Below are positions 1-39,881 of a stretch of 39,881 bases of DNA, piece by piece. A model generated the notes under the pieces. The model was not told the origin of the DNA. It saw only the letters and a program-made list of their open reading frames with translations, and did no database searches. A program made the translations under genes and the position numbers. How positions within the stretch are numbered: position 1 is the stretch's first letter; each line of letters begins with the position of its first letter. Origin of the DNA: an uncultured Granulicatella sp. (GTDB taxonomy: Bacteria > Bacillota > Bacilli > Lactobacillales > Aerococcaceae); NCBI GenBank assembly GCA_934193545.1, contig CAKPVL010000011.1, positions 1-39,881 on the forward strand, read 5' to 3'.

Positions 1-42
1 ATAATCACATATAAGTTCATTCACAACACAATCACAACGAAG

Positions 43-69
43 GCCTGGGGAATTTTCCTCAGGCTTTTT
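43..69 (+). terminator. Intrinsic terminator of an upstream gene
   Basis: A 10-bp stem (GCCTGGGGAA with TTCCTCAGGC, one G-T pair) is followed directly by five T. It most likely ends a gene lying left of the window. Confidence 0.8.
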
Positions 70-80
70 GTGTGGAATGA

Positions 81-129
81 GGGTAGGTGCTGGAATGTGT
101 GTAGGTGCTGTAAAGTGGGTTGGTGCTGG
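81..129. repeat. Short tandem repeat, GGTGCTG units
   Basis: TAGGTGCTG occurs twice and TTGGTGCTG once at 18-19 base spacing between the terminator and the first dispersed element. No ORF covers it. Function unknown; it may be decayed repeat sequence. Confidence 0.5.
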
Positions 130-143
130 GAGGCCCCTTCGGG

Positions 144-392
144 GGAGGCTTTTAGGTGTATGGGGTGTGGTGCTTGATTGCTTTAGAAACAACCGGTTTT
201 AATTGTTGAAAGAATATTAGTGAGCCACCGACTCGAGCCTAGGGTCTCTCGTCTTTGAAGCCTCAAAGAGACACTAACGAATGTATTCGTAAGTGTCTCT
301 AATTCGCATTCAATGGATGTTCTCACTAATCTTTCAACAAAACCGCTGTTTCTGTCGCAATCGATGTACAAGGCGTACACCTAAAAGCCTCC
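144..392 (+). repeat. Dispersed structured element, copy A
   Basis: One of six related elements in the window. Long inverted arms at 144-224 and 322-392 pair over about 70 bases with small mismatches (GGAGGCTTTTAGGTGTA on the outer left, its complement on the outer right). The core at 226-320 holds helix P2 (GAC..GAG at 230-237 with CTC..GTC at 246-253), helix P3 (TTGAA 255-259 with TTCAA 309-313), the conserved joints GCCTCAAA and TAATTCGCAT, and a variable hairpin (AGAGACACT/AGTGTCTCT). No coding potential. It fills most of the gene-free stretch 1-528. Confidence 0.8.
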
Positions 393-455
393 TGAAGTGA
401 TTTCCACACAACAAAGCTAAGGGAATGTTGATGGCGTTCTTGAGATTGTGTTCCT

Positions 456-504
456 CGTTCACGAAGGACAGTGTGAACGCGTTTCATGGAGAGTGTGCTA
501 TAAT
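456..504 (+). promoter_or_regulatory. Promoter with upstream palindrome for the DUF1697 gene
   Basis: An extended -10 (TGCTATAAT, TATAAT at 499-504) lies 24 bases before the ATG at 529. Just upstream is the inverted repeat CGTTCAC (456-462)/GTGAACG (473-479), which overlaps the expected -35 region and could be an operator. No good -35 hexamer is visible. Confidence 0.5.
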
Positions 505-528
505 GGGGCAACAAGAGAGGTGAATCGG

Positions 529-1080
529 ATGCGGTATGTGCTTTTATTAAGAGGCATCAATGTTGGTGGCAAAAATAAAGTCGTGATGAGCGAACTGAAG
601 GAATTCTTGAAGCGTGAAGGGTTCAGCGATGTGGATTCGTACATTAATAGCGGAAACTTGTTTTTTGCAAGTGATGAGAATGTAGAAAATATCGTTTTGA
701 AGGTTGAAAAGCTGATAGAAGAGAATTATGAATTCTCGATTCCGTTTGTGCTGCTTTCAAAAGAGGAGTACTTAGAAGAAATGGCGGAGCTTCCGGAATG
801 GTGGAAGGACGAGTTTGCTAGAAAAGATATTTTATTTTTCTCACGGGGAACAGATGCGAGTGAGGTTATCCGATTTGTAGAAGAGTCAGCGTTTTATAAT
901 GAAAGAGTCTATGTCGGGAAATGTGCAGTTTTCTGGGCGAAAATCGATGAGGCAGAGTATCAAAAAACGACTTACCATAAAAAGATTTTGAAGCAACCAT
1001 TTTATAAGACGATTACGATTCGAAATGGGAAGACATTTGATAAAATCGCAGAAATACTGCAGACAGAGAAACCTTTGTGA
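529..1080 (+). CDS. DUF1697 family protein
   Basis: A 183-residue protein matching the DUF1697 family in length and N-terminal signature: MRYVLLLRGINVGGKNKV, followed by a helix and the YINSGNLFF strand motif. The biochemical role of this family is not established, and no membrane segment or catalytic motif is visible. The ATG at 529 was chosen because GAGAGG lies 9 bases upstream and the family starts at this residue; the reading frame is open further upstream but would begin before the -10 box. It appears to be a single-gene transcript: the next gene has its own promoter, and no clear terminator separates the two. Confidence 0.8.
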   Translation: MRYVLLLRGINVGGKNKVVMSELKEFLKREGFSDVDSYINSGNLFFASDENVENIVLKVEKLIEENYEFSIPFVLLSKEEYLEEMAELPEWWKDEFARKDILFFSRGTDASEVIRFVEESAFYNERVYVGKCAVFWAKIDEAEYQKTTYHKKILKQPFYKTITIRNGKTFDKIAEILQTEKPL

Positions 1081-1096
1081 TAGGGCTTTTTTATGG

Positions 1097-1102
1097 TACA
1101 AT
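1097..1102 (+). promoter_or_regulatory. Extended -10 promoter for the phosphoesterase gene
   Basis: TGGTACAAT (TGn plus TACAAT at 1097-1102) sits 32 bases before the start codon; the -35 is weak (TTTGTG). Confidence 0.55.
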
Positions 1103-1134
1103 AGTGTGTGAATTTGTAGAAAGTGAGGCGCATT

Positions 1135-2691
1135 ATGGAAATTAAAATTATTGAAACTAGTGATATGCATGGGTACGTGTTACCGACAAACTACACAGAA
1201 AGAAACATGGACTTAGGATTCAGTACGGCGAAGGCTGCGACTGTGATTCGTCGCTTAAAAGAAGAAGCAAATGGTCCTGTGATTCAAATCGAAAACGGGG
1301 ACTTCATTCAAGGGTCACCATTAAGCTACTATGTTCGTAAACAAGATTCAAAAGTAGCATCTGATTTAACAAAAGTATTGAACTACTTAAACTATGACTT
1401 AGGAATTCTAGGAAATCACGAGTTTAACTATGGGTTGGACTACTTAAGAGAAGCAATTGCGTCTTACAACCACCCAATTCTTTGCTCAAACATTTTAACA
1501 AAAGATGGCAAGCCAGCGTTTGGCGAACCTTACAAAGTGTTCGAGAAAGACGGCGTGAAAATCGCGGTTTTAGGAATTACAACGCCTTATATTCCGAACT
1601 GGGAACAACCTGCAACAGTGAAAGATTTAGTATTCGTGAGCGCGTTGGAAACAGCGAAGAAATACGTTCCAGAAATGCGTAAAGTGGCGGATGTTGTCGT
1701 TGTAACGTACCACGGAGGATTCGAGTGCGACCTTTCATGCGGTGATCCAACGGAACTCTTAACAGGAGAAAACGAAGGGTATGCGATTGCGACGCAAGTA
1801 GAAGGAATCGATGCGTTAGTGACAGGACACCAACACCGTGTGATTGCACAAAAAGTGAATGGCGTGCCAGTGATTCAACCAGGATACCGCGGAGCATATG
1901 TAGGTGAAATCAGCTTAGAAGTGGAAAAAGTGGACGGGAAGTATACAGTCATCTCAAGCGAAGCGAAACTTCACCCAACAGAAGACGTTCCAGCAGATCC
2001 AGCCGTATTAGAAATGTTTAGCGACTTACAAGCGGAAGTGGAAGATTGGTTAGAGACTCCAGTTGGAAAAGTTGTTGGAGATATGACCATTAAAGATCCA
2101 CATGCTGCACGTTTAAGCGAACATCCATATATTGAATTTATCAATAAGGTTCAAATGGAAGCCAGCGGTGCGGATATCTCAGGAACTGCGTTGTTTAACA
2201 ATGACGGTCGTGGATTTAACTCAGAAATCCGTATGCGTGACGTGATTACGAACTACATTTATCCAAATACATTAGCCGTTCTAAAAGTGAGCGGTGCGGA
2301 CTTGAAAGCGGCTCTTGAGCGTGTGGCGACTTATTTCATCGTCGAAAACGGACAAGCAGTCTTCAATCCTAAATATGTGGAACCAAAACCACAATTTTAT
2401 AACTACGATATGTACGAAGGAATCGAGTACACATTAGACTTCACTAGACCATTCGGCGACCGTGTGACTCGCTTAGAGTACCATGGCAAACCTGTTCAAG
2501 ATACGGATGAATTAGAAGTAGTGACAAACCAATATCGTGCAGTTGGTGGCGGAAACTATAGTATGTTCAAGCCAGAGAAGATTGTGCGTGAGGTGCAGAT
2601 CGACATGACGGAGCTCATTGCGGAATACTTGCGCAAACATCCAGTCATCGAAGCAACAGTCAACAACAACTTTAAGACTGTGGTGAAATAA
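1135..2691 (+). CDS. Metallophosphoesterase / 5'-nucleotidase, cytoplasmic type
   Basis: A 518-residue two-domain protein of the UshA/CpdB superfamily (2',3'-cyclic-nucleotide phosphodiesterase / 5'-nucleotidase), which hydrolyses nucleotides or related phosphoesters. The N-terminal metallophosphatase domain shows the metal ligands of TSDMHG (D10, H12), GNHEF (N94, H95), VVTYHGG and GHQH (H232, H234). The C-terminal nucleotidase domain carries the substrate-binding region near ALFNNDGRGF and AVGGGNYSMF. There is no signal peptide or LPXTG motif, unlike secreted homologues, so it is inferred to act in the cytoplasm, as expected for B. subtilis YunD. The ATG at 1135 has GTGAGG at good spacing; a GTG at 1123 overlaps that site. 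The exact substrate cannot be read from sequence. Repeat copy B begins 9 bases after the stop and probably terminates the transcript. Confidence 0.85.
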   Translation: MEIKIIETSDMHGYVLPTNYTERNMDLGFSTAKAATVIRRLKEEANGPVIQIENGDFIQGSPLSYYVRKQDSKVASDLTKVLNYLNYDLGILGNHEFNYGLDYLREAIASYNHPILCSNILTKDGKPAFGEPYKVFEKDGVKIAVLGITTPYIPNWEQPATVKDLVFVSALETAKKYVPEMRKVADVVVVTYHGGFECDLSCGDPTELLTGENEGYAIATQVEGIDALVTGHQHRVIAQKVNGVPVIQPGYRGAYVGEISLEVEKVDGKYTVISSEAKLHPTEDVPADPAVLEMFSDLQAEVEDWLETPVGKVVGDMTIKDPHAARLSEHPYIEFINKVQMEASGADISGTALFNNDGRGFNSEIRMRDVITNYIYPNTLAVLKVSGADLKAALERVATYFIVENGQAVFNPKYVEPKPQFYNYDMYEGIEYTLDFTRPFGDRVTRLEYHGKPVQDTDELEVVTNQYRAVGGGNYSMFKPEKIVREVQIDMTELIAEYLRKHPVIEATVNNNFKTVVK

Positions 2692-2699
2692 AAAATATG

Positions 2700-2886
2700 A
2701 AAAAAGCTACGCTTTATTTTCGGATAACATAGTAGCCTTTATAGCTGTACCGGATTGAGCCAAGGTCTCAATCCTATCGAGCCTCAAACGGATGGTAGGA
2801 AATGAATTTCCAACCATCCGTAATTCGCATCGATTACTCATCGCTATAATGGCTACTATGTTATCCGAAAACGCGTAGCTTTTTTT
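2700..2886 (+). repeat. Dispersed structured element, copy B, terminator-like
   Basis: The best-paired copy. Arms 2700-2750 and 2843-2886 pair almost continuously (AAAAAAGCTACGC, then CGGATAACATAGTAGCC) and the right arm runs into a T tract. The core has P2 as a perfect 8-bp helix (GGATTGAG/CTCAATCC), P3 ATCGA/TCGAT, joints GCCTCAAA and TAATTCGCAT, and the variable hairpin CGGATGGT/ACCATCCG capped by GGAAAT/ATTTCC. It starts 9 bases after the phosphoesterase stop codon on the same strand. Confidence 0.85.
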
Positions 2887-2943
2887 CCGTCTTAGCGTTG
2901 TTTAGCTTCGATGGAGTGAGTGCAAGTATTCCTTCATTCGAAA
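2883..2943 (+). repeat. 3' flank repeat, copy 1
   Basis: TTTTCCGT, then TTAGCGTTGTT, then an exact 39-base segment (2905-2943, GCTTCGATGGAGTGAGTG... to CGAAA) that recurs at 3127-3165. The segment can fold as a weak hairpin (CGATGGAG with CTTCATTCG). It follows copy B directly. Confidence 0.75.
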
Positions 2944-3095
2944 TAGAAGCTCAAGCCATTGTGGATAGATCATGTTGAGTCTTAGGTCTCAAACCTACCA
3001 AGCTTCAAACATTCTCTATGAAATGAATTTCTAGAGACTGTCATTCACATTGGTTATGATTCCCTATAATGCTTTCTATAACCTCTGAGGAGTTT
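2941..3095 (+). repeat. Dispersed structured element, copy C, degenerate arms
   Basis: The core at 2973-3060 matches the family: P2 TTGAG/CTCAA, P3 ACCAA/TTGGT, joint GCTTCAAAC, variable hairpin CATTCTCTA/TAGAGACTG with one mismatch, joint TCATTCACAT. The arms are poorly paired (AATAGAAGC..CATTGTGGATAGATCAT against the complement of ATGATTCCCTATAATGCTTTCTAT), so this copy is probably decaying. With copy B and the two flank repeats it fills the gene-free stretch 2692-3281. Confidence 0.65.
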
Positions 3096-3165
3096 TCCGT
3101 TTTATCAGCACTTAAGTTGTTGTGTTGCTTCGATGGAGTGAGTGCAAGTATTCCTTCATTCGAAA
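3094..3165 (+). repeat. 3' flank repeat, copy 2
   Basis: A second occurrence of the flank that follows copy B: TTTTCCGT, a diverged linker, then the identical 39 bases at 3127-3165. It shows that an element-plus-flank unit was duplicated in tandem. Confidence 0.75.
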
Positions 3166-3220
3166 GGGAAATGTGCTTAAAATGGATTGGAGATTCTTAG
3201 TTTGAGTGATAAATAGTGTA

Positions 3221-3248
3221 TTGAGTCTTGTTCAAAGTATGATATGAT
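3221..3248 (+). promoter_or_regulatory. Promoter of the first tandem lipoprotein-like gene
   Basis: TTGAGT (3221-3226), a 16-base spacer and TATGAT (3243-3248). A second TATGAT starts five bases earlier. Confidence 0.45.
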
Positions 3249-3281
3249 TAAAATAAAACGTCGTGTAGAGAGGATCCGAGT

Positions 3282-3926
3282 ATGAATGCGAAGAGGATAT
3301 TATATATTGCACTATTTTGTTTGGTAATCGCAATGCTGTTTCGCTGTGAAGCAAGAAGTAGTAGAGGATATTTGGAAAAACGAATTGGGCCTAAAATTAG
3401 TCAAGTTTATCCAACGAAAAACGTAGAAGATCTATTTGAGCAGTATCCGTATGGCTTTGAGATTAATCAATTTTATCGGTCGGGAGATAAGACCATTTTT
3501 ATAATGTTAGAGGGGGATGCGAAGGGGAAACCTCTAGAAGGAGCGATAAAAGTTTTTATTAAAGATAGCTTAAAGGCGGAAAAGATAATCACGTTTACGT
3601 ATTTTCAAGGTAAGTTTTCGTACGATAATGAAGAAGAGGCAAGAAAACTTTGGCCGCAGGAAAAGTTTTTATTCCAAGAAATGACATTGAATAAAGAGAT
3701 TCTTTCGGAATTTAAAATAAAGAAAACTTACTACGACAGTCATAGTGGTGGTTTTGACTTAGAATATATCGTTACAAATGAACAAATAAACCAATTTCTT
3801 AAATTGGATAACCAGCAACAAGTCACATTTGGAGTCCACGTTAACAATGTGAAAAGACTTAATTACTACTGGATTTCAGTTGAGGTAGGTAGTGATGAGA
3901 TTTTTTCAGAAAAAATTTTACATTGA
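3282..3926 (+). CDS. Tandem paralogue 1, membrane-anchored or lipoprotein-like
   Basis: A 214-residue predicted exported protein with a positive N-terminus (MNAKR), a hydrophobic stretch (residues 6-20) and a cysteine at 22 in the context MLFRC. Arg at the -1 position is not a proper lipobox, so it may stay as a membrane anchor rather than be lipidated. The remainder is soluble, charged and homologous to the next two genes: RGYLE, YPTKNVEDLFEQYP.GF, the YDNEEEARKLWP block and FLFQEMTLNKE are shared. The YPTKNxEDLF motif and overall layout resemble the staphylococcal tandem lipoproteins (Csa/DUF576); that link is inferred by eye. GAGAGG lies 8 bases before the ATG. Function unknown. Confidence 0.75.
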   Translation: MNAKRILYIALFCLVIAMLFRCEARSSRGYLEKRIGPKISQVYPTKNVEDLFEQYPYGFEINQFYRSGDKTIFIMLEGDAKGKPLEGAIKVFIKDSLKAEKIITFTYFQGKFSYDNEEEARKLWPQEKFLFQEMTLNKEILSEFKIKKTYYDSHSGGFDLEYIVTNEQINQFLKLDNQQQVTFGVHVNNVKRLNYYWISVEVGSDEIFSEKILH

Positions 3927-3983
3927 TCATTTCAGTTAGTATTTTAACTTTGGGAATGTTTAGCAGATAGAAAGGGTTAGCTT

Positions 3984-4628
3984 ATGAAAGGGAAAAAGGT
4001 ATTTTATATTGCAATGTTTTTTGCGATAATCTTTATGTTGTTTCGATGTGAAGGAAGAGATAGCAGAGAATATTTGGAAGATAGAGTTGGGACTCCAATC
4101 AGTCGAGTGTATCCAACGAAAAACTTAGAAGATCTATTTTTGGAATTTCCTAATGGGTTTACGATTTATCAATCTTACCGTTTGGAAGGTAAATTCATTG
4201 ATATAGAATTAGATGGGGTTGAGAAGGGGAAACCAATAGAAGGAACAATAAAACAAATCGATATAAAAAGTGGCGCTGAGGAAAAGAAAATCGCAGTTAC
4301 GTATGATAAAGGAAAATATTCATACGATAATGAAGAAGAGGCGAGAAAACTTTGGCCATTAGAAAAGTTTTTATTCCAAGAAATGACATTGAATAAAGAG
4401 GTTCTTTCGAAATTTAAGCTAAAGGATACTTACTACAACGGTAATAACGGTAGCTTTGAAATAGATTATGTCGTTAAGAATGAACAAATTAATGAGTTCC
4501 TTGGGCTAGAAAAGAAACAACAAGTTACATTAGGTTTCCATGGAAGCAATTCAAATAAAAGATACTACTACTCGCTTACAGTCGAGATAGATAAAAAATT
4601 AGACTTTATTGAACGAATTGCAGAGTAA
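3984..4628 (+). CDS. Tandem paralogue 2, membrane-anchored or lipoprotein-like
   Basis: A 214-residue protein, the closest relative of the preceding gene (both 214 residues, near-identical central block YSYDNEEEARKLWP and KFLFQEMTLNKE). It has a hydrophobic N-terminus (VFYIAMFFAIIFMLF) and the same imperfect lipobox, MLFRC. The body has YPTKNLEDLFLEFPNGF and a C-terminal beta-rich region. It lies 57 bases after paralogue 1 with its own GAAAGGG ribosome site and no clear promoter, so the two are probably co-transcribed up to the terminator at 4634. Function unknown; a tandem-type lipoprotein is the best analogy. Confidence 0.75.
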   Translation: MKGKKVFYIAMFFAIIFMLFRCEGRDSREYLEDRVGTPISRVYPTKNLEDLFLEFPNGFTIYQSYRLEGKFIDIELDGVEKGKPIEGTIKQIDIKSGAEEKKIAVTYDKGKYSYDNEEEARKLWPLEKFLFQEMTLNKEVLSKFKLKDTYYNGNNGSFEIDYVVKNEQINEFLGLEKKQQVTLGFHGSNSNKRYYYSLTVEIDKKLDFIERIAE

Positions 4629-4633
4629 GAAGG

Positions 4634-4663
4634 GAATTAAGCAACTTTGCTTAATTCTTTTTT
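4634..4663 (+). terminator. Intrinsic terminator after tandem paralogues 1-2
   Basis: 10-bp stem GAATTAAGCA/TGCTTAATTC with a 4-base loop, then six T. Confidence 0.9.
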
Positions 4664-4694
4664 GTTGTAAAGTTTAGGATTTTGTTAGGGAATG

Positions 4695-4722
4695 TTACGG
4701 TGTAGACGGGATATGGTATGAT
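4695..4722 (+). promoter_or_regulatory. Promoter of tandem paralogue 3
   Basis: TTACGG (4695-4700), 16-base spacer, extended -10 TGGTATGAT (TATGAT 4717-4722). The third paralogue is therefore a separate transcript from the first two. Confidence 0.55.
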
Positions 4723-4755
4723 GAAGATACTGTATTGCAAAGTGAGGTTTTGTGT

Positions 4756-5427
4756 GTGAAGTTAAAGAAATGGTCGTGGATTGGGGTATTAGTGCTGTTC
4801 GTGACGATGTTAGTGGGATGCGAGGGTCACGAAAGTCGTGGGTATCTTGAAGAGCTAGCTGGGAAAGAATTGAGTCGTGTATATACTACGAAAAATATTG
4901 AAGATTTATTCGAGCAGTTTTCGAATGGATTTACCGTGAGTCAGATGCGTGTAGCAGGTGATTCGAATGTATTTGTTTATCTTGAGGCTAGGGAAAAAGG
5001 GAAGCCATTAGTTGGAACGATTAAGCAGCTCAATTCTAAAACAAAGGAAGAGGAAAAAAGTCAGACTTTCCAATATGTGGATGGGAAGTTTGTTTTTGAA
5101 AATGAAGAAGAGGCGAAAAAGCTCTGGCCACAAGGAAAGTTCTTATTCCAGGAATTGCAATTGAATAAAGATATTCTAGCAAAGGCAAAATTGGTAAATA
5201 AGAATTATACAAAGAAAGAAGAAAGTCCTACTGGGGATAATGAATTTTATCTGAAATATAACATTCAACTTCCAGTAGTCAGTCGTTTTTTGGGGATCGA
5301 TGAATCGCAGCCGGTAGAGCTCTTTATATTAGGTGTTGATGAGTCTAATGGCTTCGAATATGAAATCGGAACGGAGCAAGATCATCAAACGACTTTATGG
5401 GAAATGATACGAGAAATTAGGAAATAG
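4756..5427 (+). CDS. Tandem paralogue 3, lipoprotein
   Basis: A 223-residue predicted lipoprotein. Unlike its two neighbours it has a canonical lipobox, LVGC, with the lipidated cysteine at residue 22 after KLKKW and a hydrophobic core. The body shares RGYLEEL, YTTKNIEDLFEQFSNGF, FENEEEAKKLWPQGKFLFQELQLNKD with the upstream genes but is clearly diverged. The GTG at 4756 was chosen because AGTGAGG lies 8 bases upstream and it gives a proper signal peptide; the longer frame from TTG 4735 would put polar residues before it. Expected on the outer face of the membrane. Function unknown. Confidence 0.78.
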   Translation: MKLKKWSWIGVLVLFVTMLVGCEGHESRGYLEELAGKELSRVYTTKNIEDLFEQFSNGFTVSQMRVAGDSNVFVYLEAREKGKPLVGTIKQLNSKTKEEEKSQTFQYVDGKFVFENEEEAKKLWPQGKFLFQELQLNKDILAKAKLVNKNYTKKEESPTGDNEFYLKYNIQLPVVSRFLGIDESQPVELFILGVDESNGFEYEIGTEQDHQTTLWEMIREIRK

Positions 5428-5431
5428 ATGG

Positions 5432-5460
5432 TTTTCTGTGAATTGGAAAGATGTTACAAT
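5432..5460 (+). promoter_or_regulatory. Promoter of the two-component system
   Basis: TTTTCT (5432-5437), 17-base spacer, extended -10 TGTTACAAT (TACAAT 5455-5460), 17 bases before the response regulator ATG. Confidence 0.5.
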
Positions 5461-5477
5461 GAAAACGAGGTGAGTGT

Positions 5478-6161
5478 ATGCAAACAATAATGATTGTCGA
5501 AGATGAAAAAGTCATTCGCGATGCGATTGTACAAGAATTGGAAAAATGGAATTATGAAGTCGTTGCGGTGGAAGACTTTTCGCAAGTGTACACTCAATTT
5601 TTAGCAGTTAATCCACAGTTGGTCATTCTGGATATTACATTGCCGTTTTATAATGGTTATTATTGGTGCCAAGAGATTCGTAAGGTGTCTCAGGTGCCGA
5701 TTATGTTCTTGTCGTCCAGGGATCAAGCGATGGATATTGTGATGTCGATTAATATGGGCGCGGATGATTATATGACAAAGCCGTTTGAACCAAGTGTATT
5801 GGTCGCAAAAATCCAAGGGATGATGCGTCGTAGTTATGAGTTCGTTCAGCAAAAAGATTGGCTGGAATATAAGGGGATTGCCTTGCAGCTTGGAAGCGGA
5901 AAAGTTTCATATGAGGTTAATGTCATCGAGTTGTCGAAAAATGAATTTATCATTTTACGTGTACTATTTGAAAAACAAGGCGATATTGCGCCGAGGGAAG
6001 ATTTAATGAATGCATTGTGGAATAGCGATGTGTTTGTCGATGATAATACCTTGTCCGTCACAGTTGCTCGTTTGCGGAAGCGTCTTGGCGAAATCGGACT
6101 GGAAAAATTAATCACGACGAAAAAAGGCGTCGGGTATGGATTGGCGGAAGTGATTGAATGA
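5478..6161 (+). CDS. Response regulator, OmpR/BceR type
   Basis: A 227-residue response regulator. The receiver domain (about 1-120) has the acidic pair E8-D9, phospho-acceptor D52 (VILDITLPFYNG) and the lysine of DDYMTKPF. The C-terminal winged helix (about 130-225) ends in VARLRKRLGEIG..LITTKKGVGYGL. The segment LPFYNGYYWCQEIRKVSQVPIMFLSS is typical of the BceR/GraR/VirR subgroup, which controls resistance to bacitracin and other cell-wall peptides. The stop overlaps the kinase start by four bases (ATGA), so the pair is translationally coupled. No BceAB-type ABC transporter gene is adjacent, so targets are probably elsewhere. Confidence 0.9.
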   Translation: MQTIMIVEDEKVIRDAIVQELEKWNYEVVAVEDFSQVYTQFLAVNPQLVILDITLPFYNGYYWCQEIRKVSQVPIMFLSSRDQAMDIVMSINMGADDYMTKPFEPSVLVAKIQGMMRRSYEFVQQKDWLEYKGIALQLGSGKVSYEVNVIELSKNEFIILRVLFEKQGDIAPREDLMNALWNSDVFVDDNTLSVTVARLRKRLGEIGLEKLITTKKGVGYGLAEVIE

Positions 6162-7156
6162 AGACAAAAGTAGAATTTAGTATGGCTTGGTTCAAATCGC
6201 ATGCCTTCTTACTCGGGGCGCTGGCCTTCATCGAAGTGTTTTCGATTGGGTTCTTCTTCGTCTTTAATTGGCTAAATTCAGAAGTCGGCTATTATTTATT
6301 TTTACTAGCCTTTTTCCTTTTGGTAGTTGCTGGTGCACTTTTGTGGCACGATTGGAGAAAGTACAGAGAAGTCGTTCGAAGTTTGCAGCAGGAAGTGACG
6401 ACATTAGACGATGGGTTTTCGCCCGTTGTAAGTCATTTGTATGAGGCCATCCAACAAGAAAAGTCGGATATGCTAGGGTTAAGTACGAAGATGAAGCAAC
6501 TTCGCAAGGAAGATGTGGACTACTATACTTTATGGGCGCACCAAATTAAAACGAGTATCGCCGCAAGTCAATTGTTGATTCGCGAGTTGCCGCAAACGTC
6601 TGAGAAATCTTTATTGAGTCAAGAACTCGTTCGGATTACGACTTATACAGAACTAGCACTGCATTATGTTCGAATGGAAAGTTTCCATCAAGACTTATCG
6701 ATTTCAACGATTTCTATCGATGAAGTGATTCGTCCACTCTTGAAGAAGTATGCGACCTTCTTTATTTCGAAGAAATTGCATTTGGACTATGTTCCTACTG
6801 AGAAAAAGGTCGTGACGGATTCGAAGTGGTTAGGCGTTATCGTCGAGCAAGTGTTATCGAATGCAGTGAAATATACGCCTGAGGATGGAACGATTCGTAT
6901 TCTTTTTGAAGGGGATACGTTAACAATTGAAGATACGGGAATCGGAATTGCTCCTTATGATATTAAACGGATTTTCGAACGTGGATTTAGTGGCTACAAT
7001 GGTCGTGTGAACCACCAATCGACGGGGCTGGGGCTCTACTTATCTTCAGAGATTGCCAAACGTTTAGGTGTTACGCTTAGTGTAGACTCGACTGTTGGAG
7101 AAGGGACGACGGTTCATATTCAGATTCCGTCTGAAGTAATGCAAGTGAAAGATTAA
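6158..7156 (+). CDS. Intramembrane-sensing histidine kinase, BceS type
   Basis: A 332-residue kinase. Two membrane helices (about 15-38 and 44-63) are joined by a very short outer loop, so it has almost no extracellular sensor domain: the layout of BceS-like kinases, which read signals through a partner ABC transporter. Kinase motifs in order: H-box WAHQIKTSI (H128), N-box QVLSNAVKYT (N235), G1 DTGIG (259-263), F-box region RIFERGF, G2 STGLGLYLS. It partners the upstream regulator (ATGA overlap). The absence of a transporter alongside is notable. A weak hairpin terminator follows. Confidence 0.9.
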   Translation: MKTKVEFSMAWFKSHAFLLGALAFIEVFSIGFFFVFNWLNSEVGYYLFLLAFFLLVVAGALLWHDWRKYREVVRSLQQEVTTLDDGFSPVVSHLYEAIQQEKSDMLGLSTKMKQLRKEDVDYYTLWAHQIKTSIAASQLLIRELPQTSEKSLLSQELVRITTYTELALHYVRMESFHQDLSISTISIDEVIRPLLKKYATFFISKKLHLDYVPTEKKVVTDSKWLGVIVEQVLSNAVKYTPEDGTIRILFEGDTLTIEDTGIGIAPYDIKRIFERGFSGYNGRVNHQSTGLGLYLSSEIAKRLGVTLSVDSTVGEGTTVHIQIPSEVMQVKD

Positions 7157-7161
7157 TGGAA

Positions 7162-7187
7162 AGCGAGGGGCAACCTTCGCTTTTTTT
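7162..7187 (+). terminator. Probable terminator after the kinase gene
   Basis: AGCGAGG pairs with CCTTCGCT (one bulge), followed by seven T. Confidence 0.7.
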
Positions 7188-7288
7188 GTGCGATAAAAAG
7201 AGTATTTTTGCTAAAAAGTTAACGATGACACGCCCGGATGTGTTATAATTGTAAGGATAACAATATCGTTTGAGATAGGAGAATGACA

Positions 7289-8179
7289 ATGGCAGTAGAT
7301 CAATTAGAATTAGTCGTCATTACAGGTATGAGTGGGGCAGGGAAAACTGTTGCAATGCAAAGTTTCGAAGACATGGGATATTTCTGTGTCGATAATATGC
7401 CACCAAGTCTTCTACCAAAATTTTGGGAATTAGTAAAAGAATCAGGAAAAATTACAAAAATTGCGCTCGTAATCGACTTACGTTCACGTGCATTCTTTGA
7501 TGAAATCATGTCAGCTATTGCAGGCCTTGATAACACATCATTTATTACAACAAAAATTTTATTCTTAGAAGCGAGCGATGATGCGCTTGTTTCTCGTTAC
7601 AAAGAAACAAGAAGAACGCACCCTCTTGCTAGTGATGGTCGTATTTACGATGGGATTATTGCGGAACGTCGTTTATTGCAAGACATTAAGACACGTGCGC
7701 AAAAAGTGATTGATACAACAAATCTTTCGCCTCGTAAATTACGTGAAGAAATCATGCAAGCATTCTCTACAGGTAGCGAAGGAATTTTCACAATCCAAGT
7801 GATGTCATTTGGATTTAAATACGGACTTCCAATCGATGCGGATGTCGTGATGGATGTACGTTTCTTACCAAATCCACACTATATTCCAGAGTTACGTCCA
7901 CTCACTGGATTAGATGAACCTGTATATGATTATGTTATGAGCCAACCAGAAGCGAAGACGTTCTATCATAAATTGATGGACTTACTCGATTTCTCAATTC
8001 CAGGCTACAAAAAAGAAGGAAAATCTAGCGTGACGATTGCCATCGGATGTACTGGTGGTCAACACCGTTCTGTAGCTTTTGCGGAACGTATCGGACGCGA
8101 ATTATTATCAGACTCTTATAACGTGAAAATCTCTCATCGTGACAAAGACCGTCGTAAAGAAGGGAATGGACGCTCATGA
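7289..8179 (+). CDS. rapZ: RapZ family nucleotide-binding protein (YvcJ)
   Basis: A 296-residue P-loop protein with Walker A GMSGAGKT (13-20), the [14 protein letters not shown] motif and the C-terminal [10 protein letters not shown] signature of the RapZ/YvcJ family. In E. coli RapZ controls glucosamine-6-phosphate synthesis through small RNAs; in Firmicutes YvcJ binds nucleotides and its role is less clear. It heads the conserved rapZ-yvcK-whiA set; its stop overlaps the yvcK start. The ATG at 7289 was preferred over the one at 7283 because AGGAGA ends only one base before the latter. Confidence 0.95.
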
Positions 8180-9207
8180 TGTTCGAGGTAACACCAAATC
8201 CTCCGAGAAAGAAAGGTCCTAAAATCACCGTTATTGGTGGAGGAACAGGGCTTCCTGTTCTCTTGAGAAACCTTCGTAAGAGAGATGCGGATGTGACTGC
8301 GATTGTAACGGTTGCCGATGATGGTGGAAGTTCAGGAATCATTCGAGATTATATGAACGTTGTGCCACCAGGAGATATTCGTAACTGTATGATTGCTCTT
8401 TCTCCGATGAACGCTTTACAAAAAGAAATTTTCCAATATCGTTTCAATTCCGACGATCAATTCTTCGCCGGACATGCGATTGGGAACTTGATTATCGCGG
8501 CCTTAACGGAGATGCGCGGAAATATTTTCGATGCGATTCGTCTCTTAAGCCGTATGATGGCGGTGGAAGGACATGTATATCCTGCCGCTGAAGAGCCATT
8601 ATTACTCCGCGCGGAATTCCAAGATGGAACGATTGTGGACGGGGAAGCGGAACTTGTCAAATATCGCAAGAAGATTAAGCGAGTTTCCGTGCATTGCTAC
8701 GACGAAAATCGTAAGCTAGATGAAAGCCGTACGCCAACAGCTGCGCGTGAAGTCATCAATGCGATTATGGAAGCCGATATGGTTGTACTAGGGCCTGGTA
8801 GTCTTTATACTAGTATCTTGCCGAACTTAATGATTAGTGATATTGGTCAAGCCGTTTGTGAAACGAAAGCGGAAGTGGTGTACATCTGTAACATCATGAC
8901 GCAACTTGGTGAAACGGAACACTTTACCGATGCAGATCATGTACGAGTGTTGCATGACCATTTAGGAACTAAATTTATCGATACTGTTCTCGTGAATACA
9001 GAGGCAGTGCCAGAAGAGTACTTAAACCAACAAAAGAACGAAGAGTATCTTTACCAAGTGAAGTACGACTTCCAAGGATTGCGCGACGAGGGATGCCGAG
9101 TAGTGTCATCTGACTTTATTAAATTACGCGAAAAAGGCGTATACCATGATGGTGAAAAAGTCATCGACGAATTATTCCGTCTCTTACAAAGTGCACGAAT
9201 TGAATAA
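8176..9207 (+). CDS. yvcK: YvcK-type gluconeogenesis factor
   Basis: A 343-residue CofD-like protein with the glycine-rich start [20 protein letters not shown], then [12 protein letters not shown] and PPGDIRNC, all typical of YvcK (also called GlmR or CuvA). In B. subtilis and Listeria this protein binds UDP-sugars and supports peptidoglycan precursor supply on gluconeogenic carbon. It overlaps rapZ by four bases and is probably translated from the same message. ATG 8176 and 8179 are both possible. A hairpin follows the stop at 9222-9246. Confidence 0.94.
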
Positions 9208-9221
9208 TAACGAATGAAATA

Positions 9222-9246
9222 GGAGCCAAGACTTCCTCTTGGCTCC
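9222..9246 (+). terminator. Hairpin between yvcK and whiA, probably leaky
   Basis: A perfect 9-bp stem GGAGCCAAG/CTTGGCTCC but followed only by TTCAAC, so it is more likely an mRNA processing or attenuation hairpin than a full terminator. Confidence 0.55.
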
Positions 9247-9279
9247 TTCAACATGACTAGAAGAGAAAGGAGGAGGCCT

Positions 9280-10230
9280 GTGTCCTTACTATCATTTGCT
9301 GCAGAGACAAAACAAGAACTAACGCAATTAGAAGTGCAATATGACTATTCAAAATATGAACTAGCGGCGCTGATTCGAATGAATGGGGCGGTTGGGATTT
9401 TGAATCGTCAATTGATTTTAAATATCCAAACAGAAAATGCTGCGATTGCCAGACGTATTTATGTGCTCTTGAAGAAGTATTATCAAGTGGAAAGTGAACT
9501 TTTGGTTCGCCGTAAGATGAAACTGAAGAAGAACAATGTGTATATCGTACGTTTGAAACACGGAACGGAAGAAATTCTGGAAGACTTGAATATCAAGTCG
9601 AGCGGCTTATTTAATATGCGCGTTCCGGAAAATGTTCGTGAAGACGAAGAGAAGATGCGTGCCTACCTTCGTGGGGCGTTTCTGGCTGGCGGTTCGATTA
9701 ATGATCCAAAAACAAGCCGTTATCACCTAGAGATTTATTCGATTTATGAAGAGCATAACGACGATATTTGCCAGATGATGAATGCGTTTGGGTTGAACGC
9801 TAGAACGATTGAGCGTCGTAAGGGGTATATCACGTACTTGAAAGAAGCCGAGAAAATCGCAGACTTCCTTGCCGTGATTCATGCTTCCAAAGCGATGCTG
9901 CATTTTGAAGATATCCGAATTATTCGCGATATGAGAAATACAGCGAATCGTTTAGTGAACTGCGAGAATGCCAATATTAATAAAGTGGTGAACGCAGCCA
10001 CTCGTCAAATCGAAGAGATTCAATATATTGAAGATACGGTGGGGCTGGATGCCTTGCCGGATAAATTATCGGATATTGCAAAAATCCGTTTAGAGAATCC
10101 AGAAATTAGTTTGAAAGAATTGGGCGAGATGTTACCTTCTGGGCCTATCTCAAAATCAGGGGTAAACCACAGACTGCGTAAGATTTCGGAATTTTCTCAA
10201 AAATTAAGAGAAGAAGGAAAAGCCAATTAG
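9280..10230 (+). CDS. whiA: WhiA family DNA-binding protein
   Basis: A 316-residue protein with an N-terminal LAGLIDADG-homing-endonuclease-like fold ([29 protein letters not shown]) and a C-terminal helix-turn-helix ([24 protein letters not shown]). WhiA regulates sporulation genes in actinobacteria and influences division and chromosome segregation in Firmicutes. The GTG at 9280 is chosen: AAGGAGG at 9266-9272 and the usual family start (SFAxETKxEL) fit it, whereas the longer frame from ATG 9253 adds nine residues including a run of arginines encoded by the ribosome-binding site itself. Confidence 0.93.
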
Positions 10231-10280
10231 AGGATGTGGGGCGTAGCTTACTATAGAAAAAACTATAGGAGGTTCGTCTT

Positions 10281-10661
10281 ATGAACTTAGTATCTTTAAT
10301 TGGTCGTGTTGTCAAAGAGGTAGAGGTGCAACAGCTTCAACCTTCCGGAAAGAGTGTGTTTAATAATACGATTGCGGTACAAAATGTATACCGCAACAGT
10401 GATGATTCGTATCATTCACACTTTATCCAAGTGGTCGCTTGGGGCAAAATTGCAGAGCGTATCGGCAAGTTTGTCAAAAAAGGGGACCGCATTGGCGTGG
10501 AAGGACGACTCAATACTCGTCGCTACACAAACAAGAATCATCAAGAAGTGTATGTGACCGAAGTGGTGATTGAGGAAGTGTACTTCTTAGAGAGAAAACA
10601 CGAAACAGAAGAGGACGGTGCAAGTCCTTTTGAAGATCCGCAAAGTTTGTTTGTGGAATAG
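10281..10661 (+). CDS. ssb: Short single-stranded DNA-binding protein
   Basis: A 126-residue protein that is essentially one OB fold: MNLVSLIGRVVKEVE, FNNTIAVQNVYR, HFIQVVAWGKIAERIGKFVKKGDRIGVEGRLNTRRY. It binds single-stranded DNA. The tail is very short (FEDPQSLFVE) and lacks the usual acidic DDDIPF tip that recruits partner proteins. That and its distance from rpsF-rpsR suggest an SsbB-like accessory form, often linked to competence, rather than the essential SSB. ATAGGAGG precedes the ATG and overlaps a CTATAG/CTATAG inverted repeat. It lies directly before the DUF554 gene. Confidence 0.88.
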   Translation: MNLVSLIGRVVKEVEVQQLQPSGKSVFNNTIAVQNVYRNSDDSYHSHFIQVVAWGKIAERIGKFVKKGDRIGVEGRLNTRRYTNKNHQEVYVTEVVIEEVYFLERKHETEEDGASPFEDPQSLFVE

Positions 10662-10713
10662 TGTAAGGAGAGAAATTCCTTCACGTGACAGTTTAAATGA
10701 AGGAGTTTTTCGA

Positions 10714-11403
10714 GTGATTATATTAATAAATGGAACAGCGATTGCTATCGGAGCGCTTGTGGGTGTGTTTTTACGACATATTATTTCAGAGCGTTTCGCG
10801 CAACATATCATGCAAGGGTTAGCGCTATGTGTATTTCTAGTCGGAATTAAAGGCGCGATTCAAATCCCGAATAGCTTGATTATGATTTTATCGCTTGTAT
10901 GCGGTGGAGTTGTCGGAGAAGGGCTTCAAATGGAGGAGCGAGTACGTAAGTTCTCAGACTGGCTTCAAGAGAAGGCTTCAAAAGGCAAACAAAACAATTT
11001 GAATATCGGTGAAGGATTCGTTGCGGCAGTGATGATTTTCTGCGTGGGGGCACTTGCTACAATGGGATCTATCCAGTTAGGAATTACTGGAGATACAACG
11101 TTGCTTCAAACGAAGTCCGTATTAGATGGGATTACTTCTATCTTCCTTGCGGCAACGGAAGGAATTGGAGTTGGACTTTCAGCAGTGGCGGTAATTGCAT
11201 ATGAGTTAATTTTAGTGGGATTATCTCAACTAGTGGCTCCGCATTTAAATGATGTGGTAACCGTATCGATGTCCGCAGTGGGGTCGGTTCTTTTAGTCGG
11301 CTTAGCAATGAACTTACTTGGCATTACGAAGATTAAAGTGTTAAACTTCTTGCCAGCTATCTTTATGCCGATTCTACTTGTACCGCTATTTGCGTTATTT
11401 TAA
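10714..11403 (+). CDS. DUF554 membrane protein (YdfK/YqgA family)
   Basis: A 229-residue hydrophobic protein of the DUF554 family, with about six membrane segments and conserved INGTAIAIGALVGVFL at the start, GGVVGE in the second segment, FCVGALATMGSIQLGITGD in the middle and a C-terminal AIFMPILLVPLF helix. The family's transport role is not established. The GTG at 10714 has GAAGGAG eight bases upstream and starts the family's INGTAI motif; the open frame reaches back into ssb but those residues are not family-like. A bidirectional terminator follows. Confidence 0.85.
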   Translation: MIILINGTAIAIGALVGVFLRHIISERFAQHIMQGLALCVFLVGIKGAIQIPNSLIMILSLVCGGVVGEGLQMEERVRKFSDWLQEKASKGKQNNLNIGEGFVAAVMIFCVGALATMGSIQLGITGDTTLLQTKSVLDGITSIFLAATEGIGVGLSAVAVIAYELILVGLSQLVAPHLNDVVTVSMSAVGSVLLVGLAMNLLGITKIKVLNFLPAIFMPILLVPLFALF

Positions 11404-11411
11404 GACAATGA

Positions 11412-11450
11412 AAAACACCGTACCAAGAAATTTTCTTGGTACGGTGTTTT
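11412..11450. terminator. Bidirectional terminator between DUF554 gene and ldh
   Basis: A perfect 18-bp stem (AAAACACCGTACCAAGAA and complement) with A and T tracts on both sides, serving the two convergent genes. Confidence 0.95.
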
Positions 11451-11460
11451 GTTGTTTTTA

Positions 11461-12495
<1,035 letters not shown>

Positions 12496-12596
12496 TTAAA
12501 ATTGATTTTCATAAGTCCCCTTTTATGACAAATAATACATAAAAAACACAATTTCGTGAAAATGTGAATTAATAACGGGACGGTGTAGGGGTATGG

Positions 12597-12602
12597 TATA
12601 AT
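12597..12602 (+). promoter_or_regulatory. Extended -10 promoter of pth
   Basis: TGGTATAAT with TATAAT at 12597-12602, 33 bases before the pth ATG; the -35 is not obvious. Confidence 0.6.
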
Positions 12603-12635
12603 AGCAAAATAGAAGAAAAAAGAATAGGTGAAAGT

Positions 12636-13196
12636 ATGAAATTAGTCGTTGGTCTAGGGAATCCTGGAGCAAAGTATAAAGGGACAAGACATAATGTCGG
12701 GTTCATGACAATGGATGAAGTGGCCTATCAAGAGAAGTTTGATTTTGATAAGGCGCTTTTCGATGCGGTGTTTGCGCAGGTGCAAATCGGTGGCGAAAAA
12801 GTCATCTTCATGAAGCCATTGACGTTTATGAACTTATCGGGTGAAGCGATTCGTCCGCTGATGAATTATTTTAAAATTGGAATCGAAGACTTGCTGGTCG
12901 TTTATGATGATATGGATCTACCGGTTGGAAAGATTCGTCTTCGTCAAAAAGGCAGCGCCGGAGGACATAACGGAATCAAGAGTATTATTTCGTGCCTCGG
13001 GACGAGCGAGTTTAACCGTATTAAGGTTGGGGTTGGTCGTCCAAAAGATGGGCGTACGGTCGTAGGACATGTGCTCAACCGTTTTGAAAAAGAGGAAGAA
13101 GAGGACATTATTTTTGCTGTGCAAAAGAGTGTCGATGCGATTCGTTCGTGGATTGAAACGAGCGATTTTGTCAAAACAATGAATCAATTTAATTAA
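12636..13196 (+). CDS. pth: Peptidyl-tRNA hydrolase
   Basis: A 186-residue enzyme that releases tRNA from dropped-off peptidyl-tRNA. It starts with KLVVGLGNPGAKYKGTRHNVGF, including conserved N9 and catalytic H19, and has the FMKPLTFMNLSG and VVYDDMDLPVGKIRLRQKGSAGGHNGIKSI motifs. The length is normal. It heads the block equivalent to B. subtilis pth-mfd; an intrinsic terminator separates it from mfd. Confidence 0.97.
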   Translation: MKLVVGLGNPGAKYKGTRHNVGFMTMDEVAYQEKFDFDKALFDAVFAQVQIGGEKVIFMKPLTFMNLSGEAIRPLMNYFKIGIEDLLVVYDDMDLPVGKIRLRQKGSAGGHNGIKSIISCLGTSEFNRIKVGVGRPKDGRTVVGHVLNRFEKEEEEDIIFAVQKSVDAIRSWIETSDFVKTMNQFN

Positions 13197-13205
13197 TCCA
13201 TAGGA

Positions 13206-13241
13206 AAGAGATGCTGCAAAATTTTTTTGCGGTCTCTTTTT
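13206..13241 (+). terminator. Terminator between pth and mfd
   Basis: AGAGA/TCTCT outer and CTGCAAAA/TTTTGCGG inner stem, then five T. It lies about 20 bases before mfd, so some read-through may feed that gene. Confidence 0.75.
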
Positions 13242-13264
13242 GTCGTTGGAAAAAGGAGAAAATT

Positions 13265-16200
13265 ATGCAATTATTGCACCAAACTATTAGTAAACTGAAA
13301 GGATTTAAAGAGTGGTTCGATACTCTTAGTCTTCATGAGAGTCAACTCGTGCTAGGGCTTAGTGGGTCTGTAAAGCATTTGGCCGAGTCATGCGCGTTTG
13401 AGAAGTTAGACAAGCAATTAGTGATTGTGACACCAACGCTCTTACAAGCAACACAAACCTACGAAGAGTTATCGGAGTGGTATGACGATGAGGTTGTCCA
13501 CCTCTTCCCGGTAGAAGAGTCACTAGCGGCGGATTTCTCAGTGGTGTCGCCAGATGTGGTGAGCCAACGCATTCGCACGCTCGATTTCTTAAGTCGTGGA
13601 GAAAAAGGAATCGTCATCGTGCCGCTATCTGGGATTCAAAAGCTCTTAGTGCCAGCAGCGGTATGGAAGAAGAGCTCGATTGAACTGGCGATGGGTTCTG
13701 AAATCGAATCAATGGATGCTTTTGTAGAGCAGTTAGTGGAATTAGGATATCGCCGTGAAAACATGGTCGCGACTCCTGGTGAATTTGCGCTTCGTGGAAG
13801 TATTGTCGATATTTACCCATTAGACCAAGAATATCCACTACGTCTGGATTTCTTTGATACAGAAGTGGACTCGATTCGTGCATTTAATGCGGAGACGCAA
13901 CGTTCGATGGATGTGATTAACGAAGTGCGCATTTTACCAGCAACAGACTTGCCACTTCAAAAGGAAGCGGTCTGGAAGGCACAAGCCAAAATCCACGCGC
14001 TCTATGAAAAGGACGTGAAGGCTGCCCAAAGTCCAGAACGAAAAGACCAAGTTAAAAATATTCAGCAAGCTATCGATGCGCAATTAGAAAATGGGGAAAT
14101 CCCATCGAACTTAACGTACTTCTTGGAATGTATTTATCCAGAGAAGACAAGCTTATTAGATTATGTTTCTAAAGATGCGTACCTCATTATTGATGACTAC
14201 GCTCGTTTTATCGAAAAGAGCAAAACCTTAGAAGAAGAGGCGGGCTATTGGAAGACGCACCATATCGAAACGGGTGCGATTGCTTCTGGATTGTCGCTTG
14301 TTCAAGATGGACGAAAAGTGCTAAAAGAAAGTCCGTTGAAGAGAACATATTTCGCCATTTTCCAAAAAGGTCTTGGAAGACTCGCGCTTGATGCGATTCA
14401 TCCGATTACAACACGCACGATGACGCAGTTCTTCTCGCAAATGCCGATGGTGAAAGTCGAAGCGGACCGTTGGAAGAAACAAGGCGCAACTGTTATCGTC
14501 TTAGTCGATGATGCCAAACGTGCGCAAAAGGTCGAACAAACCTTTGCCGATTTTGAAATCAAGAGTGTCATTTCAAACGGGGCCGTGCTAGAAGGGCAAC
14601 TCCAAATCATGGTTGGCAAGATGCACAATGGATTTGAGCTGCCAGAAGATAAATTTGCCATTTTAACGGAACGCGAATTATTCAATAAACTCACAAAACG
14701 TGCGCCACGAAATCAAAAAATCTCGAATGCAGAACGTTTGAAGAGCTACACTGAGTTAGCTGTTGGGGACTATGTGGTTCACGTGAATCATGGGGTCGGT
14801 GTGTACCAAGGGATGGAGACGCTCGAAATCGGCGGTATCCACCAAGACTACATGTCGATTCACTATCAAGATGGCGGGAATTTATTCGTTCCTGTTTCTC
14901 AAATTAAGCTCGTTCAAAAATATGTATCGTCGGATGCCAAAGTGCCAAAACTCAATAAATTGGGTGGTACGGAATGGGCGAAGACGAAACGCAAAGTAAC
15001 GGCCAAGATTGAAGATATCGCCGATGAACTCATCGAATTGTATGCCAAACGCGATGCTGAAAAAGGGTATGCGTTTAGCCGTGATACAGTGGAACAACAA
15101 GAATTCGAACAAGCCTTCCCGTACACGGAAACGCAAGACCAACTAAGAAGTGTTGCGGAAATTAAGGAAGACATGCAAAAGGACAAACCGATGGACCGTC
15201 TGCTTGTCGGGGACGTTGGATACGGGAAGACGGAAGTAGCCATGCGTGCGGTTTTCAAGGCAGTTATGGATGGAAAACAAGCAGCTGTCTTGGTACCAAC
15301 AACGATTCTTGCCGAGCAACATTACGAGAATTTTGTACAACGCTTCTCGGACTATCCATTTACCATCGGATTATTAAGTCGTTTCCGTAGCAAAAAAGAA
15401 CAAGAAAAAACAATTGAGAAGCTTCGCAAAGGTGCGGTCGATATCGTCATTGGGACTCACCGTCTACTTTCAAAAGACGTGCAGTTTTTAGATTTAGGAC
15501 TTCTCATTGTCGATGAAGAACAACGCTTTGGAGTAAAGCACAAGGAACGCTTGAAACAATTGAAATCGCAAGTGGATGTATTAACGCTGACGGCAACGCC
15601 AATTCCAAGAACGCTCCACATGTCAATGCTTGGGGTGCGTGATTTATCTGTAATTGAGACGCCGCCAGCAAACCGTTATCCGGTTCAAACCTTTGTAATG
15701 GAACAAAACCCGATGACCATTCGTGACGGAATCGAACGCGAGATGGCTCGTGGCGGACAAGTCTTCTATTTATATAATCGTGTCGAAACGATTGAGAAGA
15801 AGGCGGACGAACTCAGAGCGCTCGTTCCAGGATGTCGTGTTGGTGTGATTCATGGGCAGATGAGTGAAACGACGCTGGAAAATATTCTCTTCCAATTTAT
15901 CGAAGGGGAATACGATGTGTTAGTCACGACCACGATTATCGAAACTGGGGTGGACATTCCAAACGTGAACACCCTCTTTATTGAAAATGCGGATCATATG
16001 GGGCTTTCGCAGTTGTATCAATTGCGTGGACGTGTTGGCCGTACAAATCGTATTGCCTATGCATACCTCATGTATCAACCAGATAAAGTCTTAACCGAAG
16101 TCAGCGAGAAGCGCCTGCAAGCAATGCGCGACTTTACAGAACTCGGCTCCGGATTCAAGATTGCCATGCGTGACCTCTCGATTCGTGGGGCAGGGAATTT

Positions 16201-16804
16201 ACTTGGAAAACAACAGCACGGATTTATCGATTCGGTCGGATTCGATTTATATTCTCAATTATTAAGCGAAGCCGTGTTGAAGAAACAAGGGAAAGAAGTC
16301 AAGTCGGACGAAGAAACCGTCGAAATCGACTTACAAATTGATGCGTATATACCTTCAAGCTATATTCAAGACGAACGTCAAAAAATCGAGATGTATAAAC
16401 GGATTCGCTCGATTGACAGCGTAGAAGCTTATGAAGAATTGCTCGATGACTTTATCGACCGCTTCGGGGACTTCCCAGACGAAGTGAGCGCGTTAGCAGA
16501 AGTTGGATTGATTAAGCATTATGCTAACGAGATTGATGTCGTATCGATTAAACGTAAAGACAACTCGGTAACGATTACGATTGCACCGCCAAGTGCGACT
16601 CGCTTACAAGGAGTGCCAGTCTTCGAAGCGCTTGGTCCAGTGAAATTGCCAGCGCAAGTGGCCAACAAGGGCGAAAGTCTTCAGATTTTATTAAATATCA
16701 CGCAAAAGCCTGTTGACTTATGGCTCGAGCAAGTTAAACTGTTTGTAAAAACATGCGGGGAAATTTTAGCCCGCGATGAGGAAAAACATGAAGAAGATAA
16801 ATAG
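13265..16804 (+). CDS. mfd: Transcription-repair coupling factor
   Basis: A 1179-residue Mfd ATPase that removes RNA polymerase stalled at DNA lesions and recruits UvrA. Layout: UvrB-like N-terminal region (to about 350), CarD-like RNA polymerase interaction domain (GDYVVHVNHGVGVYQG, from about 499), helicase domains with Walker A GDVGYGKTE (about 648-656), DEEQRFG, TLTATPIPRTLHMSM, QLRGRVGRTNR, and the C-terminal TRCF domain. The length is normal. The ATG at 13265 follows AAGGAG by six bases; the frame is open back to 13211 but passes through the terminator. The stop overlaps the next gene. Confidence 0.97.
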   Translation: MQLLHQTISKLKGFKEWFDTLSLHESQLVLGLSGSVKHLAESCAFEKLDKQLVIVTPTLLQATQTYEELSEWYDDEVVHLFPVEESLAADFSVVSPDVVSQRIRTLDFLSRGEKGIVIVPLSGIQKLLVPAAVWKKSSIELAMGSEIESMDAFVEQLVELGYRRENMVATPGEFALRGSIVDIYPLDQEYPLRLDFFDTEVDSIRAFNAETQRSMDVINEVRILPATDLPLQKEAVWKAQAKIHALYEKDVKAAQSPERKDQVKNIQQAIDAQLENGEIPSNLTYFLECIYPEKTSLLDYVSKDAYLIIDDYARFIEKSKTLEEEAGYWKTHHIETGAIASGLSLVQDGRKVLKESPLKRTYFAIFQKGLGRLALDAIHPITTRTMTQFFSQMPMVKVEADRWKKQGATVIVLVDDAKRAQKVEQTFADFEIKSVISNGAVLEGQLQIMVGKMHNGFELPEDKFAILTERELFNKLTKRAPRNQKISNAERLKSYTELAVGDYVVHVNHGVGVYQGMETLEIGGIHQDYMSIHYQDGGNLFVPVSQIKLVQKYVSSDAKVPKLNKLGGTEWAKTKRKVTAKIEDIADELIELYAKRDAEKGYAFSRDTVEQQEFEQAFPYTETQDQLRSVAEIKEDMQKDKPMDRLLVGDVGYGKTEVAMRAVFKAVMDGKQAAVLVPTTILAEQHYENFVQRFSDYPFTIGLLSRFRSKKEQEKTIEKLRKGAVDIVIGTHRLLSKDVQFLDLGLLIVDEEQRFGVKHKERLKQLKSQVDVLTLTATPIPRTLHMSMLGVRDLSVIETPPANRYPVQTFVMEQNPMTIRDGIEREMARGGQVFYLYNRVETIEKKADELRALVPGCRVGVIHGQMSETTLENILFQFIEGEYDVLVTTTIIETGVDIPNVNTLFIENADHMGLSQLYQLRGRVGRTNRIAYAYLMYQPDKVLTEVSEKRLQAMRDFTELGSGFKIAMRDLSIRGAGNLLGKQQHGFIDSVGFDLYSQLLSEAVLKKQGKEVKSDEETVEIDLQIDAYIPSSYIQDERQKIEMYKRIRSIDSVEAYEELLDDFIDRFGDFPDEVSALAEVGLIKHYANEIDVVSIKRKDNSVTITIAPPSATRLQGVPVFEALGPVKLPAQVANKGESLQILLNITQKPVDLWLEQVKLFVKTCGEILARDEEKHEEDK

Positions 16805-18407
16805 TAAAGGGATGATGCAAGGGGCGATTGCGCTCTCGATTGCCGCGTTTATCGCTAAGATTTTAAGCGCGGTGTACCGAGTTCCTTTCCAAAATATGGT
16901 GGGCAACACCGGTTTTTATGTATACCAACAGGTGTATCCAATCTATGGAATCGGCATGACCTTTGCATTAACGGGATTCCCGGTATTCGTGTCCAATGTA
17001 GTCGCGGAATACTTGGAGTCGACACATTTAAAGAAATTATTGAAGCAGCTATTCGTTATCGCGAGTCTCGTTGGAGTGGGGATTTTTGCCTTCCTCCATT
17101 TGGGTGCTGGAATGATTGCACACTGGATGGGTGACGTAGAACTCTTGCCAGTCGTTCAAAGCGTTTCGTGGATGTTTCTATTGATGCCGTTTCTGGTTAT
17201 CACAAGGGGTTATTTCCAAGGAAGCTTCCGAATGATGCCGACTGCCATCTCACAAGTGGTGGAGCAGGTCGTTCGTGTTGCGGTAATTCTCTTCGTGGCG
17301 AGTCTATTTGGCAGTGCCATTTCAGATTACTACACGATGGGCACATGGGCGATGTCGAGTGCGACGATTGCGGCAATGTTTGCCATCCTCGTGATGCTGT
17401 ATTATGTACTTAAAGAAACAAAAGATCCGCTCGATGGCTTGACGATTACGCCAGTAGAAATAGAAGTGCCAACATTTGGGCATCTCTTTAAACGCTTTGC
17501 CTTTGAAGGAGGAACCATCTGTCTCCTTAGTTCGATTTTGGTCTTGTTCCAATTAGTGGATTCATTCTCTGTGTATAATGTGTTAACAGACAAAGGAATT
17601 CTTCCAGAAGTGGCAAAAGACCTCAAGGGGATTTACGACCGTGGTCAGCCGCTCGTGCAATTAGGAATGGTGGTCGGCGTCGGATTTTCATCGAGCTATA
17701 TGCCGATGTTATCGCGCGCCTTTAAGAAAGGACATGACTTAGAATTTAAGAGACTATCCGCGTCGCTTCTTCGAATGACGATGACGTTCTCGGTAGTCGC
17801 AACGATGGGGATGATTGCGATCTTGCCATGGTTAAATACCGCACTCTTTGGAGATGCGAAGGGGCAGGCAGTACTCCTTGTCTATGTCACAAGTATTTTC
17901 TTTGCATCTGTCATTATGTCGCTGCACGGCATTTTCCAAAGTCAGCATCAATATCCAAAAACGCTACTGGCACTCATAGCAGGGCTCGTAGTAAAGGCAA
18001 GTACGAATTACTTATTCGTTGCGATGTTTGGAACGCTTGGAGCTAGTTTAGCGACAGCTTTTGGACTTTGCGTGATGATGGGTGTCATGATGGCTTTTGC
18101 AAAAGAGATTATGACAAGTGTCCTACGTGACGGGAATTTTATGCAGTTACTTACAGGCATTGCGCTTGGCATGACGGTCATTGTTTCGGTATTATCATAC
18201 GGAGCATGGCATTTTGCAGGGCTACAAGATTCAAGAACGATGGCCTTTGTCTTTTCAATCGTCTTTGCTTTTATAGGAGTTGTAATTTTCCTGGCTGGAA
18301 CGATGAAATGGAATTTATTCACCAAACGCGAATGGGTACTGATTCCAAAAGGAAAGACTTTATTACGTAAATTTAGTAGAAAAGAGGAAAACGATGAGAC
18401 TCGATAA
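16788..18407 (+). CDS. Oligosaccharide/lipid flippase, SpoVB-YabM family
   Basis: A 539-residue membrane protein with about 14 predicted helices and the MATE/MOP superfamily style ([48 protein letters not shown]). This SpoVB/YabM/YtgP-type family moves polyprenyl-linked sugars, possibly lipid II, across the membrane. The position after mfd matches B. subtilis yabM. GAGGA lies before the ATG at 16788, inside the end of mfd (17-base overlap); an ATG at 16776 has no good ribosome site. Its 3' end overlaps rqcP by 14 bases, so the three genes are probably one transcript. Whether it is the main lipid II flippase cannot be decided here. Confidence 0.88.
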
Positions 18408-18669
18408 ATTTTTAAAAGTATCACGATTAATCAAACGCCGTACGGTTGCTAAAGAAGTAGCCGACAAGGGACGTGTGTTTATCAATGATAAAGTGGCGAA
18501 ATCTTCAACAGACGTCAAAGTCGGAGATAAAATCGCGATTCAATTCGGGAACAAACATGTCTTAGTACAAGTCGAAGCGTTGCTGGATTCAACAAGAAAA
18601 GAAGACGCTAAGGAAATGTTCACGATTCTTGAAGAGAAGCTGATTAAAGAAGAACCTTTAGAATTATAA
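18394..18669 (+). CDS. rqcP: RqcP/YabO, S4-domain ribosome quality control factor
   Basis: A 91-residue single S4 RNA-binding domain ([36 protein letters not shown]). In B. subtilis RqcP (YabO) works with RqcH to add alanine tails to peptides on stalled large subunits. Length, sequence and position after the YabM-type flippase and before divIC fit. It overlaps the flippase gene by 14 bases and is followed by a strong terminator. Confidence 0.93.
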
Positions 18670-18677
18670 TCAATAGG

Positions 18678-18709
18678 AGAATACGGCAAAGTTGTCGTAT
18701 TCTTTTTTT
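18678..18709 (+). terminator. Intrinsic terminator after rqcP
   Basis: 11-bp stem AGAATACGGCA/TGTCGTATTCT with a 4-base loop and seven T. Confidence 0.9.
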
Positions 18710-18744
18710 ATGTAGCAGTCTATTTGTTTTGAATGCGTTTTCTG

Positions 18745-18773
18745 TTGACAAAAAAATAAAAAAAGAGTAATAT
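18745..18773 (+). promoter_or_regulatory. Sigma-A promoter of mgtC
   Basis: Consensus TTGACA (18745-18750), exact 17-base spacer, TAATAT (18768-18773). The most consensus-like promoter in the window. Confidence 0.75.
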
Positions 18774-18811
18774 AAATAGTACTTTTTTAAAAGAAATAAG
18801 GAGGGAAAACC

Positions 18812-19519
18812 GTGGATTTAAATGCAATTAATTTTTTTCAACCATTTAATGTAATGATGGAATTACGTCACTTTTTGGCGATTTTAATTTCATGTATTTG
18901 TGGACTTGCCATCGGTTACGAACGTACCTCCAGAAATAAACAAGCAGGGGTTAAGACCCACATGATTGTGGCGCTCACTTCTTGCTTAATGATGATTATT
19001 TCAAAAGAAGCCTTCATTGATACACCGCATTACGATACAGCGCGTGTGGCTGCTCAAGTAGTCAGCGGTATCAGCTTTATCGGTGGGGGGATCATCTTCA
19101 TGCGTGAAAAACGCGTGAGTGGTCTTACTACCGCTTCAGGAATTTGGGCCACAGCCGGAATTGGACTTGCGATTGGCGGAGGATTTTGGTTCTTCGGTTC
19201 CCTTTGCGCCGCGATTATTGTCATCGTCCAAAAATTAGCGTATCAACCAATCTTGCAAGGGAAACAACGTCAAGTAAATATTTACTGTGAAATTCCAGAC
19301 CCAACCATCGTGCAGTCGATTTATAATTACTGCCACTTCGAAGACTATCAATCGATTCAAGTCGAAGCGCGCGAACTCGATGGCGAAAAATACGAGCTCG
19401 TAATTCGCATTCATAATGACGAAGAAATCATTATCGAAAACTTGAAAAACTACATTCGCGAAACGGAAAATCAAGTGGTCATTAAACGCGTGAAACTCCG
19501 TACCGAAGATGTTAACTAA
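18812..19519 (+). CDS. MgtC/SapB family membrane protein
   Basis: A 235-residue protein of the MgtC/SapB family. The N-terminal part has four to five hydrophobic helices with the family motifs GLAIGYERTSRNKQAGVKTHMIVAL, AAQVVSGISFIGGGIIFM and GLTTASGIWATAGIGLAIGGGF. The C-terminal 90 residues are soluble and may form an ACT-like domain. Family members are linked to magnesium limitation and, in pathogens, to survival in host cells; the transport role is debated. GTG start with AAGGAGGG upstream. It has its own promoter and lies where Bacillus carries yabP-yabQ, so it may be an insertion into the conserved block. Repeat copy D follows. Confidence 0.9.
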   Translation: MDLNAINFFQPFNVMMELRHFLAILISCICGLAIGYERTSRNKQAGVKTHMIVALTSCLMMIISKEAFIDTPHYDTARVAAQVVSGISFIGGGIIFMREKRVSGLTTASGIWATAGIGLAIGGGFWFFGSLCAAIIVIVQKLAYQPILQGKQRQVNIYCEIPDPTIVQSIYNYCHFEDYQSIQVEARELDGEKYELVIRIHNDEEIIIENLKNYIRETENQVVIKRVKLRTEDVN

Positions 19520-19537
19520 ATAATAAAGATATACAAC

Positions 19538-19729
19538 AAATGATTCCGCTTATCCTAACGGATGTCTTCATAATAACTGTAATGTTGCACCGGTTCGAGC
19601 CTTATGTCTCTCACCTTCGAAGCTTCAAACGCGGAGTAAGGTACAAGCCCTACTCCGCGTAATTCACATTCGATGCGGTTCACATTACTGTTATTATAGA
19701 ATCCGTTAGTCTTTGCGGAATCATTTTTT
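19538..19729 (+). repeat. Dispersed structured element, copy D, terminator-like
   Basis: Arms pair as ATGATTCCGC with GCGGAATCAT, CTAACGGAT with ATCCGTTAG, ATAATAAC with GTTATTAT and GTAATG with CATTAC; the right arm ends in six T. Core: P2 GGT..GAG/CTC..ACC, P3 TCGAA/TTCGA, joints GCTTCAAAC and TAATTCACAT, variable hairpin CGCGGAGTA/TACTCCGCG. It starts 18 bases after mgtC and fills most of the gene-free stretch 19520-19885. Confidence 0.85.
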
Positions 19730-19823
19730 CGTCTTTAGATTCTTCTACGGGGTCTATTTTTGCCACAAAAAAAGAAGTTCGAAGGAAGTTTACAAAAATT
19801 TATAAAAAATCTTAGTGTAACCA

Positions 19824-19852
19824 TGGACGATGAGCGTCATTCTTGTTATACT
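19824..19852 (+). promoter_or_regulatory. Promoter of divIC
   Basis: TGGACG (19824-19829), 17-base spacer, extended -10 TGTTATACT (TATACT 19847-19852). Confidence 0.6.
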
Positions 19853-19885
19853 CAGTTTGTATAAGTAAAAAAGGAGACAATTAAG

Positions 19886-20332
19886 GTGACGAAAGAAACA
19901 CAACAAAGAAATTCGAATGTAATTTCAATGAACAACAAGTTAAATCAGAAAAAACCTTCTACTCCCGTTTTCAAGAGTCACTCACTATGGACTAAGCTCA
20001 TTTTAGTCGGTGTGATTGCCATTTCGGGATCAATGATTGTCGGGATTGGGAACCAATTTAGCCAAGCGAGTCAATTAGATCAAAAAATTGAACAAGCAAA
20101 GGCTGAAAAAGAAGTTGCTGAAAAGCAAAAAGAATCGTTAACACAGCAAGTGGAACTTCTTCAAAGCGATGAATATATCGCGAAGCTAGCACGTAGTGAA
20201 TATTATTTAAGCAAAACTGGAGAAATCATCTTCAGCACGCCAAATGACACTGCGGAGCATAAAGCACAACAAGCAAAAGAAGAAGTCGAACAAGGGGAAA
20301 CTGTTGTTAAGGTGACGACTCAAAACCGTTAG
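19886..20332 (+). CDS. divIC: Septum formation initiator DivIC/FtsB family
   Basis: A 148-residue bitopic division protein: basic cytoplasmic N-terminus (about 1-32), one membrane helix (about 33-53), then a coiled coil rich in K, E and Q (about 60-95) and the LxSDEYIAKLARSEYYLSKTGEI motif typical of DivIC. It forms the divisome subcomplex with DivIB and FtsL. The GTG start has AAGGAG nine bases upstream. Its place before the S1 protein gene and tilS matches Bacillus. Confidence 0.93.
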   Translation: MTKETQQRNSNVISMNNKLNQKKPSTPVFKSHSLWTKLILVGVIAISGSMIVGIGNQFSQASQLDQKIEQAKAEKEVAEKQKESLTQQVELLQSDEYIAKLARSEYYLSKTGEIIFSTPNDTAEHKAQQAKEEVEQGETVVKVTTQNR

Positions 20333-20400
20333 GCAATGAATCTTTTTGATACGTCAAGCGTGTATCGAAAAGGGAATAATGAAGGAGGAACGCTTTTTAT

Positions 20401-20892
20401 ATGTCAATCGAAGTAGGAAACGTAATCCCTGGTAAAGTTACTGGAATTACAAATTTTGGAGTTTTTGTGGATTTAGGAGATCGTAAGACAGGTCTTGTTC
20501 ACATTAGCGAGGTGTCTGATTCATACATTCAAGATATCAAAGAAGTTTTAAAAGTTGGAGACGAGGTTAAAGTGAAAGTCATGACGATTGCGGATGATGG
20601 CAAAATTAGCCTTTCAATTCGTCGTGCCGTTGATAAACCAAAAGAAGATTCAGCGGACAAACCACGTGCAAAGAAACCTTTCACACCGCGTAATGACTCT
20701 CAAGACTTTAAGAAAAATCACTCTGCTAGCAGAACTTCAGCTCCATACGAAAAGAAATCTCCTTCGCAAGCAAAAGCAACAGATTTCGATTCTCTAATGA
20801 GTTCCTTCTTGAAAGACTCTGAAGACCGTTTAACTTCATTGAAACGTAACACTGAAGGGAAACGTGGGGGCCGTGGCGGTCGCCGTTCATAA
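20401..20892 (+). CDS. S1 domain RNA-binding protein (YabR-like)
   Basis: A 163-residue protein with one N-terminal S1 domain (VGNVIPGKVTGITNFGVFVDLGDRKTGLVHISEVSDSYI, residues about 4-75) and a disordered basic tail (KKPFTPRND to GKRGGRGGRRS) that ends in RGG-like repeats and may help bind RNA. It corresponds to B. subtilis YabR, whose role is not firmly known, and to S1 proteins affecting competence or translation in streptococci. GAAGGAGGA precedes the ATG. A terminator hairpin overlaps the start region of tilS. Confidence 0.88.
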   Translation: MSIEVGNVIPGKVTGITNFGVFVDLGDRKTGLVHISEVSDSYIQDIKEVLKVGDEVKVKVMTIADDGKISLSIRRAVDKPKEDSADKPRAKKPFTPRNDSQDFKKNHSASRTSAPYEKKSPSQAKATDFDSLMSSFLKDSEDRLTSLKRNTEGKRGGRGGRRS

Positions 20893-20902
20893 TGAAACCA
20901 TC

Positions 20903-20937
20903 AATCTCTTCTGGTGAAAACTGGAGGAGATTTTTTT
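20903..20937 (+). terminator. Terminator between the S1 protein gene and tilS
   Basis: 12-bp stem with three G-T pairs (AATCTCTTCTGG/CTGGAGGAGATT) followed by seven T, ending 18 bases before tilS. Confidence 0.75.
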
Positions 20938-20955
20938 GACAGAAAGGAGAGGCCA

Positions 20956-22329
20956 ATGCAACATCAACTAACAGCGTTTTTTAGAAGAAATGTAGAAAAC
21001 TATACTGAGAAAAAATATGTGCTTGCCGTATCCGGAGGCGTCGATTCGATGGTTCTTTTGAATGCGATGATTACTCTTTTTGGAGACGATGCAAAAGATC
21101 GACTCGTAGTGGCCCATGTCAACTATGGACTAAGAGCACAAGCCGAGGATGAGGAGCAACTCGTTCATCGTTATTGTAAACTTCATCAAATTCCAATCGA
21201 GACAAAGCATTGGCACGAAACAGAGGGAGAGACGACTTCTGAAAAATCATTACGTGATTTTAGATATGATTTCTTCCGCACAGTGACGAAAAAGCATGAG
21301 GCGGACTATTTAGTATTGGCGCATCACCAAGATGACCAAATGGAGACTGTTTTGATGAAATGGTCGCGTGGAAGTACGCTGGAAGGTCTTTCTGGAATGA
21401 AGGAAAAACGTTTCGTAAAAGAGTTGGACATTTTACGCCCGTTCTTATCTTATGAGAAAAAAGAACTCTATCAAGAGGCTAAGAAATATGACGTTCCCTA
21501 TTTAGAAGATGAATCGAATGAATCCGATGACTATACAAGAAACAGATATCGTCATCATGTCATTCCGTTTTTAAAAGAGGAAAATCCAAATGCCGGAAGC
21601 CACTTCCAAAAGAGTGCGCAAATGATTGCGGATGCTGTGGCGTGCTTGATGCCCATCCTAGAAGAAAAACAAGAGCAGCTCTTCCAAAGAGGAAAGAAGA
21701 AAGTCACATTCCATCGCGAAGCCTTCCTCAAAGAGCCAATCGAAATGCAACGACTGCTCTTGCAACAAGTGCTCATGCAAATGGACACGACGATTTCTGT
21801 GGTGCAAATGGAGCAAATCTTAGAAAAGGTTGGTTCCGACAAGGCACAACTCACGCTGGACCTTCCAAATGGCTGGAAGTTCAAGAAACGTTACGAGGAA
21901 TGTTCGTTTGAAAAGGGACGTCAAAAAGTCGTTCCAAATATCGAATATGTATTGGAAAAACCGGAAGATACCTTAATTCGTCCAAACGAAGATGAGCAAA
22001 TCTTGCTCACTGCAGGAAAGACGGCTTCCGAGTTTGCCATTCCTGTCTATTCAAAGGACTTTCCTCTCACGATTCGTCATGCAAAACCAGGGGATAAGAT
22101 TGCACTTGATGCCAGTGAAACCAAACATCAAAAACTCTCAAGATGGTTTATCAATTCGAAGATTCCACTCGAAGAGCGCAAGGAAATTTGGGTGTTGGAA
22201 GACGCCTCGAAAAAAATTCGCGCAATTTTGGGCTATCGTTATGCCAAACCGTTGTCCTTTGAAGAGGAAACTGGTAAAATGATTCTATCTTACGAAAACA
22301 AAACGAGGTGCACACATGTTAAAAAATGA
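20956..22329 (+). CDS. tilS: tRNA(Ile)-lysidine synthase
   Basis: A 457-residue ATP-dependent enzyme that adds lysine to C34 of tRNA-Ile(CAU), changing its decoding from AUG to AUA. The PP-loop motif SGGVDS is at residues 26-31, followed by [20 protein letters not shown] and [13 protein letters not shown]; the C-terminal third is the TilS substrate-binding domain. The ATG at 20956 has GAAAGGAG upstream; the frame is open to 20914 but crosses the terminator. It overlaps hpt by 14 bases: the conserved tilS-hpt-ftsH order. Confidence 0.95.
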
Positions 22330-22858
22330 TATGTCAGAAATTTTAGTATCAGAAGAACAGTTACAAGAAACAATCAAGAAATTAGGTGCTACGTTAGCGG
22401 AAGATTACCGCGGTAAAGATCCGTTAGTCATTTGTATTCTTAAGGGTGCTATTTTCTTTATGGCAGATTTAGTTCGCGCAATGGACTGCAACTTAGAAAT
22501 TGATTTCATGGATGTATCTAGTTATGGAAATGAATTCGAATCAAGCGGCGAAGTACGTATCTTAAAAGACCTAGGTCAAAGTGTTAAAAATCGTCATGTG
22601 ATTATCGTTGAAGATATTATCGATACAGGCCGTACTTTAAAACACGTGGTTGAATTATTAAAACACCGCCAAGCAGCAAGCGTTAAAGTGGTGACTTTAT
22701 TAGATAAACCAGAACGTCGTGAAGAAGCCATAGAAGCAGATTATATTGGGGTTCAAGTTCCTAACAAATTCGTTGTAGGATACGGATTAGACTTCAAACA
22801 ATTCTACCGTAACTTACCATGTATCGGTGTTTTAAAACCTGAATTCTACGAAGATTAA
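22316..22858 (+). CDS. hpt: Hypoxanthine phosphoribosyltransferase
   Basis: A 180-residue purine salvage enzyme that joins hypoxanthine or guanine with PRPP. The PRPP-binding loop [11 protein letters not shown] is at residues 98-108, and [11 protein letters not shown] plus FMDVSSYG fit the family. The ATG at 22316 follows GAGGTG by six bases; a second ATG at 22331 is possible. It overlaps the end of tilS, so both are likely translated from one message. In B. subtilis HprT and TilS together regulate ftsH; the shared arrangement here is consistent but regulation is not shown. Confidence 0.95.
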
Positions 22859-22875
22859 GAAAGAGTTAAACTATT

Positions 22876-22933
22876 CGTCAATAAAAGTCAAATATGTTAT
22901 GATAGAACGGTAGTCAAGTAAACTATCGTTCTT
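22876..22933 (+). promoter_or_regulatory. ftsH promoter and 5' leader hairpin
   Basis: TCGTCA (22876-22881), 17-base spacer and extended -10 TGTTATGAT (TATGAT 22899-22904). Immediately after lies a 10-bp hairpin AGAACGGTAG/CTATCGTTCT (22905-22933) that would sit at or near the 5' end of the mRNA and may stabilise it or control it. Confidence 0.55.
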
Positions 22934-22959
22934 CTTTTATAAGAAGATGGGGAGGCAAA

Positions 22960-25065
22960 ATGAATAATAATAACAATCGATCAATATTCAGATCTAGCTT
23001 ACTGTATATCTTGATTTTCGGTGCTATTGTCATTTTCGTTGGAATGTTTAATGGGGATCAAAAAGGTCCTACAGCGGAAATTTCATACACAGAATTTATG
23101 CAAAGTCTGAAAAGTGGCGAAATCAAAGATATTAAGATGCAATATTCGAATTCTGTATATACTATTACTGGGGAATATACAAATCCGAAAGAGCAAACAA
23201 CAGAAGAAGCTAAAAACCAAAATGGCTTATCTATTTTTGATAACCGTACTACAAAGAGCACAAACTTTAAGACAACTGTCTTACCAAACGACTCAACGAT
23301 TAAAGAAATCAATGAAGCGGCTCAAGCTAAAAATACAAAGGTTGAAACTTTACCAGAAAGTTCAACAGGCGTATGGATTTCTGTATTATTACAAGTCATA
23401 TTACCACTTGGGGTATTAGGATTCTTGCTCTATACAATGTTTATGAGCCAAGGTGGCCAAGGCGGACGTAACAATCCGATGAACTTCGGTAAGAGCCGTG
23501 CGACAAATCAGAAGAAACAAAACGTAAAAGTGCGCTTCTCTGATGTGGCCGGTGCCGAAGAAGAAAAACAAGAGCTTGTGGAAGTAGTGGAATTCTTAAA
23601 AGACCCACGTAAATTTACAGCGCTTGGTGCTCGTATTCCTGCAGGGGTACTTCTTGAGGGCCCTCCAGGGACAGGGAAAACCCTTCTTGCGAAAGCCGTT
23701 GCCGGTGAAGCAAACGTACCATTCTTCTCGATTTCAGGTTCTGAATTCGTAGAAATGTTCGTAGGGGTGGGGGCAAGCCGTGTTCGTGACTTATTCGAAA
23801 ACGCGAAGAAAAATGCTCCAGCAATTATCTTTATCGACGAAATCGATGCCGTTGGTCGTCAACGTGGTGCCGGAATGGGTGGCGGACACGACGAACGTGA
23901 ACAAACATTAAACCAATTACTAGTTGAAATGGACGGGTTCGAAGGAACTGAGGGAATCATCGTGATTGCCGCAACAAACCGTTCAGACGTATTAGACCCA
24001 GCCTTACTTCGTCCAGGACGTTTTGACCGTCAAATCTTAGTAGGTCGTCCAGACGTGAAAGGCCGTGAAGCGATTCTGAAAGTACACGCACGCAATAAGA
24101 AACTTGCGAAAGACGTGGACTTAAAAGTAATTGCGCAACAAACTCCAGGCTTCTCTGGTGCAGAACTTGAAAACTTATTAAACGAAGCAGCTTTAGTAGC
24201 GGCTCGTCGTGATAAAAATGCTATCGACGCATTAGACGTGGATGAAGCACATGACCGTGTGATTGCTGGTCCGGCTAAGAGAGACCGTGCCATCAGCAAG
24301 AAAGAACGCGAAATGGTGGCTTACCACGAAGCAGGTCATACAATCGTTGGTATGGTCTTAAGCGATGCGCGTGTGGTTCATAAAGTAACGATTGTCCCTC
24401 GTGGACGCGCTGGCGGATACGCGATTATGCTTCCAAAAGAAGATCGTTTCTTAATGACAAAAGAAGAATTGTTCGAACAAGTAGTTGGACTTCTTGGTGG
24501 TCGTGCTGCTGAAGAATTTATCTTTGGCGTGAAGACTACAGGAGCCTCTAACGACTTTGAACAAGCAACAGGTATCGTTCGTAGCATGATTACAGAGTAC
24601 GGAATGGTAGACGAATTAGGAACTGTTCAATACGAAGGAAATCATCAAGTATTTATCGGACGTGACTATGGTCAAACAAAAGGTTACTCAGATCAAGTGG
24701 CCTTCGAAATCGACAATGCAGTTCGTCGTATTATGAAAGAAGCGCATGAAAAAGCACTTCAAATTCTTGAAGAACATAAAGACCAATTAGAATTAATTGC
24801 TCAAAAACTTCTAGAATTAGAAACATTAGATGAACGTACAATTAAATCACTTTTCGAAACTGGTGAAATGCCAGCTCCAATCGCGGAAGATGAATATCCA
24901 AGTGAAACAGAAGCGGCAAGTTTTGAAGAAACGAAAAAAGCCTTAGCAAAACGCGATGCGGAACAAGCTGAAGGCAAAGAGGTTCCAGATGAGGACGAAG
25001 AAGTGGAAGTCGCAGATGTGACGGCTGCTCCAAATGACCTTGAAGGACCATCAGAAAACGAATAA
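22960..25065 (+). CDS. ftsH: ATP-dependent zinc metalloprotease FtsH
   Basis: A 701-residue membrane AAA+ protease that degrades misfolded and regulatory membrane proteins. Layout: N-terminal helix (about 10-30), an outer domain (about 31-125), second helix (about 126-148), AAA domain with Walker A GPPGTGKT (about 234-241), [13 protein letters not shown], the SRH segment [11 protein letters not shown], then the zinc site HEAGH (456-460). The C-terminal 60 residues are acidic and low-complexity ([12 protein letters not shown]). GGGGAGG precedes the ATG. A weak terminator lies between it and hslO. Confidence 0.97.
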
Positions 25066-25079
25066 CACAAAGGGTAGGA

Positions 25080-25107
25080 GAGCTGAGGCTGTTGTCACAG
25101 CTCTTTT
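25080..25107 (+). terminator. Probable terminator between ftsH and hslO
   Basis: GAGCTG/CAGCTC stem with TTTT after it, extended by AGG/CCT across small bulges. Confidence 0.6.
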
Positions 25108-25128
25108 CCTTTAAAAAAGGAGAGACAA

Positions 25129-26031
25129 ATGGCAGATTCATTATTAAAAGTATTGGCGTTCAATGATGAGGTCAAAGCCGTTGCTATGGTTGCCACAGAC
25201 GCAATCGCAGAGGCGCAACGCAGACACGACACTTGGAGTTCTGCAACAGCAGCGATGGGACGTACGATCATCGGAACACAATTATTAGCAAGCAGCTTAA
25301 AAGGCGACGAACGCATCACGGTTCAAGTGAACGGGGATGGCCCTGGTGGAAAAATCATGGCTGATGCGAATGGCCGTGGGGAAATGCGTGGTTATATCAC
25401 AAATCCTCATGTGAGCCTTGAGTTAAACGAAAAAGGAAAATTAGATGTCCGTGGTGTCGTTGGAACAAACGGAACGATTACCGTCATCAAAGACTTAAAT
25501 ATGAGAGAACCATTCTCTGGTCAAGTGCCAATCGTGGATGGAGAACTCGGAATGGACTTCACGTATTACTTAGCAGTCTCAGAACAAATTAATGGAGCTG
25601 TTGGGGTGTCGGTTCTTGTGAATCCAGATGAAACGGTTCGTGCAGCAGGGGGCTTCATGATTCAATTATTACCAGGGGCGAGTGAAGCGACAATTTCAGA
25701 AATCGAACGTCGTATTAGCGAGATTCCTATGGTTTCAAAACTAATTGACCAACAAGAACAACCGCGTGATATTTTAAATCGATTACTCGGCGAAGAAAAC
25801 ATTCGTGAGTTGGAAGAAATGCCTGTGAAATTCCATTGTGGATGCACGCGTGAACGTTTCAGCGCAGGATTGATGTCGATTGGGGTGGATGACTTACAAC
25901 ACTTGATTGACGAAGACCATGGTGCAGAAGTTGTGTGTCATTTCTGTGGCGAAAAATATCATTTCGATGAAGCAGAATTACAAGGCTTAATTGATGAAAT
26001 TAAAGCGAAACGCGAAGAGGCAGACGCTTAA
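25129..26031 (+). CDS. hslO: Hsp33 redox-regulated chaperone
   Basis: A 300-residue holdase chaperone activated by oxidation. The C-terminal zinc site is complete: C237-x-C239 (HCGCTRERF) and C270-xx-C273 (VCHFCGEKYHF). The N-terminal domain has the family motifs AQRRHDTWSSATAAMGRT, VQVNGDGPGGKI and GTNGTITVIKDL. Normal length. AAAGGAGAG precedes the ATG. The ftsH-hslO-(cysK) order is common in Firmicutes; here cysK is displaced 6 kb downstream on the other strand. Confidence 0.96.
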   Translation: MADSLLKVLAFNDEVKAVAMVATDAIAEAQRRHDTWSSATAAMGRTIIGTQLLASSLKGDERITVQVNGDGPGGKIMADANGRGEMRGYITNPHVSLELNEKGKLDVRGVVGTNGTITVIKDLNMREPFSGQVPIVDGELGMDFTYYLAVSEQINGAVGVSVLVNPDETVRAAGGFMIQLLPGASEATISEIERRISEIPMVSKLIDQQEQPRDILNRLLGEENIRELEEMPVKFHCGCTRERFSAGLMSIGVDDLQHLIDEDHGAEVVCHFCGEKYHFDEAELQGLIDEIKAKREEADA

Positions 26032-26046
26032 TCATTAAGGTTTAAG

Positions 26047-26086
26047 AGAGTGAGAAGAGGTGCTTCCATTTCTTCTCACTCTTTTT
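26047..26086 (+). terminator. Intrinsic terminator after hslO
   Basis: 12-bp stem AGAGTGAGAAGA/TCTTCTCACTCT followed by five T. Confidence 0.93.
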
Positions 26087-26163
26087 GTATTTTCAGCCGT
26101 TAAAGCTATACAAATAAAGAAAAACTTAGTATAATATATACATAATACAAATGAGGTATATAG

Positions 26164-26757
26164 ATGTTTAAACGAATTTTTGCTCGAATGAAAGGCATTT
26201 TAATGTTATTTGCAGGGAGTATCGCTCTCTTAGCAATCACTCTAATGCTCGATTTTAAAACATTTGAACAATTTAATTTTTACCAAGATGTCGACGTTTG
26301 GAGTCATCCAATTCTCTTAGTGCAGCTAGCAATGGTGGCTATCGTGCTCCTTCTGCTAGGGCAAGTCATCGGATTATCGGTGAAATATTATTCCGCATTT
26401 AAGAAATTAGATGAGCTCTTCCCGAATAACGAATGGGAACGAAAAGACTTTAAAGAAAAAGCAGACTATGTCGATGAAAAATTCGAAGCGATGATTGTAG
26501 ATGAAGTGCTGATTTTTTACGGAAGCCATTTTACAGTGATTCCGCTAAAAGAACTCAAAGAAATTCATCTGTATCGTACGAGTACAGGTCGCCGTGTGTA
26601 TTATGGAATCAGGTTTACGTTTAAGACAAGAAGACGTTCCTTTGTTCCAAATACGTATGGGAAGACACTAGAAGACAAGTATCGTCTCGTTCGAAAAGTG
26701 AATTACTTCGTCCCAGTTAAGATTAGGGACGATTGGAAAAATAGCAATAGAAAGTAG
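26164..26757 (+). CDS. Membrane protein, short member of a tandem family
   Basis: A 197-residue protein I do not recognise. Two membrane helices (about 13-32 and 49-71) are joined by a short loop, then a basic cytoplasmic domain. That domain matches the C-terminal domain of the next three genes: KKLDELFP, YVDEKFEAMIVDEVLIFYGSHFTVIPLKELKEI and a GRRVYYGIRFTF strand correspond to FDELFP, YLDEKLGVLIKDGILVSYGTEFRVVDL and GGKYRFTF in the last gene. It is thus the C-terminal half of that architecture without the large outer domain. It is 9 bases upstream of the next gene, probably an operon of four. ATGAGGTATATAG precedes the ATG. Confidence 0.75.
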   Translation: MFKRIFARMKGILMLFAGSIALLAITLMLDFKTFEQFNFYQDVDVWSHPILLVQLAMVAIVLLLLGQVIGLSVKYYSAFKKLDELFPNNEWERKDFKEKADYVDEKFEAMIVDEVLIFYGSHFTVIPLKELKEIHLYRTSTGRRVYYGIRFTFKTRRRSFVPNTYGKTLEDKYRLVRKVNYFVPVKIRDDWKNSNRK

Positions 26758-26766
26758 GAAATAAAG

Positions 26767-27735
26767 GTGCATAAAGGGTATGTGAGAAGAACAATCTTTC
26801 TCTGGGGATCCGCTCTAATTTGGATTCTGTTAGGGATTTTCTTTTTCTCTGGAACCGTGAAAGGATACATGGGAGGAGAGTCGCTCTATAAGGCGGGAGA
26901 CATTTATCATTTGAATGATGCGGGAACTTCCGTTGCGATTCGTGTGTTGGATATAGACTCAGAGGCCCTCACTTACGATGGAAAAGAATATTACTTAGTA
27001 AAGCATGAAAAAGGGGTTACGCCACTTCAAGCGCAAGCCAAAGACATTCAACAGTTGTTGGATTTGAAAAAAGCGAATCCAAATGACTGGGAGCCTTTAA
27101 AAGAAGCGAATATTTATTTAAATGTTCGTGTAACGCCAGCAGTGACGAAAGGGCGTAGAGGAAGTACGACCGTTCATATTCCAGCAGTATTGCAGGAAGC
27201 CTTTGCGACCCAATATAGGAAGGGGACTCTCTTACCGGTCGGGGACTCTCTACCGCTAGACTTCCTTCATTATTTAACACTGACATCCTTTACGAATCGT
27301 TTGTTAGAATCAGGGGTTACACTCTTTGTGATTCTATTAGCCGTGATTTCCTTTTTCGGAGCGAAAAGACGAGTGCGTACATTGAAGGAAGAATACGAGG
27401 CATTTGATAAAGAGTTTCCACGATACGTACAAAATATGAAGGCTTTACTAACGGACGCGGATTTTAATGATCCTAAGCTAAAAGTTCTGGTGAAGGATCA
27501 CAAGTTCGTTTGCTATAATAAGGATTTTAGAGTGATTAAGCTGCGGGAAGTACGAAATGTTGAAGTTCGTCGTCAAAAGGCAAAAAGCAGTGCCACTTAT
27601 GCCATTGATTTTGCATTTGGCGGGAATAAGAACGTAACCATTCAATTGAAGAATCGTCCAGAAAACGTTCGCCAATTAGTGGAGTATTTGAATAAAAATG
27701 AAGGGACTAAAATATCAATTCCATTTCAATGGTAA
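26767..27735 (+). CDS. Tandem membrane protein 1, full-length form
   Basis: A 322-residue protein of unknown family, first of three full-length paralogues. The start MHKGYVRRT is shared by all three. Then a membrane helix (about 10-30), an outer domain (about 31-180) with YKAGDIYHLNDAGTSVAIRVLDID, EYYLVKHEKGV and YLNVRVTP, a second helix (about 183-200), and a cytoplasmic domain with LKEEYEAFDKEFPRY..LLTDADF.DPKLKVLVKDHKFVCYNKDFRVIKLREV. The GTG start overlaps an AAAGG; AAGTAGGA upstream is the likely ribosome site. No enzyme motif is visible. By layout it could be a receptor or an envelope-stress scaffold, but no function is assigned. Confidence 0.75.
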   Translation: MHKGYVRRTIFLWGSALIWILLGIFFFSGTVKGYMGGESLYKAGDIYHLNDAGTSVAIRVLDIDSEALTYDGKEYYLVKHEKGVTPLQAQAKDIQQLLDLKKANPNDWEPLKEANIYLNVRVTPAVTKGRRGSTTVHIPAVLQEAFATQYRKGTLLPVGDSLPLDFLHYLTLTSFTNRLLESGVTLFVILLAVISFFGAKRRVRTLKEEYEAFDKEFPRYVQNMKALLTDADFNDPKLKVLVKDHKFVCYNKDFRVIKLREVRNVEVRRQKAKSSATYAIDFAFGGNKNVTIQLKNRPENVRQLVEYLNKNEGTKISIPFQW

Positions 27736-27792
27736 TGGCTATAAAGTTCAATGAAGACGAGTCAAAAAATTCAATAGAAAGTAGGGTTCAAA

Positions 27793-28770
27793 ATGCATAA
27801 AGGGTATGGAAGAAGAACAGGACCAATATGGGTAGTGGTAGCGATAATGGCTGTAGTGATGGTAATCATTGCTCGTGCTGGGTTCAAATCGTTTCAGAGC
27901 GCGGAAGACTTATACAAAGCTAATGAGGTTTACTATGTCAACGATAAAGGGTCTTCGGTAGCCATTAAGGTAATGGATATTGATCCAGAACCGCTGGTGT
28001 TAAATGGACACAACTATTATTTAGTGAAACATGAGCGAGGCGTTGCGGTTTTCGAGGCAAAATCAGATGAATTGAAAAATGTCTTAGAAGCCAAGAAAGC
28101 TGCCGGAAACGCAGAAAATGCACTCGCAGGCGATATTCTTTATTTGAGTGTGCGCGTAACGCCAGAGCAAAGTAAAGGGAAAGGGTCTAACGTCAAGGTG
28201 AATGTGACGCCTGAGATGAAAGATGCCTTTTACAAGAAATATAAAGAGAGCCCGCTATATTCAGAAAATGCCAAGACGAAAATCGATGAATCCAGAATCT
28301 TGAAGTTGACTACTTCTGAAGATCAATGGGGAGATTCGGCATTCACGTTTGTCATGCTTGCAATCGTTCTTGGGCTCATCGGGTTCCAAATTTATCAAAT
28401 GCGTCGCTTGAAGGCGCAGTATGCACGTTTTGATGCTTACTTCCCTGAGTATGCCAACAACATGAAGCAGTTGCTGGATGATGCAGAATACGTTGATCCA
28501 AAACTCAAGATTCTTGTGATGGAAGGGATTCTTGTAAGCTACGACATTAACTTTACGGTCATCGACTTATCAGAAGTCAGCAAGGCTTACTTAGTTTTTG
28601 AGAACAGAAGAAAAGGTGGCATGAAGGTTCATTTACGTTTTGAATATGCAGACAAGAAACAAGACTCGATTCTCTTTAGAAGACAATTATTACGTCTCAA
28701 AGATCTTGTGGAATATTTAAACGAAGAATACAACTTAGGGTTGAAAGTGGATTTTAGACTCCTAGGATAA
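27793..28770 (+). CDS. Tandem membrane protein 2, full-length form
   Basis: A 325-residue paralogue of the preceding gene: MHKGYGRRT start, helix (about 11-29), outer domain with LYKANEVYYVNDKGSSVAIKVMDIDPEPL, YYLVKHERGV and LSVRVTPEQSKGK, second helix (about 181-200), and cytoplasmic domain with LKAQYARFDAYFPEYANNMKQLLDDAEYVDPKLKILVMEGILVSYDINFTVIDLSEV. The bases just upstream (AATAGAAAGTAGG) and the first codons repeat those of the previous gene, so duplication included the ribosome site. Function unknown. Confidence 0.78.
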   Translation: MHKGYGRRTGPIWVVVAIMAVVMVIIARAGFKSFQSAEDLYKANEVYYVNDKGSSVAIKVMDIDPEPLVLNGHNYYLVKHERGVAVFEAKSDELKNVLEAKKAAGNAENALAGDILYLSVRVTPEQSKGKGSNVKVNVTPEMKDAFYKKYKESPLYSENAKTKIDESRILKLTTSEDQWGDSAFTFVMLAIVLGLIGFQIYQMRRLKAQYARFDAYFPEYANNMKQLLDDAEYVDPKLKILVMEGILVSYDINFTVIDLSEVSKAYLVFENRRKGGMKVHLRFEYADKKQDSILFRRQLLRLKDLVEYLNEEYNLGLKVDFRLLG

Positions 28771-28797
28771 GAAATAGAAATTGAAGGTGGAATATTT

Positions 28798-29763
28798 TTG
28801 CATAAAGGGATTTTTAGACGAACCTGGGGAATGTGGATTCTAACCGTCCTGTTAGGCTTAATAGTGGCTGGGGTAGGCGTCGTAGTATCATTTGGCTTTA
28901 TGAGCGGACGTGACTTATACGAAAATGGAGTTATTTATGAAATGGAAAATGATTCCTCATCTAGCTCGATTAAAGTGTTAGATATTGACCCAAAGCCGCT
29001 TAAGATAGACGATGAAACTTATTATCTAGTGAAACACAATTATGGAGTGTCGTTCTTGAGAACAGATGCTTCTGAAATTAAACAAATTCTAGAGTTTAAA
29101 GAGGCGCTTTCTGAGAAAACGAACGCACTCGCCGCATCAGACTTCTACTTGAATATACGTGTAGTTCCTGAGAAGAAGAAAACAGGAAAATCCAGCGTCA
29201 AAACAAATATTACGCCAGAAATGAAGGAAGCCTTTGAACAGAAATTCAAACTTAGCCCACTTTCGGTGCAGGCGCCGCTCGATAAATTAGACAAAACGCA
29301 TTTTTTAACCATTACGAACAGTGCGGAAAGGTTTGTCGATATCGTAATGTTACTTGTAGCGATTGTGTTCTTTGTCATTGTATTGGGGTGGCAAATCGTT
29401 CGCGTTCGTCGCATCAAGCAACATTATGCTCGTTTTGATGAGTTGTTCCCTGGCTACCAAAATGATATGAAACGTTTATTGGATGATGCGGAGTATTTGG
29501 ATGAAAAACTTGGCGTACTTATCAAAGACGGAATTTTAGTTTCTTATGGAACTGAGTTTAGGGTAGTGGACTTAGAAAAAGCAGTTAGCGGCTCTGTTCT
29601 TCGCCAAAAATCAAAATGGGGCGGGAAATATCGATTTACGTTCTTCAATGGAGGCCGTAAGCCAGTAGAAGAAGTTCCGCTTGGCGATTTACAGGACAAT
29701 ATTATTGATTTAGTTCATTATTTAAGAGAAGTTTGCTCATATAATGTTTATATTCAATTTTAA
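28798..29763 (+). CDS. Tandem membrane protein 3, full-length form
   Basis: A 321-residue third paralogue. It starts with TTG (MHKGIFRRTW), supported by GAAGGTGG eight bases upstream and by the shared N-terminal motif. Helix (about 11-33), outer domain with LYENGVIYEMENDSSSSSIKVLDIDPKPL, YYLVKHNYGV, LNIRVVPE, second helix (about 180-200), then IKQHYARFDELFPGYQNDMKRLLDDAEYLDEKLGVLIKDGILVSYGTEFRVVDLEK. It is closer to paralogue 2 than to 1. A terminator follows 25 bases after the stop, ending the probable four-gene operon. Function unknown. Confidence 0.78.
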   Translation: MHKGIFRRTWGMWILTVLLGLIVAGVGVVVSFGFMSGRDLYENGVIYEMENDSSSSSIKVLDIDPKPLKIDDETYYLVKHNYGVSFLRTDASEIKQILEFKEALSEKTNALAASDFYLNIRVVPEKKKTGKSSVKTNITPEMKEAFEQKFKLSPLSVQAPLDKLDKTHFLTITNSAERFVDIVMLLVAIVFFVIVLGWQIVRVRRIKQHYARFDELFPGYQNDMKRLLDDAEYLDEKLGVLIKDGILVSYGTEFRVVDLEKAVSGSVLRQKSKWGGKYRFTFFNGGRKPVEEVPLGDLQDNIIDLVHYLREVCSYNVYIQF

Positions 29764-29790
29764 AAAATAAAAATTTTTTTATGGTACACA

Positions 29791-29824
29791 AAACAGTCTA
29801 CAATTTATTTGTAGGCTGTTTTTC
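29791..29824 (+). terminator. Intrinsic terminator after the four-gene membrane cluster
   Basis: AAACAGTCTACAA pairs with TTGTAGGCTGTTT (one G-T pair), then a T tract. Confidence 0.88.
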
Positions 29825-29899
29825 TTTACAAAAACCTTTTGGTACTGCGGTTTTCAGGAGGTTAGCGGAACATATAGTTCATCAAAAATACGTTAAAAA

Positions 29900-29954
29900 G
29901 TTAACAAATGTTAACCACAAAACAAGTCGAAACTTCATTATTTAGTGATACAAT
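29900..29954 (+). promoter_or_regulatory. Operator-like palindrome and promoter of the SDR-permease operon
   Basis: GTTAAC-AAAT-GTTAAC (29900-29915) is a 16-base near-perfect palindrome. An extended -10 (TGATACAAT, TACAAT at 29949-29954) follows, and the ATG is at 29984. The palindrome lies just upstream of the -35 position and could bind a regulator not encoded nearby. Confidence 0.5.
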
Positions 29955-29983
29955 GAACATATCAAATCAAAGGACGTGATCTA

Positions 29984-30733
29984 ATGGATTTCACAGGTAA
30001 AGTTGCCATTGTCACTGGTGGGGCAAATGGTATTGGTAAAGAAATCGTTCGTGGTATCGTTAACGGCGGCGGTTTTGTAGTCATTGCAGATATTAATGAA
30101 GCTGCAGCAAACAAAACAGTTGAAGAGTTCGGACCAGAACACACAAGCTTCAAATACATGGATTTAGGAAATCATGAATCTATCGTAAAAAGCATGAACG
30201 AAATTTTAGCAGAACGCAAAGTAGACATCTTAGTGAACTGCGCTGGGGTTATTAGTGCAAAACCTTTCGACCAATTAACATACGAAGAATGGGAAAGAAC
30301 TATCCGCATCAACCTTTCTGGATGCTTCTCAACAATTAGCACAATTTTCCCACACTTTATCGAAAACAAAGGTGGACGTATCGTAAACGTATCTTCAGTT
30401 GCTGCTAAACTTGGTGGTGGACTTTTAGGTACTGCTGCTTATGCTTCTTCTAAAGCTGGTTTAAATGGTTTAACAAAAGCCGTTGCTAAAGAAGGCGGTA
30501 AATACAATATCGCATGTAACGCTGTATGTCCTTCATTCACTCGTACAGATATGACAACAGTTTTATCAGAAGATAAAGAAAAGAGCCAAAAAGTTATCAG
30601 CATGATTCCTCTTGGACGTCGTGCAGAACCAGTTGAAATCGCTCAAATGATTCTCTTCTTCGCAAGCGACCTTGCAAGCTTCGTTACAGGGGAAATCGGT
30701 GACTGCGATGGCGGTATCACATTAGATGGCTGA
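29984..30733 (+). CDS. Short-chain dehydrogenase/reductase, KduD/FabG-like
   Basis: A 249-residue classical SDR enzyme using NAD(P): TGGANGIGK cofactor loop (11-19), NCAGV, catalytic Ser in NVSSVAAK, YASSK with catalytic Tyr and Lys, and C-terminal SFVTGEIGDCDGGITLDG. It is followed 46 bases later by a KdgT-type ketodeoxygluconate permease, so the likely substrate is a keto- or deoxy-sugar acid (KduD-like role) rather than fatty acyl-ACP; that is context inference. Likely transcribed with the permease; no kdgK or kdgA is present here. Confidence 0.85.
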   Translation: MDFTGKVAIVTGGANGIGKEIVRGIVNGGGFVVIADINEAAANKTVEEFGPEHTSFKYMDLGNHESIVKSMNEILAERKVDILVNCAGVISAKPFDQLTYEEWERTIRINLSGCFSTISTIFPHFIENKGGRIVNVSSVAAKLGGGLLGTAAYASSKAGLNGLTKAVAKEGGKYNIACNAVCPSFTRTDMTTVLSEDKEKSQKVISMIPLGRRAEPVEIAQMILFFASDLASFVTGEIGDCDGGITLDG

Positions 30734-30779
30734 TTTTAGCTAGAGTCTTATTCCAAATCAGAGAAGGATTGTGAACAGT

Positions 30780-31718
30780 ATGAAAAAGATTAAAATTCCT
30801 GGGGATACAATCATTATTCCAATGTTTATTGGATGTGTGATTAATACATTTTTCCCTCAAATATTACAAATTGGTGGATTTACCACTCCAATCGTGAAAG
30901 GTGCTGGACCACTTGTTGGGGCATTCCTCTTCATTATCGGGGGTACCATTTCTCTTAAAAACACACCAAAAGCCGTTGGACGTGGGGCAGCGATTATTTT
31001 AGCAAAAATTGCGGTATCTGTAGTCTTAGGGTTATTGGTTGCGAAAGTATTCAATGACAACTTCCTCGGACTTAGTGCCGTTGCCGTTATCGGTGCCATT
31101 TCAGTAGCCAATAACGCAATGTATGCGGGTATTGTAGATGTATACGGGGATGAAATCGATGCTGGTGCCGTTGGGATTACAACACTTAGCGTTGGACCAA
31201 TGGTAACAATGGCCGTATTAAGTAGTGCCGGTCTTGCAAACATCTCGATTTGGAACTTAGTCGGAACTGTATTGCCACTTGTATTAGGGATTGCGTTAGG
31301 AAATGCCTTCCCATACATGAAGAAAGTTCTTTCAAACGGGATTACAGCCATCATTATCGTCGTTGGTTTCTGTTTAGGGGCTAACATGAGCTTTGGCCAA
31401 ATTCTTGAAGGTGGTCTACCTGGTATTTTACTAGGGGTGATTACTACATTTGTCGGTGGTATTGCATCTATCACCGCAGACCGCTTAACAGGTGGTAACG
31501 GGGTTGCAGGTGCTGCCATCTCAAGTACAGCAGCCAGCGCGATTGCTACACCAGCTGCACTTTCAGCAGTGGATGCTTCATTCAAAGGAATCGAAGCAAC
31601 AGCAACGACTCAAATTACAGCTTCAGTAATCGTAACAGCAATCTTAACTCCAATCTTAACAGCCTATATTGCTAAGAAGTTCGGAAACAAAAAAGAAGCT
31701 GAAGCACAAGAAGCTTAA
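30780..31718 (+). CDS. kdgT: 2-keto-3-deoxygluconate permease family
   Basis: A 312-residue transporter with about ten hydrophobic helices, similar in order to KdgT: IPGDTIIIPMFIGCVINTFFPQILQIGGFTTPIVKGAGPLVGAFLFIIGGTISLKNTPKAVGRG near the start, then AVIGAISVANNAMYAGIVDVYGDE and ADRLTGGNGVAGAAISSTAASAIATPAAL. KdgT imports 2-keto-3-deoxygluconate from pectin or glycosaminoglycan breakdown with protons. The ATG at 30780 was chosen over GTG 30771, which lies only two bases from the AAGGA site. A strong terminator follows. Confidence 0.85.
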   Translation: MKKIKIPGDTIIIPMFIGCVINTFFPQILQIGGFTTPIVKGAGPLVGAFLFIIGGTISLKNTPKAVGRGAAIILAKIAVSVVLGLLVAKVFNDNFLGLSAVAVIGAISVANNAMYAGIVDVYGDEIDAGAVGITTLSVGPMVTMAVLSSAGLANISIWNLVGTVLPLVLGIALGNAFPYMKKVLSNGITAIIIVVGFCLGANMSFGQILEGGLPGILLGVITTFVGGIASITADRLTGGNGVAGAAISSTAASAIATPAALSAVDASFKGIEATATTQITASVIVTAILTPILTAYIAKKFGNKKEAEAQEA

Positions 31719-31734
31719 TCGAATTTAAAATGCG

Positions 31735-31770
31735 AAACCACCTTGGAAAATTTTTTCCAAGGTGGTTTTT
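31735..31770 (+). terminator. Intrinsic terminator after the permease gene
   Basis: 16-bp perfect stem AAACCACCTTGGAAAA and complement, then a T tract. Confidence 0.95.
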
Positions 31771-31783
31771 GTTTTGCTTCGAG

Positions 31784-31911
31784 TGTAACAATTATGTTAC
31801 GTAACAAAAATGTTACATCGAAAAGTTGAGTTGTATCAAAAATGATACGTATCAAAATTGATACAAAAAGAGTAAAGTGTATCATGCATGATACGTATCA
31901 CGCATGATACA
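31784..31911. repeat. Array of three 34-bp double palindromes
   Basis: Three units at 31784-31817, 31832-31865 and 31878-31911, separated by 14 and 12 bases. Each unit reads TGTAWC-N6-GWTAC-GTAWC-N6-GWTACA: two adjacent 5-bp hairpins that together form one larger palindrome. Unit 1 uses GTAAC/GTTAC at all four half-sites; units 2 and 3 use GTATC/GATAC at all four. The six-base loops are AT-rich in units 1-2 and ATGCAT/ACGCAT in unit 3. The array lies between a terminator and repeat copy E in a convergent gap, away from any promoter. Function unknown. Confidence 0.85.
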
Positions 31912-31949
31912 TCTCTAGCAGGTCTTTCGATAGGAATTCAAAATATAAA

Positions 31950-32144
31950 AAGAGTCTCAGATACGAAATGGAAATCTTTTGAATTCTATAGTGAGAGCAG
32001 TAGTGAGTGTAACCAATGTGAATTACAGGCCGTTTTACGGCCTGTTTGAAGCTTGGTAGGGTTGAGACTTTGGCTCAGCCCGGTACAACTACTGCCATCA
32101 CTATGAAGATATTCAAAAGATTGAAATTTGTATCTGAGACTCTT
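31950..32144 (-). repeat. Dispersed structured element, copy E, minus orientation
   Basis: Arms pair as AAGAGTCTCAGATAC with its complement, then AATCTTTTGAAT, CATAGTGA-type and GCAGTAGT segments. The core lies on the minus strand (32007-32088): P2 GGG.TGAG/CTCAACCC with one mismatch, P3 ACCAA/TTGGT, joints GCTTCAAAC and TAATTCACAT, variable hairpin ACAGGCCG/CGGCCTGT. Read on the minus strand the last arm ends in TTTTT, so it can terminate cysK, whose stop is 23 bases away. With the palindrome array it fills 31719-32167. Confidence 0.85.
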
Positions 32145-32167
32145 CTCTTATTATTTTTTATAATGAA

Positions 32168-33094
32168 TTACGCTTCACCGAAAATGCCTGTTGAAAGGTA
32201 ACGTTCGCCTGTATCAGGTAATAGAACCACAACAGATTTGCCTTTTCCTAAGCGTTTTGCCACGCGTAAAGCGGCAGTGACTGCAGCACCAGAAGAAATA
32301 CCAGCAAGGATACCTTCTTTAGCAGCTAAGTTCTTCGCAGTTTCAATCGCATCGTCACTTGTGACAAGTTCAAAGCCGTCGATAACTTCGCGATCGATAA
32401 TGCTTGGTTCAAAACCAGCAGAGATTCCTTGGATGCGGTGTTTTCCTTTTTGTCCTTTAGAGATAAATGGTGCTTCTTCAGGTTCAACCCCGATGATTTC
32501 TACGTCTTTGTTTACTTCTTTTAACGCACGGCCAACACCTGTGATTGTACCACCAGTACCGATACCACTGATGTAAGCATCTGGAGTTTTTCCGTCGAAG
32601 GCTTTAATAATTTCTTGCCCAGTTGTTTGATAGTGGATTGCTGGGTTTGCTTCGTTGTCGAATTGACGTGCCCAGAAGTAGCCAGGTTGTGTAGCTAATT
32701 CTTCTGCTTTGGCAACTGCAGCGCCGAATCCATCCGCAGCAGGCGTTAATAATACTTCTGTACCGTATGCTTTCATTAATTGACGGCGTTCGATAGACAT
32801 TGATTCAGGCATAATTGTAATGACCTTGTATCCTTTTGCAGCGCCGACTAGTGAAAGTCCTACACCTGTATTTCCACTTGTTGCTTCGATGATTGTGTCG
32901 CCAGGTTTGAGCGATCCATCTTTCTCAGCTGTTTCGATGATGTTTAAAGCGATACGATCTTTGACAGATCCACCGGCGTTAAACGACTCGACTTTTACAT
33001 ATACATCTGCAGAATCGTCTGAAACTAAACGACGTAGTTTCACAAGGGGAGTGTTCCCGATTAATTCTGTGATAGTTTCTACTGATTTGACCAT
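32168..33094 (-). CDS. cysK: Cysteine synthase A
   Basis: A 308-residue PLP enzyme (O-acetylserine sulfhydrylase) that makes cysteine from O-acetylserine and sulfide. ELIGNTPLVKL opens the protein; the PLP lysine is K45 in GGSVKDRI; the phosphate-binding TSGNTGVGLS, the GIGTGGTITG loop and SSGAAVTAAL follow. Normal length. On the minus strand GGAGGG lies seven bases before the ATG at 33094; an ATG at 33109 overlaps that site. It is monocistronic, with element E at its 3' end and a palindrome over its promoter. Confidence 0.96.
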   Translation of the reverse strand: MVKSVETITELIGNTPLVKLRRLVSDDSADVYVKVESFNAGGSVKDRIALNIIETAEKDGSLKPGDTIIEATSGNTGVGLSLVGAAKGYKVITIMPESMSIERRQLMKAYGTEVLLTPAADGFGAAVAKAEELATQPGYFWARQFDNEANPAIHYQTTGQEIIKAFDGKTPDAYISGIGTGGTITGVGRALKEVNKDVEIIGVEPEEAPFISKGQKGKHRIQGISAGFEPSIIDREVIDGFELVTSDDAIETAKNLAAKEGILAGISSGAAVTAALRVAKRLGKGKSVVVLLPDTGERYLSTGIFGEA

Positions 33095-33141
33095 AAATGA
33101 TCCCTCCATAAAGTTAGACTGGGCAACTTTAAGGGTTGCTT

Positions 33142-33155
33142 GTTACCATTGTAAC
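33142..33155 (-). promoter_or_regulatory. cysK promoter with overlapping palindrome
   Basis: The minus-strand -10 TACAAT (33148-33153) lies inside GTTAC-AATG-GTAAC, a 5-bp inverted repeat. A repressor binding there would block transcription; which regulator is unknown. Confidence 0.45.
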
Positions 33156-33230
33156 GGGGATTGATACTGGGGACAATACTTTTGTTTCAAAAAAACAGAA
33201 AAAAGCCTAGAAAAATCAAATCAGGTGTGA

Positions 33231-33236
33231 TACACT
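33231..33236 (+). promoter_or_regulatory. Extended -10 promoter of pyrP
   Basis: TGATACACT with TACACT at 33231-33236; the transcript would begin near 33243, just before the PyrR leader. Confidence 0.55.
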
Positions 33237-33245
33237 AACTGCTAG

Positions 33246-33336
33246 CAAGGGCTTTTAAACTCATCCAGAGAGGTGAGAAAGGCTAAGATCACGTTTATTA
33301 GACTAGCCCTACGCTTAAAAAACATAGGGCTTTTTG
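33246..33336 (+). promoter_or_regulatory. PyrR attenuation leader
   Basis: ATCCAGAGAGGTGAGAAAGG (33263-33282) is the conserved PyrR-binding loop. A terminator stem AGCCCTA/TAGGGCT (33305-33311, 33325-33331) with five T follows. An upstream AGGGCT (33248-33253) can pair with AGCCCT of the terminator to form the antiterminator. With high UMP, PyrR binding favours termination. This predicts uridine-nucleotide control of the permease. Confidence 0.9.
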
Positions 33337-33368
33337 TGTGCACAAAAACGCCCGGAAAAGAGGGTAAA

Positions 33369-34661
33369 ATGGAGTTACAAACTTCAAAAGTCGATCTGTT
33401 GTTAGATGTGGATCAAAAACCGGAGCTCGTGCCTGGGCTGCTACTAAGTTTACAGCACGTGTTTGCGATGTTCGGTGCCACTGTTTTAGTGCCGTTAATA
33501 TTGGGGATGCCAGTATCGGTTGCTTTATTTGCGTCAGGATTAGGAACGCTAATCTATATGGTTGCGACGCAGTTTAAAGTGCCTGTTTACTTGGGATCCT
33601 CTTTTGCTTTTATTACGGCGATGCAATTCGCGATGGCACAAATGGAAGGAAAACCAGACGCTGCGCAAACAGGGGTTGTGTTAGTCGGACTACTCTATGT
33701 GGTTGTGGCTATTTTTGTTAAATTGTTAGGAACGAATTGGATTAACCGACTCTTACCACCAATCGTCATCGGACCAATGATCATCGTCATCGGTCTAGGT
33801 CTTGCCAATAGTGCGGTAACGAATGCTGGATTTGTAAAAGATGGTGACTGGAAGGCAATGTTCGTTGCAGTCGTAACATTCCTCATCACAGCATTTATTA
33901 ATACAAAAGCAAAAGGCTTCTTGAAAATCATTCCATTCCTATTCGGGATTATCGGTGGATATATCGTAGCCATCTTCTTTGGACTAGTAGATTTTACAAA
34001 AGTCATCGATGCACAATGGATTGCGTTGCCGGAATTATACTTACCATTCGATACGAACGGATTCTTCCATCAATATAACTTATACTTCGGACCTGAAACT
34101 TGGGCGATTCTACCAGTTGCGGTCGTAACGATTGCCGAACATATCGGGGACCACACTGTATTAAGTGAAATCTGCGGACGTCAATTCTTGAAAGACCCAG
34201 GCTTACACCGCACACTGATTGGGGATGGGGTTGCAACAGCCGTATCTGCCTTCCTTGGAGGACCTGCCAATACGACTTACGGTGAAAATACAGGGGTTGT
34301 AGGGTTAACGCGTATCGCATCTGTGTCGGTTATTCGTAACGCTGCACTAATCGCGATTGGATTCAGCTTCTTTGGTAAATTCACAGCGCTCATTCGTACG
34401 ATTCCAAACGCAGTACTTGGTGGAATGGCGATTCTCTTATACGGGGTTATTGCTTCAAACGGGTTGAAAGTATTAATCGAAAAGCAAGTAGACTTCAGAC
34501 AAGTACGAAACCTCATTATCGCAAGCTCGATGTTAGTACTTGGGCTCGGTTCAGCAGTGCTTGAAGTAGGACCCGTCACTTTATCAGGGACAGCGCTTTG
34601 TGCGATTGCCGGAATCGTCTTAAACTTAATCTTGCCACACGAAAAAACGGAAGAAGAATAA
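33369..34661 (+). CDS. pyrP: Uracil permease
   Basis: A 430-residue proton symporter of the NCS2/UraA family with about 12-14 helices. Family motifs: LSLQHVFAMFGATVLVPLILGM, GSSFAFITAMQFAM, and in the transport core VVTIAEHIGDHT, GDGVATAVSAFLGGPANTTYGENTGVV. A PyrR leader precedes it, which supports uracil rather than xanthine as substrate. The ATG at 33369 was chosen since the longer frame crosses the leader terminator. It is a single-gene transcript ending at a strong terminator. Confidence 0.95.
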   Translation: MELQTSKVDLLLDVDQKPELVPGLLLSLQHVFAMFGATVLVPLILGMPVSVALFASGLGTLIYMVATQFKVPVYLGSSFAFITAMQFAMAQMEGKPDAAQTGVVLVGLLYVVVAIFVKLLGTNWINRLLPPIVIGPMIIVIGLGLANSAVTNAGFVKDGDWKAMFVAVVTFLITAFINTKAKGFLKIIPFLFGIIGGYIVAIFFGLVDFTKVIDAQWIALPELYLPFDTNGFFHQYNLYFGPETWAILPVAVVTIAEHIGDHTVLSEICGRQFLKDPGLHRTLIGDGVATAVSAFLGGPANTTYGENTGVVGLTRIASVSVIRNAALIAIGFSFFGKFTALIRTIPNAVLGGMAILLYGVIASNGLKVLIEKQVDFRQVRNLIIASSMLVLGLGSAVLEVGPVTLSGTALCAIAGIVLNLILPHEKTEEE

Positions 34662-34682
34662 ATAACGTTAGCGAACTCAAAG

Positions 34683-34712
34683 GGCGCCAGAGAAATCTCT
34701 GGCGTCTTTTTT
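34683..34712 (+). terminator. Intrinsic terminator after pyrP
   Basis: 11-bp stem GGCGCCAGAGA/TCTCTGGCGTC with one G-T pair and six T. Confidence 0.95.
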
Positions 34713-34840
34713 ATGTTGATTGAAAAGAACATAAGTATATAAAAAATCATATAAAAGAATATTGTCTAAGTTGTTCGGAAAATGTCTTAATTACTGTAAT
34801 TTTGATTAGATCAAAGCGCCTAAATTACTTGCACCTAGGA

Positions 34841-34898
34841 GTATATAATTTTATATTATATAAGGAATGTAATTACTTATATAAATTATATTATATAC
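34841..34898. promoter_or_regulatory. AT-rich inverted repeat upstream of fruR
   Basis: GTATATAAT/ATTATATAC at the ends and TTATATAAG (34856-34864)/CTTATATAA (34876-34884) inside form a 58-base imperfect palindrome of almost only A and T. It precedes a possible promoter (TTGACC 34911-34916, TTCAAT 34933-34938). It may be the operator of the DeoR-type regulator downstream, or simply curved DNA. Apart from the pyrP terminator it is the only clear feature of the stretch 34662-34967. Confidence 0.5.
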
Positions 34899-34967
34899 AT
34901 ATAGAAGTTTTTGACCGTTTGTGGGCTGGAGCTTCAATGAATATTTGTCGATTGTAGGAGGAGCTTT

Positions 34968-35726
34968 ATGCTTACTGAAAAACGTAGAAGAATCATTTTG
35001 GACTTATTAGAAAAGGAAGATACAGTACACCTGAAAGGCTTAATGACAGCTCTGGGTGCTTCTGAATCGACGGTTCGTCGTGACCTTTCTTTATTAGAAG
35101 AGGAAGGGACATTGATTCGTGTGCATGGCGGTGCTAAACGCGTCTATTCAAAAGAGTATGAACCAACCACAAAAGAAAAGGAACGTTCAAACCGACGTGA
35201 GAAGGAATGCATCGGGCGTTACGCAGCATCTCTTGTCACAAAAGGCGAAACAATCTACATGGATGCGGGAACGACAACGCTTCGCATGATTCCACATTTA
35301 GAAGGGAAAGACGTCACAGTTATTACAAACGGAGTGCAACAAGCACACCTTTTAGCAGATTACGGCATTAAAACAGTGCTTCTTGGCGGACAAGTTAAAA
35401 CTGAAACGAGTGCGGTGGTAGGAGTACTTGCGCAAAATCAATTACGGGAGTATTTCTTCAAGAAGGCGTTTCTTGGAATGAACGGGGTCGATTTGAGCTA
35501 TGGATATACGACTCCAGACGAAGAGGAAGCAACGATTAAAAAAATCGCGATTAGCAAGAGTAATCAGGCATATGTATTGGCCGATTCGAGCAAATTTGCT
35601 AAAGTAAGTCTCTGTAAGGTTGCGGATTTTCATCAAGTAACCATGGTCACAAACACTACGAAGGAGCAAGCCGACTTACGTTACCGTATGGCAGGAAGCA
35701 TTCGTCTTGTTGAAATGGACGCATAA
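34968..35726 (+). CDS. fruR: DeoR-family transcriptional regulator, FruR-like
   Basis: A 252-residue repressor: N-terminal winged helix (MLTEKRRRIILDLLEKEDTVHLKGLMTALGASESTVRRDLSLLEEEGTLIRVHGGAKRV) and a C-terminal sugar-phosphate sensor domain (YMDAGTTTLRMI, FLGMNGVDLSYGYTTPDEEEA, YVLADSSKF). Directly followed by 1-phosphofructokinase, so fructose-1-phosphate is the likely inducer, as in LacR/FruR systems. AGGAGGAGC precedes the ATG. The gap to fruK is 15 bases. Confidence 0.9.
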   Translation: MLTEKRRRIILDLLEKEDTVHLKGLMTALGASESTVRRDLSLLEEEGTLIRVHGGAKRVYSKEYEPTTKEKERSNRREKECIGRYAASLVTKGETIYMDAGTTTLRMIPHLEGKDVTVITNGVQQAHLLADYGIKTVLLGGQVKTETSAVVGVLAQNQLREYFFKKAFLGMNGVDLSYGYTTPDEEEATIKKIAISKSNQAYVLADSSKFAKVSLCKVADFHQVTMVTNTTKEQADLRYRMAGSIRLVEMDA

Positions 35727-35741
35727 TAAAGGAGAGACAGC

Positions 35742-36659
35742 ATGATTTACACGATTACGTTTAATCCAGCGATTGACCTTGTTGTTAAAGTTCCAAACTG
35801 CAAACTTGGCACATTGAACCGTTCTATTGAAGAAAACTACGTGGCAGGTGGAAAGGGCATTAATATGTCTGTCATCTTGAAGCGTTTAGGGTTCGACAAT
35901 ACAGCAACAGGTTTTCTAGCAGGTTTCTCAGGGAACTTCATTAAAGAAGCGTTGCAAGCAGAAGGAATTCATACGAACTTCATCGAAATCGATGGTGTTA
36001 CACGTATTAATTTGAAACTAAAGAGTACCGAGGAGACAGAAATTAACGCCAATGGCCCAGTGGTGAAAGCCGAAGATTTTGCGCGTTTAGTGCAGTACTT
36101 CGAAGGAAACTTACGAGACGGAGACGTGGTATTCTTAGCCGGAAATGCTGGTAACGGAATGGATCATTCTGCGTACACAACGATTGCGAAATTGTGCGAT
36201 GAAAAAGGCGTTAAATTAGTATTAGACACAACAAAAGAGTTATTAACGAAATGTCTTCCATATCACCCATTCATTATCAAACCAAACCATCATGAGTTAG
36301 GGGAGATTTTTGGAGTGACCATCGAGACAGAAGAACAGATTGTAGATTATGCGAAAAAACTCCAAGAAATGGGTGCACGTAATGTGTTGATTTCTAGAGG
36401 CGGAGATGGCGCGATGCTCATCACTGAAACAGGAGAAGTGTATACATCTAATGTTCCAAAAGGGACGCTTGTGAACTCAGTTGGGGCCGGTGACTCAATG
36501 CTTTCAGGCTTTATGGCGAAATTTATCGAAACCCAAGATTACGCAGCGAGCTTGAAACAAGGTGCCGCTACAGGAAGTGCGACAGCATTCTCTGTAGGGA
36601 TTGCTGAAAAATCATTTATCGAAGAACTATTACCACAAGTAGTGGTTACAAAACTATAA
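35742..36659 (+). CDS. fruK: 1-phosphofructokinase
   Basis: A 305-residue PfkB-family kinase that converts fructose-1-phosphate to fructose-1,6-bisphosphate with ATP. Starts MIYTITFNPAIDLVV; substrate motif VAGGKGINMSVILKRLG; ATP and catalytic motif NSVGAGDSMLSGF with catalytic D251; ILDTT-like VLDTTKELL in the middle. Tagatose-6-phosphate kinase is an alternative, but the FruR-like neighbour favours fructose. The usual third gene, the fructose PTS transporter fruA, is missing; a short relic may follow. Confidence 0.92.
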   Translation: MIYTITFNPAIDLVVKVPNCKLGTLNRSIEENYVAGGKGINMSVILKRLGFDNTATGFLAGFSGNFIKEALQAEGIHTNFIEIDGVTRINLKLKSTEETEINANGPVVKAEDFARLVQYFEGNLRDGDVVFLAGNAGNGMDHSAYTTIAKLCDEKGVKLVLDTTKELLTKCLPYHPFIIKPNHHELGEIFGVTIETEEQIVDYAKKLQEMGARNVLISRGGDGAMLITETGEVYTSNVPKGTLVNSVGAGDSMLSGFMAKFIETQDYAASLKQGAATGSATAFSVGIAEKSFIEELLPQVVVTKL

Positions 36660-36666
36660 GAGTGTA

Positions 36667-36750
36667 CGAGGAGTAATTCCTTTTGTAGTCGCTCATCCGA
36701 TAGTATTTATTGTGATCTGGATTTTCGGTGATGTTATCGGTGAGTTATGA
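36667..36750 (+). pseudogene. Possible relic of a fructose PTS transporter (fruA)
   Basis: Just after fruK one frame reads RGVIPFVVAHPIVFIVIWIF then GDVIGEL and a stop. It resembles the GAIPFAAxDPxRVIPSIMxGSxxTGAL segment conserved in the IIC domain of FruA, with matching G, IPF, A, P, VI/I, G and G-L positions. There is no start codon or ribosome site. If real, most of fruA has been deleted. The match is short and judged by eye. Confidence 0.4.
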
Positions 36751-36805
36751 TTAAACGTGACACTTTCTAAAAAAGACAAAGCTAAATAAAGAGATTTGAA
36801 TTTCG

Positions 36806-36835
36806 GCTCCTAGGGCATTCCTAGGAGTCTTTTTT
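36806..36835 (+). terminator. Terminator of the fruRK operon
   Basis: GCTCCTAGG/CCTAGGAGT stem with a 5-base loop and a T tract. With the relic and the adhesin promoter it accounts for 36660-36973. Confidence 0.9.
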
Positions 36836-36906
36836 GTGGAAATCCATTGCTTTCACGTTACAAATATTAACAAACGATAACTTTTCCGAGAATTAAAATC
36901 AAAAAG

Positions 36907-36935
36907 TTGCACTTGATGGGAAACCAGTATATACT
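36907..36935 (+). promoter_or_regulatory. Promoter of the surface protein gene
   Basis: TTGCAC (36907-36912), 17-base spacer, TATACT (36930-36935). Confidence 0.7.
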
Positions 36936-36973
36936 GAAAAAAGTGTTTTCAAAAAAAATGTGGAGGGAAAAAC

Positions 36974-38680
36974 ATGAAAAAGGTATTCTATTTATTTTTA
37001 GGAATCTTAACAGTATTTCTTATTTTGGGAGGTTTAAAAAGTCCGGCAGTATCGGCGAAAGAAGTGGCGCTTAATGTGACGAAACAAGTAGTGACACCAG
37101 CAAAATCGCCAGCAGACCAATATACAGATATTAGCGTGGAGATGAATTTTGGGGTTCCGTCGACAGCCGCTAAGGGTGATACGACGGAAATTAAGTTGCC
37201 AGACAACTTGAAATTTATTGAAAATCAAACATTTAAAATTACAAACGATGCAGGTGATGTGATTGCAGATGCGGTCATTAATCGCGATACAAAAACCATT
37301 ACATTAACGTATACAGATTTCGTTGAAAAACATTCCGACATTACAGGAAACTTGAAATTTGCAGTACGTGTAGATATTACAGAACAACATGAAAACACAA
37401 AAATTCCAGTAAAATTAACAATCGACAAACAAACAAAAACAGTCGGTGAATTTGATTATGTATTTGTCCCAGGAGACTTAAATAAAGAGTTCGACAAAGT
37501 GAGCTGGGGAACAAAAAAAGCAGAAGACGGCAGCATTACTCGTACGTATGAATTGCGTGTGAATGCGACAAAACAAGCATTTTCAGATGCTATCGTAACA
37601 GACCAATTGCAAACAGACGGTATGGAATATGTCCCAACAAGTGTGAAAGTGTATAAAGGTGTCTGGGCCGAAGGAAATGACGGAAAACTTGGCTTGAAGA
37701 ATAGACAGCTTGTGACTGATAAAGAAGTGACTTTTGCAGCAGATAACAAGAGCTTTACAGTGAAATTAGGCGAAGTTGCTAAATCAGATGGTTACTTAAT
37801 CGAATATCAAGTGCGTGTTCCTTATGCGCCAGCTTCAGGGGAAACATTCGTGAACTATGCAAGCTTAGATGCAAACAAAACTCGTATTGATGCAAAAGAA
37901 TCACCATATGTATACCAAACAGCAAGTGGTTCAGCAGATGGGTACACATTTGAAATTGTGATCGATAAAAAAGGGGACGATGGTTCAGCTTTAGCAAACG
38001 CTGAATTTGACGTTATCCGTAAAGTAACTGGTAAATCAGTTGGTAAATTAGTCACAGGAGCAGATGGTACTGCAAAAGTATCTAACTTATTACGCGATGA
38101 ATACATTATTCGTGAAACAAAAGCTCCTTCAGGATTCCAATTGTTAGAAAGCGATGTAGTCGTAAATGCAGCAGATTTTGATGCAAGTAAAGTAGCTCGT
38201 AAGGAAATTGTCAATAAAACAGAGACAACGACAACAACTACTACGACAACAACTACTACAACGACGACAGAAGCTCCAACGACTGTGACAACAACAGAAG
38301 CTCCAACGACTGTGACAACAACAGAAGCTCCAACGACTGTGACAACAACAACAGAGGCTCCTACAACTGTTACGACAACAACGGAAGCTCCTACAACTGT
38401 TACGACAACAACGGAAGCACCAACAACTGTGACAACAACGACAGAAGCACCAACAACAGTCACAACAACAACGGAAGCTCCTACAACAGTAACAACGACA
38501 ACAGAAGCACCAACAACAACTGCTGTTACAACAGTTGATCCAACAACAGTAGAAACTACAACAGAAGCACCAGAACTTCCTAATACAGGTACAAAAACTG
38601 TAGGAGTTTGGGCAGCAGTAGTGGCACTTCTAGCAGGATCAATGTTAGTCATTGTCAACAAGAAAAATTCACAAGCATAG
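36974..38680 (+). CDS. LPXTG-anchored surface protein with Thr-rich stalk
   Basis: A 568-residue sortase substrate. Signal peptide (1-28, cleavage after AVSA); two adhesin-type beta domains (about 30-320) like the ligand-binding DEv-IgG folds of Gram-positive adhesins (IKLPDNLKFIENQTFKITN, VSWGTKKAEDGSITRTYELRVNATK); a CnaB/SpaA-like domain (about 325-413, FEIVIDKKGDDGSALANAEFDVIRK, ending YIIRETKAPSGF); a Thr-rich stalk (417-534) with nine EAPTT units of 9-10 residues; LPNTG at 535-539, hydrophobic helix and NKKNSQA tail. E in RETKAPSGF suggests an isopeptide bond. GGAGGGA precedes the ATG. Expected on the cell wall; ligand unknown. No terminator is visible before the next promoter. Confidence 0.93.
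   Translation: MKKVFYLFLGILTVFLILGGLKSPAVSAKEVALNVTKQVVTPAKSPADQYTDISVEMNFGVPSTAAKGDTTEIKLPDNLKFIENQTFKITNDAGDVIADAVINRDTKTITLTYTDFVEKHSDITGNLKFAVRVDITEQHENTKIPVKLTIDKQTKTVGEFDYVFVPGDLNKEFDKVSWGTKKAEDGSITRTYELRVNATKQAFSDAIVTDQLQTDGMEYVPTSVKVYKGVWAEGNDGKLGLKNRQLVTDKEVTFAADNKSFTVKLGEVAKSDGYLIEYQVRVPYAPASGETFVNYASLDANKTRIDAKESPYVYQTASGSADGYTFEIVIDKKGDDGSALANAEFDVIRKVTGKSVGKLVTGADGTAKVSNLLRDEYIIRETKAPSGFQLLESDVVVNAADFDASKVARKEIVNKTETTTTTTTTTTTTTTTEAPTTVTTTEAPTTVTTTEAPTTVTTTTEAPTTVTTTTEAPTTVTTTTEAPTTVTTTTEAPTTVTTTTEAPTTVTTTTEAPTTTAVTTVDPTTVETTTEAPELPNTGTKTVGVWAAVVALLAGSMLVIVNKKNSQA
38233..38530 (+). repeat. In-frame Thr-Glu-Ala-Pro tandem repeats
   Basis: A run of ACA/ACG/ACT codons and then nine 27-30 base units coding EAPTTVTTT(T). 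Units 1-3 share GCTCCAACGACTGTG, units 4-5 GCTCCTACAACTGTT, and later ones differ by synonymous changes, so the array has expanded in more than one step. Copy number probably varies between strains. Confidence 0.9.
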
Positions 38681-38690
38681 TAAATAATGC

Positions 38691-38719
38691 TTGCTAAATA
38701 TGCTCTACAGTAGTATATT
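38691..38719 (+). promoter_or_regulatory. Promoter of thiT
   Basis: TTGCTA (38691-38696), 17-base spacer, TATATT (38714-38719), upstream of the riboswitch. Confidence 0.55.
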
Positions 38720-38742
38720 AGAAACAGTTAAATATGTGAAAA

Positions 38743-38823
38743 GTACAAAGGGGTGCCATTTTGGCTGAGATGTTGTTACAAACCCTTGAACCTGTTACGT
38801 TAGTACGTGCGTAGGAATTGTAT
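38743..38823 (+). ncRNA. TPP riboswitch aptamer (THI element)
   Basis: Conserved elements in order: P1 TACAA (38744-38748)/TTGTA (38818-38822), GGGGTGC, GGCTGAGA (38763-38770), ACCCTTGAACCTG (38782-38794) and GCGTAGGAA (38810-38817). It senses thiamine pyrophosphate and precedes a thiamine transporter gene. Confidence 0.95.
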
Positions 38824-38844
38824 TTGATTTCGAAGTTTTAGACG

Positions 38845-38887
38845 GAGTCTCTTTGTGTTTTTCAATAAACGAAGGAGGCTCTTTTTT
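38845..38887 (+). terminator. Riboswitch expression platform: terminator that also hides the RBS
   Basis: GAGTCTCTTT (38845-38854) pairs with AAGGAGGCTC (38872-38881), followed by six T. The right arm contains the AAGGAGG ribosome site of thiT, so this one hairpin can both stop transcription and block translation when TPP is bound. Confidence 0.85.
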
Positions 38888-38888
38888 C

Positions 38889-39440
38889 ATGAAGAGAAAT
38901 GTTTTAGTATGGGTAGAAGCTGCAATTATTGCAGCGTTGTCAATGGCGTTGTCCTGGATTCCGGACTTTGCTGGGTGGTTTACACCGTCGTGGGGAGCAA
39001 TTGTTCTTGTTATTTTTTCACTACGCCGCGGCTTGACACCAGGTTTAGCAGCAGGTTTGCTATGGGGATTACTCCACTTTGCAGTAGGTAAAGTGTCATT
39101 CTTGTCTGTTGAACAAGTACTCATCGAATATGTCATTGCATTTGCAGTGATGGGACTTGCAGGACTTCTATATAGTCCGTTCCAAAAAGCATTAAAAGCT
39201 GAGAAATATACAACTGCGATTACGTTAGCTTGTACTGCAGCTTTTGTAGGAGTAGGAGTTCGCTACTTCTTCCACTATATTGCCGGGGTTATTTTCTGGG
39301 GTAAATACGCACCAGAAGGAATGAGCCCATGGTTATATTCTCTCACTGTTAACGGAACAGCAGCACTCGGAACTTTCATTGTGGTAGTGATTGCGTGTGT
39401 AGCGCTGATTCGTCAGAAAAAAATTTGGATAGCTCACTAG
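38889..39440 (+). CDS. thiT: Thiamine transporter ThiT (ECF S-component)
   Basis: A 183-residue membrane protein with six helices, the thiamine-binding S-component of an energy-coupling-factor transporter. MKRNVLVWVEAAIIAALSMALSWIPDF, the SLRRGLTPGLAAGLLWGLLHF segment and VRYFFHYIAGVIFWGKYAP with its aromatic residues match the ThiT family; the A/T ATPases are encoded elsewhere. The ATG at 38889 follows AAGGAGG by ten bases; the longer frame from 38853 would start inside the terminator hairpin. Regulated by the TPP riboswitch. Confidence 0.95.
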   Translation: MKRNVLVWVEAAIIAALSMALSWIPDFAGWFTPSWGAIVLVIFSLRRGLTPGLAAGLLWGLLHFAVGKVSFLSVEQVLIEYVIAFAVMGLAGLLYSPFQKALKAEKYTTAITLACTAAFVGVGVRYFFHYIAGVIFWGKYAPEGMSPWLYSLTVNGTAALGTFIVVVIACVALIRQKKIWIAH

Positions 39441-39456
39441 GGAAATTGTGCTTTCC

Positions 39457-39493
39457 GAGTCCTGGTTTAACCTGAAACCAGGACTCTTTTTTT
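39457..39493 (+). terminator. Intrinsic terminator after thiT
   Basis: 12-bp perfect stem GAGTCCTGGTTT/AAACCAGGACTC followed by seven T. Its right half also belongs to the left arm of repeat copy F. Confidence 0.93.
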
Positions 39494-39724
39494 ATTGGAA
39501 AAATAAGGGTAAAGCACTTCGTGCGCTTTGGATGTCTCTGTAGTAGAAATAATAGCTGCAACGGGTTGAGCCTGAGGTCTCAACGCCTACCAAGCTTCAA
39601 ACTGACACTAGGAATAAATTCCAAGTGTCAGTAATTCACATTGGTTGCACTCGCTATTATCACTACTACAGAATCCAAAGGCACTCGTGCTTTACCAATA
39701 AGAGACCTGGTTTCGGTTAAACCA
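39463..39724 (+). repeat. Dispersed structured element, copy F
   Basis: The longest copy. Left arm from TGGTTTAACC through GGTAAAGCAC, CTTTGGAT, CTGTAGTAG and ATAATAGC pairs with the right arm ending GGTTAAACCA; the thiT terminator is built into the left arm and its sequence is mirrored at the far right. Core 39560-39652: P2 GTTGAG/CTCAAC, P3 ACCAA/TTGGT, joints GCTTCAAAC and TAATTCACAT, variable hairpin CTGACACT/AGTGTCAG capped by GGAAT/ATTCC. It fills most of 39441-39807. Confidence 0.85.
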
Positions 39725-39756
39725 TTTTAAAGGGGGACGGAGAAGGGGGAGAGGGT

Positions 39757-39785
39757 TTGACAGGAGGTCATTTCAATAGTAAAGT
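39757..39785 (+). promoter_or_regulatory. Possible promoter of the truncated last gene
   Basis: TTGACA (39757-39762), 17-base spacer, TAAAGT (39780-39785). The -10 is weak. Confidence 0.4.
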
Positions 39786-39807
39786 AAACGGTGAAAGAGG
39801 TGTCGGT

Positions 39808-39881
39808 ATGGTTACAGAATGCGAAAAAATGAATGTGTCTCATGAGATTTGGATGATGATTATGAAAATCTACAATGAGAA
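39808..39881 (+). CDS. Start of an unidentified ORF, cut by the window end
   Basis: ATG at 39808 with AAGAGG seven bases upstream begins MVTECEKMNVSHEIWMMIMK and stays open to the end of the window (24 codons). A TTG at 39757 in the same frame is an alternative start. Too short to identify. Confidence 0.5.
   Translation, partial: MVTECEKMNVSHEIWMMIMKIYNE

Follow-up and report, generated by a model that had tools for sequence, protein, structure and literature searches.

A covarying three-way-junction repeat of Lactobacillales that behaves like hairpin-shaped mobile DNA rather than structured RNA

What kind of object is a strongly folded repeat that occurs six times on one short contig, always between genes, and keeps its helices paired while their sequences change? 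The window, by which we mean the whole stretch of 39,881 nucleotides analysed here (contig CAKPVL010000011.1 of an uncultured Granulicatella sp.), carries such a repeat, and the question is whether it is selected as a transcript or folds as DNA. Our results make it rather probable that the six copies are hairpin-shaped, non-autonomous mobile DNA belonging to a MITE-like superfamily of Lactobacillales. The fold would act in single-stranded DNA and, with less confidence, snap-back copying may take place in the window's genus. Two points are unusual for such an element: a conserved three-way-junction core and inverted copies of host gene ends.

Direct reading of the sequence confirmed the six copies at about the positions that had been given for them. 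Copy A is located at 144-392 on the plus strand (core 225-319 by the covariance model), and its outermost paired stretch, found by eye with the duplex computed, joins 68-77 to 402-411. Copy B (2700-2886, plus strand), on which the finding centres, has its three-way-junction core at 2747-2840, as placed by fold, alignment and covariance-model match, and the two arms of its outer stem P1, 2717-2745 and 2843-2871, are 97% complementary. Within this core, on the same strand, hairpin P2 occupies 2752-2774 and has the tip GAGCC-AA-GGTCTC, and P3 (2776-2834, with 2776-2780 pairing 2830-2834) surrounds joint 1 (GCCTCAAA, 2781-2788), the variable hairpin P4 (2788-2821), which is a cassette exchanged between copies in relatives, and joint 2 (TAATTCGCAT, 2821-2830). 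Copies C (2941-3095, core 2967-3060), D (19538-19729, core 19587-19679) and F (39508-39696, core 39558-39651) are on the plus strand, and copy E (31950-32144, core 32006-32086) is on the minus strand. The range proposed earlier for copy F, 39463-39724, was right about the place but began too early, as a separate terminator-like hairpin at about 39457-39492 falls inside it. Copies B and D terminate in A/T tracts resembling terminators, no ORF was called over the copies of the window, and beyond its core the element has an outer stem, P1, whose length averages about 48 bp. Copies B and C are a tandem duplication: the flank at 2897-2948 was duplicated along with the element (other copy 3119-3170, 92% identity, spacing 222). 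The P1 of copy C is poorly matched on account of its 5′ arm, and this copy is probably a chimera of B-like and C-like arms that arose after the tandem duplication with B. By eye, the order of B and C is reversed in a related genome, G003, and another, G005, holds the C type only.

The fold itself is very stable, copy B reaching -96.8 kcal/mol (z = -16.05), a value that none of 200 shuffles equalled. In the three-way junction formed by the inner 95 nt or so, a short helix P1a extends the long outer stem P1 and is followed by hairpin P2, whose tip reads GAGCC-NN-GGTCTC across copies, and then by P3, inside which lie P4 and the joints GCYTCAAA and TMATTCRCAT. The earlier note had claimed that pairing is kept despite sequence change, and this is borne out by the alignment of the six cores. 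It has 162 pair cells, of which 92.0% hold standard pairs (72.1% on average in shuffles), and both sides have changed in 31 of the cells (shuffle mean 9.3, with none of 500 shuffles reaching 31); when partners were slid by one to three columns, at most five such cells were left. All four helices vary yet keep pairing, P2 being the weakest with 81.7% of its cells paired. The covariation proposed from six copies also holds in a larger alignment of 117 distinct cores, where 93.1% of 3120 cells are paired, 901 cells have changed on both sides against 278 in shuffles and at most 140 with slid partners, and 25 of 27 pairs show both-side changes (19.9 in shuffles). A weaker measure of covariation, the number of further pair types, gave 76 against 71.3, and 33 of 500 shuffles reached 76. 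Among the alignment columns, coupling is strongest between those that pair in the helices. The near-constancy ascribed to the joints is likewise real, both in the aligned cores and across genera, and one further pair within them covaries, the Y of GCYTC with the R of TTCRCAT (T-A in 62 and C-G in 44 of 119 cores, a set that includes two rows, L010 and L017 of genome G028, whose architecture differs by eye). The outer arms pair within their own copy with a mean of -51.5 kcal/mol (84 copies), and with the arms of other copies with -22.9 (251 pairings).

The repeat is not confined to the window. A covariance model built from the six window cores found matches in 10 of 41 genomes, with 86 in G003, 80 in G005 and 48-49 in G026, and none in G002, G004 and G007, which belong to the same genus as the window. 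A second model, built from 93 aligned matches, was run on 395 genomes of Lactobacillales from 80 genera and was positive in 36 of them, which represent 16 genera and include one genome (G199) with 90 matches, so that the proposed dispersed family with many more copies exists, with up to about 90 copies per genome. In the class sample four of 398 genomes were positive, all from this order, and in the phylum sample one of 398, the centre genome; no match was found outside the order in these two samples, and since ten candidates per genome were scored in the order, class and phylum searches, the counts are lower bounds and the negatives are soft. Further comparisons used regions that hold 68 of the 86 matches of G003, and 84 of the 86 matches of G005 and the window, the two weakest being left out. 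A divergent subfamily is present in G006 (L009, L016 and, in part, L183-L206), with 62 matches at E up to 0.1; in most of the copies fetched, pairing over the first 42 bp or so of P1 reaches 88-100%. A stretch of about 15 bp within P1, set between constant flanks, pairs perfectly although its sequence depends on the subgroup, and a GACTGGGCAAAAAGTC-like motif often stands at both outer ends.

Databases gave no name for the element, in agreement with the earlier impression that it is not a named family: no Rfam 15 family covers any of the six window copies at E up to 1, and none was named for the element at eight related loci of other genomes. L010 and L017 are only weak matches to the core model (34.6 and 33.5 bits) and match Rfam SSRC8_2 on the other strand at 69.2 and 54.3 bits (cut-off 72); they were set aside as evidence for the element, as by eye their architecture is that of a different structured repeat. 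Copy B had no match among plasmid and phage sequences, and an exact-pattern scan of viral contigs returned none. The upstream flank of L257 contains a 61-bp stretch that is 80-95% identical to 297 plasmid records, 296 of them from Enterococcus, and that is perhaps another mobile element; these records were rejected as copies of the element because the match covers query bases 10-70, a flank outside it. Among the titles and abstract openings that searches of the open-licence PMC literature brought up, none describes the element.

If the fold were selected in a transcript, G-U pairs would be expected to be far commoner than A-C mismatches. In the core helices the ratio of GT to AC is 28:34 among 2823 cells, a count that omits the pairs in the middle of P2, those closing the P2 loop and those at the tip of P4; with all core pairs counted, there are 55 GT and 78 AC in 3613. 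A control on 41 tRNAs of these genomes, using acceptor stems and those T stems in which four or more Watson-Crick pairs form, gave 28:1 in 367 cells, and the difference from the core is clear (p = 6e-7). P1 shows a mild excess of G-T among isolated mismatches (55 against 31 A-C, p = 0.013). In 12 copies from ten genomes and the window, the sense strand has 29 G-U pairs in 774 and the antisense strand 30 in 764, and the antisense energy is slightly lower in 11 of the 12. Both strands are therefore constrained alike, which fits folding DNA or a DNA copying process. The earlier note had left the choice between probable structured RNA and hairpin DNA; with a GT:AC ratio of 28:34 and an antisense strand that folds equally well, the second half of that description fits and the first is poorly supported. 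The element behaves as hairpin, MITE-like DNA rather than as structured RNA.

How the copies change in place was followed at 47 orthologous sites paired between G003, G005 and the window. For P1 the comparison was made in the 29 pairs whose two arms are both at least 70% identical; one-sided changes led to G-T in 34 cases, to A-C in 31 and to other mismatches in 90, and of 21 compensated pairs, 17 fall in three site pairs. The cores were divided at 88% identity into 25 resident and 22 swapped site pairs, some of the latter being tandem copies wrongly paired, and compensated core pairs number 6 in the former against 146 in the latter. In the resident cores 41 of 1390 paired bases have changed against 66 of 969 other core bases, and some constraint on these cores in place is possible because the paired bases change less than the others. 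Replacement can be seen directly in L113 and L080, where the flanks, P1 and P2 are nearly the same and P4 is replaced in both arms around an unchanged loop. A close P4 (at least 0.9 alike) occurs elsewhere in the same genome for 25 of 78 copies in G005 and 18 of 68 in G003; some replaced hairpins have such a partner in the same genome and others have none. Much of the kept pairing is the product of hairpin replacement and inverted flank copying (described below), not of stepwise transcript selection at each site. Of the selection on a fold that was proposed earlier, the covarying fold itself is real.

Copies can also disappear. At the locus of copy E, P1 is still present in G005 but the core is gone, and the deletions nested in the hairpin of G001 and G003 are larger; at the locus of copy D, a terminator-like hairpin is seen by eye in G005 and G007 instead of the element. 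Because the element is lost or missing at these orthologous loci, individual copies are dispensable over this evolutionary distance. A scan for short-loop hairpins revealed no clear core-less P1 of the family among the 45 of 76 hairpins listed, and the core-less P1 of G005 is therefore read as a deletion.

Evidence for mobility is most direct in genomes other than those of the window's genus. In G026 the element is about 283 bp long between exact ends (GGTTCTTCC..TTAACGTTGGT and ACCAACGTTAAATATTGTAGAACC) and has no transposase gene; it is a fresh MITE, and the ends in G048 and G156 are similar. Of 40 loci taken from these three genomes, 31 had ends that could be located. An exact 8-mer target duplication was present in 20 of the 31, and at least seven of eight positions matched in 27, where a control with the same freedom gave 3.5% and 16.7%, respectively; the duplications with at least seven of eight matches are 82% A+T. 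Terminal inverted repeats are present in G026, G048, G156 and G025. The element is thus short, free of transposase and present in many copies (G026; at least 80 matches in G005). In the window's genus, GGNTCT..AGANCC stands on both sides in only 5 of 152 copies, and neither terminal repeats nor target duplications were seen; for this reason mobility in that genus is inferred, and membership of the MITE group rests there on the common core.

A link with ISL3-family insertion sequences is visible in some genomes. G025 has 12 matches. Seven of them resemble each other at 84.8-99.0% across some 280-400 bp, and two copies are alike over a much longer stretch, since an ISL3-family transposase follows. 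In the IS copies fetched from this genome, three full matches to the core and a fourth, partial one were located upstream of an ISL3 transposase gene, the three directly so and within an IS of about 1.87 kb; by eye, the element has ends in common with the ISL3 IS of the same genome, and L015 apparently has the two ends of the IS but no transposase. G015 has five weak matches (27.6 bits), placed some 125 bp behind ISL3 transposase genes and antisense to them. The one that was folded gave a three-way junction, and its 5′ side is turned towards the nearest IS end, as is the case in G025. G026 holds only short ISL3 transposase fragments, and G006 and G001 have copies of the element but no ISL3 transposase match. 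An ISL3 transposase as the source of all copies was dropped, as the presence and absence of transposase and element disagree. G002 has 22 ISL3-type transposase matches and no element copy at E up to 0.001.

In the window's genus, the outer arms beyond about 50 nt are site-specific yet still paired. In 78 copies of G005, arm pairing passes the 2% control threshold in 31% at 75-110 nt, in 10% at 110-150 nt and in 1% at 150-200 nt. When these arms were read, the 3′ flank often proved to be a diverged copy, in inverted orientation, of the upstream gene's end. Inverted matches that extend past 75 nt on both sides occur in 47 of 149 copies, whereas mismatched pairings give 84 in 22,052, and the arms reach about 190 nt at most. 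An upstream sense gene lies within 200 nt in 31 of the 47 long-armed copies, and in 14 of these the arm runs at least 15 nt into the coding sequence; a convergent gene lies within 200 nt in five, and the arm enters it in three. Of 77 genes that have a sense copy behind them, a set that includes orthologs and is not independent, 17 had their last 110 nt matched in inverted form behind the core, against 0 of 77 with swapped partners and none of 274 gene ends that lack a copy (p = 1.4e-12). The product of one such gene is a FakA/YloV-type protein, and its C-terminal domain matches PF13684 right up to the last residue, which implies that the gene end is old and that the 3′ arm is the copy. Outer arms as nothing but terminator stems were dropped as an explanation, as the arms run into coding sequence. 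The 5′ arm is the longer one in 46 of the 47 long-armed copies, whatever their direction in the genome, although constant 5′ bulges of P1 explain part of this excess. On our reading, the upstream flank has been duplicated in inverted form across the core, and two routes fit such a duplication: self-primed snap-back at insertion, or growth of the palindrome in place.

Under the mobile-DNA interpretation, the fold would matter while the element moves or replicates as single-stranded DNA. Only lineages that still fold would keep multiplying, which would produce covariation between lineages while the outer stem of resident copies drifts, and the conserved joints may be the contact site of a putative transposase or host DNA-binding protein. 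In the window's genus, we would guess that the hairpin folds back at its 3′ end and that this end acts as a primer for synthesis along the upstream strand, which could leave the gene end copied inverted downstream of the core. A stricter version, which we put forward only tentatively, is a mobile DNA that travels as a folded single strand, with its 5′ end joined behind a gene and its 3′ end snapping back on its own stem to prime copying of the gene end. Insertion would then duplicate the target in inverted form, host coding sequence included, and the joints would be the recognition site of the enzyme. If this is true, folded single-stranded snap-back insertion would be a new mode of integration for a bacterial element.

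The second route, growth in place, needs neither a special insertion step nor a function: a hairpin with no activity of its own, which might be what is left of an old MITE, would have one arm rewritten from the other during replication, by template switching or at a hairpin-capped end, and would extend in this way into the gene. Escherichia coli without SbcCD and RecA does form inverted chromosome duplications centred on an interrupted palindrome (PMC3315005), and strand-symmetric arms that reach into genes, as well as the clustering of compensated changes in three ortholog pairs, are in keeping with such a process. However, the excess of longer 5′ arms suggests a fixed polarity, at least as far as the bulges leave it, rewriting alone would erase the joints and internal loops that are conserved across genera, and the fixed-arm MITEs of G026 show no such growth; we regard this explanation of the whole element as somewhat unlikely. 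Selection as a transcript, that is, a riboregulator, aptamer or ribozyme in 3′ UTRs, is harder still to maintain. On the one hand, the strong fold, its covariation and the conserved unpaired joints are what would be expected of a structured RNA, and by simple ORF calls in G005 and the window the upstream gene is on the same strand in 63 of 83 copies, with sense copies outnumbering antisense ones 31:14 among co-directional neighbours (p = 0.016). On the other hand, the core lacks a wobble preference, the antisense strand folds equally well, P1 is little compensated in resident copies, copies are lost at orthologous sites and Rfam holds no such family. The location at gene ends is also expected from insertion into A/T tracts: several insertions lie, by eye, directly behind a terminator-like hairpin and within its T tract, and the place of the copies behind genes could follow solely from insertion into terminator T tracts. 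Taken together, these points render an RNA function improbable.

A role as an elaborate, putative bidirectional transcription terminator kept for the host is more doubtful than any of these, and we consider it highly improbable. The A/T tracts at the ends of copies B and D would suit it, as would the 31 of 84 copies that lie between convergent genes (6 of 84 lie between divergent ones; G005 and the window, simple ORF calls) and the terminator-like hairpins seen by eye at the site of copy D in G005 and G007, which lack the element there. Termination requires neither a three-way junction nor conserved joints, however; moreover, copy F is adjoined by a terminator-like hairpin of its own, and copies are lost by deletion.

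Among the closest known systems are ISL3-mobilised MITEs, which the element resembles in G026, G048 and G156 by the lack of a transposase, the terminal inverted repeats and the 8-bp duplications; target duplications of 8 bp are usual for ISL3. It differs from them in having a conserved three-way-junction core and joints that are constant across genera with different ends. REP/RAYT elements and integron attC sites have folded single-stranded DNA with conserved unpaired bases as their working form, and their sizes and motifs differ from those of the element. BOX, RUP and SPRITE of Streptococcus pneumoniae are likewise small, tightly folded intergenic repeats, likened here by description only: the terminal repeats of RUP and BOX pair with each other and SPRITE lies near gene 3′ ends, and in contrast to the present element no covariation is described in the passages of PMC3049150 drawn on here. 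The inverted duplications at interrupted palindromes of E. coli are centred on a hairpin, as they are here, but those cases (PMC3315005) are large chromosome rearrangements in repair mutants, whereas here the arms extend to about 190 nt at most and belong to a repeated family. Covariation is commonly read as a sign of a functional RNA, and here a strongly covarying family found across an order behaves like DNA; the GT:AC count and the comparison of orthologs are cheap checks for RNA-discovery work. The inverted copies of gene ends, in turn, point to an unusual and directly testable step in the life of bacterial mobile elements.

Other repeats and features were observed near the copies. A second repeated hairpin of the genus, with arms GTAAGAC.. 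GGACTCAC/GTGAGTCC ..GTCTTAC, is located at about 2892 in L071, 16145 in L083 and 802 in L068, and also behind copies of the element in L107 and L065; in L071 and L068, weak matches to the core model overlap it or lie next to it. Beside copy E, positions 31784-31911 of the window contain three palindromic 34-nt repeats (TGTATCA..TGATACGTATCA..TGATACA), part of which is present in G005, and a sub-threshold RAGATH-7 match overlaps them. The window further contains a TPP riboswitch at 38739-38834 (61.8 bits, cut-off 54.3) and a leader resembling a PyrR binding site at 33248-33339 (48.2 bits, below the cut-off of 54). Finally, the three adjoining genes at 3282-5427 contain repeated DNA, with stretches that are 75-88% identical, and are probably a paralogous set.
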